Shown here: piece by piece, positions 1-64,000 of the stretch
Numbering within the stretch: position 1 is the first letter of the stretch
Layout of the letters: every line of letters starts with the position of its first letter
NCBI RefSeq assembly: GCF_004116465.1
Contig: NZ_PDJV01000001.1
Coordinates: 248,001 to 312,000 of the forward strand
Source: Arcobacter sp. F2176
GTDB taxonomy: Bacteria > Campylobacterota > Campylobacteria > Campylobacterales > Arcobacteraceae
Length of the DNA stretch: 64,000 nucleotides
Reading direction: 5' to 3'
Program-made: the position numbers and the translations under genes
Notes under the pieces: model-generated
Seen by the model: the letters and a program-made list of their open reading frames with translations, nothing else
Databases searched by the model: none
Told to the model about the DNA's origin: nothing

Positions 1-745
1 ACTTCGTTCAAATTGGGATAATATTTTAAGATATGGCAAAAACTACATCGAAAAAAGATTTAAAGAGGATGTCTATTCTTTCTATAAAAATAACTTAATA
101 AATAAATATCCAATAGATAGGAAAAGCTCTACTTATGTAAGATTAGATGACTTTAGTGAATTCTTTAAACCAAAAGGAATTCTTGATTCATTTTATAATG
201 ATTATATTTCAAATATGGTTTCTATTAATTCTCAATTTAATAGTTATTCACCTAAAGTCTTAGATGGAAGTATCATGAATTTCAATAAAAGTTTCATGAT
301 TGGATTATTAAAATCGCTTAAAATAAGAAATCTATTTTTTACAAACTCAGGTATTCTAAAAATAGAAGGGAATATTAAACCTTATGTTTTAGCTTCTAAT
401 TTAGCCACTATGGACTTCTTTTACGATGATGACTCTATTATTTATGAACATGGACCAATAAAAACTACTAAAATTGTTTGGCCACCAAAATCATCAAATT
501 ATATTGTGAAGTTTGATTTATTTGATTTATCAAATAATTCTGTTGTTGAACACTATTTAGATAATGAATGGGCTTTATTTAAAATAATAGATACATTTAG
601 AATTTCAAGAAATCTAAATAATTCAATAATATTGAAATATTCAAATAAAAAATTCACAGGTTCATATTATTTAAGTGGAGATTTAAGTAATATATTTGGT
701 ACAAGCAATTTATTGTCTAACTTTAATTTAAGTGAAAAACTATAA
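1..745 (+). CDS. tssM: TssM (IcmF-type) T6SS inner-membrane protein, C-terminal end only
   Basis: The reading frame is open from base 2 and ends at the TAA at 743-745; the start lies outside the window, so only about 247 C-terminal residues are seen. TssM spans the inner membrane, and its large periplasmic part joins the TssJ lipoprotein to build the T6SS envelope complex. The visible part has the usual features of that region: a stretch near the window start with 'RYPID...DFSEFFKPKGILDSFYNDY', as in IcmF proteins, then a beta-rich end with 'IVWPPKSSNY', matching the conserved 'WPG' type segment. The gene overlaps the phosphatase start by one base (TAATG). Identity rests on these motifs and on the downstream phosphatase, kinase, hcp and vgrG genes. 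Confidence 0.8.
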   Translation, partial: LRSNWDNILRYGKNYIEKRFKEDVYSFYKNNLINKYPIDRKSSTYVRLDDFSEFFKPKGILDSFYNDYISNMVSINSQFNSYSPKVLDGSIMNFNKSFMIGLLKSLKIRNLFFTNSGILKIEGNIKPYVLASNLATMDFFYDDDSIIYEHGPIKTTKIVWPPKSSNYIVKFDLFDLSNNSVVEHYLDNEWALFKIIDTFRISRNLNNSIILKYSNKKFTGSYYLSGDLSNIFGTSNLLSNFNLSEKL

Positions 746-1422
746 TGGGTTTTAAAAGTTATTGCTTTACTCACCCTGGACACTTGAGAACATTAAACGA
801 AGATTCTTTTTATATAAATGATGAAAAAAAACTTTGGGTTGTATGTGATGGAATGGGAGGACATGAAGAAGGAAATTTTGCAAGTCACTTAATAACTGAT
901 ATTTTTGAGTACTTTCCCTTAGAAGGCAGTTTTGAAAATAAAATTGAGATGATAAACAAACAGATAAAAATTATTCATAATTTATTAGAAAATAAAGTAG
1001 AAAAAATGGGTGGAAATATAACTATTGGTTCAACTTTAATGTTATTACATATTGAAGATGATAAAGGTGTTTGTATTCATATGGGAGATACTAGATGTTA
1101 TTGTTTACAAAATGGCACTTTAAGAACTATTACTAAAGATCATGCTATTCAAATAAATGATTTTTATGGATCAAGAAGATATTTAACATCTGCACTTTCT
1201 GCTCCTGGAAATTTGATTATTGAAACTACCAGATTTACTGTTTATAAAGAAGATGTTTTTTTAATTTGTACTGATGGATTATATGATTATATTTCAAATA
1301 AAATTATAAAAGAAGCAATGTCTCAAGAGAATAAAGAAGAGGCTTTGTTCAAGCTAAAACAAAGTGTTTTAATAACTTCTGCAGAAGATAATATTACAGT
1401 AACAATAATTGAGAATATATGA
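745..1422 (+). CDS. pppA: PP2C-family Ser/Thr protein phosphatase of the T6SS (PppA-like)
   Basis: A 225-residue single-domain PP2C phosphatase, expected to be cytoplasmic. All metal-binding motifs are visible: 'RTLNED' (E19, D20), 'VVCDGMGGHEEG' (D35), 'TIGSTLMLL', 'HMGDTR', 'ICTDGLYD' and the closing 'EDNITV'. In T6SS clusters PppA removes the phosphate that the kinase PpkA places on a scaffold protein such as Fha and so turns firing down; that role is taken from known systems. The start overlaps the tssM stop by one base and its TGA overlaps the kinase start (ATGA), so the three are translationally coupled. Confidence 0.85.
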   Translation: MGFKSYCFTHPGHLRTLNEDSFYINDEKKLWVVCDGMGGHEEGNFASHLITDIFEYFPLEGSFENKIEMINKQIKIIHNLLENKVEKMGGNITIGSTLMLLHIEDDKGVCIHMGDTRCYCLQNGTLRTITKDHAIQINDFYGSRRYLTSALSAPGNLIIETTRFTVYKEDVFLICTDGLYDYISNKIIKEAMSQENKEEALFKLKQSVLITSAEDNITVTIIENI

Positions 1423-2297
1423 AAAGTACATTCAAGAAAAACTTAACATATATAAAGAAAGAAAAAATATTTATATTAAATAATAGATATATAATAGAAG
1501 AAGAGATAGGAAGAGGGGGATTAAGTATTGTGTATAAATCATTAGATTTATACAATGAATACTTTAATATAAAAAGTAATATTGCAATAAAAATGCCTAC
1601 AAAAGAGTTATTATCAAAAAATCATATAGAAGACTTTGTATTTTCTGAATATTTATTCTTAAAAGAGATTGACAATGAAAATATTGTAAAAGTATTAGAT
1701 TTTGGAATTGATAAAAAGTCTAATATCCCATATTTAGTCCTAGAGTACCTCGAAGGAAAACTATTAAGTCAAATAACAATACCTGATTTAAGTAAAAAAT
1801 TTAAAATAAATCTATTCTTAGATTTATTTACTTCTTTATTATATATTCATAAAAAAGGAATAATTCATGCGGATATTAATCCTTCAAATATAATAATTAA
1901 TGAAAATCAAAAATCAAAAATTTTTGATTTTGGAATATCTCAATATCTTGATGCAACAGATAAAATTCAGCTTGATTATAAACAATTTAAAGGTTTTAGT
2001 CCTCAATATTGTGCACCTGAAATTTTAAATGGAGATAAACCTTCTTTTGAATCTGACATTTTTTCTTTTGCGGTTATGATGTATGAACTTTTCACACTTA
2101 GATTACCTTATTCAAAAAACTCATTAGAATTAATAAATCATAAATTTACAAATAAAGAACTTCTTGGAATTCCATTTTTTTTAAGATTTTGGTTTAAAAA
2201 AGCACTAAATAGTAATCCACAAAAAAGAAATAATAATAAATTTATTTATTATTTAGCAAAAAACAAATTCTTAAGTGATTTTTTAATTATTATTTAA
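1419..2297 (+). CDS. ppkA: Protein kinase-fold protein of the T6SS (PpkA-like), altered catalytic loop
   Basis: A 292-residue Hanks-type kinase fold with almost no extra domain. The glycine loop 'GRGGLS' is at residues 31-36, the ATP lysine is K58 ('IAIKMP'), the DFG motif is at 170-172 and 'APEIL' marks the end of the activation segment. The catalytic loop reads 'HADINPSN' (150-157): the Arg of HRD is Ala, and the usual Lys two residues after the Asp is Asn. There is no obvious transmembrane segment or von Willebrand domain, unlike Pseudomonas PpkA. Coupled to the phosphatase by a 4-base overlap. It probably opposes PppA in posttranslational T6SS control, but its activity may be reduced. Confidence 0.8.
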   Translation: MKSTFKKNLTYIKKEKIFILNNRYIIEEEIGRGGLSIVYKSLDLYNEYFNIKSNIAIKMPTKELLSKNHIEDFVFSEYLFLKEIDNENIVKVLDFGIDKKSNIPYLVLEYLEGKLLSQITIPDLSKKFKINLFLDLFTSLLYIHKKGIIHADINPSNIIINENQKSKIFDFGISQYLDATDKIQLDYKQFKGFSPQYCAPEILNGDKPSFESDIFSFAVMMYELFTLRLPYSKNSLELINHKFTNKELLGIPFFLRFWFKKALNSNPQKRNNNKFIYYLAKNKFLSDFLIII

Positions 2298-2345
2298 TTA
2301 TCTTTTAGATATTATTTTGTGCATTTAAAATAATAAGGAAAAAAA

Positions 2346-2870
2346 ATGAACAACCCAATATTTATTTCGATTGAAGGCAGTACTCAAGGATTAATTACCG
2401 AAGGTACATTCACACCAGAGTCTGTTGGAAACTCTTATCAAAAAGGCCATGAAAATGAAGCTTTGTTAAAAGGTTTTTCTCATAATATCAGAATCCCAAG
2501 AGATCCACAGTCTGGTCAACCATCTGGACAAAGAGTACATGAACCAGTTGTTATCACTAAATTAATTGATAAATCTTCACCTCTTTTATACAATGCACTA
2601 ACGAAGGGTGAAACACTTACAAATGTTGAATTAAAATGGTACAGAACAAGTTATGCAGGTAAACCTGAACATTACTTAAGTATTGTACTTGAAGATGCTG
2701 TAATTGTTGATATGCATACTTCTCTTGATACTGAAGAAGGTCTAGCAAAGACTCAAGTTGCTCCTTTAGAAACAGTTTCATTTGCGTATAGAAAAATCAC
2801 ATGGAGACATGAGATTGCAAGTACTTCTGGAGAAGATGATTGGAGAATTGGAGTAGGATTAAACGCTTAA
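2346..2870 (+). CDS. hcp: Hcp, T6SS inner-tube protein
   Basis: A 174-residue Hcp/TssD-family protein. Hexamers of Hcp stack into the tube that the contracting sheath drives out of the cell. Family marks include the N-terminal 'IFISIEGSTQG', the 'FSHNI' strand, 'RVHEPVVITKLIDKSSPLLYNAL' and the C-terminal 'VSFAYRKITWRHE'. A good ribosome site (AAGGAAAA) precedes the ATG. There are 48 bases between the kinase stop and hcp, with room for its own promoter, and a strong hairpin follows it. Hcp is made in large amounts, so separate termination makes sense. Confidence 0.95.
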   Translation: MNNPIFISIEGSTQGLITEGTFTPESVGNSYQKGHENEALLKGFSHNIRIPRDPQSGQPSGQRVHEPVVITKLIDKSSPLLYNALTKGETLTNVELKWYRTSYAGKPEHYLSIVLEDAVIVDMHTSLDTEEGLAKTQVAPLETVSFAYRKITWRHEIASTSGEDDWRIGVGLNA

Positions 2871-2885
2871 TCTTATTTTCTACTA

Positions 2886-2924
2886 ATAGTGACATATAAG
2901 TTACTTTTATATGTCACTATTTAT
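2886..2924 (+). terminator. Hairpin terminator after hcp
   Basis: A perfect 14-bp inverted repeat (2886-2899 with 2907-2920, 7-base loop) directly follows hcp and is followed by a T-rich stretch. It probably ends or weakens transcription before vgrG, so that hcp mRNA is more abundant than the spike mRNA. Confidence 0.7.
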
Positions 2925-2994
2925 ATTTAGTTTATTCTAAAAAGATTAATACTTATTAATTATTTTAGAGTAAATTCTAACAAAAAGAGAATCA

Positions 2995-4883
2995 ATGTCA
3001 AAAGAGATAATAAGAAATAATGTAGAAGAGATAGAAGAGGCAATAAAAAGTGGATTAAACTTAAAAGAGCTACGAAAAGAAGTAAAACAAGATATAAGTG
3101 CAAGGATAAAACTATTAAATTATAAACCAAACGCTACAGTTGGTATTATAGATGGAAGTTTTAATGTCTATAGACTTTTAGGTTCTAGTAGTGTTAATAA
3201 TCCTTATTCTTTTACTATTACTTTTGTTAGTGATGATTTTATCAATATTGAGGATATTGTTGATACAGATATTGAGTTAAATCTTAAAGATAATATTAAT
3301 CCTTTAATTAAAAAAACAATATATGGTAAAATATTTAAAGCAAGTGAAGATTCTATTGTTGCTAAGAAACATCTTTATATTATAGAAGTTGTATCTCCTA
3401 TGTATTATCTTAGTTTAAATAATAAATACGAGATATTTCACAATAAAAAAACATCTGATATTATTGTTGAGATAATAAATAGATATAACCAATTATTAAA
3501 TCTAAAAATAGATGTTAAACTAGACCTAATAAAAGCTCCAACTAAAGAGTATACAACTCAATATAATCAAAGTGATTTAGAGTTTATTCAAATGCTTTGT
3601 GAGAAGGAGGGTTATAGTTTAATTCTTGATTACTCTTCTAATGATCCATATACTATAACTCTTTGTGAGTTAAATGAGCATGCTATTGTAAATACTTATT
3701 CTTCTACTTGTAGTTTTAATCATAGTAAAGAGTTTAAATCTACAAACTATATACAAGATTTTTATGATAAAGATAAACCAAGTTTACAATATAAAATCCA
3801 AACAGGTTCTAGTATAACTTCTAGTGTTGAAGACAATGAAAGTACTAGACAGTTAAGAATGGATATAAAAAGAGAAAAATTTAGAGATAAACTAAATATA
3901 TTAGATGAGTCTTATTATAAAGACCTAAATAGATATAGTAAAATAGACTCTCAAAGGGAGTATGTAAAGTCAAATATCATAAAAGGAACTTCTGAGGAGT
4001 TAAATATAAATGATTCTTTATGTATAACCTTAGAAGATGAAAAGGCAAATAAGCATATTGATTCTATTATTTTAGAAGTAAAATATGAAGGCTTCTTTCC
4101 AAATGCTTTAGATGAGTATAAACAAAACATAGATGAGACTAAAAAGCATCAACTTCAATATGAAGTTGAATTTACAGCCATTCCAAAAGATATAATATAT
4201 AAACCACCATATAAAATAAAAAAGCCTAATATAAACTCAATACAAACAGCAATAGTATCTAATGGTAATTCTAATACAAAAGATTATAGCAATACAATAG
4301 ATGTAGATGAACTAGGTAGAATAAAAGTATTGTTTCACTTTGAGAGTAATCAAATAACTTCTTGTTACTTAAGATTGTCAAATATGTTTAGTGGTGATGG
4401 ATATGGTTCTCAATTTCTTCCAAGAGTTAACTCTGAAGTAATAGTAAGCTTTATAAATGGAGATCCAGATTTACCAATTATTATAGGAACTTTACATAAT
4501 GGAGAAAATAAGAATCCATATAACCTTCCAAAAGAGAAAACAAAATCTTTTATAAAAACCCATTCTATTCCACAATATGAAGACAAAATAGGGTACAACG
4601 AAATAGCATTTGAAGATAAAAGAGGAAATGAGAATCTATCTTTAAGAGCACAAAAGGATATGAATACCCTTGTACTTAATGATGAGTTTAAACATATACA
4701 AAATAATTCAAAAACAATAATAGATAATGATAAAGAAGAAACTGTAGAAGCTAATTCTATTTTAACTGTAAATAAAGACTATACACAAAATATAAAAGAA
4801 AACCAGATAAATACTGTAGAGAAAGAAAAGATTACTACTGTTAAAGAAGATTATGAAATTCATGGTTTGAAAGATATTAATAC
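2995..4883 (+). repeat. Direct repeat A: shared vgrG core (copy 1)
   Basis: These 1,889 bases appear identical to 9684-11572, at an offset of 6,689. Identity begins exactly at the ATG (the base before differs: A here, C in copy 2) and ends inside the needle-coding part, where 'tattgtt' here faces 'aatagta' in copy 2. No difference was seen at the points compared by eye; a base-by-base alignment was not run. Confidence 0.9.
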
Positions 4884-5919
4884 TATTGTTAAAAATGATA
4901 TGAAAACTATTATTGAAAGAGATATGATAACAAGAGTAAAAGGAACATCAACAGAATACATAGAAAAAGATGTAAAGAAAAAATACTTAGAAAATCTATT
5001 TACTCAAGTAGGCAAAGACTATAGACTTGATGTTCAAAATAACTATCATCTTAAAAGTAATAATATAAAATTAAACGCAGATATTATAGAACTAATAGCA
5101 GAGACAGGAGTTACTTTAAGATGTGGAGGAAATGTTCTAACTGTAAATCAAGGTGGAATACACTTAAAATCAGGGAATATAGATACAACCTCAAGCAATG
5201 GTGGAGTAAATGCACAAGATGTTGCAAAACCACTTATCCCAAAACCATTATATGAAAAGATAAGAGTAGTGTCATTAGATGTTGATGTCTCAAAACAATC
5301 AGCTATCGATGAAGTATTAACTTTCACAGCAACAGTAGAAAAATATGAAAATGATGATTGGAGCCAAACTACAGATCTAAATGAAACCCAATTAGCACAA
5401 CTTCAATGGTACTTCATAAAAAACAATGATGAAAGTGATACAGATATAATAACAGATAATCCAACAAATGATAATATGACAATAAATGGTCTTACAATGA
5501 CGGTAAATGTAGAAGAAGATAATATCCAAAAATGTGGACATGCCCATTGTTATGTTGTAAATAGTGAAGAAGAAGGGTATGCAATAAGTGAACTTAAAAG
5601 ATATTTAGAAGTTGAGGATATAGTAAGTTCTCATATATCAAAAGAAGAGGGTGAATGTATTGCTGTATTAAATATAGAAGAACCAAGATCTGAAGAGTTA
5701 GCACAAATAAGATGGACAGTTGAAGGAAGAGAAGAATCAAAATATGATGGGAAAGAAACCATTGTCCATAACTTAAAAGAAGAAAAAGTACATGAAATTA
5801 ACTTTTTAGCATATATTGATGGTAGACCTGAAGATGGTGCAAATGCAAGATTAACTTTTGATGAAAGAAAAAATCAAAAAGTAAAAAATAATACAAAAAC
5901 AAATAAACAGGAAAAATAG
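2995..5919 (+). CDS. vgrG1: VgrG spike protein 1 with extended C-terminal tail
   Basis: A 974-residue T6SS spike protein. VgrG trimers cap the Hcp tube and carry effectors. The first 60-70 residues are a helical extension before the gp27-like part ('YTTQYNQSDLEFIQMLCEKEGYSL' lies near residues 180-205). The gp5-like OB domain follows, with 'DVDELGRIKVLFHFES' and 'GSQFLPRVNSEVIVSFINGDPD'. The needle comes next, with short repeated strands such as 'NTVEKEKITTV', ending in 'GVTLRCGGNV'. Beyond it is a tail of about 220 residues that looks beta-rich and immunoglobulin-like, with a Lys-rich end. Residues 1-629 match VgrG2 exactly; the tails differ. The downstream Sel1 gene starts 1 base after the stop, so the tail probably serves the Tle1-like cargo. 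Confidence 0.93.
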   Translation: MSKEIIRNNVEEIEEAIKSGLNLKELRKEVKQDISARIKLLNYKPNATVGIIDGSFNVYRLLGSSSVNNPYSFTITFVSDDFINIEDIVDTDIELNLKDNINPLIKKTIYGKIFKASEDSIVAKKHLYIIEVVSPMYYLSLNNKYEIFHNKKTSDIIVEIINRYNQLLNLKIDVKLDLIKAPTKEYTTQYNQSDLEFIQMLCEKEGYSLILDYSSNDPYTITLCELNEHAIVNTYSSTCSFNHSKEFKSTNYIQDFYDKDKPSLQYKIQTGSSITSSVEDNESTRQLRMDIKREKFRDKLNILDESYYKDLNRYSKIDSQREYVKSNIIKGTSEELNINDSLCITLEDEKANKHIDSIILEVKYEGFFPNALDEYKQNIDETKKHQLQYEVEFTAIPKDIIYKPPYKIKKPNINSIQTAIVSNGNSNTKDYSNTIDVDELGRIKVLFHFESNQITSCYLRLSNMFSGDGYGSQFLPRVNSEVIVSFINGDPDLPIIIGTLHNGENKNPYNLPKEKTKSFIKTHSIPQYEDKIGYNEIAFEDKRGNENLSLRAQKDMNTLVLNDEFKHIQNNSKTIIDNDKEETVEANSILTVNKDYTQNIKENQINTVEKEKITTVKEDYEIHGLKDINTIVKNDMKTIIERDMITRVKGTSTEYIEKDVKKKYLENLFTQVGKDYRLDVQNNYHLKSNNIKLNADIIELIAETGVTLRCGGNVLTVNQGGIHLKSGNIDTTSSNGGVNAQDVAKPLIPKPLYEKIRVVSLDVDVSKQSAIDEVLTFTATVEKYENDDWSQTTDLNETQLAQLQWYFIKNNDESDTDIITDNPTNDNMTINGLTMTVNVEEDNIQKCGHAHCYVVNSEEEGYAISELKRYLEVEDIVSSHISKEEGECIAVLNIEEPRSEELAQIRWTVEGREESKYDGKETIVHNLKEEKVHEINFLAYIDGRPEDGANARLTFDERKNQKVKNNTKTNKQEK

Positions 5920-5920
5920 T

Positions 5921-7024
5921 ATGCAAAATATAATAAAAACCCTACTAATAATATGTATAACAACAGTAGTATTAAATGCACAAGAATTAAAAAAAAGCAA
6001 ATATGATATAACTCAATGTATAAAAATAGAATATAAAAAAGAAGATATAAAAAAATATAAGAAACTAATACAAGAGGGTGAACTACAAGGATATAGTTGT
6101 GCAGGTATATACTATGCAAGGCAAGGTGACTTTGATGAAGCAATAAACTACTTTAATGAAGGAAAAGAAAAAGGAAGTATAGAATCATACGCACAATTAG
6201 GAAGCTTATATTCTAGCTTTTTACATGATGATAAAAAAGCAGTAGAGAATTATAAAGTAGCAGCAAATGCTGGACATGGAAAATCAGCACATAATTTAGG
6301 TGTATATTATTATAGAAACCTTAAATATGATAAAGCATATAAGTGGTTTATGAAATCATATGAAACAGGAGATATGAACTCACTAATTTCTATTGGATTG
6401 ATGTATGAAGACCAAAAGAAATATGATGAAGAAATAGATACTTTTAAAAAAGTTGGTAAATTGGGTGAACCAGAGGGATATCGTAGTTTAGGGATTTTCT
6501 TTATAAAAAATAAAGATAGAAGAAATGATAAAGAAGGAATAAAATATTTAAAAAAATGTTATGAAATGGGATATGGGCTATGTGCAGCAGGACTTGGTAC
6601 ATATTATGAAGAATATAAAAAAGATTACAAAAAAGCAATTTATTGGTATAAAAAAGGATTTGAACTTAAAAATGAAGAGTCAACTTCAAGATTGGGACTT
6701 TTATATTCAGATATATTAAAAGATTATAAAAAAGCAATTTATTGGTATAAAAAAGGATTTAATGAACTTAATTGTATAGATTGTGCATTAAGTTTAGGAA
6801 TAATCTATAAAAATAATATAAAAGATTATAATAAATCAATTTATTGGTATAAAAAAGGCATAAAACTAGGAGATGCAAGGGCTATCCAAAATCTTGGGTT
6901 TTTATATGAAACAAAATTAAATAATAGAGAAAAAGCAATTTATTGGTATAAAAAGGCATTAAACACAGAAGTAAAATCTATGGCAAAAAGAAGACTAAAA
7001 AAACTAGGAGTATCATATGAGTAA
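5921..7024 (+). CDS. Exported Sel1-repeat protein, likely T6SS lipase immunity protein
   Basis: A 367-residue protein with a clear N-terminal signal peptide (hydrophobic residues 6-18, probable cleavage after 'VLNA'). The rest is made of Sel1-like/TPR helical repeats; the last four share 'AIYWYKKG' with a spacing of 33-34 residues, also visible as near-repeats in the DNA around 6625-6960. It sits between vgrG1 and the DUF2235 lipase, 1 base after the vgrG stop, and overlaps the lipase start by 8 bases. Periplasmic Sel1-repeat proteins are known immunity partners of some T6SS phospholipases (Tli5-type in Pseudomonas). Immunity is therefore inferred from repeat type, export signal and position. 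Confidence 0.75.
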   Translation: MQNIIKTLLIICITTVVLNAQELKKSKYDITQCIKIEYKKEDIKKYKKLIQEGELQGYSCAGIYYARQGDFDEAINYFNEGKEKGSIESYAQLGSLYSSFLHDDKKAVENYKVAANAGHGKSAHNLGVYYYRNLKYDKAYKWFMKSYETGDMNSLISIGLMYEDQKKYDEEIDTFKKVGKLGEPEGYRSLGIFFIKNKDRRNDKEGIKYLKKCYEMGYGLCAAGLGTYYEEYKKDYKKAIYWYKKGFELKNEESTSRLGLLYSDILKDYKKAIYWYKKGFNELNCIDCALSLGIIYKNNIKDYNKSIYWYKKGIKLGDARAIQNLGFLYETKLNNREKAIYWYKKALNTEVKSMAKRRLKKLGVSYE

Positions 7025-9674
7025 TGATATAACTAAAGGAAATGCATTTCATAAAGTAGGTGAAGTAATACACTTAAATGAATATTGTACCAAAGAGAAT
7101 GAAGCAATAGAAGAAGATATAAAAATAAGAATAGCTTATATGGTTATATCAAATAAAGATATAGAAGAGTTAATAAATTCAAATGATGATAAGCAAATAA
7201 TCTTAGATAAAGCAGTAGAAGAATATAAACCTTACTTGATAAAAGCTGTAGAAAAAGAGAGTATTAAAAATAATAAACCCTTGATTTTTGATGATTTACG
7301 TGGTGTAAATGAAGAGATAATTGATAAAAAGTTGGTAAAACTTTGTACTACACAATTATATAACTCAAAATCTTATGGAAGTGTATTAAAAGCAAAAAAA
7401 TATCATCATGCATATAAAAAAGTACTAAATAAAGATTTTAAAATAAATGATGAAAAGAAAAGTACTTCTGCTTTGACTTTTACTAAAGATACTTGTAATG
7501 AGATTATAAAACAAGAAGTAAATGAAACATCAAAAAAATCAAATGAAGATGAACAAGCATATATAGTCCTATCTATGCCATATGTTTATAATATAAAAGA
7601 TGATTCTAAAACAAAAGAGTTAAAACTAATATCTTACGAAGATAAAATAATAGCATCATTTATGCCTGAACTAATAGTTGAATATGGAATATTTTTTGAT
7701 GGTACAATGAATAATATATATAATATAGATTTTTATAAAAACTTTGTAGAGTTTTTGAAAGAGCCTGCAAAAGATATAGAAAATGAAATAAATGAAAATG
7801 ATGAATTTGGTAAACCAAAAGCAAAAACATTAGATAAAAAAACAATTCAATACCACATTCTATTAACTGATAACCCAAAGTTTACAGATAAAATAAAAAA
7901 AATAATTATAAATCAAATGAACAACGCTTCAAAAGAATTAAGATATTTTGATAGTAAATTAGTTCTTAAATTAGATCATGATGAAATTATAACTACTAAA
8001 AAAGCAGAAAAAGATTCAAAAAAAGTATTTGATTATTTACTTGATGTAAAAAATAGTAAAAAAGATGCAAAAGAAAAAACTATTTCTGATTATATAATAA
8101 AAGAAATACTTCCAGATGATGACGAAGATAGCAGTTTTACAAATGGAAAAACAAATGTTAGTAGATTATATGAAATATATGATGGTGATGATGTAAAGAA
8201 AAATGTAGATGCTCTTCCAAATACAAGATTTAAACTTTATGAAAGTGGTTCTGGTACATTTAACCCTTTTATACAAAAAGATTATGAAGATGATTCTGTA
8301 ATAGGATTAGGTTTTGGAATGGGAGTAAGTGGTGTTATTGGACATTGTATATTTGCTTGTGTAAAAATAGAAGAACAATTAAGAAGTTCATCGATTTCTC
8401 ATATAGATGAACTTGTATTGGATGTTTTTAGCTTTTCACGAGGTTCTACAAGTGCAAGGTATTTTATTTGTTCAATATTAAATAATGCAGAATTAATCAA
8501 ATGTGTAAAAAGAGACTATACTGTAAAAATGAAAGACAATAAGGATATCTTTTCTGCTTTGTATGGAGATAAAGGTTATATAGTAATTTCTGATAATGTA
8601 TTTTTCAATCCACTAAGAACAGATATAAAATATATATATAGAAATAAAAGAAGAGTAGAAAATCCATATTACAATATGAAGAAAATAATTATTGATTCTT
8701 TATCTTTTAGATTTGTAGGGATTTATGACACTGTAACACACTATGGACTTAAGCAATCAAATGATTTTGAAGATTTAAATATCAACTTTTTTGAAAATGA
8801 AAATAACACAAAAGTAGGTCATATAGTTCATCTAATGGCAGATGATGAATTTAGATATAACTTTGAAGCATACTCTATTTTTACAGATATAAATAAGCAT
8901 TATTATAAAGATAGTAAAGAAAAAAGAAAAGATGGTGGTGCAAAACTTGAAGAGTTTTATCTTCCTGGTGCTCATGCAGATGTGGGAGGAGGGTATAATG
9001 AAAAAGCGGAAACTAGATATTTAGGTAAGTTTTTTGTTGAAGATAGAAAACTACCTAAAGAATTAAAAAATAAAATAATAAAATGGAATGAAAAATATAA
9101 TTGGATAGAAAATAAAATCAATAAAATCAATGAAATAAAATCAAGTGATGAAATTAAAAAATTAAAAAAAGAAGGTTTTTATTATTGTATAAAAAAAGAA
9201 TACAGTCTTGAAGTAAAAGAAGATATTTTTGGAAATAAAACTAATTGGCTTGATTATTTATACCTTTATATGTATAAGCCAAAAGTATCAAATAAATATG
9301 AACATGTAACAATGAAAATAATGTATGACAAAGCTATATATGTGGATTCAAAAACTCAAGAAAAGAAAAAAGATGAATTTGAGATGGTTCCTCTTGGAAG
9401 TTTTAAACCTTACATGTTTAATAAAGAAAATGATACCTTAACCAAAGAAGATGTTGATACATTAACTAACGCATATAAGTGTTTAAAAAAACATGAAGTT
9501 TTAAAAATATCAAATAAAGAAGCTTATAAAAAGTTAAAAGACAAATATATCCATCATTCTGCACAAAAAGGCAATTTTGTAAATGATGCATCATATAAAG
9601 ACAATGATAAAACTGATTTCTATGGCAAAAGAGTTATCTATAGTGCCACTGGTACACAGTTTGTAAGAGTATAG
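7017..9674 (+). CDS. DUF2235 alpha/beta hydrolase, Tle1-like T6SS phospholipase effector
   Basis: An 885-residue protein with the DUF2235 signature spread over its length: 'FFDGT' (226-230, D228), the nucleophile elbow 'SFSRG' (472-476, Ser474), 'IYDTV' (Asp571) and 'GAHADVGGGY' (651-660, His653). This is the pattern of Tle1 phospholipases, which T6SSs inject into the target periplasm to cut membrane lipids. The elbow is SxSxG rather than GxSxG. About 220 N-terminal residues precede the hydrolase part and may bind VgrG; no PAAR or MIX motif was recognised. It is larger than many Tle1 proteins, with Lys-rich insertions. No signal peptide, as expected for T6SS cargo. Confidence 0.85.
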   Translation: MSNDITKGNAFHKVGEVIHLNEYCTKENEAIEEDIKIRIAYMVISNKDIEELINSNDDKQIILDKAVEEYKPYLIKAVEKESIKNNKPLIFDDLRGVNEEIIDKKLVKLCTTQLYNSKSYGSVLKAKKYHHAYKKVLNKDFKINDEKKSTSALTFTKDTCNEIIKQEVNETSKKSNEDEQAYIVLSMPYVYNIKDDSKTKELKLISYEDKIIASFMPELIVEYGIFFDGTMNNIYNIDFYKNFVEFLKEPAKDIENEINENDEFGKPKAKTLDKKTIQYHILLTDNPKFTDKIKKIIINQMNNASKELRYFDSKLVLKLDHDEIITTKKAEKDSKKVFDYLLDVKNSKKDAKEKTISDYIIKEILPDDDEDSSFTNGKTNVSRLYEIYDGDDVKKNVDALPNTRFKLYESGSGTFNPFIQKDYEDDSVIGLGFGMGVSGVIGHCIFACVKIEEQLRSSSISHIDELVLDVFSFSRGSTSARYFICSILNNAELIKCVKRDYTVKMKDNKDIFSALYGDKGYIVISDNVFFNPLRTDIKYIYRNKRRVENPYYNMKKIIIDSLSFRFVGIYDTVTHYGLKQSNDFEDLNINFFENENNTKVGHIVHLMADDEFRYNFEAYSIFTDINKHYYKDSKEKRKDGGAKLEEFYLPGAHADVGGGYNEKAETRYLGKFFVEDRKLPKELKNKIIKWNEKYNWIENKINKINEIKSSDEIKKLKKEGFYYCIKKEYSLEVKEDIFGNKTNWLDYLYLYMYKPKVSNKYEHVTMKIMYDKAIYVDSKTQEKKKDEFEMVPLGSFKPYMFNKENDTLTKEDVDTLTNAYKCLKKHEVLKISNKEAYKKLKDKYIHHSAQKGNFVNDASYKDNDKTDFYGKRVIYSATGTQFVRV

Positions 9675-9683
9675 GAAAAGTAC

Positions 9684-11572
9684 ATGTCAAAAGAGATAAT
9701 AAGAAATAATGTAGAAGAGATAGAAGAGGCAATAAAAAGTGGATTAAACTTAAAAGAGCTACGAAAAGAAGTAAAACAAGATATAAGTGCAAGGATAAAA
9801 CTATTAAATTATAAACCAAACGCTACAGTTGGTATTATAGATGGAAGTTTTAATGTCTATAGACTTTTAGGTTCTAGTAGTGTTAATAATCCTTATTCTT
9901 TTACTATTACTTTTGTTAGTGATGATTTTATCAATATTGAGGATATTGTTGATACAGATATTGAGTTAAATCTTAAAGATAATATTAATCCTTTAATTAA
10001 AAAAACAATATATGGTAAAATATTTAAAGCAAGTGAAGATTCTATTGTTGCTAAGAAACATCTTTATATTATAGAAGTTGTATCTCCTATGTATTATCTT
10101 AGTTTAAATAATAAATACGAGATATTTCACAATAAAAAAACATCTGATATTATTGTTGAGATAATAAATAGATATAACCAATTATTAAATCTAAAAATAG
10201 ATGTTAAACTAGACCTAATAAAAGCTCCAACTAAAGAGTATACAACTCAATATAATCAAAGTGATTTAGAGTTTATTCAAATGCTTTGTGAGAAGGAGGG
10301 TTATAGTTTAATTCTTGATTACTCTTCTAATGATCCATATACTATAACTCTTTGTGAGTTAAATGAGCATGCTATTGTAAATACTTATTCTTCTACTTGT
10401 AGTTTTAATCATAGTAAAGAGTTTAAATCTACAAACTATATACAAGATTTTTATGATAAAGATAAACCAAGTTTACAATATAAAATCCAAACAGGTTCTA
10501 GTATAACTTCTAGTGTTGAAGACAATGAAAGTACTAGACAGTTAAGAATGGATATAAAAAGAGAAAAATTTAGAGATAAACTAAATATATTAGATGAGTC
10601 TTATTATAAAGACCTAAATAGATATAGTAAAATAGACTCTCAAAGGGAGTATGTAAAGTCAAATATCATAAAAGGAACTTCTGAGGAGTTAAATATAAAT
10701 GATTCTTTATGTATAACCTTAGAAGATGAAAAGGCAAATAAGCATATTGATTCTATTATTTTAGAAGTAAAATATGAAGGCTTCTTTCCAAATGCTTTAG
10801 ATGAGTATAAACAAAACATAGATGAGACTAAAAAGCATCAACTTCAATATGAAGTTGAATTTACAGCCATTCCAAAAGATATAATATATAAACCACCATA
10901 TAAAATAAAAAAGCCTAATATAAACTCAATACAAACAGCAATAGTATCTAATGGTAATTCTAATACAAAAGATTATAGCAATACAATAGATGTAGATGAA
11001 CTAGGTAGAATAAAAGTATTGTTTCACTTTGAGAGTAATCAAATAACTTCTTGTTACTTAAGATTGTCAAATATGTTTAGTGGTGATGGATATGGTTCTC
11101 AATTTCTTCCAAGAGTTAACTCTGAAGTAATAGTAAGCTTTATAAATGGAGATCCAGATTTACCAATTATTATAGGAACTTTACATAATGGAGAAAATAA
11201 GAATCCATATAACCTTCCAAAAGAGAAAACAAAATCTTTTATAAAAACCCATTCTATTCCACAATATGAAGACAAAATAGGGTACAACGAAATAGCATTT
11301 GAAGATAAAAGAGGAAATGAGAATCTATCTTTAAGAGCACAAAAGGATATGAATACCCTTGTACTTAATGATGAGTTTAAACATATACAAAATAATTCAA
11401 AAACAATAATAGATAATGATAAAGAAGAAACTGTAGAAGCTAATTCTATTTTAACTGTAAATAAAGACTATACACAAAATATAAAAGAAAACCAGATAAA
11501 TACTGTAGAGAAAGAAAAGATTACTACTGTTAAAGAAGATTATGAAATTCATGGTTTGAAAGATATTAATAC
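9684..11572 (+). repeat. Direct repeat A: shared vgrG core (copy 2)
   Basis: Second copy of the 1,889-bp repeat at 2995-4883. Two long identical copies in direct orientation 6.7 kb apart could recombine and remove the Sel1 and Tle1-like genes, leaving one chimeric vgrG. Confidence 0.9.
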
Positions 11573-12212
11573 AATAGTAAAAAGAGATGAAAAAACATAT
11601 ATAGAAGAGGACTTATCTTTATCAATAAGAAATATACTCTTAAAATATATAGAAAAAGATGCAAGTGATAAATACCTAGAAAACCTTTTTATCCAAGTAG
11701 CAAATGAGATGGGAGTAGATATAAAAGATAGCTTTCATCTAGATACCACAAATGCTTTGTATGAAGCTTCAAATGAGATAACACTAGAAGCAAAAACAGG
11801 TATAAGCCTAAGATGTGGAGGAAATGTAGCTACAATAGATAGTTCAGGAATATTCTTTCATACTCCTAATTATGTTAAGAATTCTACTGATAACGGGGTT
11901 GATGGAAATATAGTTGGTAAAGAAGGAGATGTTATAAATATACGAATCAATAATATTAATAATGAATTTATAACTAAAAAGATTGCAAAAGATATTGTTC
12001 TAAATGCAGATACAAGTTTAAAAGAGGGGACTAGTGTAGAAACAACTATTTTTATTTTAGATAATAATGAAAAAGAGTTAATAAAAGAAACAAAAAATAC
12101 AACTGTTAAAAACTCTAAAATATCTCAGGAGTATGATATTGATAAATTGATAGAACAATACAATATTTCTATTGAGGATATATATGAAATAGAAGGTGAA
12201 ATGCAATGGTAA
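9684..12212 (+). CDS. vgrG2: VgrG spike protein 2 with a different tail
   Basis: An 842-residue spike protein. Residues 1-629 are the same as in VgrG1 (N-terminal extension, gp27-like, gp5-like OB domain and first half of the needle). From residue 630 the sequence diverges: the needle continues with 'LKYIEKDASDKYLENLF' and 'GISLRCGGNVATI', then a shorter tail of about 110 residues that looks beta-rich and ends 'YEIEGEMQW'. It starts 9 bases after the Tle1-like gene. The next gene begins at or just after its stop codon, so the tail probably adapts the spike to the GHSHGG lipase. Confidence 0.93.
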   Translation: MSKEIIRNNVEEIEEAIKSGLNLKELRKEVKQDISARIKLLNYKPNATVGIIDGSFNVYRLLGSSSVNNPYSFTITFVSDDFINIEDIVDTDIELNLKDNINPLIKKTIYGKIFKASEDSIVAKKHLYIIEVVSPMYYLSLNNKYEIFHNKKTSDIIVEIINRYNQLLNLKIDVKLDLIKAPTKEYTTQYNQSDLEFIQMLCEKEGYSLILDYSSNDPYTITLCELNEHAIVNTYSSTCSFNHSKEFKSTNYIQDFYDKDKPSLQYKIQTGSSITSSVEDNESTRQLRMDIKREKFRDKLNILDESYYKDLNRYSKIDSQREYVKSNIIKGTSEELNINDSLCITLEDEKANKHIDSIILEVKYEGFFPNALDEYKQNIDETKKHQLQYEVEFTAIPKDIIYKPPYKIKKPNINSIQTAIVSNGNSNTKDYSNTIDVDELGRIKVLFHFESNQITSCYLRLSNMFSGDGYGSQFLPRVNSEVIVSFINGDPDLPIIIGTLHNGENKNPYNLPKEKTKSFIKTHSIPQYEDKIGYNEIAFEDKRGNENLSLRAQKDMNTLVLNDEFKHIQNNSKTIIDNDKEETVEANSILTVNKDYTQNIKENQINTVEKEKITTVKEDYEIHGLKDINTIVKRDEKTYIEEDLSLSIRNILLKYIEKDASDKYLENLFIQVANEMGVDIKDSFHLDTTNALYEASNEITLEAKTGISLRCGGNVATIDSSGIFFHTPNYVKNSTDNGVDGNIVGKEGDVINIRINNINNEFITKKIAKDIVLNADTSLKEGTSVETTIFILDNNEKELIKETKNTTVKNSKISQEYDIDKLIEQYNISIEDIYEIEGEMQW

Positions 12213-12221
12213 ATATTTTTG

Positions 12222-14075
12222 ATGAAAAAGGCTTGTTATATGGCTGCTAGTGGAAAAACATTAAATAGAGTAAAACAACCAAATGATATTTTAAATATAT
12301 TGGTTTTAATAGCTGGAACTACTGATCCTGTTAATGCATCTACTGCAAAAAGTAAACATGCAAATAGTTATACAAAAGACACTTCACAAGATTTAGCTTT
12401 ACAAAATCATGAGAGTTATACTCAAGTACCAGTAAACTATTGGGATAAAAAGTTTAAAGAACAAATAGAAGCTTTTGATGATAAGTATGTAAATTTAGTG
12501 TTGTTTTCTTTTCATGGATGGAGCGGAGACAATTCTAAAGAAAATAGAGAAATAGCTGGGGCATATTTAATTAATAGATTTTGTGGTGCAAATGGAGAAA
12601 AAGCATATTATGAAGAAACTTGGCAAAATAAGCCTATACATTTTCATCTTTTAGGGCATTCTCATGGTGGAAATGTTATCAATGAGATGACAAAACAAAT
12701 AGAAGCATTAGGTTCTAAATGGCCAAAAGAATGGAAGATAAAATCTATTACTTACCTCTCAACACCATTTTTTAAAAAACTTCATCAAGTAAAAGTGAGT
12801 GAAAAATTTTTTCATAAAGATGCAGAAGTATTAAGTTTATATAATGACTTTGATATGACACAAAGAATGTTGGCAGATTTTTCGATGGAAACACTTTCTG
12901 CTGAGTTCGAGAAATTAAATACTAGTGCTTTATCTGAAGTTATAAATAAATTTAAGACCTATATTGAGTCTTTTCCCATTGAGAATCTTACTGGTGGGTT
13001 TAGTAAACTTAAAACATTTATAAGTCCAGCTTGGGGAATTTCAGATTATAATCAAATGGATTATAAAGAAGGACTAGAACTCTATACCTTTACTACAGAA
13101 AAACTTTTACTAGAATTGAAAAAAATTTTAGCTGAAATTATAAACATAATAGACCAACTCTCAGAGCAAAAAACTTACGAAGTAAATCATAAAGATTTAA
13201 AAAAGAAGATTGATAAAAAAGAGCATACGATTATAGAGGCAACTGAAAATAAAAACTTAAAATCTTTTATAAAGAGTATTGATAAAGATGTAGATAAAAT
13301 CATTAGAGACCTTAATCAAATTGTGGCTAAAAATACAAATCAATCCAACTTTTCTAAACTAGAATATTTACTTTTATTATTAAATGAAAATGAACTTATT
13401 CCTCATCTAATAGCATTTTTAAATATCAATCCTGAAACATTACAAGGTACAGGCAATCCTTTATGGAATATTCTTTATAAAATACTACAACATAATATTG
13501 CTTATTATGATAATACTTATGCTAAGCCAAATATTCAGTTTGAAAATAGTTTTTTAAAAGATAGGATAAAAAATGTTGCTGTAACAAGTGATGATATATA
13601 TAGCTCTAAAAAAGAAACTAAAAACTATTATGAGTTTATAAAATATATTGAAGATGTAGAGGAGAGATATGAAAAAAACAAAACTCAATTTAATCTATTA
13701 GATTTACTCTTGACTCTTATATCTAATGATAAAAAAGCTCAAGAACTACGAAGTACCTTACCAGATATTATATCTAAAATAGATAAGGCAGAATATATTG
13801 CGACAGGTGAAGTTGATGTGAAATTAAAACTTCTTAGAAATTTATTGACTAATATTAATTCAGTGTTTGAGTTTAGAAATTTTGGAGAGCTAGAAGATAG
13901 TACTCATAAACTTACCCCTAAACAAGAAAAATTTAATGAAGATAAAAATCCTTATAATGATACTCTCAAAAGGGGAAGTTTAATGTATCTTCTTATAGAA
14001 TCCCACTCCACAAGTAGAAGATGGCTACACAAAGAAGTAAAAGATTTTTTGCAAAGATTAGGAGCAAAAAGATGA
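12222..14075 (+). CDS. GHSHGG alpha/beta hydrolase, candidate T6SS lipase effector
   Basis: About 617 residues from the ATG at 12222. The lipase elbow 'LLGHSHGGNV' places the nucleophile at Ser147, with a preceding 'LFSFHGWSGD' likely forming the oxyanion region; the end of the hydrolase domain is marked by 'ITYLSTPFF'. The remaining 400 residues are helical and charged, of unknown role. No signal peptide. Position after vgrG2 and before an exported protein fits a toxin/immunity pair; lipid targets are inferred. The start is uncertain: the ATG at 12206 overlaps the vgrG2 stop and has a good ribosome site (AAGGTGA), but its frame closes after 14 codons and would need a +1 shift to join this one. 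The stop overlaps the LRR gene (ATGA). Confidence 0.75.
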   Translation: MKKACYMAASGKTLNRVKQPNDILNILVLIAGTTDPVNASTAKSKHANSYTKDTSQDLALQNHESYTQVPVNYWDKKFKEQIEAFDDKYVNLVLFSFHGWSGDNSKENREIAGAYLINRFCGANGEKAYYEETWQNKPIHFHLLGHSHGGNVINEMTKQIEALGSKWPKEWKIKSITYLSTPFFKKLHQVKVSEKFFHKDAEVLSLYNDFDMTQRMLADFSMETLSAEFEKLNTSALSEVINKFKTYIESFPIENLTGGFSKLKTFISPAWGISDYNQMDYKEGLELYTFTTEKLLLELKKILAEIINIIDQLSEQKTYEVNHKDLKKKIDKKEHTIIEATENKNLKSFIKSIDKDVDKIIRDLNQIVAKNTNQSNFSKLEYLLLLLNENELIPHLIAFLNINPETLQGTGNPLWNILYKILQHNIAYYDNTYAKPNIQFENSFLKDRIKNVAVTSDDIYSSKKETKNYYEFIKYIEDVEERYEKNKTQFNLLDLLLTLISNDKKAQELRSTLPDIISKIDKAEYIATGEVDVKLKLLRNLLTNINSVFEFRNFGELEDSTHKLTPKQEKFNEDKNPYNDTLKRGSLMYLLIESHSTSRRWLHKEVKDFLQRLGAKR

Positions 14076-15097
14076 AAAAAATACTATTAGGATTTTTTAT
14101 AACAAGTAGTTTTTTATTTGCAGGAGAATTGGCAAATGAAGAAGATTTTATGAAGATGTGTAATAATCCAACACCTTCTCAAAAAATTACATTTGAAGCT
14201 ATTGCAAAATATAAATCTATAAAACATGATAAAGATATGTGTGCGTATCTTTATGCTCGAACTGGTAGTAAATATTTTTCAGCAGATGCAGATATTTACA
14301 ATGTTACAGATTTATCTCCTTTAAAATTTTTTGTAAGTCTTACCTCTCTTTCCCTACCAAGAAGTAAAGTAAAAGATATTTCAATTTTAAAACATCTTAC
14401 AAAACTAAAAGAGTTAAATTTATCAGATAATCCAGTCAGTGACTTGAGTGCTTTAAAAGATTTAAAATATTTAGAGGAGTTAGATCTTTATAATACACAA
14501 GTTAAAGATTTAAGCCCAATAAATAATATTAATGCTTTACAACAATTATCTTATGGTTACATTAAAAATATTGATACTATAGATATATCTCAAATAAAAG
14601 ATTTAACAAATTTAGAGTTTTTAGTATTAGGAGGTATCAAAGTTAAAAATTTTCATATGATTAATAATTTTAAAAATCTAATAGTATTTCTTCCTCCTAA
14701 AACTACTACTATGCAAGATATGAATTCTTTAACAAATCTTAAAAAACTAGAAAGATTAAGTTTAAGAAATAACAAGTTTATAACAAACGTTGACTTTATA
14801 CTTAACTTTCCAAATATGCAAGAGTTATTTATTAACAATACAAGGATAAAAGATATATCTGTTTTAAAAAAACTATCTAAGTTAACTATACTCAATATAT
14901 CAGGTACGCAAGTTACAGATGCAAGCGGAGTAATGGCAGACACAGATAGAGATCCAAAGTATTTAACATTTACTGCAAGTAATACACCACTAAGATGGTG
15001 TTCTCCAAAAAACACTCAAGATATACGAGACCGTAAATCATGCTTTGAAAAAGATGGCACTTTAAAAACTTTTTGGAAAAGATGGTTAGGGTTATAG
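14072..15097 (+). CDS. Exported leucine-rich-repeat protein, candidate immunity protein
   Basis: A 341-residue protein starting at the ATG at 14072, which overlaps the lipase stop by 4 bases and has an AGGAG ribosome site. Residues 1-17 form a signal peptide ('MKKILLGFFITSSFLFAG'). A short N-terminal cap with two Cys leads into at least seven SDS22/internalin-type leucine-rich repeats of 21-23 residues ('LTKLKELNLSDNPVSDLSAL' is a typical unit). The end has a Cys pair ('RWCSPKN', 'KSCFEKDG') that could close the solenoid. Tight coupling to a putative lipase and the export signal suggest that it neutralises that lipase in the periplasm; I do not know a described T6SS immunity family of this type, so this is inference. 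Confidence 0.72.
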   Translation: MKKILLGFFITSSFLFAGELANEEDFMKMCNNPTPSQKITFEAIAKYKSIKHDKDMCAYLYARTGSKYFSADADIYNVTDLSPLKFFVSLTSLSLPRSKVKDISILKHLTKLKELNLSDNPVSDLSALKDLKYLEELDLYNTQVKDLSPINNINALQQLSYGYIKNIDTIDISQIKDLTNLEFLVLGGIKVKNFHMINNFKNLIVFLPPKTTTMQDMNSLTNLKKLERLSLRNNKFITNVDFILNFPNMQELFINNTRIKDISVLKKLSKLTILNISGTQVTDASGVMADTDRDPKYLTFTASNTPLRWCSPKNTQDIRDRKSCFEKDGTLKTFWKRWLGL

Positions 15098-15126
15098 AAT
15101 TTATATAATAAAATCTCACAATTTCT

Positions 15127-15360
15127 ATAAAGACCCATTCTATTTCACAATATGAAGACAAAATAGGGTACAACGAAATAGCATTTGAAGATAAAAGGGG
15201 AGATGAAAATCTCTCTTTAAGAGCACAAAAGGATATGAATACCCTTGTACTTAATGATGAGTTTAAACATATACAAAATAATTCAAAAACAATAATAGAT
15301 AATGACAAAGAAGAGACGATAGAGTCTAATTCTATTTTAACAGTAAATAAAGACTATTAG
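15127..15360 (+). pseudogene. vgrG fragment (needle-region relic)
   Basis: These 78 in-frame codons match VgrG residues about 520-597 (the stretch from 'THSIPQYEDK' to 'VNKDY'), with changes such as P to S, N to D and VEA to IES, and then end at a TAG. No start codon or other vgrG part is nearby. Several silent differences show it is not a fresh copy of either full vgrG, but a third, diverged lineage. The gene was probably cut by the event that created the junction at 15360. Confidence 0.88.
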
Positions 15361-15612
15361 GGAGCCATTACTGGATTATTCTCGTCTCTAAAGGGTTTTC
15401 CAATATGTTTTTTTCTAATTAAATCTTTGCCAACAATCTCACTATAAAGATCAAACTCTTTATAAGTAATTTCATATTTTGAAATGGAAAAATTATCTAA
15501 AGTCACTTTATGAATTTGTTATCTCTAAAAGCTCTTTAGTCTTCTCTTCTTTTGAAGAGCAAGAAGTAAAAGTTAAAACTATTAATACAAGTATAAATAT
15601 TTTTTTATACAT
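15360..15612 (-). pseudogene. Broken lipoprotein gene with SUMF1/FGE-like domain
   Basis: Read on the minus strand, the ATG at 15612 gives a lipoprotein signal ('MYKKIFILVLIVLTFTSC', lipobox ending at Cys18) and stops after 34 codons. A shift of frame at about 15518 continues for 53 codons with 'VTLDNFSISKYEIT' and 'GKPFRDENNPVMAP', the usual opening of formylglycine-generating-enzyme-like (SUMF1) domains. The frame is then cut at 15360 where the vgrG relic begins. It therefore carries both a frameshift and a 3' deletion. It starts 2 bases after the ParA-like stop, so it was the second gene of that operon. SUMF1-type proteins occur in several T6SS clusters. Confidence 0.75.
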
Positions 15613-15614
15613 CT

Positions 15615-16304
15615 TTATCCTTTATTTTTTTCAATTCTTAAATTAATTTCTTTTATTATGTTTGTCCAGTCTTTTGCAAATCTTTTATATTCTTTTTTTA
15701 ATTCATCATTTAAAGATAGATATGTTCTTAGATATGTCCTTTTTTTTGCGAAAGACTCTGTGATAATTTGATTACACTTTGATAAACCTAGTACTTTTAG
15801 TTTTTCAAAATTTGGGTATTTACTTTTTATTTTATTAAACTCAAACATTGTATCTTTTAATCTATCATTTTCTATTCCTGTAGTAATAAATAATATATTT
15901 GGATTCAAATCATACAGGTTATTTGCTGTAATTAAACAACCCGTATGATCTAAATATGGATTTTCTCCAGTAGGCAAAATAATTAAGTTTGATTTTTCTA
16001 TAAGTCTTAAAATAGTTCTATCTAAAACAAAACATCCCGCTAAATCAATCATTACGATATTTGATTTAGCAAGTTTTTCATCTACTTTATAATCATAAGT
16101 ATAATATGTATTTTTATAAAACTGAATACCACCAGATAGGGCAGAGCCTTCATCATTTGTAATATAGGGAATATCAAGTTCTTTTGCTATTCCTAATGAA
16201 ATTATAGTTTTACCTATACCACCTTTATATCCTGCACTAAAAATTACAAACTTATTTTTTAGTGAATTTATTAGTTTTGTATTAGTTCTAAAAAAATCAA
16301 TCAA
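15615..16304 (-). CDS. ParA/MinD-like P-loop ATPase
   Basis: About 229 residues from a TTG at 16304, chosen because AAGGA stands 5 bases upstream; a GTG at 16337 would add 11 residues but lacks a ribosome site. The deviant Walker A 'KGGIGKT' follows 'IFSAGY', and 'IVMIDLAGCF' is a Walker B-like strand, so this is a SIMIBI ATPase of the ParA/MinD type. There is no DNA-binding domain or amphipathic MinD tail that I can see. Such ATPases position complexes, plasmids or membrane machines. It is followed by the broken lipoprotein gene and faces away from the 16436 gene. Its specific role is unknown. Confidence 0.7.
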   Translation of the reverse strand: MIDFFRTNTKLINSLKNKFVIFSAGYKGGIGKTIISLGIAKELDIPYITNDEGSALSGGIQFYKNTYYTYDYKVDEKLAKSNIVMIDLAGCFVLDRTILRLIEKSNLIILPTGENPYLDHTGCLITANNLYDLNPNILFITTGIENDRLKDTMFEFNKIKSKYPNFEKLKVLGLSKCNQIITESFAKKRTYLRTYLSLNDELKKEYKRFAKDWTNIIKEINLRIEKNKG

Positions 16305-16420
16305 AGGAATCCTTATATTATATAATATTAAAATCACAATTATATAATTAATTTGATTACATTTTACTTTATTTAAACTAACTTTAACTAATTTTAAGCA
16401 ATAATTTCCCTATTATTTTA

Positions 16421-16426
16421 AAGGAG
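16421..16426 (+). promoter_or_regulatory. Ribosome binding site fixing a GTG start
   Basis: AAGGAG lies 9 bases before the GTG at 16436. The only nearby ATG (16443) is out of frame, so GTG is the likely start. Confidence 0.6.
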
Positions 16427-16435
16427 TAAACTAAA

Positions 16436-17494
16436 GTGAATTATGAAAACTATAATAATATTTATAAAGAAATACTCGAGGATAAAGAGGGGCAGTTGTC
16501 TGCAAATTATTTATTAAATAAATACACCATAATTCATGATGAAGAATTAATCAATATTCTAAATCAAATTAAAAAGAATGAATATATTAATAGTGATAAT
16601 GAATTAATTAGTAAGTTAATAAATGAATTAGATGAAAATGAAGATATTTTAAATATTAATGAAATAATTGATTTAAAAAATAAAATTATAAATTTAGAAG
16701 AGTTAAATGAAAACTATATAGAAAAAGATGAGTCAATAAAAATCAATGAAAATAAAAATGTAAGTGAAAATCATAGAGAGAAGGGTAGAAAAAATCAATA
16801 TCTTGATAAGATTATAAAAAGTATTAGTCAATTTATAAAAAACCTTAAAATGATTCTTTTTAAATATTTTTCCAAAATCAATTACAAAGAAATAAAAAAG
16901 TATTTTTCTAAGATTGATATAAATTATATAAATAGCTTAGGTACAAAAAAATATATTTTGCTAATAATTCCTATATTTATTTTATTAGTTTCTTTCATCT
17001 CTTTTAATAACAAAACATTGAATCCTTCTGATATTCAATTAGCAAATAAAGATATTATTTCTTTACCAATTGTAGAAGAAACATTTGAGAAAAAAGAGAT
17101 TGAATCATCTCCTAAAGATAAAATTATCATGCCAAAAGAAAAAAATCTAGCAAATTCAGAAAAAATTCTTAATGCACTAGATGAAACAACAGTAGATGTA
17201 GTAAATAATGATGAAACAACAATAGATGAAACAATTAGCCAAGAAGATAACATATCAAAAGAGCAAAATCAAGAACAAGTTGCTTCTAATGATACTGTAA
17301 AACTTGAAGATTTAAATGACATATCAAAATATATGAAAAATATAACATATAATGATAATAGTATTATTTATAAAGATAAAATATTCAAAGAAGGAGAAGA
17401 TATGTTTGGATTTACTATCTATAAAATATCTTCAGCATATGTAAAATTTGAAGATAAAATAACAAAAGTAAGAAAAAGATACTTATATAAATAG
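16436..17494 (+). CDS. Single-pass membrane protein with GspB-like C-terminal domain
   Basis: A 352-residue protein with GTG start. Residues 1-170 are charged, helical and probably cytoplasmic; one transmembrane segment ('YILLIIPIFILLVSFISF') lies near residues 178-197; then a linker rich in Glu, Asp, Thr and Asn leads to a compact end of about 55 residues ('ITYNDNSIIYKDKIFKEGED'). The end resembles the periplasmic domain of GspB/ExeB type II secretion accessory proteins (short beta domain with 'eG' turn), but the match is by eye only. It is followed by a lipoprotein gene 12 bases on. Together they could be an envelope-spanning pair serving the T6SS or a pilus-like machine. Confidence 0.5.
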   Translation: MNYENYNNIYKEILEDKEGQLSANYLLNKYTIIHDEELINILNQIKKNEYINSDNELISKLINELDENEDILNINEIIDLKNKIINLEELNENYIEKDESIKINENKNVSENHREKGRKNQYLDKIIKSISQFIKNLKMILFKYFSKINYKEIKKYFSKIDINYINSLGTKKYILLIIPIFILLVSFISFNNKTLNPSDIQLANKDIISLPIVEETFEKKEIESSPKDKIIMPKEKNLANSEKILNALDETTVDVVNNDETTIDETISQEDNISKEQNQEQVASNDTVKLEDLNDISKYMKNITYNDNSIIYKDKIFKEGEDMFGFTIYKISSAYVKFEDKITKVRKRYLYK

Positions 17495-17506
17495 AAAGAG
17501 GGGAAT

Positions 17507-17905
17507 ATGAAAAAATTTAATTTATTAGTATTATTATCAGTTTTAATAATTTCAGGTTGTGCAAATGTATTTCAAGTTAAAAAAGATAAACCAAAAGAAG
17601 AAGTTGTAACTACAAATGTAGAGGAAAAAGACAATAAAAAAGAAGAAGCACAAAAAAAACTTAATGAAAAATGGATATATTACACAATGATAAATCCAAA
17701 AACTGAAATATTTGTTTATAATGGTAATTATTCAAAAAATGATAGTTTACTAGAAGATAGACAAATAAAGAGTTCATTTTATTTGAGTGGTAAATCAGTT
17801 AGAATTTCAAAAATATTTGACACTAAGCTTGGAGATAGATATGGGAAAATAGCTAATAAGTCTCTTTTTATTTCTATGGATGACTTAACAACATACAAAA
17901 AGTAA
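17507..17905 (+). CDS. Small lipoprotein with SH3-like end, unknown function
   Basis: A 132-residue lipoprotein: signal peptide with lipobox 'ISGC' (Cys18), then a charged Lys/Glu linker and a C-terminal beta-rich segment of about 75 residues ('VRISKIFDTKLGDRYGKI') that looks SH3-like. Good ribosome site (GAGGGGA). It is 12 bases behind the membrane protein gene and ends in a hairpin, so the two form an operon. A partner that anchors the envelope protein to the outer membrane, like a TssJ or pilotin, is possible but not shown. Confidence 0.55.
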   Translation: MKKFNLLVLLSVLIISGCANVFQVKKDKPKEEVVTTNVEEKDNKKEEAQKKLNEKWIYYTMINPKTEIFVYNGNYSKNDSLLEDRQIKSSFYLSGKSVRISKIFDTKLGDRYGKIANKSLFISMDDLTTYKK

Positions 17906-17922
17906 GGTTTTCTTTTTGTATG
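17892..17922 (+). terminator. Hairpin at the end of the lipoprotein gene
   Basis: An 11-bp perfect inverted repeat (17892-17902 with 17912-17922), starting inside the last codons. The second arm is T-rich. It separates this operon from the convergent che operon. Confidence 0.6.
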
Positions 17923-17995
17923 ATATAGCTTAGAAGTAAATATACAATTAGTTTGAAAATTATAGTTTTCAATACTAAATAACATAAGTATATTA

Positions 17996-19078
17996 TTAAA
18001 TATATCTTTTTAAATTCTTAGAAAAATCAACTATATATTGAGCTATTTCATCTAAATGTACAATATCTTTTACAGCACCAACTTCGATTGCTTTTTTAGG
18101 CATTCCAAAAACTACACAGCTTTCTTCATTTTGAGCGATTGTATAAGCACCATTGTCAAATAACTCTTTTATTCCTATCATTCCATCATCTCCCATTCCT
18201 GTCATCATCACAGCCATAGCAGAACTTCCTATAACATTATTAACGGATCTAAACATAATATTTACACTTGGTTTATGATGTGATATTCTTATTCCATCAA
18301 TAAGTTTTGTATAATATTCATTCCCTCTTTTTTCTATACTTAAATGCATATTACCAGGAGCTAAAAAAGCTTTTCCTTTCTCAAGTTTCATTCCATCAGT
18401 AGCTTCAAAAACTTCAAGAGCTGATTCAGTATTTAATCTTTGGGCAAAAGACCTTGAAAAACCATATGGAATATGTTGTGTAATAACTATTGGAGGTAAA
18501 TCATTTGGCAAAGATTTAAAAACTTTAAGTAGTGATTCAACACCACCTGTTGATGAACCTATTGCAATAACTTTAGAACCTCCTAATCTTGCTGGACTTG
18601 AGAGAAGTAACTCATCAGGATGATTTTTTGTATTTGTTTCTATCTTTGTTTTGTTCTTTTGGATAAATTGTGCTTTAGGCTTTTTAAGTGTATATTGTTT
18701 TAATAAAAAAGTAAGATTTAGTAAATTGTCTTTTACTCTTGATTGAAATGACATCATTGATTCACCATTCGCAGGCTTTTCTATATATCCAACAGCACCA
18801 TCATCAAAGATATCATTTCCTCTTGCACCCTCACCTGATACTACAACAGCTGGCATAGGATGAAGTCTCATTAGGTTTCTTAAAAAAGTAACTCCATCCA
18901 TTTTTGGCATATTTATATCAATAGTTACCATATCTGGTTCAAACTTCTTGATTTTTTCTCTTGCATCAAAGGCATCAACTGCTTCATCAATAACTTCAAA
19001 TTCATCAATAGAATTAATAATATCTTTTAAAATTCTTCTCATTGATAATGAATCATCAATTACTATTACTGTATACAT
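17996..19078 (-). CDS. cheB: CheB, response-regulator chemoreceptor methylesterase
   Basis: A 360-residue two-domain CheB. The receiver domain has the phospho-site Asp54 in 'VTIDINMPKMDG'; the catalytic domain has 'IAIGSSTGG' (Ser176), 'TQHIPYGFS' and 'MTGMGDDG', the Ser/His/Asp triad. It removes methyl groups from, and deamidates, chemoreceptors, and phosphorylation by CheA activates it. Campylobacter jejuni CheB lacks the receiver domain, so this is a full-length version. Last gene of the cheYARDB operon, 10 bases after cheD. Confidence 0.95.
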   Translation of the reverse strand: MYTVIVIDDSLSMRRILKDIINSIDEFEVIDEAVDAFDAREKIKKFEPDMVTIDINMPKMDGVTFLRNLMRLHPMPAVVVSGEGARGNDIFDDGAVGYIEKPANGESMMSFQSRVKDNLLNLTFLLKQYTLKKPKAQFIQKNKTKIETNTKNHPDELLLSSPARLGGSKVIAIGSSTGGVESLLKVFKSLPNDLPPIVITQHIPYGFSRSFAQRLNTESALEVFEATDGMKLEKGKAFLAPGNMHLSIEKRGNEYYTKLIDGIRISHHKPSVNIMFRSVNNVIGSSAMAVMMTGMGDDGMIGIKELFDNGAYTIAQNEESCVVFGMPKKAIEVGAVKDIVHLDEIAQYIVDFSKNLKRYI

Positions 19079-19088
19079 TTAAATAGCC

Positions 19089-19766
19089 TTAAAATAGTTC
19101 AATATCCATCTCAGGAGCTGGTTCTGGATCATTGCCAAATAAATCCACACCACCAACATACTCTTTGAGAACTGGTGCTTTTGTAATTTCCACTTGTAAA
19201 GATTTTTCTTCTTGAATAACTTTTGAATCTGTTTCATTTTTATTTGTAACTTTTATAAATGTTTCAAAATCATTAGTCATCAAAATTAATCTTGCATGAT
19301 CACCTCTTGTATGTTCAGAAAGTATTTTAAAACCTTCTGATTTACAAAAATCTTTAGCGAATTCAACATTTCTATGTCCAATAGAATTAATACTACTAGC
19401 CATTAATTGCATAATATCTGCACCTCCAGAAATCTTTGCTCTTAAATCTTTCTTTTGGCATCCTAATTTATACATTTCATTTAACATAGCCTCAACTGAA
19501 TAAAGCCCATATTTCATATCTTCATTTGAATTATTAGTCGTCGGAAGTAAAAAATGGTTCATAGCTTTTATTTTTTTAGCTGTATCATAAAACATAATAG
19601 CAACACAAGAGCCAAGTAAAGTCTTAAAAGCTACATTATCATTATCTGAACTAACCGCAAATTCTCCACCAATTACAGTATGTGCCCGATATCCTTTTAT
19701 TACTTGAGTAGAAAGATTATTAGAGATTTTTTCAATGCTTCCATCTTTATGACCTAAAATTATCAA
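19089..19766 (-). CDS. cheD: CheD, chemoreceptor glutamine deamidase
   Basis: A 225-residue CheD. The papain-like pair is visible as 'TLLGSCVAIMFYD' (Cys) and 'KAMNHFLLP' (His). CheD converts receptor Gln to Glu and helps CheA activation. The core ends near residue 165; the last 55-60 residues are an acidic, low-complexity tail ('FGNDPEPAPEMDIELF') not usual in CheD. Its ATG overlaps the cheR stop (ATGA). Confidence 0.92.
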   Translation of the reverse strand: MIILGHKDGSIEKISNNLSTQVIKGYRAHTVIGGEFAVSSDNDNVAFKTLLGSCVAIMFYDTAKKIKAMNHFLLPTTNNSNEDMKYGLYSVEAMLNEMYKLGCQKKDLRAKISGGADIMQLMASSINSIGHRNVEFAKDFCKSEGFKILSEHTRGDHARLILMTNDFETFIKVTNKNETDSKVIQEEKSLQVEITKAPVLKEYVGGVDLFGNDPEPAPEMDIELF

Positions 19767-20605
19767 GATACTTCCTTCTCTTTAATAAAAATATTTTGCC
19801 CTATTCTTCTAACATAAGCCTCAAGTTTACCAGGACTTTCAGAATGCCCAATATATAGCGTTCCTCCAATTTTTAGATGTCTAAACAACCTAAATAAAAT
19901 CTTTTCTTGGTCTATTGCAGAAAAATAAATTAGTACATTTCTACAAAATACTACATCAAATTGATTTTTTGCAAAAGGATAATTTGCATCATTTAAATTC
20001 ATAACTTGAAAAGTAACCATTTTTTGAAGTTCTGGTTTTACTTTTATAAGAATCTCTTCCGATGCTAAACTTTTTTCAACTCTTTTTTTAAAGTATTTTT
20101 GGGGTTTTAACCAACTGGGAAATTCTTTTGAACTTTTTGAAAACCGGTATATCCCATTTGCTGCATATTGTAGTACATTAGTATCAATATCTGTTGCGAT
20201 TATTGATGCATTTATTCTTTTTCCTAATTCTTCTTGTGTTTCTAAAATTGTCATCGCCATTGAATAAGGTTCTTCTCCAGTTGATGAAGCAGAACAATAT
20301 AATTTTATATCCTGACTATGCTTTAACAACTCAGGTAAAACCCTATTTTTCAAATCAGCAAAATGGAATTCTTCCCTAAAGAAATGTGTTTTATTAGTTG
20401 TAAAAGCATTTATAAATTCTGTTTTATAATTACCCTCTTTAATAGCATCCAGTAAATCATCTAAAGAACCTTGAAATGAAGCATTCCTCTTTAATTTATG
20501 AAGTCTATTTGAAATCATAATATCTTTATTTTCAGTAAGAGTTATCCCAGTAAAAGAGTATAACAACTCTTTTACTTTTTCATGTAAATGTAAAGTATCA
20601 TCCAT
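19763..20605 (-). CDS. cheR: CheR, chemoreceptor methyltransferase
   Basis: A 280-residue SAM-dependent methyltransferase. The N-terminal helical CheR domain is followed by the Rossmann core with 'LYCSASSTGEEPYSMAM' (SAM loop), 'ATDIDTNVL' and 'DVVFCRNVLIYF'. It methylates glutamates on chemoreceptors and with CheB sets adaptation. The TNKTHFFRE motif ('TTNKTHFFREEFHF') is the standard CheR signature. Two bases behind cheA, 4-base overlap with cheD. Confidence 0.95.
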   Translation of the reverse strand: MDDTLHLHEKVKELLYSFTGITLTENKDIMISNRLHKLKRNASFQGSLDDLLDAIKEGNYKTEFINAFTTNKTHFFREEFHFADLKNRVLPELLKHSQDIKLYCSASSTGEEPYSMAMTILETQEELGKRINASIIATDIDTNVLQYAANGIYRFSKSSKEFPSWLKPQKYFKKRVEKSLASEEILIKVKPELQKMVTFQVMNLNDANYPFAKNQFDVVFCRNVLIYFSAIDQEKILFRLFRHLKIGGTLYIGHSESPGKLEAYVRRIGQNIFIKEKEVS

Positions 20606-20607
20606 TT

Positions 20608-22656
20608 TTATGAAGCTTTAACTATACCTAATTCTTTTTCTTTTTTGATTTGTGCATTTATTATTCCTAATACATCTAAAATCAAGCCAATACTTCCATC
20701 ACCTCTAACAGTTGCAGCACCTATACCTTGAACTGGTCTAAAATTTTTATCCAAAGGTTTAACAACTACTTGATATTGATTTAAGAATTCATCAATAGCA
20801 ATTGCAATTTTTGTGTTACCTTGTTTAACGACTATTAACATTCCATCTTCAAGTTTAGGATATCCTGGTTCTACTCCAAAAAGTTTATGAAGTTTTACAA
20901 TTGGAATGAATTCTTCTCTTAACATTAATAAATCTTGAGCACCATCACCAATCTTCTTAATCATTTCAGAAGTTGGTTGTAATGATTCAACAATAGAGTT
21001 TAAAGGTAAGATATATCTTTCTTCACCCACTGCTATATCAAGACCATCAAGAATTGCAAGTGTTAATGGCAACATAATAGTAATAGTTGTACCACCACCA
21101 ATTGTAGTATCTAAATTAATTGCTCCACCTAATTTATGAATATTAGTTTTAACAACATCCATCCCCACACCACGTCCTGAGATATCTGTAACTTGATCTG
21201 CTGTTGAAACACCTGCTCCAAATACTAACATTGCTTTTTCATTATCTGTCATTTTTGATAATTGATTTTCATCAATCAATCCATTTTCTAGAGCTTTTTG
21301 AGCAACTCTTTCTCCATCAATTCCTTTACCATCATCTTCAATTGTAATAATCATTTGACCATTAGCTTGTTCTGCAGAAATGATTATCTCACCCATTTCA
21401 TTTTTTCCAGAAGCTACCCTATTTTCAGGAGTTTCAATACCATGGTCTAGTGAATTTCTAATAATATGCATTAAAGGATCTGTCAAACCCTCAATCATAG
21501 CTTTATCAATCTCAACATTATCACCGAAATGTTTGAAATCAACTTTTTTATTTAATTTCTTAGAAATATCTCTTACAACTTTTGGGAACTTAGAATAAAT
21601 TGATTCCATAGGTACCATTCTTATACTCATAATAGAATCTTGCATATCTCTAATATGTCTTTCAAGTTGTTCTAATCTTTCATATACTGAATTTTGTACT
21701 TTATTATCTTCGATAGAAGAAGTAAATTGTTTTAACATTGCATTTGTAATAACTAAATCACCAACATTATTCATTAATAAATCAATTTTGTCAAGATTTA
21801 CTCTAATGTTATTAGTTGCAGCTGCAGGTTTTTTTTCTTCTCTATTTCGTGCAGCAGCAGCTGGTCTAGTAGCAGTTGGTGCACTTGCAGGAGCAACTGC
21901 TTTTGAATTTGGTGTTGAAGACTCTTGTTTTTTTTCTACTATTGGTGTTTCTTCTTTTTCTGGCGCTTTTATAGTTGCAGTTGGTGTAATCTCTTGAGCA
22001 TCATCAAAAAATCCAAAATTCTCATTATCTAAACTTTCAGTAGATGCATTTGAAATTTTAATATTATCATTGAAAAATCCAAAAGAATCATTTTCCAATG
22101 AATCTTCAACATCAATATCATCTTCAAATATTCCATAAGAATTAGAATTTAAGTTAATTTTTTCACTAGAAGATTCTATTGGAATAACTTCAGGATGTAT
22201 CTCTTCTTGTTGAATAACCTCAGTTGGTATTTCATTTTGTTGAGAAATAGATTCTCCATTAATATATGCTCTTATTTGGATTAAAAGCTCTGAAGTCATT
22301 GATTCAAAAGTATTTCGATCAATATCTTCTGCAACTTCTAATTCCAAAATCTCTTTCATAACATCCATGCAGTCAATTAAAACACCTGCCATTTCAGGAA
22401 GATATTCTATTTGGTGGTTTCTCAATTTATCCATCATATTTTCAACATCATGAGTAAATTCTGCAAATATTGGAAGTTCTACAGAAGCTCCACTTCCTTT
22501 TAAAGTATGTACATCCCTAAAAAGCTGACCCATTTCTTCTTCAGTAAGTGAGCCATTTGTCTCAGCTTCTAATAAAACATTATCAGCTGATTCAAAAAGT
22601 TCTACAGCTTCTTCTAAAAACATTTCTCTATATTTTGATATATCAAAACCAGACAT
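20608..22656 (-). CDS. cheA: CheA, chemotaxis histidine kinase
   Basis: A 682-residue CheA. The Hpt (P1) domain has 'DVHTLKGSG' with phospho-acceptor His50. An acidic linker follows with three near-repeats of the form 'SFGFFNDN/NFGFFDDA', then an Ala/Pro-rich stretch, with no clear P2 domain. Dimerisation, ATPase ('IIRNSLDHGIE', 'DDGKGID', 'SGRGVGMDVV') and a CheW-like domain complete it. It lacks the C-terminal receiver domain of the CheAY typical of Campylobacter and Helicobacter. The repeated FGFF(N/D)D motifs may be docking sites for CheY or CheB, which is inference. Confidence 0.95.
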   Translation of the reverse strand: MSGFDISKYREMFLEEAVELFESADNVLLEAETNGSLTEEEMGQLFRDVHTLKGSGASVELPIFAEFTHDVENMMDKLRNHQIEYLPEMAGVLIDCMDVMKEILELEVAEDIDRNTFESMTSELLIQIRAYINGESISQQNEIPTEVIQQEEIHPEVIPIESSSEKINLNSNSYGIFEDDIDVEDSLENDSFGFFNDNIKISNASTESLDNENFGFFDDAQEITPTATIKAPEKEETPIVEKKQESSTPNSKAVAPASAPTATRPAAAARNREEKKPAAATNNIRVNLDKIDLLMNNVGDLVITNAMLKQFTSSIEDNKVQNSVYERLEQLERHIRDMQDSIMSIRMVPMESIYSKFPKVVRDISKKLNKKVDFKHFGDNVEIDKAMIEGLTDPLMHIIRNSLDHGIETPENRVASGKNEMGEIIISAEQANGQMIITIEDDGKGIDGERVAQKALENGLIDENQLSKMTDNEKAMLVFGAGVSTADQVTDISGRGVGMDVVKTNIHKLGGAINLDTTIGGGTTITIMLPLTLAILDGLDIAVGEERYILPLNSIVESLQPTSEMIKKIGDGAQDLLMLREEFIPIVKLHKLFGVEPGYPKLEDGMLIVVKQGNTKIAIAIDEFLNQYQVVVKPLDKNFRPVQGIGAATVRGDGSIGLILDVLGIINAQIKKEKELGIVKAS

Positions 22657-22668
22657 AATAACACCTTC

Positions 22669-23037
22669 CTATCTATTTAAAACTATATTAACAGCTTTTA
22701 GTAATTGATCTGGAACAAATGGTTTTACAATCCAACCAGTAGCTCCTGCCGCTTTCCCTTTTGCTTTCATGTCATCACTTCTTTCAGTTGTTAAAACTAA
22801 AATAGGTTTTGTTTTATATTTATCTACTTTTCTTAGTTCACCAATTAATGTCAATCCATCCATATTTGGCATATTAACATCAGTAATAATTAAATCAAAG
22901 TTATTTCCATTTGCTTTTTCTAAACCGTCTACACCGTCTACTGCTGCAATTACATCACTATATCCACCCTCTTTGAGAGCGTATGTTAACATGTCTCTTA
23001 ACATAGTCGAATCATCCACTATTAAAAGCTTTGCCAT
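22669..23037 (-). CDS. cheY: CheY-type single-domain response regulator
   Basis: A 122-residue receiver domain: acidic pair 'VDDST', phospho-site Asp53 ('IITDVNMPNMDG'), Thr83/84 ('VLTTERSD') and Lys105 ('VKPF'). Trp102 stands near the usual switch Tyr. First gene of the che operon, 12 bases ahead of cheA. It would pass the CheA signal to the flagellar motor or another output. Confidence 0.93.
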   Translation of the reverse strand: MAKLLIVDDSTMLRDMLTYALKEGGYSDVIAAVDGVDGLEKANGNNFDLIITDVNMPNMDGLTLIGELRKVDKYKTKPILVLTTERSDDMKAKGKAAGATGWIVKPFVPDQLLKAVNIVLNR

Positions 23038-23107
23038 AGTATTTCCTTAATACGAAAAAATAATATTCATAAATAATAACTAAAGAACTATTAAATTAGT
23101 ATAAAAA

Positions 23108-25285
23108 TTAAATATTAGCCGAAGCTAATTCAATTCTATCTCTACTAACTTTTAATACTTTTAATTCAACTTTATCACCAACACTTAAAACATCAGATAC
23201 ATTTTTAACTCTTTCTTTTGATATTTTAGAGATATGTAATAAACCTTCACCACCTTTTGGTAGTTTCATAAATGCACCAAAATCAACTATTCGCTCAACA
23301 ATCCCCTCTAAAACTTCTTCTTCTTTATATAAAGAATCAAAAATAATTTTCTCATTTTGTTTTCTTGAAGGAGCATTATCTGAAATTGTTTTAATATGTG
23401 CACAAGCGTCTAATACATTCTGTTTATTATCACCAGCAACTTTAACATTACCACTATCTCTATCTAAATCAATTGAAACAGAAAATTTTTCTATAATCTC
23501 TTTTATTGTAGACCCTGCTTTTCCAATCACTACCATAATTTTGCTAGGATCAATTGCAAATTGTTCCATTAATGGTAAAGCTGGGCTTGGAACGATTTCA
23601 ACGGCTGCTTCTTCCATAAGAGTTAAAATATGCTCTCTCCCCTCTTTTGCTTGTAAAAGAGCTTCTTTTAAAACACTTAATTCTATTCCACCAAGTTTTA
23701 TATCCATTTGTAAAGCGGTAATTCCTGTTTTTGGACCAGCAACTTTAAAGTCCATATCTCCATCATGATCTTCTAGTCCCATGATATCAGTTAATACACA
23801 ATGTTTATCACCTTCAACAACCATACCCATAGCAACACCTGCAACTAAAGCTGATATTGGTACTCCTGCTGCTTTTAAGGCTAAAGAACCACCACATACT
23901 GTTGCCATAGAAGAAGAACCATTTGATTCTAAAATTTCAGATACTAATCTAACAGTATCACCAAAATCTCTATCAATAGTAGCTTCCAATGCTCTTTTAC
24001 CTAAATTACCATGTCCTAATTCTCTTCTTCCTACACCAAACATAGGTTTTGCTTCACCTACAGAAAATCCAGGGAAATTATAGTGAACCATAAAATTTTC
24101 CATAGAAGTTGATTTTTCATTTAATGTTTCAAACATTTGTCCATCTTTAGCACCTGCTAAAGTTGCCACAACCAAGGCTTGTGTTTCACCCCTTGTAAAT
24201 AAACAAGAAGAGTGAGCAGATGGCAGAATATTTGTATCAATAGATATAGGTCTAACAGTTTTTAAACCTCTCCCATCAGCTCTTACATGCTCATTTACGA
24301 TCATTGCTCTTACAACTTCTTTTTTTACAATTGAAACAGCTTCATAAACATTTTCAAAAGGAAATTCATTTGAAGTACAATATTCATCTTTTGCAATTTT
24401 TTTAGCCAAATCTTTTAATTCAGTTGCTCTTTCACTTTTAGCTAATTTTTTAACAGCACCTTTTACATCATCTAAATATGTGTTTTTTACATGTGTTATC
24501 AAATCTTCTGGAATTGTAAATTCTACTAATTCAACATCGAATTTTTCTTTACAAACATTTTCAAATCCAGTCTCATATGTTGAATTAGCTTCTTTTAAAG
24601 CAGTTTGGGCAACTGAAATAGCCTCAACTAATTCTTCTTCTGTCATTTCATTTGTTTTATGGATTTTTGAAAAAGCTTCAATATCCACTTCAACCATATC
24701 TTCAGATGAAATAGCTCTCATTTCAATCATAAGAAGCTCATCTTTTGATCCAGCTACATATAAGTCTAAAGTTGAATTTAGCATATCTGTAACATTTGGA
24801 TTAACTACATATTTACCATCAATTCTAGCAACTCTAACACCAGCAACTGATTTTTTCACAGGAATATTAGAAGTATATAAAGCAGCACTTGCCGCATTTA
24901 AAGCTAAAGTTTGTAAGTCAACATCTTTATCCGCACTTAAAACCATTACTGTAATTGTAGTAGGATAAACATAACCTTTTGGGAAAAGTGGTCTTAAACT
25001 TCTATCTATAATTCTTGATGTTAAAGTTTCTAATTCACTTGGTTTACTTTCTCTTTTGAAAAATCCACCAGGTATTTTTGCTGCTGCGTATGCTTTTTCT
25101 ATATATTGTACTGTTAGTGGAGTAAAATCTTCAGAAACAGGATTATCAAACTCACTTACAACTGTTGCTAAAACAACTGCATTACCACATTTTGCTAAAA
25201 CTGACCCATTAGCTTGTTTTGCAACTTTATTAAACTCAAAAATCTCATCTTTTCCATTTAATTCAAATTCGCATACTGTTGACAT
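23108..25285 (-). CDS. pnp: Polyribonucleotide nucleotidyltransferase (PNPase)
   Basis: A 725-residue PNPase, which degrades RNA 3' to 5' using phosphate. Two RNase PH-like domains, the second with 'HYNFPGFSVGEAKPMFGVGRRE' type core ('GVGRRELGHGNL'), a KH domain ('IMVVIGKAGSTIKEII', near residue 590) and an S1 domain ('GIVERIVDFGAFM', 'GLLHISKIS'). Length is normal. The stop of the phosphoribosyltransferase gene is 3 bases from its start side, so they share a transcript. Confidence 0.97.
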   Translation of the reverse strand: MSTVCEFELNGKDEIFEFNKVAKQANGSVLAKCGNAVVLATVVSEFDNPVSEDFTPLTVQYIEKAYAAAKIPGGFFKRESKPSELETLTSRIIDRSLRPLFPKGYVYPTTITVMVLSADKDVDLQTLALNAASAALYTSNIPVKKSVAGVRVARIDGKYVVNPNVTDMLNSTLDLYVAGSKDELLMIEMRAISSEDMVEVDIEAFSKIHKTNEMTEEELVEAISVAQTALKEANSTYETGFENVCKEKFDVELVEFTIPEDLITHVKNTYLDDVKGAVKKLAKSERATELKDLAKKIAKDEYCTSNEFPFENVYEAVSIVKKEVVRAMIVNEHVRADGRGLKTVRPISIDTNILPSAHSSCLFTRGETQALVVATLAGAKDGQMFETLNEKSTSMENFMVHYNFPGFSVGEAKPMFGVGRRELGHGNLGKRALEATIDRDFGDTVRLVSEILESNGSSSMATVCGGSLALKAAGVPISALVAGVAMGMVVEGDKHCVLTDIMGLEDHDGDMDFKVAGPKTGITALQMDIKLGGIELSVLKEALLQAKEGREHILTLMEEAAVEIVPSPALPLMEQFAIDPSKIMVVIGKAGSTIKEIIEKFSVSIDLDRDSGNVKVAGDNKQNVLDACAHIKTISDNAPSRKQNEKIIFDSLYKEEEVLEGIVERIVDFGAFMKLPKGGEGLLHISKISKERVKNVSDVLSVGDKVELKVLKVSRDRIELASANI

Positions 25286-25287
25286 AA

Positions 25288-25959
25288 TTATTTATCCTTT
25301 ATATTTTTAATATCTTCAAATGTTACCTCTTCTAATTCATTATAATAATAATTAATGGAGATAAAATGATCTAAACTCTCTACATAATACAAATCATCAG
25401 CAATAGATTCAATCGTTTGTATACTAGCATTTGGTAGTATAGGAATTGCAACTGAAACTGATTTTGCACCTAAATTAATAGCTGTTTTAATACAAGCCAT
25501 CATGGTAAGTCCTGTATTTAACCCCTCATCAACAAGAAGAATATTTTTATCTTTTATATCTTTTATTCTTTCTCCTGATCTAAATTTACTTAGTTTATTT
25601 AAAATCATACTCTCATAAATATATTTTGACTTTGAATAAATAAAATCTAAACTTAAATCAAAAGAACGAGCTAGTTCTTCATGAATTACAACCTCTTCAC
25701 TTTCTGTTACAATTGCAATTTCACACTCTTCATTATTTGGGGCTAATACTTTTTCTGTAAAAAGTATTTTAAATTGAGCATCTAGTTTTTTAGCAATTAT
25801 TTTAGCAATTGAAAATCCACCAAAAGATGAGGCAACAACTGTCCAATCTTCTAACCTCATTTTTTCTATTGGTAAGATTTCTATTAATTTATTTGCTGCA
25901 TCTTCTCTATTTTTGAAATATATTTTACTACCACTGCATCTTACTTCAAAATCATCCAA
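25288..25959 (-). CDS. Phosphoribosyltransferase-domain protein
   Basis: A 223-residue type I phosphoribosyltransferase fold. The PRPP loop is 'NILLVDEGLNTGLTMMA', a variant of the usual DDG.ATG.T motif with Glu and Asn. The N-terminal part resembles 'orphan' PRTases found beside lptD in Campylobacterota. Substrate unknown. It sits between lptD (directly adjoining, no gap) and pnp. Confidence 0.75.
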   Translation of the reverse strand: MDDFEVRCSGSKIYFKNREDAANKLIEILPIEKMRLEDWTVVASSFGGFSIAKIIAKKLDAQFKILFTEKVLAPNNEECEIAIVTESEEVVIHEELARSFDLSLDFIYSKSKYIYESMILNKLSKFRSGERIKDIKDKNILLVDEGLNTGLTMMACIKTAINLGAKSVSVAIPILPNASIQTIESIADDLYYVESLDHFISINYYYNELEEVTFEDIKNIKDK

Positions 25960-28053
25960 CTATTTATCCTCTTTAACTGTATATTGTTGTTTAAACCCAC
26001 CAATTGGTTTTAGTGTTAATTCCAGAAAAACTATATCTTGTTTTTTTGAGTTAACTCTTGTTGAAGAACTTGGTTTAATCTCTTTTATATAACTTAAATT
26101 TAAATCCCAACATTTATCAAAAATACCTAAAATAAAAGATTGTTTATTTCTAAGTTTTTCTTTTATATTATAATCTTCTTGATATGTAAACTTATAATCC
26201 TTATAAAAAGTAAAACCAGTATTTATAGTATATGATTCTAAATCTTCTTTACCTGAATTAGGAGTATCTTTTGACATATAATGTGTTGCATTAAAAAAAT
26301 AATTTTCATAGTTAAATGAAAAACTTGTAGATGATTCTGTCAACTTATTATCTAAATTACCATATACAATTCTATTTGAAATAGATCCTAGAAAATAATT
26401 ATATCTTATTTCATTTTCCAAATCACCTAATTCAGTATTATTAAAATCATCGTAAATTATTGATTGGCTAATCTTATGATTAATTATCTCTTTTAAATCT
26501 TCAATATCAGTCCAAGATTGATTTACTGAAAAAGTTATAGTTTTAGTTGTTTTTGATAAAGGAAATGAAGATAATTCTGTTGATGTTGAATTTAATGGAT
26601 ATATATCACCTTTTGACTTAACAACATTTGGTATAACAAATGCAGTGTCAAAATTAATTGTATGTATTCCTGTATCATATTTTTTTACTAAATTGGTATT
26701 AAAAGTTACCTTATGTCTATTTTCAATAAAAGTTGCATTTTTATAATTAGCATCTCCTTTTGAATAATCAATTTTTGATAAAGAAACTTCTTCTTCCAAA
26801 ATCACTTTAATATAATCATCAAACATTGAAAAGCTATAAGAGATAGGAATATTTAAATCTGTTTTTACAGCATTTAGTCCTGTATCTCTTGTATAGTTTG
26901 TTGTTTGCAAGTCTGTTGAATATAAAAGTTTATCAAAAAATAAACTATTAGAAAAAGAGTGCAACTGAACTTGTGGTAATTGTTGAAGAGTAGTTTTATT
27001 TGATTCTAAAGAAGTATCAATATAGTGTCTTAAATATGTACCAAAATAATAATCATTATTTTTATAGTAATAATTAATTTTTGATTCAACTTTTTTTTCA
27101 TCAGAGTTATTTTGACTATCATCTTCTAAATTATAATATTCTATATCATTTAACCATTTGATTGATGCATATAATCCATCATCACTATTATTTCCACTAA
27201 ATAATTTATTTCTTGAATAATCAATATTCCATCCAAAATGGCTATCATTTTCTAAAGAATTTTCATCAGCATAATCATTTTTTTCTTTAAAATAACCACT
27301 TCCAATTTTTAAAATAGAATCTGGAGAATCAGCATATCTATAATATGCATACATTCCATAACCTCTAGTTGTTCTTATTTGAGGAATAAGTTCAACATCA
27401 TAATTATCAGCAGGAGCTATAAAAATTGGTTGAGAATAAACAAAGCCCTCAGATGAAGAATATCCAACCGTTGGTCTTAAAAGTCCAGTTCTTCTTGTGG
27501 TATCGGTTGAAAACCCTATATAAGGAGTATACATTACGGGGATATCTTTTATATAAAGTCTAGCATTATATGCATTTAACCATTGATCTTTTGTATCATA
27601 ATCTGCACTAGAGAATCTTATATTCCAAGCTGGATCTATACAATCACAACTTGACATAATTGAATCTTTGAAATGATAAGAATCTTTTTCTTTGTTTGCT
27701 TCATGAGAAGTTACCCATAATTGTGATTTATTATCTAAAAGAAGTATTGGATTTTCTGTTACATTTTCATCATTTAAATCAACAAAAGCATAATCACTTT
27801 GAGTTTGAATTATATTATCTTTTAATATTACAACATCATCAAACAGTTCTAAAGTACCCTTTTCCTTATCATAAATTACTTTTTGTGCAGATATATAATA
27901 CTTAGGAGAAAATATTACTACATCACCATTTGCTATTACTATATTATCTTTACTATTTAAATCATTAGACAATATCTGAAGTTTTTCTTTTTGAAAATCT
28001 TTTGAATATAAACTACCAAGAAGTATTGGCAAAATTAGAAGTGTTTTATGCAT
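25960..28053 (-). CDS. lptD: LptD, LPS-assembly outer-membrane protein
   Basis: A 697-residue OstA/LptD-type protein that inserts lipopolysaccharide into the outer leaflet. A signal peptide ('TLLILPILLGSLYS') precedes an OstA N-terminal domain ('NDLNSKDNIVIANGDVVI') and a large beta-barrel. Cysteines occur in 'SSCDCIDP' (near residue 135) and 'FDKCWDLN' near the end, so a disulfide between N-domain and barrel is possible. Overlaps the RDD gene by 8 bases. Confidence 0.9.
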   Translation of the reverse strand: MHKTLLILPILLGSLYSKDFQKEKLQILSNDLNSKDNIVIANGDVVIFSPKYYISAQKVIYDKEKGTLELFDDVVILKDNIIQTQSDYAFVDLNDENVTENPILLLDNKSQLWVTSHEANKEKDSYHFKDSIMSSCDCIDPAWNIRFSSADYDTKDQWLNAYNARLYIKDIPVMYTPYIGFSTDTTRRTGLLRPTVGYSSSEGFVYSQPIFIAPADNYDVELIPQIRTTRGYGMYAYYRYADSPDSILKIGSGYFKEKNDYADENSLENDSHFGWNIDYSRNKLFSGNNSDDGLYASIKWLNDIEYYNLEDDSQNNSDEKKVESKINYYYKNNDYYFGTYLRHYIDTSLESNKTTLQQLPQVQLHSFSNSLFFDKLLYSTDLQTTNYTRDTGLNAVKTDLNIPISYSFSMFDDYIKVILEEEVSLSKIDYSKGDANYKNATFIENRHKVTFNTNLVKKYDTGIHTINFDTAFVIPNVVKSKGDIYPLNSTSTELSSFPLSKTTKTITFSVNQSWTDIEDLKEIINHKISQSIIYDDFNNTELGDLENEIRYNYFLGSISNRIVYGNLDNKLTESSTSFSFNYENYFFNATHYMSKDTPNSGKEDLESYTINTGFTFYKDYKFTYQEDYNIKEKLRNKQSFILGIFDKCWDLNLSYIKEIKPSSSTRVNSKKQDIVFLELTLKPIGGFKQQYTVKEDK

Positions 28054-28489
28054 TTACAACCAATGTTTTTGAAATTTTATCATGAAATGTTTGTTTACCC
28101 TCGTTAAAAAATGCGAATATAAAGCCAATATAAAAAAACATTTCACTTAAAATTCTACCAAATGATCTTAACGCAGATTGTACCAAACTAACTTTAGAAA
28201 AGTCATCATAATCGATAACTCTTATCTTTGCTACTATTTTACCAAGTGTAGCACCATAATACCACACAAAAAATGTTTGATAAACAAATTTTAAAACTAA
28301 AACTTGAAAAACAAATTTATTCATTAAAATTAAAACTGTAGTTAAATCACTTCCATTATTAGTAATTGTATCCCAAAATATGGCTAATACAATAAAGGTA
28401 ATTAGCATATCATCAATTATAAATGCTATTATTCTCGAATTAATTGTTGCAAGTTCAAAATTATCGTTATTCTTTTGTTCATCTATCAT
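28046..28489 (-). CDS. RDD-family membrane protein
   Basis: A 147-residue protein with three hydrophobic segments. The RDD pattern is visible as 'ATINSRIIAFIIDDMLI' at the start and 'GATLGKIVAKIRVIDYDD' later. RDD proteins have poorly known roles, some in ion exchange. It starts 4 bases after the purD stop and overlaps lptD by 8 bases, so it is in one operon with both. Confidence 0.8.
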   Translation of the reverse strand: MIDEQKNNDNFELATINSRIIAFIIDDMLITFIVLAIFWDTITNNGSDLTTVLILMNKFVFQVLVLKFVYQTFFVWYYGATLGKIVAKIRVIDYDDFSKVSLVQSALRSFGRILSEMFFYIGFIFAFFNEGKQTFHDKISKTLVVNA

Positions 28490-28493
28490 CTAA

Positions 28494-29762
28494 CTACTTT
28501 AATGCTTGATAAGCGATATCTGTTCTACATTTTTTGCCAGCAAAGTGAACTTGCCCACAAAGTGCATAAGCTCTATCTCTTGCTTGTTTTATTGTTGTCC
28601 CAAACCCCACACAAACTAAAACTCTTCCACCTGTTGCAAAAAGTTTATCATCTTCTTTTTCAACTCCAGCATATGAGATATGTGTATTATTTAAAATATC
28701 TTCATCTACTATTTCATCTACTATTATTTCAGCAGGCTCACTTGAACTATATGGATAATTTTTACTAGCCATAACAACACCAACACTAAACTCATCTTTT
28801 ATTTTAATATCAAGTGATTTTAAGTTTTTTGTTGCACCTTTATAAAAAAGTTCAGAAACAGGAGTTTCTAATAATGGCATCAAAATTTCACACTCAGGAT
28901 CACCAAATCTTACATTATATTCTAAAATAATGGGTTCACCTTTTACTACCATAACACCTATAAAAAGAACACCTTCATATGGAGCTCCTTCTTTTTTCAT
29001 TCCTTCTAGAGTTGGTTTAATAACTCTTTCTTCAACTTTCTTATAAATGTCATCATTTACTAAAGGAGTTGGAGCATATGCTCCCATTCCACCAGTATTT
29101 GGTCCTGTATCACCATCCCCTATTCTCTTATGATCTTGGGCAGCTGGTAATACTTTATAGTTTTCTCCATCACAAATAGCAAAAATTGATAATTCATAAC
29201 CATCTAAAAATTCTTCTACAACAACACAATTCCCAGCATCTCCAAAAGATTCACCACTTAGCATATCAGAAACTGCTTTTTTTGCTTCATCTTTTGATTG
29301 GGCAATTATTACGCCTTTTCCAGCACATAATCCATCAGCTTTTACTACTATTGGTGTATTTTCCATGTTATCAATGAAACTATAAGCTTCATTTTCATTA
29401 CTTGTTTCTATAAATGCAGCTGTTGGAATATTATATTTTTTTAATATATTTTTCATATAAACTTTTGAACCTTCAAGTCTAGCAGCTGCTGCACTTGGTC
29501 CAAAAATAGTTAAATCATTCTCTTTAAAAATATCTACAACTCCATCTACTAAAGGAGCTTCTGGTCCTACAATTGTTAAATCTATACTATTTTCTTTTGC
29601 CCATAAAGCTAATTTTTTATAATCTTTAATATTTATATTAGTACCTAAATTCTGCGTAGCCCCATTTCCTGGCATAAAATATATATTGTGTTTATTCTCT
29701 TTAGATATAGCTAATCCAATAGAGTATTCTCTACCACCGCTACCAAGTATTAAAATATTCAC
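28494..29762 (-). CDS. purD: Phosphoribosylamine-glycine ligase (GAR synthetase)
   Basis: A 422-residue PurD of normal length, ATP-grasp family, second step of purine synthesis. Starts at GTG 29762 ('[15 protein letters not shown]') with AAGGA 8 bases upstream; an open frame extends 26 codons further but runs into the structured RNA and is not coding. Other marks: '[14 protein letters not shown]', '[14 protein letters not shown]' and '[12 protein letters not shown]'. The 6S-like RNA lies directly upstream. Confidence 0.95.
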
Positions 29763-29784
29763 TATGATTTTCCTTAATAATTGT

Positions 29785-29965
29785 AAGTTATCCAAGTAGC
29801 CGTTAACCATCAAACCGGCCCTAAAAGCCAACTCTAGCACATAAGAACTGATACTTTAGGAGCAGAAATACTAAAAGTAAACGCTGCACACCATATCGTT
29901 ACATTACGCACAAAAAAACAGTATCGGACCCTCAACGATGGAAATCCCGAACTACTTAGATAGTA
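29785..29965 (-). ncRNA. ssrS: 6S-like RNA upstream of purD
   Basis: This 180-base stretch is richer in G and C than its surroundings and has no coding sense. Read on the minus strand its ends pair: TATCTAAGTAG (29962-29952) with CTACTTGGATA (29799-29789), 11 pairs with one G-U. Inside, GATACT pairs with AGTATC, leaving a central open region and a terminal hairpin, the layout of 6S RNA, which holds RNA polymerase by mimicking an open promoter. Size fits (about 180). From memory, 6S RNA precedes purD in Helicobacter. No covariance search was possible, so another structured RNA cannot be excluded. Confidence 0.7.
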
Positions 29966-29967
29966 TT

Positions 29968-29973
29968 ATTTTA
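29968..29973 (-). promoter_or_regulatory. Likely -10 box of the 6S-like RNA
   Basis: TAAAAT on the minus strand ends 6 bases before the first paired base of the RNA, the right distance for a transcription start at about 29962. No -35 box is clear, as is usual in Campylobacterota. Confidence 0.45.
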
Positions 29974-30002
29974 CCTAATTATGATTGAATTAAAGATTAA
30001 TT

Positions 30003-30635
30003 TTATTGAAATGTTTTTGCAAGTTCAATACATGCTTCAATTGATTGAGTAGGAGAGACTTTATATTTTACATTTTTTGGCATATATTTTGCAGTTGTAT
30101 TTCCTATTACTATAGCTTTATAACTCTCATCCCAAGCTATTTTGTCAAAAAAACATTTTATACAAGAAGGTGAAGTAAAAATAATAGTTGAATTTAAAGA
30201 AGGAACTTTTAACTTATTTTTATTACAAATAGTTTTATACACTATTAATTCATTAATATCTATTTTATTCTCTTTTAAAATATCAAATAGTTTTGATACA
30301 CTTTTCTCACCTTTTACATATAATACTTTTTTATTTTTCAAATAAGGAATTAATTCATAAGCAAAAGCATCTCCATGAGAAGAGATACCAGAATAAACTA
30401 CATTTGAGTTATATTTTTTTAAAATATCAGAAGTCTTTTTTGCAATAGCATATGAATCTAAATTAGTCCAAGGCAAAGAATTTTTATCAAGGGCATAAAT
30501 AGCATTTTTTGATGTAAAGATCAAAGAATCATACTTTTTTAAATCTATATTTATATCTAAATATTCTATATCAAATACAGGAAGATTTTCTATTCCTTTA
30601 TATTTTGCATTTGAAAGTAAAACTATATTATTCAT
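30003..30635 (-). CDS. hemD: Uroporphyrinogen-III synthase
   Basis: A 210-residue HemD-like protein that closes the tetrapyrrole ring on the way to heme. The family is weakly conserved; marks seen are 'DSLIFTSKNAIYAL', 'VLYVKGEKSV', 'VYKTI', 'TIIFTSPSCIKCFF' and 'AIVIGNTTAKYM'. Length is slightly short but normal for Campylobacterota. Overlaps the sulP stop by 8 bases. Confidence 0.82.
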   Translation of the reverse strand: MNNIVLLSNAKYKGIENLPVFDIEYLDINIDLKKYDSLIFTSKNAIYALDKNSLPWTNLDSYAIAKKTSDILKKYNSNVVYSGISSHGDAFAYELIPYLKNKKVLYVKGEKSVSKLFDILKENKIDINELIVYKTICNKNKLKVPSLNSTIIFTSPSCIKCFFDKIAWDESYKAIVIGNTTAKYMPKNVKYKVSPTQSIEACIELAKTFQ

Positions 30636-32211
30636 TTATTTGTAGATTCTCTCTTTGAATTTTATTTATTGCTAAATCCATATTTTTACATATATGTGTA
30701 TTTTTAAATATCGCACTGTCTTCTATTTTTGTAATTCTTCTTCTATCTCTTTCTTTTAAAACTAATGAAACATCAATATTATAATCTTTTAATAAATTTA
30801 TAATTTCTTCAATTGTAATAATTGCAGAAATATCTAAAAAAACTATATCTCTACAATCAATAATAATATATTTAGCTTTTAAAACTTTTTTAATTCTTCG
30901 TTCAAGTATCATTGCACTTCCAAAGAAAAAAGCTCCATCAATTCTTAATATTCTTATTTCACTATTATCTATATCTATATCAAAAGGGCTATCTTTAAAG
31001 GCTTTTATTGTTTGAATTCTGGTCTCTTTTGATATTTTATAAACAGCTGATATTGCAGCAAAAGTGATACCTGCACCAACTGCCATTATTAAATCTACAA
31101 ATACAGTTAATAATAAAACGGTAATCATAATTAGTATGTCATTTTTATGCAAGACTTTCATGATTCTAAAAAATCTATAATCAATAATATCAACACCAAC
31201 TTTTATCAAAATTCCAGATAAAACAGCTAATGGAACTTGCGAAGCATATTTAGCAAAAAATACAACAGTAATTAAAAGCATTATAGAATGAGTCATTCCA
31301 GAAATTCTACTAACTCCTCCACTTTTTATGTTAATTACAGTTCTCATTGTAGCCCCAGCACCTGGAATTCCTCCAACAAAAGAACATAAAGAGTTACCAA
31401 TTCCTTGCCCTATTAGCTCTTTATTTGGTCTATGTTTAGTTTTTGTCATGGAATCTGCTACTAATGATGTTAATAAAGTATCAATTGTTCCTAATAAAGC
31501 TAATGTTAATGCATATACAAAAATATCTTTTAACTTTAAAATGTCAAAATTAAAAGGTAAAACAAAATTAGGCAAAGATGTCGGAATCTCACCTATTACT
31601 TTTATATCATACCCATAATAGATACTAAAAGATGTCATAACAATCAAAGCTACCAAGGCAGAAGGTATAATTTTTGTAATAAATTTAGGAGTAAAAAACA
31701 TAATTATTAGAGTAATACAAGCAATAACTAAAGAGTCATTATTAACTAAATGAAAAGTATTGGGGATCTCAATTAAAGTATGAAGTACAGAACCATAACC
31801 ATCAACTCCTAAAAAAGGGTTGATTTGTAAAATAATTATAATTATTCCAATTCCAGTCATAAATCCAGAAATAACAGGATAAGGAATAAATTTAATCCAC
31901 TTCCCAATACCAAAAAGACCAAAAGAAATTTGAATTATTCCTGCTAAAAATATCACTGTCATAACAGAGGCTAAGTCATCTTTAAAAGCTACTATAGCAG
32001 CAGCTGTAATAACTGTCATAGGACCAGTAGGTCCTGATATTTGAGTTGGTGTTCCACCAAATAAAGCTGCAAAAAAACCAAGTATAATGGCTCCATAAAT
32101 ACCAGCTTGAGCCCCAGCTCCACTTGCAACCCCAAAAGCTAAAGCTAGTGGTAAAGCAACAACTGAAGCTGTTACTCCACCTAAAATATCATTTTTTATA
32201 TTTTTAAACAA
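30628..32211 (-). CDS. SulP-family anion transporter with STAS domain
   Basis: A 527-residue SLC26/SulP protein: 10-12 hydrophobic segments with 'GPTGPMTVI' and 'GGIPGAGATMRTVINIKSGG' and a C-terminal STAS domain ('IIIDCRDIVFLDISAI'). Such proteins import sulfate, bicarbonate or other anions; the substrate cannot be read from sequence by eye. It follows der by 16 bases and overlaps hemD. Confidence 0.88.
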   Translation of the reverse strand: MFKNIKNDILGGVTASVVALPLALAFGVASGAGAQAGIYGAIILGFFAALFGGTPTQISGPTGPMTVITAAAIVAFKDDLASVMTVIFLAGIIQISFGLFGIGKWIKFIPYPVISGFMTGIGIIIIILQINPFLGVDGYGSVLHTLIEIPNTFHLVNNDSLVIACITLIIMFFTPKFITKIIPSALVALIVMTSFSIYYGYDIKVIGEIPTSLPNFVLPFNFDILKLKDIFVYALTLALLGTIDTLLTSLVADSMTKTKHRPNKELIGQGIGNSLCSFVGGIPGAGATMRTVINIKSGGVSRISGMTHSIMLLITVVFFAKYASQVPLAVLSGILIKVGVDIIDYRFFRIMKVLHKNDILIMITVLLLTVFVDLIMAVGAGITFAAISAVYKISKETRIQTIKAFKDSPFDIDIDNSEIRILRIDGAFFFGSAMILERRIKKVLKAKYIIIDCRDIVFLDISAIITIEEIINLLKDYNIDVSLVLKERDRRRITKIEDSAIFKNTHICKNMDLAINKIQRENLQINE

Positions 32212-32227
32212 AAAGTTCCTTTGTTTA

Positions 32228-33670
32228 TTAATTTGTCTCTTCGTCTTCTTCTCTTTGACCTTTTTTTCGAGTTAAAATATGAATAGGTGTTCCCTCAAAA
32301 TTTAATTGCTCTCTTAAAATATTGATCAAATATCTTTTATATGAAAAGTGTAATAAATTTGGTTTATTCATAATAAGCGCAATTCTTGGAGGTTTAGTCT
32401 CAAATTGAGTTGTATAATATATTCTTAAATATGCACCATTTGGACTTGGAAGAGCATGTCTAATTAGTGCATACTCTATAATTCTATTTAATTCAGATGT
32501 AGATATTCTTTGACTATAATTTTCATAAATTTCAATTAATTTATCTTTTAATTTATCAATACTTCTACCTGTTTTTGCAGATACTGCAATTATTGGTGCA
32601 TAATATAGAAATTTAAATTTACTTCTAATTGTTTCTTGTATTTTTTGGAATGTATCCATATTTTCATCCCATTTATTTAAAACAATTATTGTTCCTAATC
32701 CATATTCATCAACCAACCCAGCAATTTTTTCATCTAAATCAACTAATTCAGAAGAAGCATCTAAAACAACTAAAGCTAAATTTGCTTTTTGTAGCATTTC
32801 TTTAGTTCTCATTAAAGCAAACTTTTCTATCCCTTCAATACTTCCTCTTCTTCGTAAACCTGCGGTATCAACAAAAGTAATATTCTTATCTTTATATTCA
32901 AATGATTCATCTACAGGATCTATTGTTGTTCCTGCTATTGGAGAAACAACTGATCTTTCTTGACCAATTAAAGCATTAAGTATAGATGATTTACCAACAT
33001 TAACTCTACCAATAATTGCTACTTTAATATTATTATCATCTACTTCTTCTTCAACTATCTCTTCTTCTAAAGGATATTCACCTTCTTCATATTCAGAATC
33101 ATCTTCATCTAAAATTTCTCTATTTATAATTACTTCACTCTCCGGTAATTCAGGTAAAACATTATAAATCCAATCAAATAAATCTTTTGTTCCTCTATTA
33201 TGAGAAACAGATATTCCAAAAAGATTTTCATCCTTAATACCAAACTCAAAAAAGTCCCAAAGTCTTTCTTTCTCTTTGTCATTATCAATTTTATTTACAA
33301 CTAAAGCTAATTTCTTTCCTAAAGCTTGAAGCTCATAAAATAATTCTTTATCTTTTTCATCTGGAAGCTTTTTACCATCTACCATAAAAAGTATTATATC
33401 AGCCTCTTTTGCAGTCTCAACAGCTTTTCTTTTTACTGTTGAAAAGATTGCATCATTTGTCTCATCAATACCGCCTGTATCTAACATCAATGCTTTTTTA
33501 TCAAATATTTCTACTTCATGTTTTCGAATATCTCTTGTTGTTCCTGCTTGATCTGATACTATGGCTATTCTTTGTTTGGCTATTCTGTTAAATAGTGAAC
33601 TTTTACCAACATTTGGTTGTCCCACTAATGCTATTTTTTTCAATTCATCTTTATTATTAATTACTTGCAT
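32228..33670 (-). CDS. der: Der (EngA), double-GTPase of 50S ribosome assembly
   Basis: A 480-residue protein with two G domains: 'GQPNVGKSS' with 'DTGG' and 'NKID', and 'GRVNVGKSS' with 'DTAG' and 'NKWD'; a KH-like end follows. The linker between G domains is acidic. Essential for large-subunit maturation. The short spacing to sulP suggests a shared transcript; the terminator upstream separates it from hpf. Confidence 0.96.
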   Translation of the reverse strand: MQVINNKDELKKIALVGQPNVGKSSLFNRIAKQRIAIVSDQAGTTRDIRKHEVEIFDKKALMLDTGGIDETNDAIFSTVKRKAVETAKEADIILFMVDGKKLPDEKDKELFYELQALGKKLALVVNKIDNDKEKERLWDFFEFGIKDENLFGISVSHNRGTKDLFDWIYNVLPELPESEVIINREILDEDDSEYEEGEYPLEEEIVEEEVDDNNIKVAIIGRVNVGKSSILNALIGQERSVVSPIAGTTIDPVDESFEYKDKNITFVDTAGLRRRGSIEGIEKFALMRTKEMLQKANLALVVLDASSELVDLDEKIAGLVDEYGLGTIIVLNKWDENMDTFQKIQETIRSKFKFLYYAPIIAVSAKTGRSIDKLKDKLIEIYENYSQRISTSELNRIIEYALIRHALPSPNGAYLRIYYTTQFETKPPRIALIMNKPNLLHFSYKRYLINILREQLNFEGTPIHILTRKKGQREEDEETN

Positions 33671-33704
33671 CTATTTCCTAATTTTTTCAATTTTGTATTA
33701 TAAC

Positions 33705-33740
33705 AAAAAAAAGGGCGTTAGCCTCAAGACTAACACCCTT
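33705..33740 (-). terminator. Intrinsic terminator of hpf
   Basis: An 11-bp stem (33711-33721 with 33730-33740, loop 8) is flanked by eight A residues on the plus strand, giving a U8 tract on the minus transcript. The single non-Watson-Crick pair is a G-U in the minus RNA, which supports this direction. It ends the hpf transcript before der. Confidence 0.85.
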
Positions 33741-33763
33741 TTTTAATAATTCTTTAAAAAATT

Positions 33764-34306
33764 TTAGTATAAACCAAATTTTCCTTCATCACTTGTTTTG
33801 TATAATACTCTCATATTATCATCTTTATCATAGAAAACTTTAAATGCAGAACCAGATGATTTTAGATCAATTAATGCTTCTTCAATATCAATTGGTTTGT
33901 ATGAAGTTAATCTAACTGGAACTATTTCAGCTTCAAGTCTATCTAATTCATTTGCAATTGCATCTTCAATTTCTGTAGAAACAACTTCAGAAAGTTTAGT
34001 AGCTTTGTGAGTACTTACTTTATCATGATGTCTTCTTAATACTTTTGAAACTCTATCAACTGCAATATCAACCGCAGAATATAAATCTTTATCTTTTTGT
34101 TTTACAACAATTGTATCTAAATGTGCTACATTGATTGTAAATTCGAAAACGAATACAGGTTTACTATTTCTCTCTTCTTTATCAATAATAGAATTAACTG
34201 AAATAATATCTAAGTTATACTTTTTAAAAATTTCTACTGAACTATTTACATAGTCTTTTATCGCATCTGTTAATTCTATGTGTCTTCCTACAATACTTGT
34301 ATTCAT
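33764..34306 (-). CDS. hpf: Long-form ribosome hibernation-promoting factor
   Basis: 180 residues from the ATG at 34306, chosen for its AAGGAG ribosome site; an in-frame ATG 14 codons upstream has none. The N-terminal S30AE/RaiA domain ('VGRHIELTDAIKDYV', 'LDTIVVKQKDKDLYSAVD', 'RVLRRHHDK') is joined by a charged linker to the C-terminal dimerisation domain ('KPIDIEEALIDLKSSGSAF'). The long form pairs 70S ribosomes into inactive 100S particles in stationary phase. Single gene with its own terminator. Confidence 0.93.
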   Translation of the reverse strand: MNTSIVGRHIELTDAIKDYVNSSVEIFKKYNLDIISVNSIIDKEERNSKPVFVFEFTINVAHLDTIVVKQKDKDLYSAVDIAVDRVSKVLRRHHDKVSTHKATKLSEVVSTEIEDAIANELDRLEAEIVPVRLTSYKPIDIEEALIDLKSSGSAFKVFYDKDDNMRVLYKTSDEGKFGLY

Positions 34307-34390
34307 AACATACTCCTTAGTCTTAATATAATTAATATAATAACACAATGATTATTAAAATAATAATAAATTTCAATTATTATTTAATAA

Positions 34391-36598
34391 TTAAAGTAAT
34401 ATCTCACGATTACCTTTTGCATTAACTTCTGATAAGACACCTGTCATTTCAAGTTGTTCTACAATTGTAGCTGCTCTGTTGTAACCAATTCTTAGTTTTC
34501 TTTGTATATATGAAATAGAAGTTTTTTTATCTGTTAATACAACTTGTTTTGCATCTTCATAAAGTTCATCTAAAGATGACATATCACCACTTGAAATTGC
34601 AGTTCCATTTCCATCTTTATCTTTTACAAAGTTCATATCATATTCAACTTCTCTTTGTGATTTTAAGAAATCAACAACTTTTTCTATTTCATCTTCTTTT
34701 GACCATGGAGCATGAAGTCTTACAAGCCCTGAACTTCCAGGAGGAGTAAATAACATATCTCCTCGTCCTAGTAAAGACTCTGCACCCATTGCATCAAGTA
34801 TGATTTTAGAATCTACTTTTTGCCCTACTTTGTATGAAATCCTACTTGGTAGGTTTGCTTTAATTAAACCCGTTACAACATCTACAGATGGTCTTTGGGT
34901 TGCAACAATCAAGTGAATTCCACTAGCTCTTGCCATTTGTGCAAGTCTTGCAATAGAAAGCTCAACATCTTTTCCACTTGTCATCATAAGGTCAGCTAAC
35001 TCATCAATAATAACTACAATATATGGTAAAGGATCAAATATTTCTTTTTTTGATTTTTCATTATAGTTTTCGATATTTTTAGTTTTTGTTTGAGACATTA
35101 ATGTATATCGTCTTTCCATCTCTAAAACCATATTAGATAAAGCGGTAATTGCCTCTTTTGGTTTTGTTATAACAGGAGTTAATAAATGAGGAATATCATT
35201 ATAAATAGAAAACTCTAACATTTTTGGATCTATCATAATTAATTTCAAGTTATCAGGTGAATTTTTATATAAAAGTGAAAGAATCATTGCATTTAATCCA
35301 ACTGATTTTCCAGAACCTGTAGTTCCAGCAATAAGTAAATGAGGAAGTTTCTTTAAATCTGTAATAAAAGGTTTACCAACTATATCTTTCCCTAAAATCA
35401 TAGTTAAGGGAGAAGTTGCTTTATTAAATATTTCGCTATCCAATAACTCTTTTAAATAAATTACATGCATGTTTTCATTTGGAACTTCTATTCCAATTAC
35501 ATCTTTTCCAGGAATTGGAGCTTGGATTCTTATAGTTTCAGCTTTAAGAGCCATTGCTAAATCATCTTGAAGATTTAATACTTTTGATACTTTTACATGG
35601 GGTGCAGGTTTAAACTCAAAAGTTGTAACCACAGGACCGGTATAAGTTCTAACGACATCACCCTCAATTTTGAACATCAAAAGTTTTTCTAATAAATCAG
35701 CAATTTTTCTATCAATTATCTCTTCATTAATTTTTGAAGTTGAAATTTTAGGAGGTGTTTGAAAGAAGTTACTACTTGGAAGTTTAAAGTCCTTTGGTTT
35801 TTCTGATTCTCCAACTTCTATTTCATCTTGTAATTTTTTATTTTCTTCTAATTCATCAACCATTATAGAGTGTTTTTCTTCTATATTCTCATTAACTTGT
35901 GGTTCTGTTATATTTTCAACATTATCATTTTTAGATTTTTTATCTTCTTTATTATCTTCTTCAATAATTAAAATTTCAGCTGTATCACCTACTTCTTTAA
36001 CTGTTATTTTTTTTCTTCTTTTTTCTCTTCTAGAATCATTAGTTTTGGGTTGAAATAAGACTACATCTTTTTTTATATTTGAAGCTATTTTTTGTACATT
36101 GACTGTTTTAATCTCTTTTCCATCTATAAATATTAAAAATGTAATCAAAAAGCCTATTAGAACTAATAGCCATAAACCTGCAAAACCAATAAAAGGGAAT
36201 AATACATCAATAATCCCATCACCGATTAAACCTGAGAGTCTATCTGCTTTTGTGAAAACTAAAGATTGAAAAATAAGTGCAGATAAAAGAAAAATAAATA
36301 TTCCAAAATACTTCAAGTATTCTTTTGTTGGTTCATGTTTAAAATTAATTTTATATATAGGATATAAAATCAAGAATAAATAAACATAAGATAAATAACC
36401 AAAATATAGATGAGAATATGAAGCGAAAATAGAGCCTACTTTTCCAACAGTAACCTTATCAGATACAATTGTTGCATACTCAAAATATACTATTAAAAAT
36501 AGTGATATTAAAGATAATATTTTCTTAACTATTTGAGACCCTTTATTATAATAATTTAGAAATTTTAGCTTGTACTTTAAGCCAAGTTTTATGTTCAA
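34391..36598 (-). CDS. ftsK: FtsK/SpoIIIE DNA translocase
   Basis: 735 residues from a TTG at 36598 that overlaps lpxD by 53 bases. Four transmembrane segments lie in residues 25-170; an acidic linker follows; the motor has 'IAGTTGSGKSVGLNAM' (Walker A) and 'VVIIDELADLMM' (Walker B), and the gamma domain at the end has 'SYIQRKLRIGYNRAATIVEQLE'. It pumps DNA at the septum and activates dimer resolution. The start is uncertain: no ATG or GTG lies before the first membrane segment, and a strong ribosome site (AAAGGG) precedes only an ATA at 36532. Confidence 0.93.
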   Translation of the reverse strand: MNIKLGLKYKLKFLNYYNKGSQIVKKILSLISLFLIVYFEYATIVSDKVTVGKVGSIFASYSHLYFGYLSYVYLFLILYPIYKINFKHEPTKEYLKYFGIFIFLLSALIFQSLVFTKADRLSGLIGDGIIDVLFPFIGFAGLWLLVLIGFLITFLIFIDGKEIKTVNVQKIASNIKKDVVLFQPKTNDSRREKRRKKITVKEVGDTAEILIIEEDNKEDKKSKNDNVENITEPQVNENIEEKHSIMVDELEENKKLQDEIEVGESEKPKDFKLPSSNFFQTPPKISTSKINEEIIDRKIADLLEKLLMFKIEGDVVRTYTGPVVTTFEFKPAPHVKVSKVLNLQDDLAMALKAETIRIQAPIPGKDVIGIEVPNENMHVIYLKELLDSEIFNKATSPLTMILGKDIVGKPFITDLKKLPHLLIAGTTGSGKSVGLNAMILSLLYKNSPDNLKLIMIDPKMLEFSIYNDIPHLLTPVITKPKEAITALSNMVLEMERRYTLMSQTKTKNIENYNEKSKKEIFDPLPYIVVIIDELADLMMTSGKDVELSIARLAQMARASGIHLIVATQRPSVDVVTGLIKANLPSRISYKVGQKVDSKIILDAMGAESLLGRGDMLFTPPGSSGLVRLHAPWSKEDEIEKVVDFLKSQREVEYDMNFVKDKDGNGTAISSGDMSSLDELYEDAKQVVLTDKKTSISYIQRKLRIGYNRAATIVEQLEMTGVLSEVNAKGNREILL

Positions 36599-37487
36599 AC
36601 AAAGGGAACCCTGCCCATTGTTTTTTTGGTTCTTTTATACTTTTTGTAACTCCACCACGAGCAGCAATTGTAGTAAAAGGTGCAACTTCTAAATGTCCTG
36701 CCGTTGCACTTTGTCCACCCATAATAACATATTCATTTAATGTTGTTGTTCCTGATAACCCAACTTGTCCTGTTAATATACATCCAACTCCCAGTTTACA
36801 GTTATGAGCAATATGTACTAAATTATCAATTCTTACCCCATCACTTATAATTGTTGATTTAAAAGCAGCTCTATCAATAGAAGTATTTGCACCAATTTCA
36901 ACATCATTTCCAATTTCAACATTACCATTTTGATAAATTTTTATATATTTACCTTTACTTTGGGCAAAACCAAAACCATCACTACCTATTACAGTTCCTG
37001 CGTGGACTATACAATCATTGCCTATATTACAATCTCTATATACAGAAACATTTGGATAAATAATAGTATTATTTCCAATAGTAACATTATCTCCAATATA
37101 AGCACCAGTCATAATAGTACAACCTATACCAATACTAGAGCCTTTACCTAAATATACATTTGGCATTATTGTAGTATTTTCACCTACAATACAATCTTTC
37201 CCATCACTTTCTACAACTTTAGGTGCAAATAGTTTTGAAGCAAGAGCTAGCTTAACATAAGGTTCATCACATACAAGAGCAACAGTATTTGTAGGAACTC
37301 TTGAGATAAAATCTTTTTTAACTAAAACAGCTGCTGCTGTAGTTTTTTCTAAATCATTTGCATATTTATTATTTTCTAAAAATGTTAGTTCTTCTGAAGT
37401 TGAATCAAGTAATGTATTTAATCCACTTATCTCTATGTCGCTGTCGCATTTTATATCTAATGCTACTGCTATATCTTTTAATTTCAA
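36546..37487 (-). CDS. lpxD: UDP-3-O-acylglucosamine N-acyltransferase
   Basis: A 313-residue LpxD, third step of lipid A synthesis. A uridine-binding N-domain is followed by hexapeptide repeats forming a left-handed beta helix ('IGIGCTIMTGAYIGDNVTIG') with the catalytic His in 'VHIAHNCKLG'. Length normal. Between ilvH and ftsK, overlapping the latter. Confidence 0.95.
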   Translation of the reverse strand: MKLKDIAVALDIKCDSDIEISGLNTLLDSTSEELTFLENNKYANDLEKTTAAAVLVKKDFISRVPTNTVALVCDEPYVKLALASKLFAPKVVESDGKDCIVGENTTIMPNVYLGKGSSIGIGCTIMTGAYIGDNVTIGNNTIIYPNVSVYRDCNIGNDCIVHAGTVIGSDGFGFAQSKGKYIKIYQNGNVEIGNDVEIGANTSIDRAAFKSTIISDGVRIDNLVHIAHNCKLGVGCILTGQVGLSGTTTLNEYVIMGGQSATAGHLEVAPFTTIAARGGVTKSIKEPKKQWAGFPLFEHKTWLKVQAKISKLL

Positions 37488-37526
37488 ATCATTATCCTTT
37501 ATTCAAAAAACGAAAAGAGAAAACTC

Positions 37527-38024
37527 TTATCGTTCCATTGCAACTACACCACTTTTAACTATTTCTATTGGGTTGTAGTTTTTGATAACTTTTACAAAGT
37601 TTGCAATTCTGCTTGGTTCATCTGTTGCAGAGATAATAATACAATCTTGAGTTACATTTTGAATTGAACCATTATAAGCACGAGCGAGTACATCTACATC
37701 ACTTAAATTTTGATCAACTGGTATTTTTACAAGAACTGTCTCTTTTTCTACAACATCAAAATGCTCATTTACTCTTAAAACAGGAATTAATTTATTCAAT
37801 TGCTTAACAATTTGGTCAATCACTCTTCTATCACCTGTTGTCACAATTGTCATTCTTGAGTATTCTGAATCACTAATAGGGGCAACGGTTAAAGAGTCAA
37901 TATTATATCCTCTTGCAGAAAAAAGACCTGCGATTCTAGATAAAACATTATTTTCATTTAAAACAATTACAGAGATAACTTTTCTTGCATTTTCTGAATC
38001 ATAGTAGTGATTAAAATTATTCAT
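37527..38024 (-). CDS. ilvH: Acetolactate synthase small (regulatory) subunit
   Basis: A 165-residue ACT-domain protein ('VISVIVLNENNVLSRIAGLFSARGYNIDSL' is the valine-binding region, here shortened: 'VLSRIAGLFSARGYN'). It binds valine and feeds back on IlvB. Overlaps the ilvB stop by 8 bases. Confidence 0.95.
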   Translation of the reverse strand: MNNFNHYYDSENARKVISVIVLNENNVLSRIAGLFSARGYNIDSLTVAPISDSEYSRMTIVTTGDRRVIDQIVKQLNKLIPVLRVNEHFDVVEKETVLVKIPVDQNLSDVDVLARAYNGSIQNVTQDCIIISATDEPSRIANFVKVIKNYNPIEIVKSGVVAMER

Positions 38025-39711
38025 TGTTATCTCCTAAAAGCATCATTTCATTTAGTGCATGTCCATTTGGAACCATTGGTAAAACCTCTTCATTTCTATC
38101 AACTATAACTTCTATCATTGCAACTACTTTTTTCTTCATTGCATCTTTTAATGCTTCATCAAACTCTTTTTTAGTAGTAACTCTATACCCTATTCCACCA
38201 AAAGCTTCAACAAGTTTTACGAAATCAGGTTGTGCACTTAAATCAGTTTCAGATAATCTATTTTCATAAAACATTGTTTGCCATTGTCTTACCATTCCAA
38301 GATAATTATTATTTAAAATAATATTAATAACTGGAAGTTTTTGTTCAACACAAGTCATAAGTTCTTGAATATTCATCAAAATAGAACCATCACCTGTAAA
38401 ATTTATAGAAACTTTATCAGGTCTTGCTTTTGCAACACCCATAGCACCTGGTAATCCAAATCCCATAGTTCCTAATCCACCTGAAGTATTCCATTGTCTA
38501 GGATAAGAGAATGGATAAAATTGAGCTGACCACATTTGATGTTGTCCAACATCAGTTGAGATAATTGCTCTATCTCCAACAAGTTCACCAACTCTTACTA
38601 TTGGCCATTGTGGTTTAATTTTTACATCAGAGTCTTTAAATGCTAAGGGATGTTGAACTCTATAATCTTGTAATAGGGCTACCCAATTAGTATAATCATT
38701 AAATTCGAATTCCCCTATTGAATCAATCATTCCTTGAACAGTAACTTTTAAATCTCCAACTATTGGAAAGTTTGTATGTACAAGTTTTGCAATAGAAGCT
38801 GGATCAATGTCCACATGAATAACTTTTGCTTTTTTAGCAAATTCATCAAGTCTTCCAGTAACTCTATCGTCAAATCTTGCACCTAAAGAAATAAGCAAAT
38901 CTGTTTCATGTGCTGCCATATTAGCTGCATATTCTCCATGCATTCCTAACATACCAAGTAGTAATGGATTTGTATGTCCCATAACTCCTCTTGCCATAAG
39001 AGTTTCAACAGCAGGGATATTTAGTTTTTCTGCTAATTCCCTTATCTCATATGCACAATTTGATAAAATGGCTCCACCACCAATATAAAGCAATGGTTTT
39101 TTAGCTTTTGCAATAGCTTGCATTGCTCTTTTTAGTTGCTTTTTATTGTAATTAACTGTTGGTTTATAAGTTGGTAAATTAACCTCTGCTGGATATAAGA
39201 AGTCCCCAACTTCAGCTGTAATATCTTTTGGAATATCAACATGAACTGGCCCTGGCCTTCCAGTACTAGCTATATGAAATGCTTCTTTAATAATTCTTGG
39301 TAAATCTTCAAGTTTATTAACTAAATAGTTATGTTTAGTACAAGGTCTAGAGATTCCAACTGCGTCAATTTCTTGAAAACCATCAGTACCAATGATTGTT
39401 GTTGGTACTTGTCCTGTAATTACAACTAAAGGAATAGAATCCATATAAGCATCAGCTAATCCTGTAACTGCATTTGTAAACCCAGGTCCAGAAGTAACTA
39501 TAGAAACACCTACTTTTCCTGTTGCTTTTGCATATCCTTCAGCTGCGTGAATAGCTGCCTGTTCATGTCTAGTCAATATATGTTCAAAATGTGTTTGTTT
39601 GTAAATTTCATCGTAGACATTCATAATAGCGCCGCCAGGGTAACCGAATACAACTTCTACCCCTTCATTTTTTAATGATTCTGTTACCATTTTTGCGCCT
39701 GTCATTTTCAT
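38017..39711 (-). CDS. ilvB: Acetolactate synthase large subunit
   Basis: A 564-residue ThDP enzyme, first common step of branched-chain amino acid synthesis. 'VFGYPGGAIMNVYDE' and the catalytic Glu in 'RHEQAAIHAAEGYA' are present; ThDP motif 'TGDGSILMNIQELMTC...NNNYLGM' is seen near the end. First of the ilvB-ilvH-lpxD-ftsK series. Confidence 0.96.
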   Translation of the reverse strand: MKMTGAKMVTESLKNEGVEVVFGYPGGAIMNVYDEIYKQTHFEHILTRHEQAAIHAAEGYAKATGKVGVSIVTSGPGFTNAVTGLADAYMDSIPLVVITGQVPTTIIGTDGFQEIDAVGISRPCTKHNYLVNKLEDLPRIIKEAFHIASTGRPGPVHVDIPKDITAEVGDFLYPAEVNLPTYKPTVNYNKKQLKRAMQAIAKAKKPLLYIGGGAILSNCAYEIRELAEKLNIPAVETLMARGVMGHTNPLLLGMLGMHGEYAANMAAHETDLLISLGARFDDRVTGRLDEFAKKAKVIHVDIDPASIAKLVHTNFPIVGDLKVTVQGMIDSIGEFEFNDYTNWVALLQDYRVQHPLAFKDSDVKIKPQWPIVRVGELVGDRAIISTDVGQHQMWSAQFYPFSYPRQWNTSGGLGTMGFGLPGAMGVAKARPDKVSINFTGDGSILMNIQELMTCVEQKLPVINIILNNNYLGMVRQWQTMFYENRLSETDLSAQPDFVKLVEAFGGIGYRVTTKKEFDEALKDAMKKKVVAMIEVIVDRNEEVLPMVPNGHALNEMMLLGDNNE

Positions 39712-39827
39712 TATAATTTTCTCCGTTGTAAAATAGGTATTTATTCTACAAAAATTTAGTTTAATACATCTTTAAAGCGCACTTTCTAGCACTTTTGTAT
39801 TTAATGGCAAATTTATTATTTTTCTAA

Positions 39828-39833
39828 TATAAT
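39828..39833 (+). promoter_or_regulatory. Likely -10 box of the flagellin-like gene
   Basis: TATAAT 26 bases before the GTG start, preceded by T-rich DNA but no clear -35. No sigma-28 or sigma-54 consensus was seen. Confidence 0.4.
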
Positions 39834-39858
39834 TTACAATAATCTAAGGAGTCTAAAA

Positions 39859-40668
39859 GTGGATGTAAATAATCTTACTAATGTAAGTAATGTTGGCGTA
39901 AACAATATACCTAAACAATATGTTGATAAAGCACGGTTTAATGGTTCAGTTAATGCAGTTGATAATGAAGATGCATTAAAAGTCTCTATCCATGAAGTTT
40001 ACAATAAAAAAAGAGATGAATTATCTCATTCACTTAGAAATTTAAATGAAGGTATCGCAATTACTCAAATTTCTATGAACTCCCTCTCAAAACAACAAGA
40101 CAACTTAAAAAATATCGGAAATGCTTTAGTAAAACTAGATAGTAGTGGAGATTATGAAAATAAAAGATTTGAAACAGCAGAAGAGATTTCAAATCAATTA
40201 AATAGTTATAATCAAGAAGCAGAAAAAGCAAGATTTAATAAAAAACTACTTTTAGATGACCAATATGGTGATGAAATAATAAATGTAGTTACAGCAGAAA
40301 AAGATTTTAAGATAACTGGCGTAAATACAAAAGAAATATCTCAAACACTAGTTAATAGTTTGCAGTCTAATTCTTTATCTTCAAGTGAAGATGTAAATAG
40401 TGCCTTGGAAAATCTAGATACAGCATTAAGTAAAAGTGAAGCATTTACAGAAAATTTTTCAAAAATGAATAATGAGATGAAACAAGTGGCAAGAGGGACA
40501 TTAAATGAACAAATAAATTTACTAAAAGAAAATAGTAAATTAAAAGATTTGAGTTTTGGCTCTGATTTTAATAATTTTTCAAAAACAAATATAATGAGCC
40601 AATTAGGAAATTTAGCAGCATCACAAGCACATATTATTCAAGAACAAACTTCAAAATTAATTGGATAA
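39859..40668 (+). CDS. Flagellin-like short protein
   Basis: 269 residues from a GTG with AAGGAG 8 bases upstream. Both ends resemble flagellin helices: the N-terminal 'LSHSLRNLNEGIAITQISMNSLSKQQ' region (long helix, 'SLRNLNEGIAITQISMNSLS') and the final 'MSQLGNLAASQAHIIQEQTSKLIG', similar to the closing D0 helix. There is no hypervariable centre. It could be a minor flagellin, hook-filament adaptor or secreted flagellin relative. Monocistronic; its last 12 bases overlap the convergent ppx/gppA gene. Confidence 0.6.
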   Translation: MDVNNLTNVSNVGVNNIPKQYVDKARFNGSVNAVDNEDALKVSIHEVYNKKRDELSHSLRNLNEGIAITQISMNSLSKQQDNLKNIGNALVKLDSSGDYENKRFETAEEISNQLNSYNQEAEKARFNKKLLLDDQYGDEIINVVTAEKDFKITGVNTKEISQTLVNSLQSNSLSSSEDVNSALENLDTALSKSEAFTENFSKMNNEMKQVARGTLNEQINLLKENSKLKDLSFGSDFNNFSKTNIMSQLGNLAASQAHIIQEQTSKLIG

Positions 40669-41574
40669 TTTTAAAGCATGATCTATTGCTACACCTTCTC
40701 TTAAACCATCGTCAAAAACTATTGACTTGTCTTTATTCAAAATAGTATAAAACAGTTTAAAAATAAATACTCCAGACTCAATAAAATCGATTCTTCCACC
40801 ACCTACTAAATCAAATATTTCTTCTTTTGATAATGTTCTAAATTTATATAAAAAATTTTCTATTTCTTCAAGTGATAATTGGGTTCCATTTATAAGATTT
40901 CTATCATAATTATTAAAATTAAGTCCCAATTTTACTGCAGCAATAGTTGTAGGTGTTCCAGCAGTTGCCACAAAATTAAACTTATCTAAGTTGATATTTA
41001 AACTTTTTATAAAAAGAGAAATCTCTTTTTTTCTTCCATCTAATTCTATTAATAATTTATTTTGATTATTTTTATACTTTTGAGATAAAGTTACAATTCC
41101 AATATCAAAACTTTTTGCAAAGTATTCGTTCCCATTATTAACAATTAACTCTGTAGAACCACCACCAATATCAATTAAAGCAAAATGTTCAGACTCTTTT
41201 TTTTCTCTTTTTAAAGCATATTTAACAGCTAGAAGAGTCAATCTTGCTTCTTCATCACCATTTATTATTTTAAATTCAAGACCACATTCATCTTTAAATC
41301 TTTTTAATACTTCTTTAGAATTATCTGCTATTCGCATAGCTGCAGTTGTTACACAAATTGCATCTTTTGGATTAAATTTTAGCTTTTCAATCGATCTTTT
41401 AACAGCTGCTATTACTCTATTTTGAGCTTCAATTGAAATTTTTCTAGTATCAATCAATCCATCAGCCATACCTACAACTTCTTGATATTCATCTATGATT
41501 TTATGATTTAAACCATCATAAAGTAAGGTTCTAAAAGAATTAGAACCCAAATCTACGGATACAATATTTCTCAT
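40657..41574 (-). CDS. Ppx/GppA-family exopolyphosphatase/pppGpp phosphatase
   Basis: A 305-residue ASKHA-fold phosphatase: 'VDLGSNSFRTLLYD' (phosphate loop 1), 'ALIDIGGGSTELIV' (loop 2), 'TAGTPTTIAAV'. It lacks the C-terminal HD domain of long Ppx, as is common in Campylobacterota. Cuts polyphosphate or pppGpp. Start shares one base with the pssA stop. Confidence 0.88.
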   Translation of the reverse strand: MRNIVSVDLGSNSFRTLLYDGLNHKIIDEYQEVVGMADGLIDTRKISIEAQNRVIAAVKRSIEKLKFNPKDAICVTTAAMRIADNSKEVLKRFKDECGLEFKIINGDEEARLTLLAVKYALKREKKESEHFALIDIGGGSTELIVNNGNEYFAKSFDIGIVTLSQKYKNNQNKLLIELDGRKKEISLFIKSLNINLDKFNFVATAGTPTTIAAVKLGLNFNNYDRNLINGTQLSLEEIENFLYKFRTLSKEEIFDLVGGGRIDFIESGVFIFKLFYTILNKDKSIVFDDGLREGVAIDHALKLSN

Positions 41575-42131
41575 TAAGGATGTGGAATTTTAATTTTTGA
41601 ATTAAGTAAATAACCTATAATAATCATAGATATTAAAACTATAGTTTCAGGTAAAATTCCTGTTAACCAAATAAGATACACAACAAAAAGTAAAATAGCA
41701 CCAAGGGGTGTAGGAATACCTGTAAAATATTTTTCTACTTGACCTTCTTGTGCATCGATATTAAATTTTATCAATCTTCTAAGTCCTGAAATAATGTAAT
41801 ATATAAAAGTAAATAATACAAGTATTGTATTTAACTCTAATTCTTTACCATCAATTATCGCAAAATAAATAAACATACTAGGCACAATAACAAAAGATAA
41901 AAAATCAGCATAAGAATCTAACTGTATTCCAAACTCTGTTGATAAGTTATATTTTCTTGCGATTTTTCCATCAACGATATCAAATGCTCCTGCAATCCAA
42001 GCAAAAAGCGCCGCACCAAAAAACTGTCCATGTGTTATAAAATATATTGCTAATATACCAGCACCTATATTAAAAAATGTAGCTAAATTAGCTAGATTAA
42101 AATGATTATATTTATTAAATAAAAAACCCAA
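41574..42131 (-). CDS. pssA: CDP-diacylglycerol-serine O-phosphatidyltransferase
   Basis: A 185-residue membrane protein with the CDP-alcohol transferase motif DG-x2-AR-x8-G-x3-D-x3-D ('VDGKIARKYNL' onwards to 'LDSYADF'). Five to six hydrophobic segments. It makes phosphatidylserine, precursor of phosphatidylethanolamine. Shorter than many PssA proteins; a phosphatidylglycerophosphate synthase is less likely given the arrangement of the motif and length. Confidence 0.75.
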   Translation of the reverse strand: MGFLFNKYNHFNLANLATFFNIGAGILAIYFITHGQFFGAALFAWIAGAFDIVDGKIARKYNLSTEFGIQLDSYADFLSFVIVPSMFIYFAIIDGKELELNTILVLFTFIYYIISGLRRLIKFNIDAQEGQVEKYFTGIPTPLGAILLFVVYLIWLTGILPETIVLISMIIIGYLLNSKIKIPHP

Positions 42132-42140
42132 AATTTTCCT

Positions 42141-43238
42141 TTATATTGTATATTGGTTTCTACCATTTTGTTTAGACTTATATAACTTTTCATCAGCAAG
42201 TTTATACAATCTATTTGTAGATATATTTGAACCTGGTTCATAAATAACAGCTCCAATAGATACTGTTACATATTTATTTGCTTTACTCTCTTTGTGTTCA
42301 ATTTTTAAAAACTCAACTAGTTTTAAAATTGCACTTAAACAATTTTCTAAAATTTCTTTGTCAACATCAAATAATATAGCACCAAACTCTTCTCCACCTA
42401 ACCTAAAAACATACTCATACTCTTTGTTAAAGTATTTTTTCAATTCATTTGCAACAGCTTTTAGGGTTTTATCTCCCATATCATGACCATAAGTATCATT
42501 ATACTGTTTGAAAAAATCAATATCAAACATTATAAAAGCAGTTTGCCATTTATTTGAATTTGATACAACTGGAATACTATCAAATATTGTATCAAAATAT
42601 CCTCTATTATATAACAATGTCATTGAATCTGTTATAGATTCTATTTTATATTTTTTGTTCAATATTGTTAGATGGTTATCTTTTTTTATAATACTATATG
42701 TTAAATAAATAAAAATAGCAAAAGAGAAAATAACTAAAGCAATGATATTATAAAAAAGTAGTTTTTTCATATTCTCATATCTATTTAAAAACTCTTTTCT
42801 TTGTTTTCTAGCATTATTTATTTCATATTCAATTAAAAAATTTATTTTTTGAATCATAATTGTATATTTCATGTTATTCTTATCCATAAATGAAACTTTT
42901 ATATCTTCATCTATAGAATCAACAACTTTTCTCTCTTGTATAGTTTTATAAGCTTTAAAATATGCATTCCAATTTGATTGAATTATTCTTTGACTTTTTT
43001 TGATTGAACAAAGTTTTTCTCTATTTTGAAGACAGATAATCATATCTTTGTAACTTGAAGATATGTTTTGAAGATTTGTAACAGGAATAAAGTTGCCAAA
43101 ATATATTTTATCTATTTGTTTTTTTAGGTTTTCAATTTGTGAGTTGAATATAAAACTAGCCATTACGAGCATCATTATTATAGTTATTAACAATAATACC
43201 AATTTAAAACTAACTGAGTCAAAAATACGTTTTTTCAT
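42141..43238 (-). CDS. Membrane-bound diguanylate cyclase (GGDEF)
   Basis: 365 residues: membrane helix near 11-30, a helical periplasmic sensor with two Cys near residues 70-78 ('MIICLQNREKLCSI'), a second membrane helix near 160-182, and a GGDEF domain with intact 'RLGGEEFG' and 'FDIDFFKQYNDTYGH'. Makes cyclic-di-GMP. No RxxD inhibitory site is visible. Signal unknown. Confidence 0.9.
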   Translation of the reverse strand: MKKRIFDSVSFKLVLLLITIIMMLVMASFIFNSQIENLKKQIDKIYFGNFIPVTNLQNISSSYKDMIICLQNREKLCSIKKSQRIIQSNWNAYFKAYKTIQERKVVDSIDEDIKVSFMDKNNMKYTIMIQKINFLIEYEINNARKQRKEFLNRYENMKKLLFYNIIALVIFSFAIFIYLTYSIIKKDNHLTILNKKYKIESITDSMTLLYNRGYFDTIFDSIPVVSNSNKWQTAFIMFDIDFFKQYNDTYGHDMGDKTLKAVANELKKYFNKEYEYVFRLGGEEFGAILFDVDKEILENCLSAILKLVEFLKIEHKESKANKYVTVSIGAVIYEPGSNISTNRLYKLADEKLYKSKQNGRNQYTI

Positions 43239-43342
43239 TATTTCTATTATATTAAAATAATTATTAAACCAAGTAAAAATTATATTTGCTATTTATTAGA
43301 AAATTTAGATAAAATTAAGAATATCCTTCGAAAGGACACATT

Positions 43343-43591
43343 ATGGAAATAAATAGCAATCTTGGGGCAATGAAAGTAGAAGAACTTAAACTTAATGATT
43401 CTGCTAAAAATATTGCAAATCCAAGAACTAATGCAAAGTCAAGCAATGAAGAAGTTACACAAGAAGTTACTCCTGATTTAATAAAATCTATTACAGAACA
43501 AATACCTATTCCTATAGCATATCAAGCAAATGCTACTAGTATAAAAGTGCAAAATGAGATTTTTGCATCAATAATAAATATAAAAGCATAA
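43343..43591 (+). CDS. Mini protein resembling flagellar rod protein ends
   Basis: An 82-residue protein, ATG with GAAAGGA 9 bases upstream. Residues 5-30 ('LGAMKVEELKLNDSAKNIAN') look like the opening helix of flagellar rod/hook proteins (rod signature with 'NIAN'), and 'AYQANATSIKVQNEIFASII' like their closing helix, with only a 20-residue linker between. It may be a rod-derived adaptor, or a FlgC-like relic; no match to a known gene was made. Four bases ahead of trxC, so probably in one transcript. Confidence 0.55.
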   Translation: MEINSNLGAMKVEELKLNDSAKNIANPRTNAKSSNEEVTQEVTPDLIKSITEQIPIPIAYQANATSIKVQNEIFASIINIKA

Positions 43592-43595
43592 AATA

Positions 43596-44027
43596 ATGGA
43601 TAAGATAAAAGTAGTTTGTTCTTTTTGTAATAGTGTAAATTCTATTCCCAAAAAAGATAGTTATAAAGTAGCTAATTGTGGTAAATGCAAAGAATCACTT
43701 CTAAATACAAAACCACTTGATTTAAATGACTCAAACTTTGATTTACAAATTGTAAATTCTGATATTCCTGTAGTTGTAGATTTTTGGGCACCTTGGTGTG
43801 GACCTTGTAAAATGTTTGCACCAACATTTGAAGAAGTTAGTAGTAAATACCCTTTAAAAGCAAAGTTTGCAAAAGTAAATACAGAAGTTGAACAAAAATT
43901 AGGCTCTAAGTATCAAATACGCTCAATTCCTACTTTAATTATTTATAAAGCAGGAAAAGAGATGGAAAGAGTATCAGGAGCATTGGATTCTGCAAGATTA
44001 AATATGTTGATTAATAAATATATTTAA
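43596..44027 (+). CDS. trxC: Thioredoxin 2 with N-terminal zinc ribbon
   Basis: A 143-residue TrxC. N-terminal Cys pairs 'CSFC' and 'CGKC' form a zinc ribbon; the thioredoxin fold has 'WAPWCGPCKMF' and the cis-Pro 'RSIPTL'. A cytoplasmic disulfide reductase, often for oxidative stress. Its last 4 bases overlap the convergent TtcA-like gene. Confidence 0.93.
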   Translation: MDKIKVVCSFCNSVNSIPKKDSYKVANCGKCKESLLNTKPLDLNDSNFDLQIVNSDIPVVVDFWAPWCGPCKMFAPTFEEVSSKYPLKAKFAKVNTEVEQKLGSKYQIRSIPTLIIYKAGKEMERVSGALDSARLNMLINKYI

Positions 44028-44776
44028 TCTAATAACTCTTTATCAAAAAAAGTTGAAGTTTGGATGTTTTTAAATGCTGCTTTCATAGAAACAAACATTT
44101 GAGGATTTTCTTCTTCCATTTTTTCTAATAACTCTTTTGTTGCAGCTCTTGCATGTGGCATTTTAATATCAAATCGCATTGCAGGACAAGCTTCATCACC
44201 TATTACACTTATTTCATTTGTTGTTGCAAAAGCTCTTAATTGTCTCTCTCTACAAAAAATAAGAGGTCTTATTACTTCTAGTCCATTCTCAGCTTTATAT
44301 CTAGGAGGCATAGATCTCAAAGCTCCATTATATAAGAAATTCATAAAAAATGATTCCATTGCATCATCTAAGTGATGTCCTAAAGCCAATTTATTATATC
44401 CTTGTTCTTGTGCAGTTGAGTATAAATACCCTCTTCTCATTCTTGAGAAAAATGAACAAAAAGAAGAGTTTTTTCTTATTTTTTCTTTTGATAATTCAAA
44501 AATTTCTGTATCAATAATCTCATGTTCTATTCCATGCTTGGCACAATGTTTTGACAAGAATTCAACTTGTTCTCCCATACCATAAGTTACAGTAACTGCT
44601 TTAAATTCAAAATCAAATGGTGTAACTCTTTTTATATGATTTAATGCATGAATTAATGTAGTAGAGTCTTTTCCACCTGAAAATCCAACTAAAACTCTAT
44701 CACCTTCTTTTATTAAACCATACTCCGCATTTGTTCGTCCAACTACACTTGAAATTTTTTTACTTAATTCAATCAA
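44024..44776 (-). CDS. TtcA-like PP-loop ATPase with altered CxxC motifs
   Basis: A 250-residue PP-loop protein of the TtcA group. 'GFSGGKDST' (residues 31-39) is the ATP loop, 'GHHLDDAMESF' and 'RPLIFCRERQL' match the family. TtcA makes 2-thiocytidine in tRNA and holds an iron-sulfur cluster with Cys of CxxC motifs. Here the first motif before 'SRMRRG' reads CSFF (Cys107, Phe110) and the second reads CPAM (Cys197, Met200), so each has lost its second Cys. The function may be changed. C-terminal 45 residues are helical. Confidence 0.75.
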   Translation of the reverse strand: MIELSKKISSVVGRTNAEYGLIKEGDRVLVGFSGGKDSTTLIHALNHIKRVTPFDFEFKAVTVTYGMGEQVEFLSKHCAKHGIEHEIIDTEIFELSKEKIRKNSSFCSFFSRMRRGYLYSTAQEQGYNKLALGHHLDDAMESFFMNFLYNGALRSMPPRYKAENGLEVIRPLIFCRERQLRAFATTNEISVIGDEACPAMRFDIKMPHARAATKELLEKMEEENPQMFVSMKAAFKNIQTSTFFDKELLD

Positions 44777-44924
44777 TTTTTTTTATCCTAAACTTTTTTC
44801 GCGATTATATCATAATTTATATTTATTTATATATTTAATATTCATCGATAAAATATATAAAAATTAACTACAATTTTAGAAAAAGTTACTATAATTTGAA
44901 TATAATTTAAAATAAAGATAAAAA

Positions 44925-45113
44925 ATGACAACAGAAGAAATAAGCCAATTTAGACAAAAAATAAGTGAAACAATCATGCCTCTTGCTGCAAATATGAAAG
45001 ATGTCGATATAAAAGAGTTAATAGAACATATTGAAAAAGAAAATCCCGAACTTCCTGAAGGCTTTGGAAATATGCTTTATGAGCAAGTTCTTATATTAAA
45101 ATATAAAAAATAA
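44925..45113 (+). CDS. Small acidic protein, unknown
   Basis: A 62-residue, highly charged helical protein ('IKELIEHIEKENPELPEG'). A-rich region rather than a clear ribosome site before the ATG. No family recognised. It stands alone between the TtcA-like gene and a chemoreceptor gene and ends in a long AT palindrome, which supports it being a real expressed gene. Confidence 0.5.
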   Translation: MTTEEISQFRQKISETIMPLAANMKDVDIKELIEHIEKENPELPEGFGNMLYEQVLILKYKK

Positions 45114-45132
45114 ATTTATTTTTTATATTTTA
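45097..45132. terminator. 36-bp perfect AT palindrome between convergent genes
   Basis: Two 18-base arms without spacer (45097-45114 and 45115-45132), all A and T, running over the stop codon of the small ORF. It probably ends transcription from both sides; hairpin stability is low because it has no G-C pair. Confidence 0.5.
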
Positions 45133-45157
45133 ACCTTCAATATCCTAAATACAAATA

Positions 45158-47026
45158 TCAAATTTCTTCGTGAAATTCTTTTTTATTTGTATTTTCTACA
45201 ACTTTCTCTGCTATTTTATTTACTTCATTAGCTACATGATTAGCCTCAGATGCAACAACTGCATTTTGTTGAGTTACTTGATCTAATTTGTTAATCGTAC
45301 TATTAATTTGTTCCATCGCACTAAATTGTTCTTTTGAAGCATTCGAAACTTCTGAAATAAGAGATAAGGTATTATGAATATTTTTATTTAATCTTTCATA
45401 TCCATTTATCATATCAGTTGATATTTTTTTACCTTCATTTGTTTTTTCTGTTGCATTTTCAACCAACTCTTTTATTTCATGTGCTGCTTCAGCACTTCTT
45501 GAAGCTAGATTTCTAACCTCTTGCGCAACTACAGCAAAGCCTTTCCCAGCTTCACCAGCAGTTGCTGCTTCAACTGCTGCATTAAGACTTAAAATATTTG
45601 TTTGAAATGCTATTTGATCAATTATTGTAATTGCTTCTGCTATTGATTGAGTTTGTTCATTTATTTTATCCATAGAAGAAGCTGTTCTTGAAGCTAACTC
45701 TTCGCCTTGTGTTACTGAATTGGAAACTTCATTTGCATAAGTGTTCATTTGTACTATATTATTTGAACTATTTTTCATATTTGATGTTATCTCTTCAATT
45801 GCAGCAGCAGATTCTTCTAATGATGCAGCTTGGTTATTTGCTGAAATAGTTAAGCTATCTACACCTTTTGACAATTTATGTGCATTTGTTGATAAATCTA
45901 CTCCCATCTTTTTATTTTCAATTAACATAGTCGTTATTGCAAGCCCTAAATTATTTATATCATCACAAAGTGCTTTTAAATCACCTTCCATATGAGTTGT
46001 ATCTATTTTAGCTCTATAATCATAATTTGTATAAGAAGATAATACATTCATTGCATTTTGAATATTCTCTTTTACTACAAAAAGCATTTGGTTAATAACT
46101 TCTTTCAATTCATGTAAAGTAGGATTTGGAGTATCTCCACTAATAGATACATCTAAAATACCTTTTTTTGCCTCATTTGCACAATGAATTGCACTATCAA
46201 CTAATACTCTATCTTTTTCAATAGTAATTTTTGTTTTTGTAATACTATTATTTATAATCTTAGCCATAGTTCCTAACTCATCAGAAGAATTTAATTGAAT
46301 CTCTTTTGCATCACTTTTTTCTTGATTTAAATATTGGAAAAAATCTAATAATCCATCTTGAAATATAACAAGAGGCTTTTTAATTGAATTAGTAACTCCA
46401 ATAATAATAAAAAATAATAAACTTATAACCACAGCAACAAGTGTATATAGAGTATATCTAGTCTTTTCTATCTTCTTTAAAGCCAATTCATAACTTAAAT
46501 TATTTTGTTTATATGCAAATTCATTGATACTATTTAAATCTTTAGAAATTTTAGTAAAAGGAATATCACTCTCTAAAATTTTATCTAAGTAAATATTCAT
46601 AACATCATTCATTGCATCAGTAATTTGTCCATTATAATCTTTTAAATTAACATCAATATCTTTAATTAATTTTTTTATTTTTTCATCATGTACAACTGAT
46701 TTTAATAGTTTTTTATAATCTTCATCAACTACTGTTCTAATATCATTTAGTTTTTTTATTTCTGCATTGATTTCTGGTTCATCATATGCACCAGTTACAT
46801 AATTAAAAACTTTGTATAAAATTCCATTATATAACTCAATATCAGCCAAAAACTTACTACTTGTTTGATAAAGTTCAAACTTCACTTCAACTATTTCTTT
46901 TAATGTATTTTTATTTGAAGTTAAAGAGTTATTTGCAAATATTGCTAATGTTAATAAAAATAGTAAAGCAATACTTGGTGCAATTAGAACTTTAGAACCA
47001 ATTTTTAGATTTTTTAGTCCAAACAT
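45158..47026 (-). CDS. Methyl-accepting chemotaxis protein
   Basis: A 622-residue receptor: membrane helix near 13-30, a helical periplasmic sensor of about 160 residues, second helix near 191-211, a HAMP region and further helical linker, and the cytoplasmic signalling hairpin with the conserved tip '[20 protein letters not shown]' (first 20 residues of the motif) and '[15 protein letters not shown]'. Methylation helices flank the tip. No C-terminal CheR-binding pentapeptide is apparent. Ligand unknown. Confidence 0.93.
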
Positions 47027-47039
47027 AAAAATTTCCTTC

Positions 47040-48737
47040 TTATTTTTTGATTAATATTCTTCTCTCAAATAAAGCATCCATATCATCATGAATAATTGAA
47101 TCTTTATCTAAGAAAATTAATTTATCTTTATTTAGTTGATTGACATTTTTCAATCCCATTACTGCAAGTAAACTTTTCATACTTTTTAAAATATTTTTAT
47201 GATAGTTTTTAACATTACTAGCATGTTTTTTTACAAAATAATGCTTTCTTTTTTTAATGTCTTGTGTTGCTAATCCAACAGGACATTGATGTTCTCCAGC
47301 ACCTGAACAATATCTTGCACGAATACACCCTGCACTCATCATAAAGCCTCGGGCAATTTGTACAAAATCAGCACCTAAACAAAGTGTAATTATTACATCA
47401 TCCGGAGTCAAGATTTTACCACTTGCTGATAATTTAACTTTGTCTCTAACTTCATAATCTTTTAAAACTTTATCTACTAAGTATAAAGCATCTCTAATAT
47501 CCATACCAATTCTTTCCATCATATCTAATGGTGCAGTAGCACTACCTCCACTTCCACCATCAATAGAGATATAATCAGGATAAGGTAAACCTAACTCTTC
47601 TCTTCTTTTTATCTCTTTTGCAATTGGAACTATATTGTCATAATCAGAAATAACTATTTTTATTCCTACTGGTTTTTTTGATGCTTCTTGTAGTTCACCT
47701 ATAAAATCAAATAACTCTTCAGTAGTATTAGCATAAGGAAATCTATTAGGAGAAAAAGCATCTTTGTGTGCTTCAATATTCCTATAATAAGCAATTGAAG
47801 GAGTTACTTTTTCAGCGATTAATTTACCACCTGTTTGTTTAGCACCTTGAGCAATTTTTATCTCAGTCATTTTACAAAAACTCATTTGTTTTTTATAACG
47901 CTCTTTATCAAACTTTCCATCTCTTGATCTAACACCATATAAACCTGAACTTATTTGTAAAATAATATCTGGCATATCTTCAGGTACTTCATTTGGGAAA
48001 GCTTCAATAGGTGCCTCCCAATTAGGTCTAAAAAAACACTCTTTATCTTTATTAAAAACATAAGTATCTGCTTCTAAGTCCTTTTTAAATAGACCTCTTC
48101 TATAAAAATCAATAGCTACTGGTTCATTGAATAAGATTTTCGATAATCTAAAAATCTTATGCTGTAAAGCATTACCAGTAACTTCTTTCATATACTTTGT
48201 ATCATAATTATAATGTGTTACGAAAAAGTTTGAAGTCAATCCACCCTCACCTGAATTTATTGGAAAATCACCATCTTTTGCTCCATAAACAAAAGCTCTA
48301 GTCCCCTCAGGAGAAATAGACCCATCACTCATCGGCCCACGACCTAAAATCGAATTTGCCACAAAGGGTTTTTCTCTATTTTCACCAAATGTAACTGAAA
48401 ACTCATTATCAATTTCATCTTCATTTAATACAATGTTCGTGTGTCTTAACATAAATTTTGGTTTAGGTAATGGCTGAGAAGGTGAAAAAGATGCAAAATT
48501 GACTTTATCCCTTGAAGCACTATATACCCAATCTAGTTTATCCATTGATTCATAAAATTTTTCATCACCAAAATATTGTCTAAAAGGTTCTCTAAACTCT
48601 TGGAAAACAAATCTCAAACGGCCAACAATTGGATAATTAACTAAAATTTGATGTGTTCTTTGAACATATTTATCATGGACATACCACATAAATATACCTA
48701 AACCAAAAACTACTAATACTATAAACCAAGTTTCCAT
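47040..48737 (-). CDS. FMN-binding glutamate synthase-like oxidoreductase
   Basis: A 565-residue protein related to the central/FMN domain of glutamate synthase, without the glutaminase part. One N-terminal membrane helix ('[17 protein letters not shown]'). '[19 protein letters not shown]' is the flavin and substrate region and '[16 protein letters not shown]' supplies the Cys for an iron-sulfur cluster. Stand-alone proteins of this type have uncertain reactions. It lies between a receptor gene and putA. Confidence 0.82.
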
Positions 48738-48812
48738 ATATAATTCCTATTATATTTTTTAGGGCTTTAACATCACGAAATGTATAAAAGTGGGGTTAAA
48801 ATTAAAAGTGGC

Positions 48813-48838
48813 AATAAGAAGGAAAATTCCTTCTTATT
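48813..48838 (-). terminator. Hairpin overlapping the putA stop
   Basis: 11-bp perfect stem (48813-48823 with 48828-48838); the proximal arm includes the putA TAA. A moderately T-rich stretch follows on the minus strand. Confidence 0.6.
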
Positions 48839-51800
48839 TTAAACCTCTTGCACCAATATTTCCATATCTATGGAAAGAGTGAGAGATTGATTGCTCAATG
48901 AAATAGTTAAGAAGTTCTAGTCTTCCTTCCATCATTGGAGCTTGTCTTACTATATATGTAAGAGATTTTGATGCAGCTTCAAAAATTGAAGAAGGAACTT
49001 TACTAATATTTGAGTAAATAACTCTTTGATAATCTTTTATTGTATTTGCAAAAGATTTATCATCTTCTTCAACAACTTTATTTGTTCCTAATAGAATAGC
49101 TGATTTAGCTAAGAAGTCTTTAATAGTATCATTACCATTAATTGAAACAGTAAAGCTTACATTTGAAATTCTTGCTGCTAAGATTCTAGATACTACTTCA
49201 AAAATTGTATCATCAGAGCTTACTCTAATTACAACTTTATCCAATGGTAAATATCTAAAGTGATTATCTTCACCTCTTACTTCACAATAATCTTTTGCTT
49301 TGCTAAATTCATTTTCATAATTTTCATAATATGATTGAACAGCAACTGCTAATTTTTCGAACTCTTCTTTATTTTCACCTTTTGATTTACAAGAATCAAT
49401 AAATTTAACTAAATCAGAGTTATATTTTTTACTAACAGTTGGATTTGATTTTTCAGTAAAATTAACAAATTGAGTAACATAGTTGAAAATACCAACTTTT
49501 CTTCCTGCTCCAATTGCAGATTTACCCATACCACCAAATGGTTGTCGCAGAACAATCGCACCAGTTGTTCCTCTATTTACATAAAGGTTACCAGCTTTAA
49601 GATTTGCTTTCCAATAAGAAACTTCTCTTTCATCAAGAGATTCAATACCAGAAGTCAATCCATAACCTGTATCATTTACAATTTTTACAGCATGTGCTAA
49701 ATCTTTTGCTTTAACAACGGCAAGAACTGGTCCAAATAACTCATTCATATGAATAAAGTTACCCTCCTCTACGCCCCATTTAATTGCTGGTTTTAACATA
49801 TACTCATTACCTTCTGCATATTCAGGAGCAACTAACCACTCTTCTTTACCTTCTAATTCACTAATTGCTTTTTTAAGATTTCCAGATACAGGATTTGCTA
49901 AAGTTCCAATTCTATTTTTTAAATCCCAAACAGAACCTACACTCATAGATTTAGCTGTATCAATTAATGCTTTTTTGAAACCTTCATCATTATAAACTTC
50001 TTCTTCTAATACTAAAAGTGATGTTGCAGAACATTTTTGACCTGAGTTTGCAAATGCACTTTGACAAACATTTTTAACAGCTTGTTCTCTATCAGCCATA
50101 TTTGTTACAATTGTTGCATCTTTACCACCAGTTTCAGCAGTCAATAATAAATCAGGTCTAGTTTTTAACATAGCAGCAGCTGTATCTTCACCACCTGTTA
50201 AAATAACAAAATCAACATCTTTATTAGCAATTAAATGCTCACCTGCAAGTGCACCTGGACAAGGAACAAATTGAAGAACATTTTTAGAAATACCAGCATC
50301 CCAAAAACATTTACACATCTCATATGCTGTTAATGCTGCAGCTGATGCTGGTTTAATAATAACTGTATTTCCGGCAGCTAAAGATGAAGCAACTCCACCT
50401 AAAGGAATAGCAACTGGGAAATTCCATGGTGGAATTACAACCCCTACACCTTTTCCTGAAAACTCTAAGTTTTGATATTTTTCAAAATAATGTGTACTAT
50501 ATGGATAAAATTCTAAGAAATCAACCGCTTCAGAAACTTCAACATCTGTTTCAGTAAATACTTTACCAACTTCAGCAGCAGCAACACCGATTAAATCATC
50601 TCTTCTCTCTCTCACCTTTATAGCTACAAGTTTAAGTGCAGCATGTCTTTGTTCATGAGTTAAACTTCTCCAACCATCTTTGTCAGCCTTTGCAACTTCT
50701 ACAGCTTTTTTAAGATCATCAGCATTTGCATTTGCAAATTTACCTGCTAAAACACCATCTTTAATTTGAGATTTATCAATTGCATCTACTACTTTTCTAT
50801 CTTCTGAAATATCAACTCCCCCAACAACTATTGGAGTAATTTTGTGTTCTGTATCTTTAGAAAATTGCCATTTTTTAATAATATTTCTAGCCCACTCTTG
50901 ATTAGCTGCTAATACGAAATCTGTATCAGCTTCAGCATGATACTCTTTTGTATCATATGATGAGAGTGAAAAATCATCCCATTTTTCTGTAAGTCTATTT
51001 TGTGTTCTATGAGCACCTACAAATGAAGTTTTTTCATTTTCAAAAGATTTTAAAAATAATTCTTTTTGCATATTCCAATCTTTTGAACCAACTGTAAGAC
51101 CAAAAGAGTATCTAATAAAGTTATTTGGACCTGTATTTTCATCAAGTCTTCTCACTAAATATGCAATTGCATTTGTGAATTGTTCTTTTGCAGCAGTTGG
51201 TGCATATAAAATAACAGATTTAGAAATTTCTCTAATTGCTAATCTTGCAGCTTCACTCATACCTTCTAACATCTCTAAAGTATGATATTCGCTTGTTTTA
51301 TTTTCTTGAGCTAATGTTGTAGCAAATGCTAATTCAAATAAGTTATGAGAAGCAGTTCCTATATGCATAAATGGAGCATTATCTGGTTGTAATGCAAATC
51401 TAGCCATTCTTTTATAATTTGAATCTGTATCACTTTTATCTGTATATGTAACCATTTCCCAATGTTTTTGGCTAGCTTCAGTTTCTTCCATCTCCATATT
51501 AGCACCTTTTACAAGTCTAAACTTCATAGGAGATCCACCATTTTCTACTCTTTTTTTAGCCCAAGCTAATAAGTCTTTTTGTACCAAAAATGAATCAGGA
51601 ATATATGCTTGTAATACAATACCAGCATAAAAATCTTTAAACTGTGGTTTATCCAATGTTCTTTTGAATACTTCAACTGTAATAGCTAAATCCCTATACT
51701 CTTCCATATCAAGATTTATAAATTTATTTGATTTAGTTCCATCTGGAGCTATGTAAGGATACTTAATTGCTTGTTCATATATTTTAGTTAATTTTTCAAC

Positions 51801-52400
51801 AAGCACTTCAACTGTGTGCTCAAAATTCAAAGGACTGATTTGAGAATAAATAGTTGATATCTTAATAGAAATATAGTCAATATTTGGATTAGATAAAGCT
51901 TTTAAATATTTTTCCATTCTCTCACTTGCTTCTTCTTCACCAAGAACAACTTCACCAATAAGGTTAATATTGACTCTAGTACCCTCTTCTTTTCTCATAA
52001 TTAAGTGTTTATTAAAAGGCTCTTCTTCTCCTTTAATAACTACTGTCTTAGTATCTTCTCTTATTTGATTTACAAACATAGGAACAGATAAGTTTGGTAA
52101 AAATTTTCCAAAGTTTTGGAATAACCATAAAAGTGTCTTATCTTTTGTTGTAAAAAAGTGAGCCATCCCATGCTTTTCTAATAAGAAAATAATTTGATCA
52201 GCGACTCTTGCATTTGAATCACATCTAAAACATTGATCCATTAATTCTATTAAAAGAGCTTTATCTTTTGGATGATCAAGCATTTTATTCATTTTTACAT
52301 AAAATTCTCTATCCCAATCGCTAACAAGTTCTGTTGCTCTATTTTGCCATTTTTCAGCTAGTTTAACTGCTGATTCTACAATTTCTGTTTCATTTTTCAT
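48834..52400 (-). CDS. putA: PutA, proline dehydrogenase / P5C dehydrogenase
   Basis: A 1,188-residue bifunctional enzyme turning proline into glutamate. The PRODH barrel is at about 100-450 ('FRLVKGANMEMEE', 'GTASHNLFELAFA', 'RRLDENTGPNNFI'); the aldehyde dehydrogenase part is at about 520-1010 with 'VIPPWNFPVAIPLGGVA' and the catalytic Cys in 'NSGQKCSATS'. The last 170 residues look like the truncated second ALDH-like domain of type B PutA. No DNA-binding RHH domain at the N terminus, so it is not a self-repressor. Transport of proline is not encoded next to it. Confidence 0.95.
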   Translation of the reverse strand: MKNETEIVESAVKLAEKWQNRATELVSDWDREFYVKMNKMLDHPKDKALLIELMDQCFRCDSNARVADQIIFLLEKHGMAHFFTTKDKTLLWLFQNFGKFLPNLSVPMFVNQIREDTKTVVIKGEEEPFNKHLIMRKEEGTRVNINLIGEVVLGEEEASERMEKYLKALSNPNIDYISIKISTIYSQISPLNFEHTVEVLVEKLTKIYEQAIKYPYIAPDGTKSNKFINLDMEEYRDLAITVEVFKRTLDKPQFKDFYAGIVLQAYIPDSFLVQKDLLAWAKKRVENGGSPMKFRLVKGANMEMEETEASQKHWEMVTYTDKSDTDSNYKRMARFALQPDNAPFMHIGTASHNLFELAFATTLAQENKTSEYHTLEMLEGMSEAARLAIREISKSVILYAPTAAKEQFTNAIAYLVRRLDENTGPNNFIRYSFGLTVGSKDWNMQKELFLKSFENEKTSFVGAHRTQNRLTEKWDDFSLSSYDTKEYHAEADTDFVLAANQEWARNIIKKWQFSKDTEHKITPIVVGGVDISEDRKVVDAIDKSQIKDGVLAGKFANANADDLKKAVEVAKADKDGWRSLTHEQRHAALKLVAIKVRERRDDLIGVAAAEVGKVFTETDVEVSEAVDFLEFYPYSTHYFEKYQNLEFSGKGVGVVIPPWNFPVAIPLGGVASSLAAGNTVIIKPASAAALTAYEMCKCFWDAGISKNVLQFVPCPGALAGEHLIANKDVDFVILTGGEDTAAAMLKTRPDLLLTAETGGKDATIVTNMADREQAVKNVCQSAFANSGQKCSATSLLVLEEEVYNDEGFKKALIDTAKSMSVGSVWDLKNRIGTLANPVSGNLKKAISELEGKEEWLVAPEYAEGNEYMLKPAIKWGVEEGNFIHMNELFGPVLAVVKAKDLAHAVKIVNDTGYGLTSGIESLDEREVSYWKANLKAGNLYVNRGTTGAIVLRQPFGGMGKSAIGAGRKVGIFNYVTQFVNFTEKSNPTVSKKYNSDLVKFIDSCKSKGENKEEFEKLAVAVQSYYENYENEFSKAKDYCEVRGEDNHFRYLPLDKVVIRVSSDDTIFEVVSRILAARISNVSFTVSINGNDTIKDFLAKSAILLGTNKVVEEDDKSFANTIKDYQRVIYSNISKVPSSIFEAASKSLTYIVRQAPMMEGRLELLNYFIEQSISHSFHRYGNIGARGLK

Positions 52401-52440
52401 TTATTGTCCTTAAAATTTATTGTTTTTTAATTAATTTTGA

Positions 52441-52476
52441 GTAGTTTTGAGCACATTATTAATTGTGCTCAACTAC
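52441..52476 (-). terminator. Hairpin terminator after the liv operon
   Basis: A 13-15 base stem (52441-52455 with 52464-52476, a two-base T bulge on one side, loop 8). Lies 80 bases after livF and before putA, in the only sizeable gap of this region; nothing coding was seen in the rest of the gap. Confidence 0.65.
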
Positions 52477-52558
52477 TAACTTGCTACTTTAATTAAGGAT
52501 TCCCTGGCCTTTATGTAAATCTTGTACTTTTGATTGCAATCTACGTTTATGTCGCATA

Positions 52559-53281
52559 TTAATGCTTTTTACCCAAGTAAGCTTCTTGTATAGTCTTAGA
52601 ATTTAATAGTTCTTCCGCTGTACCTTCGTGTGTGATTTTCCCAACTTCTAGTACATATGCTCTATCTGCTAATTTAAGAGCTGCTTTTGCATTTTGTTCA
52701 ACTAATAAAACTGTAACACCATTTAAGGCAATCTCTTTTATAGCTTTAAAAATCGCTTTAATTAAAATTGGTGCTAAACCTAATGAAGGTTCATCCAAAA
52801 TTAAAAGTTTGGGTTTACTCATAATTGCTCTACCAATTGCAAGCATCTGTTGCTCGCCACCACTTAAAGTTCCAGCAAGCTGTTTTTTTCTTTCTTTAAG
52901 TCTTGGTAAAATATCATAAATCCAATCCAAAGTCTCTTTATCATGTCCTTTTAATGTATATGCACCCATCATAAGATTTTCTTCAACAGTTAATGTTCCA
53001 AAAACTCTTCTTCCTTCTGGTGAGTGAGACATACCAAGTGATACAATATCATGTGCTTCACATTTTGTAATATCATTTTTATCAAAAATAATATTCCCTG
53101 ATTTTGGTTTCAAAAGTCCAGAAATTGTTCTTAAAGTTGTAGTTTTACCAGCACCATTAGCACCAAGAATTGTTACAACTTCCCCTTTTAATACTTTTAA
53201 ATCTATACCTTTAATAGCAGATATTGCTCCATATGACACATGAAGATCTCTAACTTCTAGTAATATTTCATTATTTACCAT
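52559..53281 (-). CDS. livF: LivF, branched-chain amino acid ABC ATPase
   Basis: A 240-residue ABC ATPase: Walker A 'GANGAGKTTTLRTI', signature 'LSGGEQQMLAIGRA', Walker B 'LLILDEPSLGLAP', typical LivF length and 'SPEGRRVFGTLTVEENL'. Powers uptake through LivHM. Its start meets the livG stop, sharing one base. Confidence 0.96.
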   Translation of the reverse strand: MVNNEILLEVRDLHVSYGAISAIKGIDLKVLKGEVVTILGANGAGKTTTLRTISGLLKPKSGNIIFDKNDITKCEAHDIVSLGMSHSPEGRRVFGTLTVEENLMMGAYTLKGHDKETLDWIYDILPRLKERKKQLAGTLSGGEQQMLAIGRAIMSKPKLLILDEPSLGLAPILIKAIFKAIKEIALNGVTVLLVEQNAKAALKLADRAYVLEVGKITHEGTAEELLNSKTIQEAYLGKKH

Positions 53282-54060
53282 TATTCATCCTCCTCATCAT
53301 CATCTGTTCCAATATAAGCTTCAATAACTTTTGGATCATCTTGTACGAATGATGGAAGACCTTGTGAAATCTCTTTTCCAAAGTTGATAACAGTGATATA
53401 ATCAGTTAACTTCATAACCATATCCATATCATGTTCAATCATCATAATTCCAAGACCCATTTCTTTTATTTTCAAAATTATGTTAGTAAGTTCTATGGTC
53501 TCATTTTCATTAAGTCCGGCTGCTGGTTCATCTAAGATTAAAAGCTCAGGTTCAGCCGCAAGTGCTCTTGCCATTTCAATTTTTCTTTGATTTCCATAAG
53601 ATAAATCTCCCGCAGGAGTTTTAGCATATTTTGTTAAACCAAAAAAGTCCATAAGTTCTCCAACTTTTTCCCATTGTTTCTTTTCATCTGTTCGATAAAA
53701 AGGTGTATGAACAATAGCGTGATACCATTTTTGTTTTGATTTTGTATGACATCCCGCAATAATATTCTCTGCAACACTCATCTCTTTAAAAAGTCTAATA
53801 TTTTGGAATGTTCTTAAAACTCCCCTTTGGGCAATTTTATGTGGCTCCATTCCTGTAATATTCTCACCTTTATATTTTATACTTCCTTGCTCAGGAGTAT
53901 AGATACCTGTTACACAGTTAAAAAGTGTAGTTTTACCAGCACCATTAGGACCAATAATTCCATATATTTGACCAGGCTTTACTTTAATAGTTAAATCATC
54001 AATTGCAACTAATCCATGGAAAAACTTTGAAACATTTTCTATTTCTAATACATATTTCAT
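53281..54060 (-). CDS. livG: LivG, branched-chain amino acid ABC ATPase
   Basis: A 259-residue ABC ATPase with 'GPNGAGKTTLFNCV' (Walker A), 'LSYGNQRKIEMARALA' (signature) and 'LLILDEPAAGLNE' (Walker B), the LivG variant with Asn/Glu. Paired with LivF. The tail is acidic ('DDDEEDE'). Joined end to end with livM and livF by one-base overlaps. Confidence 0.96.
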   Translation of the reverse strand: MKYVLEIENVSKFFHGLVAIDDLTIKVKPGQIYGIIGPNGAGKTTLFNCVTGIYTPEQGSIKYKGENITGMEPHKIAQRGVLRTFQNIRLFKEMSVAENIIAGCHTKSKQKWYHAIVHTPFYRTDEKKQWEKVGELMDFFGLTKYAKTPAGDLSYGNQRKIEMARALAAEPELLILDEPAAGLNENETIELTNIILKIKEMGLGIMMIEHDMDMVMKLTDYITVINFGKEISQGLPSFVQDDPKVIEAYIGTDDDEEDE

Positions 54061-55016
54061 TATTTTGCCTCCCTAGCTTTCTTTTTAAGAAAATTTGGAA
54101 TATTTCCAAAAGTTGCAGGCCATACACCATTTGGTCTTAAAATCATAGTAAGAACCATAGCGGCACCAAAAATTAAGTATCTTGATTCTTTAAACTCTGT
54201 AAATAGTTCAGGTAATACAAACATAACAAATGTTCCAATAATAATTCCAGGAAGTGAAGCAGATCCACCAACTAAAACGATTGCAAAGAACATAACTGAT
54301 TGCATAAAGTTAAATGATTCAGGACTTACAGCTGAATACTGAATAGCAAAAACACATCCAGCAGCACCTGCAATAGCAGCACCTAAAGCAAAAGCAAAAA
54401 GTTTATAATATGAGATATTTATTCCCATAGATTTTGCTGCAATTTCATTTTTGTTTATATAATATAAAGCTCTTCCATATCTTGATGTATCTAGATTTCT
54501 AATTATTAATAAAGTAACAATTAATAAAGCAAAGGCGATATAATAAACACCCGTATCACTAGTTATTTCATATCCAAAAACCCTAAAGAAATCAATTCCA
54601 AAAATACCATTAGGACCACCAGTTAACCCAAATACATCATTAGATAATACTTGTTCAAATATGATATTAAATCCAATAGTTGCAACAAGTAAATAATCAC
54701 CTCTTAAATGGATAATTGGACCAGCAAGTAAAACTGAAAAAACAACTGGAACTAAAATTGCAAAAGGAATAGTTTCAATAATTTCAAGCCCAAAATGTAC
54801 ATTTAAAATAGCTGTTGTATATGCACCCATCCCAAAGAAAATTGCATGTCCCATATTAAATACACCAGCACGACCAAGAATAATATCTTGAGAGAAGGCA
54901 ACAACGGCAAATACTAAAAATGTAATACCAATACTTAACCAAGCAGAATCAACTAAAAATGGGAAAACTGCCATAACTACTAAAAATAAAGTAGCAATAA
55001 TTGTAGTTCTATTCAT
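54060..55016 (-). CDS. livM: LivM, branched-chain amino acid permease
   Basis: A 318-residue permease with about ten membrane segments and the family motif 'AAAIAGAAGCVFA' near residue 210 and 'GGSASLPGIIIGT'. One-base overlaps with livH and livG. Confidence 0.95.
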   Translation of the reverse strand: MNRTTIIATLFLVVMAVFPFLVDSAWLSIGITFLVFAVVAFSQDIILGRAGVFNMGHAIFFGMGAYTTAILNVHFGLEIIETIPFAILVPVVFSVLLAGPIIHLRGDYLLVATIGFNIIFEQVLSNDVFGLTGGPNGIFGIDFFRVFGYEITSDTGVYYIAFALLIVTLLIIRNLDTSRYGRALYYINKNEIAAKSMGINISYYKLFAFALGAAIAGAAGCVFAIQYSAVSPESFNFMQSVMFFAIVLVGGSASLPGIIIGTFVMFVLPELFTEFKESRYLIFGAAMVLTMILRPNGVWPATFGNIPNFLKKKAREAK

Positions 55017-55918
55017 TATACTTTCTCCGCTGTGTTTTCACCAAGAAGTCCAGTTGGTTTTACAATTAAAATTATAATTAATAAAATAAATGTAAATGTC
55101 TCTGCCCATTCTGTTGAAATATATCCTGATATTAGTGCATTAAATAATCCAAGTAATAATCCACCAAGCATAGCTCCTGGAATACTCCCAATACCACCAA
55201 TAATTGCTGCAATAAATGCATTTAAACCATAAAGCCATCCCATGTCAAATGTCAAACCTCTATAGTAAAGCCCAATAAATAAACCACCAATAGCACCTAA
55301 CATAGACCCTATTATAAAAATAGTCATAATTACTCTATTAACATTGATACCCATAAGCTTTGCAGCATCTTGATCTATAGCAGTTGCTCTAATGGCTGTT
55401 CCCATTTTTGTTTTATTGATGAAAAGATAAAGTGCAACCATTAACACACCTGATAATGCTAAGATTACCAATTGAGTAAATGAAATTATAACTCCACCAA
55501 AATTCCATGAAGTAGCAGGGAATACATTTGCTGGGAATATTTCCATATTTGGTCCCCAAATTAACATTATTGCATTTTGTATTACAAGTGATGCACCAAG
55601 AGCAGAAACAACTGCACTTAATCTTGGTGCCGTTCTTAAAGGTCTATAGGCTAGACGCTCAAGAAGAACACCTACAAAAGCCACAACGATTGCTGTTAAA
55701 GTAAATACTATAACAATATTCACTAACGTCAATGCATTTGAACCATAAAACTGTGTAAACAAAGTAAGTCCTACATAAGCAGAAAAGGCAACAAGGTCAC
55801 CGTGTGCGAAGTTGATTAACTTCATCACACCGTAAACCATTGTATAACCTAATGCTACTAATGCATACAGACTTCCTACTGTTAAACCATTAATTAACTG
55901 TTGAAGAAGAGTATCCAT
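55016..55918 (-). CDS. livH: LivH, branched-chain amino acid permease
   Basis: A 300-residue permease: 'LINGLTVGSLYALVALGYTM' is the typical start, and 'AIIGGIGSIPGAMLGGLLLG' the EAA-like loop that contacts the ATPases. Follows livK by 18 bases. Confidence 0.95.
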   Translation of the reverse strand: MDTLLQQLINGLTVGSLYALVALGYTMVYGVMKLINFAHGDLVAFSAYVGLTLFTQFYGSNALTLVNIVIVFTLTAIVVAFVGVLLERLAYRPLRTAPRLSAVVSALGASLVIQNAIMLIWGPNMEIFPANVFPATSWNFGGVIISFTQLVILALSGVLMVALYLFINKTKMGTAIRATAIDQDAAKLMGINVNRVIMTIFIIGSMLGAIGGLFIGLYYRGLTFDMGWLYGLNAFIAAIIGGIGSIPGAMLGGLLLGLFNALISGYISTEWAETFTFILLIIILIVKPTGLLGENTAEKV

Positions 55919-55936
55919 TATTTTAAAACCTCATTA

Positions 55937-57058
55937 TTATTCAGTAACAACTTGTTTTGTACCATCATTTTTCATTTTGTAAACAACAAATTTAGCACCA
56001 ACTCTCTCACCATCTTCTCTAATATTAAATGGTCCAGTAATTCCTGGAAAATCTTTCATAGATCTAATGTATTCAGCAATTTTTTTGGTGTCAAAAGATT
56101 TTGTTTTTTCAACACCTTCAATAACTGCTCTTAAACCATCTGCATTAGTTACTGGCCAAATTGATGGAGGATCCATTTTAAATCTAGCTTTGTAAGCTGC
56201 AAGATATTTTTTAGCTTCAGGGTATGGTAAAATTTCAGGTGTGGGGAAGTTAATTAAAACTGTTCCAGCAGCTGCTTTACCTGCTAATTTATAGAAATCA
56301 GGGTTATCATTTGAATCACCACCAACAAAATCTGCATCTATTTGTAATTGTTTTTGTTGAGCTCTTAATAATCCACCATCAGTATAATAACCTGAATAAT
56401 AAATTACATCTGGGTTCATTTCTTTTATTTTTGTTAAGATTGCTGAAAAGTTTTGAGTTCCAGATTTAATTTTCCCTCTATAAATAACATTTCCACCAAT
56501 AGCTTTGATTGAAGCTTCAGTTGCGTCACCAAGTCCTTCTGAGTAAGAAGAATAATCAGATAAAACTACAATTTTTTTGTATTTTTTAGTTTTCACCATA
56601 TACTCTGCTGTAAAATCACTTTGAGAAGAGTTTGGAAAAGAGTTTCTAAAGAAAGTCCAATATTTTTTAGCAATTAAAGAATCACTTGTACCATCAGAAG
56701 TTTGTAAAACATTTTTTCTATAATATGTAGTTTGAGCAGCTTCTGTAGCACCTGAAGTATAAGAACCAATTACAGCAATAACACCTGCATTAGTTAATTT
56801 TTTAGCACAAACAGCAGCTTTTTGAGCTTTTGCTTCATCATCACAAGTAATAACTTCGATTTGTTTACCTAAAAGCCCACCTTCTGCATTTTTTTCATCT
56901 GCAATAAGTCTTACAAAGTTTTCTATACTTTGACCTTCATTAGCATATTGTCCTGTAATTGGCGCTTGTACACCAATCTTAACTGTATCAGCTGCAAACA
57001 ATAGTGTTGAAACAGCAGCACTAAGTGCTAATGCACTAGCAATTTTTGTTAATTTCAT
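55937..57058 (-). CDS. livK: LivK-type periplasmic amino acid-binding protein
   Basis: A 373-residue substrate-binding protein with signal peptide (cleavage after 'LLFA'), then 'VKIGVQAPITGQYANEGQSI' and 'VIAVIGSYTSGATEAA', the type I periplasmic fold. Cys pair in 'ITCDDEAKAQKAAVCAKKL' as in LivJ/K. First gene of livKHMGF; a gap of 24 bases separates it from the upstream unknown gene, so the operon could be read from the RHH gene promoter as well. Confidence 0.93.
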   Translation of the reverse strand: MKLTKIASALALSAAVSTLLFAADTVKIGVQAPITGQYANEGQSIENFVRLIADEKNAEGGLLGKQIEVITCDDEAKAQKAAVCAKKLTNAGVIAVIGSYTSGATEAAQTTYYRKNVLQTSDGTSDSLIAKKYWTFFRNSFPNSSQSDFTAEYMVKTKKYKKIVVLSDYSSYSEGLGDATEASIKAIGGNVIYRGKIKSGTQNFSAILTKIKEMNPDVIYYSGYYTDGGLLRAQQKQLQIDADFVGGDSNDNPDFYKLAGKAAAGTVLINFPTPEILPYPEAKKYLAAYKARFKMDPPSIWPVTNADGLRAVIEGVEKTKSFDTKKIAEYIRSMKDFPGITGPFNIREDGERVGAKFVVYKMKNDGTKQVVTE

Positions 57059-57082
57059 TCATTCTCCTTTTTTTTGATAAAT

Positions 57083-57745
57083 CTATTTTAAAGCAGGTTC
57101 AATTACATAGCAACCCACACACCATTCTCCGATGTTTTGAACAACGTGTATCTCTCCTCCTTTAAAATAAGATTTTAAATTATTATAATCACTTACTATA
57201 TTATCAAATGTTTCAATGATTTCATCAAGTCTTTTTTGTGTCTTTTTTCTTGCACTATTTGAAATATCTAAATAAAATGCAAAAAGGCCATAATCTAAAG
57301 TTGAGTCCTCTATTTTATCTCTATCTAACATTTTGCACATTTTTTCAATTTCACTTTTATACTCTTCTTGAACATTTCGTACACCATTTTTTATACTCAT
57401 AATTACTCTTGATATAGAATCATTATCTGATTTATGTTCAAATCTTTCATCAAGTGTTAAAGATAAAATATCTTGTGTTAAATATTTTTCTTTCATAAAG
57501 CTTCTAAAATCATCTCTTTTTGGTAATGAACACCTTAATATATCTGCAACTGTTGCATCTATATAAATTTCTGGTGCATTTTCTAATTTAGCAATTTCTT
57601 GAGAAACATGAATTGATAAAAACTTTGGTGGTGCATAAGATAAATATAACTCATCTGCTGTCCAAAATGAATAGTTCTTTTTAGCAATGTAAATACCACT
57701 TATAACAGCATTTATAACATCAACTTGTAAAGGAAAATTAGTCAT
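57083..57745 (-). CDS. Unknown protein paired with an RHH regulator
   Basis: A 220-residue protein, no known family recognised. The first half has mixed helices and strands ('YSFWTADELYLSYAPPKFLS', 'PEIYIDATVADILRC'), the second half is a long charged helix ('SEIEKMCKMLDRDKIED', 'RKKTQKRLDEIIETFDNI') and the end has a Cys pair in 'WCVGCYVIEPALK'. It overlaps the RHH gene by 8 bases, so the two proteins are made together and may act as partners, for example antitoxin/toxin or corepressor. It ends 24 bases before livK. Confidence 0.6.
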   Translation of the reverse strand: MTNFPLQVDVINAVISGIYIAKKNYSFWTADELYLSYAPPKFLSIHVSQEIAKLENAPEIYIDATVADILRCSLPKRDDFRSFMKEKYLTQDILSLTLDERFEHKSDNDSISRVIMSIKNGVRNVQEEYKSEIEKMCKMLDRDKIEDSTLDYGLFAFYLDISNSARKKTQKRLDEIIETFDNIVSDYNNLKSYFKGGEIHVVQNIGEWCVGCYVIEPALK

Positions 57746-57977
57746 TTTTTATTCCTACAAAATTTTCATCCACTTCTTCTAAAATACCACTTTCATATAA
57801 AATATCTTCAATAAGTCTGTTTTTTGATATGCTAAGTTGAGTTGATAAAACAACTAAGGCTTGATCCAATTTTTTATCAATCTTAATTGTTAGTTGTGAA
57901 ATCTCTTTTTTTGAGCTATTAGTATGTTTATTTATTACATTCTTTATTATTGTTCTATTGTTTTTTTGCTTAGCCAT
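57738..57977 (-). CDS. Small ribbon-helix-helix DNA-binding protein
   Basis: A 79-residue protein. After a basic N-terminal arm, 'ISQLTIKIDKKLDQALVVLS' gives the strand and first helix and 'LSISKNRLIEDILYESG' the second helix of a ribbon-helix-helix fold (CopG/MetJ/ParD type). The acidic tail could hold the partner protein. A perfect palindrome containing the likely -10 box lies 24 bases upstream, so it probably represses itself and the partner gene. Confidence 0.7.
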   Translation of the reverse strand: MAKQKNNRTIIKNVINKHTNSSKKEISQLTIKIDKKLDQALVVLSTQLSISKNRLIEDILYESGILEEVDENFVGIKND

Positions 57978-58000
57978 CTTTTCTCTTTTTATATTTCTTT

Positions 58001-58027
58001 TTTAGTAGTATAAAAGGTACTACTAAA
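58001..58027 (-). promoter_or_regulatory. Palindromic operator over the -10 box of the RHH gene
   Basis: Two 10-base arms (58001-58010 and 58018-58027) around a 7-base spacer. On the minus strand, TATACT (58012-58007), a good -10 box, sits at the inner edge of one arm. The distance to the start codon of the RHH gene (24 bases) fits. Binding by the RHH protein is inferred. Confidence 0.6.
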
Positions 58028-58153
58028 TTATAGTTATAAATTATTGCATGCGAAAAATTAAATTAAACTTAAGATTTCACTAAAAACTGTATATTTTTTA
58101 TACAATTTTAAATAATAATGAGAATTGCTATGTTAATGCTATTTTAGAGAGAA

Positions 58154-59035
58154 TTATTTGAGTTTTTGTTGAAAAATAAGACCAAAAATTATTAATATTA
58201 ATCCTACTATTGTAGATAACAAAATTGGCTCCCCTAATATAAAGTAAATAAAGATTAAAGACAAAAATGGTGAAATAAAAATTAAATTCGCAATTTTAGA
58301 AGTATTTATAGTACTTTGCATAGCTTTTAACCAAAATAAAAATGTAATTCCCATTTCAAATAGTCCTACATAAATTGCACTTAATAAGCCTGAAATATCA
58401 GGTAATGTTAAAGGTTGAGTATAAATAAAATAAATAATTATCAGTGGAAAAGAAAATAAAAAGTTACAAAATAAACTTACTGTAGAGTCAGATTTAGATT
58501 TTGTATTAAATATCCAATACAAAGACCAAAGAACAGTACTGGCAAGTGCTAGTATCAATCCCTCGATATTTGAGAAATTTAAACTAAAAGGTGCACCTTT
58601 TGTAGCAATTATTAAAACACCAAAATAACAAATTATTCCAGCAATTATGTCATATTTACTTAATTTATGTTTTAAAAAAGGAACTGATAATAAAGATAAC
58701 ATTAAAGCCCATGTATAATTTATAGATTGTGCTTCTTGTGCAGGTAAGAGATCATAAGCTTTAAATAGTACTAAATAATATAAAAAAGGATTAATTGTAC
58801 CTAAAACAACTATTAATAAAGAATTATTTTTTATATGAACAATAACTAAAGGTAATTTTTTTTCAATAACTAATATAACAAAAAGTACAATTAATGATGT
58901 AGTTGATGCATATAACACAAGTGCTTCTGGGGTTAAATAAGATAAGGATACTTTAAATGCTGTTGCAACAGTTGACCATAAAAAAACAGAAATAAGTGCA
59001 TATTTGTATGCTGAAGTTAAATTATTTTTATACAT
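58154..59035 (-). CDS. EamA/DMT-family transporter
   Basis: A 293-residue membrane protein with ten hydrophobic segments in two EamA repeats ('ALISVFLWSTVATAFKVSLS', 'LALASTVLWSLYWIFN'). This family exports metabolites such as amino acids; the substrate cannot be told. Single gene, with the divergent usp gene upstream. Confidence 0.88.
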   Translation of the reverse strand: MYKNNLTSAYKYALISVFLWSTVATAFKVSLSYLTPEALVLYASTTSLIVLFVILVIEKKLPLVIVHIKNNSLLIVVLGTINPFLYYLVLFKAYDLLPAQEAQSINYTWALMLSLLSVPFLKHKLSKYDIIAGIICYFGVLIIATKGAPFSLNFSNIEGLILALASTVLWSLYWIFNTKSKSDSTVSLFCNFLFSFPLIIIYFIYTQPLTLPDISGLLSAIYVGLFEMGITFLFWLKAMQSTINTSKIANLIFISPFLSLIFIYFILGEPILLSTIVGLILIIFGLIFQQKLK

Positions 59036-59130
59036 TTACCAATTCTAACATCTATTAATATAATATATCTTAAATACAAACAGAAAATTTAATATAATTA
59101 AATTCTGCACTTTTAATTTTGATGTATTTG

Positions 59131-59139
59131 TGTTAGAAT
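59131..59139 (+). promoter_or_regulatory. Likely extended -10 promoter of usp gene
   Basis: TGTTAGAAT (extended -10 type) 32 bases ahead of the start at 59171; no clear -35. Confidence 0.4.
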
Positions 59140-59170
59140 CTATATGTAAAAATATACAAAAGGAATGATG

Positions 59171-60019
59171 ATGGAATATAAAAGAATATTTTTCCCTCTT
59201 GGGGGAGGTGGAGAACTTAGATCTAGAATTCATGGAGCATTACTAATAGGAAAATACTTTAATGCTCATTTGGAAATCTTTAAATCTCAAGCAAGACCAA
59301 GTCAAATAATGAAGTTTGATAATAGTTTACCAGATACTGTACTAAAAGAGTTAAATGCAATGACAAAAGATAGATTAAAAGAAGAGATAAATGAACATGA
59401 AACTATTTTTAAAGAAGAAATTAAAAAAGTTGGAAGTTCATCTTCATCAAAATCTAAAAAGAATGCAGCAACAGCTACTATTATAACAGGAGAAGGATTT
59501 AGGAGTAAATTAGTGGAAGAAGAGTCTAAATATTGTGATTTAGTAATAGTTTCAACTCCACATGAATCTAGAATAACAGCTACATTTGAAACAGCTGTTA
59601 CAAAAAGTGGGAAACCTGCTTTAATGTTCCCAAGAAAGATGAAAAAATTTAGTGCTGAAAAGATATTAATTGGTTGGAATAATTCACCAGAAGCTGCAAG
59701 AGCAGTATCTGAGTCTATACCTTTATTAAAAAATGCAAAAAAAGTACATATAATTTCATCTAAGAAGTATGGAAAAGATTTAAATCAAGTTTCAAAATTA
59801 CAAAACTATTTAGAAGATCATGGTATTGATACAAGTTATGAAATTGTTAAAACTACAAAAACACCAGGACAAGCACTTTTAAAATATGCAAAAGATGGTA
59901 AATTTGATTTGATAGTTGCAGGTGCATTTGGACATAGAGGCTTAAAAGAATTAATGTTTGGGGGAACAACTAAATATATGTTAAAAAATAGTGATATTCC
60001 AATATTTATGGCACATTAA
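59171..60019 (+). CDS. Universal stress protein, two Usp domains
   Basis: 282 residues from the third of three tandem ATGs (59165, 59168, 59171); the last has the best distance from AAAGGA. Two UspA folds: the first is divergent ('IFFPLGGGGELRSRIHGALL'), the second typical ('ILIGWNNSPEAARAVSES' and 'DLIVAGAFGHRGLKELMFGG'), where the last is the ATP motif G-x2-G-x8-G. Stress-related, exact role unknown. A hairpin follows. Confidence 0.88.
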   Translation: MEYKRIFFPLGGGGELRSRIHGALLIGKYFNAHLEIFKSQARPSQIMKFDNSLPDTVLKELNAMTKDRLKEEINEHETIFKEEIKKVGSSSSSKSKKNAATATIITGEGFRSKLVEEESKYCDLVIVSTPHESRITATFETAVTKSGKPALMFPRKMKKFSAEKILIGWNNSPEAARAVSESIPLLKNAKKVHIISSKKYGKDLNQVSKLQNYLEDHGIDTSYEIVKTTKTPGQALLKYAKDGKFDLIVAGAFGHRGLKELMFGGTTKYMLKNSDIPIFMAH

Positions 60020-60046
60020 TAAAGAAGGTTTTAATTCCTTCTTTAT
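60019..60046. terminator. Bidirectional terminator between usp and HD-GYP genes
   Basis: 10-bp perfect stem (60019-60028 with 60037-60046, loop 8), flanked by T-rich and A-rich DNA. It includes the end of the usp stop codon and overlaps the stop codon of the minus-strand gene. Confidence 0.65.
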
Positions 60047-61203
60047 AAAACTTTTTTTAAATCTTCAATAATAGACAAATCATAACTATCATCTTTTTTT
60101 GCACTATTTTTCAATATTTCTATTGCTTCTTCTTTATTATATGCATTTCTATAAGTTTTATTAGAAGTTAAAGCAGAAAAACTAACAATTACTTCTAGCA
60201 GTCTATCTTTTAAACTTAAATCTTTACCTTTTAAACCAAATGGATAACCTTTTCCATTTGGTTTTTCTTGCACTTTAGATGCCCAAGAAGCTATCTCTGA
60301 AAAGCCCATAATATTTGATAATACTTTTTTTGTATAGTATGGATAAGATTTTATCTCTTCATATTCCCAAACTTCCAACTTGGCTTTTTTCTTAATAATT
60401 GAAGAAGGCACACATAGTTTTCCAATATTACATAAAGATGCAGCAATAAGTAGTGTAAATTTATCTTTATATTCAAAATTATAAAAATCAAGCATTTTTT
60501 CCAAATTAATGAGCAATTTGGAATCTATATTATCTATCAAATAAAAAGAAGAAGTGATTTTAAATAACTCTTCATACGTTAAAATAGTTGTAAAATCATG
60601 TAAATTAGTAAAGATAAAAAATAATATTTCATTTTCATTTTGTAAATCAAGCCAAAAACTAGTTTTTTGAGATATTTTTAAAAATATTTCTGCTAACTCT
60701 TCAGAAAAAAGTTCATTTTTACTATTCTCAATGAAATTTAAAACATTATTTCTATCTTGAACTTTAATAGTTGAAAGATTAAATCTATTTTCAATAGCAA
60801 TAGCAATAGATAAAATTTGTGAAAATAGTGGTATTTCTTGAGCTTTTAATCCAAAAAAACCACTTCCGTCATAATATTCATTTTGATATTTTAAAATATC
60901 TTCTTTTTTTTCATCTAAAAAAGGCAATTTTATTGCAATTTTATTAGAAGATTCACAATACTCTTTTGATACATGTGAAATATTAAGTAAACCTATTGAA
61001 TGAACCAAAGAAAAAGAACATAAATCACTCATCTCTTCAGGAGTGAACTCTAATTCTTTTGCTATATTTAAAGCAATATATGCAATTCTTTTTGAATAGT
61101 TTAAACTATTTGAGTACTTATCTTTTCTCAAATAATCTAAACTAAAAGATACTGCCAATAAAAAATTATTAAGATTAAAACTAATTTCTCTTTTTTTATC
61201 CAT
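60043..61203 (-). CDS. Tandem degenerate HD-GYP protein
   Basis: A 386-residue protein built of two HD-GYP halves. In the first, the HD motif reads 'LVHSIGLLN' (near residue 70) and GYP reads 'YYDGSGFFG'. In the second, HDIGK reads 'LCNIGKLCVP' and HExxxGxGYP reads 'QEKPNGKGYPFG', with 'ALTSNKTYR' after it. The metal-binding His and Asp are gone in both, so cyclic-di-GMP hydrolysis is unlikely; ligand binding or scaffolding is possible. No membrane helix. Shares one base with the hydrolase gene. Confidence 0.8.
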   Translation of the reverse strand: MDKKREISFNLNNFLLAVSFSLDYLRKDKYSNSLNYSKRIAYIALNIAKELEFTPEEMSDLCSFSLVHSIGLLNISHVSKEYCESSNKIAIKLPFLDEKKEDILKYQNEYYDGSGFFGLKAQEIPLFSQILSIAIAIENRFNLSTIKVQDRNNVLNFIENSKNELFSEELAEIFLKISQKTSFWLDLQNENEILFFIFTNLHDFTTILTYEELFKITSSFYLIDNIDSKLLINLEKMLDFYNFEYKDKFTLLIAASLCNIGKLCVPSSIIKKKAKLEVWEYEEIKSYPYYTKKVLSNIMGFSEIASWASKVQEKPNGKGYPFGLKGKDLSLKDRLLEVIVSFSALTSNKTYRNAYNKEEAIEILKNSAKKDDSYDLSIIEDLKKVL

Positions 61204-61991
61204 TATTCTTCTTCAAGAAGTTTTGTAATAGCTTCCAGAGAAGTATCCGTCATATCTAAGTCTAAATGCACTCCTTTTTTTACTTCTACAAGTTTCGCAT
61301 CAAGACCTTTTTTTATAGCTAGTTTATAAAAATTTTTTGTAATTTCAGGAGGTGAGATCTTATCATTTTCTCCATAAATCAATATAAACTTAGTTTTTTT
61401 ACTAACTTTATTGATAACATCAACCATCGAAATCAACCCAGGAGATTTATCTTCTTCATGAATATCATATCTTCCACCAACTAAAACAGCATTATTTATC
61501 AATTTTGGTTCAATACCTGTAAGAGTTGCTCCCATCATTGCTCCAGCACTGTGACCAATGTAGGTTATTGTTTTGGCTTCAAATCTATCTTTTAATTCAC
61601 TTATTAACTCACCCAAAAACTTTATATATTCTTCTTTTGCAGCTAAATTTTTAACACCTTCATGGGCTAATGCTGTAAAATTATTTGTAGAAGATTCTGA
61701 ATACCCAGGAAGAGCAACAGCAACTGTTGTAATATCTGTATTTAAAGTAAGAGTTTCAGCAAAAGTAGAATATCTACCTAATGTATTTGTACCATCTGGC
61801 CAAGTACCATGAACAATTATATTTAAATAACCACCTCTATCACCATTACTTTTAAAATATTGAATACACTCTCCACCTGCAAATATATAATTATCACCTT
61901 TTTCTAAGCACTCTTCATGACTTACTTTTTGTCCATATAAATTTAAAGTTAAAAAAATCAAACTTATAAATATAAAAACTTTATTCTTCAT
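61203..61991 (-). CDS. Exported alpha/beta hydrolase
   Basis: A 262-residue protein with signal peptide (to about residue 20). Oxyanion 'IIVHGTWPDG' (near 59), nucleophile elbow 'YIGHSAGAMMG' (Ser148), Asp210 in 'YGENDKISPPE', His242 in 'KKGVHLDLDM'. Complete triad. An N-terminal Cys pair (Cys28, Cys42) may form a disulfide. Substrate unknown; periplasmic. First gene in this direction of a pair with the HD-GYP gene. Confidence 0.82.
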   Translation of the reverse strand: MKNKVFIFISLIFLTLNLYGQKVSHEECLEKGDNYIFAGGECIQYFKSNGDRGGYLNIIVHGTWPDGTNTLGRYSTFAETLTLNTDITTVAVALPGYSESSTNNFTALAHEGVKNLAAKEEYIKFLGELISELKDRFEAKTITYIGHSAGAMMGATLTGIEPKLINNAVLVGGRYDIHEEDKSPGLISMVDVINKVSKKTKFILIYGENDKISPPEITKNFYKLAIKKGLDAKLVEVKKGVHLDLDMTDTSLEAITKLLEEE

Positions 61992-62014
61992 TTTTCTATC
62001 CCCCTTTTATTTTA

Positions 62015-62452
62015 TTAGTATGCTAGAACTCCAACATATCCAGCAATTTTTCTTTCAATCAACTCTACTATTCCAGCTTGAACATAACTTACATCATCAA
62101 TAAAATCATCTTCTTTCCAATGCATACTTTCCATAGTATTTTTACAACCTATAAACTCTACATCATATTCCATCAATGATGATATTCTTATCAATGTTTT
62201 TTTATCATAATCCTTTTTTAATGCCCTCATTCCATTTCCATATACAACTACTGCTATTTTTACAGTATCACTTGGATACTCTTTTAAAATATTATAAATT
62301 CCATTTAAATTATTATTAACAACAACCAAATCAGAATTATATATTTGAAATACTACTTTTCTAGGCTTATCAAAAGTAGGTTGAGGATCGCTAAAAGTTG
62401 AATTTGCATAAGAAAAAACAGTTAATAAAACTACTAAAATAATTTTTTTCAT
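62015..62452 (-). CDS. Exported DsrE-family protein
   Basis: A 145-residue protein with signal peptide ('IILVVLLTVFSYA'). The DsrE/DsrF-like fold shows as 'RKVVFQIYNSDLVVVNNNLN', 'KIAVVVYGNGMRAL' and 'VEFIGCKNTMESMHW', where Cys is at the position used to carry sulfur in DsrE. The closing part is 'VQAGIVELIERKIAGYVGV'. Near soxB, so probably a periplasmic sulfur carrier or regulator of sulfur oxidation (inference). Confidence 0.75.
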   Translation of the reverse strand: MKKIILVVLLTVFSYANSTFSDPQPTFDKPRKVVFQIYNSDLVVVNNNLNGIYNILKEYPSDTVKIAVVVYGNGMRALKKDYDKKTLIRISSLMEYDVEFIGCKNTMESMHWKEDDFIDDVSYVQAGIVELIERKIAGYVGVLAY

Positions 62453-62453
62453 A

Positions 62454-62903
62454 TTACTCCTTTATATATACATCAAAGTCTATTTTAATTGTACCATTTT
62501 TTAATATTTTACAATACAATCCTCTACAATCTTTTACAATTTTGGGTAATCGTTTGTGGAAAATACTCAAATGATCACACATCGTACATTTTTGCATTAT
62601 TTGGATTTGACACTCCCCTATTTGCAAAACTGTTCCTATGGGTAAAATATGTGGATTAAAATCAAAAATGATATTTTCGCCTAAACTACCAAACTTTAAA
62701 TTAACACCATTTTGAAATGATATTTCATAACTATTTAATCCCAAAATCATAACGGTTTTATCCAAATCTTTTTGTGCAAACTTATCATTTTCAATACCAA
62801 AATCTTTTATAAGATTTAAACTTTCCACTTTCGGTCTTGGAGTACTACTTTTTGATTCTTTTGTTGCACTAAAAGTACCAATTACTTTCCCTATTTTCTT
62901 CAT
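62454..62903 (-). CDS. MOSC-domain protein
   Basis: A 149-residue stand-alone MOSC domain: 'VESLNLIKDFGIENDKFA', 'GVNLKFGSLGENI', 'LPIGTVLQIGECQIQIM' and 'KCTMCDHL', with the conserved Cys followed by 'GLYCKILKNG'. MOSC domains handle sulfur bound to molybdenum cofactor or persulfides. No membrane or N-terminal domain. Its ATG overlaps the thioredoxin-like gene stop by 4 bases and DsrE follows after 1 base, so it is in the sox-associated operon. Confidence 0.82.
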   Translation of the reverse strand: MKKIGKVIGTFSATKESKSSTPRPKVESLNLIKDFGIENDKFAQKDLDKTVMILGLNSYEISFQNGVNLKFGSLGENIIFDFNPHILPIGTVLQIGECQIQIMQKCTMCDHLSIFHKRLPKIVKDCRGLYCKILKNGTIKIDFDVYIKE

Positions 62904-63307
62904 TTTTTAATATTCTCATTTAAAATAAATATAAAATCTTTTTTTGTCCAAGCACCTAAATATCTATTTAGTATTTTTTTATTCTTTGAGATAAAATAAA
63001 AAGTAGGAGTCATTCCTTGAAAATTTTTATCTAATCCAAAAGGTAAAGAAGCATGGTCAATATTAACTTCTAAAAATATGAAATTATTATCTATTATATT
63101 TTTAACTTCTACTGTTGGAAAAACTTTTTCTTTCATTATTTCACAATATGGGCAATCATCCCTTGAAATAAATACAAGTATTTTTTTATCCGATTTTTTT
63201 ACTTCTTTTAAAATCTTATTTTCATCATAATTATTTTTGGATATATTTTCTGCTAATAAATTTGAAGTGAATAAAAAAATAAAAAATATCAAAAGTCTAA
63301 GTATCAT
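62900..63307 (-). CDS. Exported thioredoxin-like protein (SoxW/Thioredoxin_7 type)
   Basis: A 135-residue protein with an N-terminal signal peptide and the thioredoxin core 'ILVFISRDDCPYCEIMKEKV' (CPYC). The cis-Pro segment is 'GMTPTFYFI'. Periplasmic thioredoxins of this kind keep Sox proteins reduced (SoxYZ carrier). Position after soxB supports this. Confidence 0.78.
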   Translation of the reverse strand: MILRLLIFFIFLFTSNLLAENISKNNYDENKILKEVKKSDKKILVFISRDDCPYCEIMKEKVFPTVEVKNIIDNNFIFLEVNIDHASLPFGLDKNFQGMTPTFYFISKNKKILNRYLGAWTKKDFIFILNENIKK

Positions 63308-63326
63308 TGGAACTTCCTAATTTCTT

Positions 63327-63362
63327 AATTTAAAATAGAGTTCAATAACTCTATTTTAAATT
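63327..63362 (-). terminator. Hairpin downstream of soxB (distal)
   Basis: A 16-bp perfect inverted repeat (63327-63342 with 63347-63362, loop 4). Lies between soxB and the thioredoxin-like gene. All but a few bases are A/T. Confidence 0.65.
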
Positions 63363-63365
63363 GAG

Positions 63366-63390
63366 AAAAGTACAGTTTAACTGTACTTTT
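63366..63390 (-). terminator. Hairpin downstream of soxB (proximal)
   Basis: 10-bp perfect stem (63366-63375 with 63381-63390), followed on the minus strand by TTTTC. Two tandem hairpins in 60 bases suggest a deliberate stop or a processing/stability element after the sox transcript. Confidence 0.65.
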
Positions 63391-63397
63391 TCAATTT

Positions 63398-64000
63398 TTA
63401 TGAAACAATTCCAGGATTGCCTTTTATTCCTATGATATCGGGAGTATCAATTTTTAAGTTTTTCACATGTTTTACACTATTTAAATATGTTTCAACTGTT
63501 TCCCATACTGGCTCACCTGGTGATTTAGCACCAACAGTTGACCAACCAGCAACTTGGTACTCTTTACCTGCTTGAAGTTTTTCACCATTTCTTGTAAGTG
63601 TAATATCTGAAATTCTATTACCCATTTGGGCTGTAGGATTGATTTTATAAGAGATTCCACCTGTTCTTACCATATCACCACCTTGTTGATAGAATGGATC
63701 TGGATTAAACAAGTTATCAGCAACATCTTCTAAAATAGCTTTAATATCTTTTCCTGTGATTCCTCTTCTATAAGTTTCAGGATAAGTCATAGCAGTTTGA
63801 GTAGCTAAATCATCAAAAGTAATTGCTTGACCAGGCATAACAGATGTTCCCCATCTAAATCCAGGAGATAGTGCTATCTCAGCATCTTTTACATCAACTA
63901 ATGCATCACAAATAATTTGATCCCAAGAACCATTAAAATTTCCTCTTCTAAATAGAGTTTCATCAGTAGTTGCAATTTCTCTAGTTAACTCTTTTTTAAA
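63398..64000 (-). CDS. soxB: SoxB thiosulfohydrolase, C-terminal part
   Basis: About 200 C-terminal residues; the frame is open from the window end, so the start is outside. The match to SoxB is strong: 'LFRRGNFNGSWDQIICDAL', 'ALSPGFRWGTSV', 'TYRRGITGKDIKAILEDV', 'NLFNPDPFYQQGGDMVR', 'ISDITLTRNGEKL' and 'YQVAGWSTV'. SoxB, a di-manganese hydrolase of the 5'-nucleotidase family, releases sulfate from the SoxYZ-bound sulfur chain. It implies that the organism oxidises thiosulfate. The internal ATG at 63838 is not the start. Confidence 0.93.
   Translation of the reverse strand, partial: FKKELTREIATTDETLFRRGNFNGSWDQIICDALVDVKDAEIALSPGFRWGTSVMPGQAITFDDLATQTAMTYPETYRRGITGKDIKAILEDVADNLFNPDPFYQQGGDMVRTGGISYKINPTAQMGNRISDITLTRNGEKLQAGKEYQVAGWSTVGAKSPGEPVWETVETYLNSVKHVKNLKIDTPDIIGIKGNPGIVS

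Follow-up and report, generated by a model that had tools for sequence, protein, structure and literature searches.

The trifunctional PutA protein of E. coli and Salmonella is an autogenous RHH repressor of putA-putP (PMC5293562), and other described regulators of PutA include PutR, which is of the Lrp/AsnC type (PMC5293562), and PruR of Pseudomonas (PMC5879082), while the genes of proline and hydroxyproline catabolism are also regulated by HypR, which is of the GntR type (PMC5343134). An RHH protein that acts together with a second protein is known from the RelB/RelE system of E. coli, in which the operator spans positions -10 to +17 and is occupied by two adjacent RHH dimers of RelB, whose hold on this DNA is made more stable by RelE (PMC2812701). 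A further RHH protein, AmrZ, both activates and represses (PMC3325190). For Arcobacter-type Campylobacterota, a literature search brought up no regulator that controls proline catabolism; the Epsilonproteobacteria were passed over in a broad regulon survey because orthologues of its target regulators were lacking there (PMC5343134). Here we describe a two-gene pair from Arcobacter sp. F2176 that, together with its operator, appears to form a previously undescribed unit by which Arcobacter-type bacteria control the uptake and breakdown of proline.

The pair lies in a stretch of 64,000 nucleotides, here called the window, to which all coordinates refer, and is accompanied by the following features:

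58040..58045, minus strand: probable -10 box AATAAT (the position of TGTGAAATAATGA in relatives), from column conservation in 53 aligned promoters
58027..58032, minus strand: alternative -10 box TATAAT, from a consensus scan
58001..58027, unstranded: predicted operator, a 10-7-10 palindrome, from its perfect symmetry and its conservation
57738..57977, minus strand: putative RHH-like DNA-binding protein, open reading frame of 79 amino acids
57083..57745, minus strand: P220, the partner protein, open reading frame of 220 amino acids from a degenerate PD-(D/E)xK-like family
55937..57058, minus strand: livK, periplasmic binding protein (Peripla_BP_6, E=2e-58)
52559..55918, minus strand: open reading frames livH (55016-55918), livM (54060-55016), livG (53281-54060) and livF (52559-53281)
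48834..52400, minus strand: putA, 1188 amino acids, proline dehydrogenase plus P5C dehydrogenase (Pfam Pro_dh and Aldedh)

Both small open reading frames and the palindrome were found where the original prediction, made from the letters alone, had placed them, and the coordinates bear out the predicted overlap of 8 bases between the RHH-like and P220 frames as well as the gap of 24 bases between P220 and livK, which starts at 57058. No terminator-like site was found in this 24-bp gap. The names livH, livM, livG and livF are based on sequence and on gene order, the order being kept in relatives, and we propose that livK is the first structural gene and putA the distal member of one operon in this genome. 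The gap between livF and putA (52401-52558, minus strand) contains a strong hairpin (AGTAGTTGAGCACA..TGTGCTCAAAACTACT, z-score -2.0, no T run), which may act in the processing or stability of the mRNA and so set the level of putA; no operator copy turned up in this gap. Upstream of the pair lies an EamA-family transporter gene (58154-59035, minus strand), which in most relatives also stands upstream and in the orientation of the pair. The PutA protein encoded here matches the NCBIfam PutA models and has only the Pro_dh and Aldedh domains in Pfam; the RHH domain at the PutA N-terminus, the hallmark of trifunctional PutA, is absent. In the alignment with the trifunctional model, residue 138 falls at model position 277, and the N-terminal part of the model is unmatched.

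Profile matches and a structure model bear on the nature of the 79-amino-acid protein. It scores 13.2 bits against Pfam RHH_3 (curated cut-off 21.6), its relatives reach at best E=0.0015 with RHH_1 and 0.012 with RHH_3, both under the curated cut-offs, and a PHROG of Arc-like repressors matches it at E=0.0017; a PDB sequence search with the RHH profile returned nothing significant. The monomer model has two high-confidence helices, at residues 35-48 and 52-63, after a conserved QLTIKID stretch, and the strand that would precede them in an RHH core of about 45 residues is not formed in this monomer, the RHH fold being one of dimers. From the weak, sub-threshold profile matches and the two helices at the expected place we infer an RHH fold for the protein, which would make it a candidate DNA-binding protein.

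The pair is conserved and its distribution links it exclusively to putA. P220 was detected in 43 of 104 Arcobacteraceae genomes, with relatives 42-95% identical (close relatives on named contigs include Arcobacter and Malaciobacter), and the RHH-like gene in exactly the same 43. The RHH gene lies just upstream of P220 everywhere except at a P220 paralogue of two genomes, the two reading frames mostly overlap or abut, and P220 nearly always stands between RHH and the structural genes. Every one of the 43 pair-bearing genomes has putA, seven Arcobacteraceae genomes have putA without the pair, and none has the pair without putA (Fisher p 3e-22, with the genomes treated as independent though related). 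An order-wide sample of Campylobacterales gave the same picture, putA being present in 50/50 P220-bearing genomes (49 strong matches and one fragment), and the order-wide search located the pair in two f9 genomes as well as in a second family (f20), for the most part in the gene order RHH-P220-livKHMGF-putA. The liv genes are less constant companions: livK is absent from five of the 43 genomes, in three of which (L060, L061 and L085) the pair is directly before putA, and in two (L067 and L091) before a different amino-acid ABC transporter (SBP_bac_3), putA following further downstream on that contig, to judge from the coordinates. With livK missing from 5/43 and putA present in 43/43, the pair therefore tracks putA more closely than liv. 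A new two-gene regulator of amino-acid uptake had been one of the two original predictions for this place before the liv genes; that part is supported, narrowed to proline uptake plus PutA, and putA itself had been missed.

Elsewhere the pair has proline racemase-family and GntR genes among its neighbours, and paralogous pairs are found ahead of genes for amidinohydrolase-like proteins, ornithine cyclodeaminase and arginase, which are enzymes of the arginine-to-proline route. A P220 paralogue that is 42% identical and has no adjacent RHH gene occurs in two genomes (L062:236-919 and one in L092), where it precedes an amidinohydrolase-like gene and an ornithine cyclodeaminase; P220 may thus have a separable role, a point against the explanation favoured below. 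Between two congeneric genomes dN/dS is 0.07 for P220 and 0.14 for RHH, and both genes are under purifying selection. A horizontal or mobile origin of the pair was considered and rejected, there being no matches in phages, plasmids or viral contigs.

A conserved operator accompanies the pair. The palindrome at 58001-58027, TTTAGTAGTA-TAAAAGG-TACTACTAAA, is a perfect 10-7-10 palindrome with no second match in the 64-kb window, even with three mismatches (0 expected from shuffles). It is real, as predicted, but its bipartite nature had gone unseen: the element conserved in relatives is not the palindrome as such but two spaced 7-bp GTANTAC units, here at 58005-58011 and 58017-58023, 12 bp apart centre to centre and flanked by TTTA..TAAA. 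Because the centre base of the unit is free, the operator is palindromic in some genomes and direct-repeat-like in others. With at most one mismatch, the two-unit operator is present upstream of RHH at 58/64 loci, in five of the 58 about 200 bp away and adjoining a divergent putA; the simulated background reached two mismatches in 1.3% and one or fewer never. Tandem symmetric subsites at the own promoter, as seen at these 58/64 loci, are a trait of RHH transcription factors. The palindrome had also been said to cover the -10 box of the RHH gene, which does not hold: the TATAAT at 58027-58032 abuts the palindrome by one base, and the -10 sequence conserved across relatives (AATAAT, 58040-58045), probably the box in use, lies 12 bases outside it. 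When 53 RHH promoters are aligned, a TGTGAAATAATGA-like -10 stands about 15 bp ahead of the operator and shows best in Arcobacteraceae, and many putA promoters have a TATAAT-like box directly before the operator. Since the -10 boxes precede it, the operator would coincide with the start site or follow it closely, a position that suits a repressor.

Operators are also placed at further target genes. In 898 kb of locus DNA, a search with at most one mismatch found 75 sites, 54 of them nearest to RHH, 18 to putA and one to livK, with two unassigned. Those close to putA were found where putA seems to own a separate promoter, and in f20 the putA operator directly follows a terminator-like GGCGGTTTTTTTT tail. 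Where livK is split from the pair, an operator precedes livK in 5/5 genomes, with one or two mismatches and in the same promoter context. Genomes without an intact pair, among them G344, which has a remote P220 homologue only, had an operator before putA in 0/20 upstream regions, the best scores being 3-5 mismatches. A strict family-wide scan identified additional intergenic sites before AGCS transporter and SBP_bac_3 transporter genes, before a D-amino-acid dehydrogenase beside a 4-hydroxyproline epimerase, and between gltB (glutamate synthase) and dctP. At L167 (G023) and L165 (G018, a genome only 74% complete), where the pair was not found, operator-like sites stand before a D-amino-acid dehydrogenase and in the gltB-dctP interval; in G023 the operator sites are present although neither the pair nor putA was detected, which counts against the explanation that we favour below. 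Sites within a polynucleotide-phosphorylase-like gene of three genomes (L160, L161 and L169) were set aside as coding-sequence coincidences. The window's own genome showed no excess of sites with up to two mismatches (188, against 271 in the reversed control), and one-mismatch matches elsewhere in it include C7:118675. Given this lack of excess, control in this genome is probably limited to a single operon, and its regulon would probably consist of the operon described here alone.

The partner protein had been flagged as unknown, and the family search bore this out: P220 stayed below the threshold of every family in Pfam, NCBIfam and PHROGs and gave marginal matches only in PADLOC, and across these four collections no known toxin family was hit that would provide a type II toxin active-site motif. 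Profile searches did retrieve distant homologues of about 205 amino acids in other Campylobacterales, which hhalign joins to P220 with 99.1% probability (E=1e-18, 182 columns). These homologues carry RxD(I/V)(V/A)..P(R/L)xxIEVK, the PD-(D/E)xK signature, and the R, D, E and K of this motif are invariant in the eight that were aligned; their matches to curated PD-(D/E)xK models are weak (HSDR_N_2, E=5e-4), and the three tested match the phage-defence protein Tin (E 4e-8 to 7e-11). Within the P220 family itself, the position of the motif glutamate (117) is S in 41/46 sequences and E in 0/46, while the lysine at 119 is kept in 27/46 and the aspartate at 92 in 25/46. With the glutamate lost and the other two residues partly kept, nuclease activity of P220 is unlikely. 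The C-terminal cysteine C209 is conserved in only 31/46. A structure model of P220 (pLDDT 94) gave no PDB match below 1e-3 in Foldseek, although weak viral matches turned up, some of them PD-(D/E)XK, and for want of a convincing PDB match we assign the fold from sequence profiles; nothing significant came from sequence searches of the PDB with the P220 and distant-family profiles. By these profiles P220 is a degenerate PD-(D/E)xK-type protein and a distant relative of Tin. Among the distant homologues of about 205 amino acids are orphan proteins of several Campylobacterales families with the PD-(D/E)xK motif (L128, L130-L137), which have unrelated neighbours and similarity to Tin of phage P2 and are possible defence genes.

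Taken together, we consider it likely that the locus encodes a local, autoregulated regulator of the uptake and catabolism of proline, and probably also of hydroxyproline, in which the RHH protein represses and P220 serves as co-repressor and likely sensor. RHH dimers would bind the two adjacent GTANTAC units where transcription of their own operon begins (here RHH-P220-livKHMGF-putA); in relatives they would also bind at the start of putA, of livK or of other genes of the proline pathway, and once bound they would block initiation. P220, its catalytic signature lost, would bind the RHH protein, a probable role as co-repressor or sensor that we draw by analogy with the stabilisation of RelB dimers by RelE (PMC2812701). 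As the likely sensor, P220 would allow proline or a catabolite, the probable effector, to release repression, and this release would switch on the uptake of proline and its oxidation to glutamate. The Liv transporter would accordingly carry proline, to judge solely from its linkage.

It is rather unlikely that the RHH protein is the regulator by itself, with proline sensed elsewhere or by the RHH protein, and that P220 has another job, for example in controlling the activity of the transporter or of PutA. Some RHH proteins can act singly, Arc being an example, and the P220 paralogue that precedes the arginine-to-proline genes in L062 and L092 has no RHH gene beside it, but the adjacency of the two genes is otherwise strict, with frames that mostly overlap or abut, and their identical distribution and the nearly constant place of P220 between RHH and the structural genes argue against this reading. 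We regard it as quite improbable that the pair activates, rather than represses, the same regulon: some RHH proteins do activate, AmrZ doing both (PMC3325190), but in Arcobacteraceae the operator comes after the conserved -10, and at many putA promoters it directly follows the TATAAT-like box, a place suited to blocking. The original prediction had offered as its other choice an inserted toxin-antitoxin-like unit, that is, a type II module of RHH antitoxin and P220 nuclease toxin, autoregulated and standing before liv by chance; gene order, the 8-base overlap, an RHH-like first gene and an operator at the start site do resemble relBE-type modules (PMC2812701), and in distant relatives of P220 the RxD..IEVK nuclease motif is intact and Tin is matched (E 4e-8 to 7e-11), but P220 never occurs without putA (43/43 and 50/50 genomes), the operators stand at putA and livK and not at the pair alone, phage, plasmid or viral-contig copies were not found, the catalytic glutamate is lost from the motif in 46/46 aligned sequences and the pair is under purifying selection, so that we hold this reading to be very improbable.

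For the favoured reading, a repressing RHH protein with P220 as its co-repressor, we put forward tentatively, as possible but doubtful, an origin for the partner: a former defence- or toxin-type, Tin-like PD-(D/E)xK protein may have lost its active site and been recruited together with the RHH protein as a ligand-sensing co-repressor in the control of a core metabolic pathway. If this were true, the result would be a non-enzymatic, split counterpart to the RHH switch of PutA and a sensor protein of a new type. Should P220 be the sensor, a protein of nuclease type would here have become a co-regulator of metabolism, and the coupling which in enterobacteria comes from the fusion of RHH to PutA would have been reached independently. 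A concrete regulator, an operator sequence and a list of targets are now on hand for direct tests.

Compared with described systems, the locus combines familiar parts in an arrangement of its own. Tin of phage P2 (PADLOC PDLC02359) is matched by the orphans L128 and L130-L137, the distant homologues of P220, whereas P220 itself gave no direct match to Tin; these orphans keep RxD..IEVK, stand among unrelated neighbours and have no RHH partner that we could see, in contrast to P220 with its degenerate motif. Like the pair, PutR, PruR and HypR control genes of proline or hydroxyproline catabolism, but they are regulators of other types and each is a single protein, whereas here an RHH-P220 pair of two proteins would do so. 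The locus shares with RelB/RelE an RHH gene in first place, an operator in the start-site region that two adjacent RHH dimers would occupy and, by analogy, a second protein that would act as co-repressor; RelE, however, is an mRNA-cleaving toxin whose target is its own module (PMC2812701), whereas the targets here are metabolic genes and P220, with its degenerate PD-(D/E)xK-like sequence, is unrelated to RelE. Trifunctional PutA and this locus have in common RHH-type DNA binding, putative in our case, and a pathway-tied control of proline uptake and PutA. Trifunctional PutA carries its RHH as an N-terminal domain, is switched by the redox state of the flavin (PMC5293562) and goes with the transporter PutP, whereas here the transporter is of the Liv type, PutA is without an RHH domain, and the RHH is a separate protein of 79 amino acids with a separate partner of 220.
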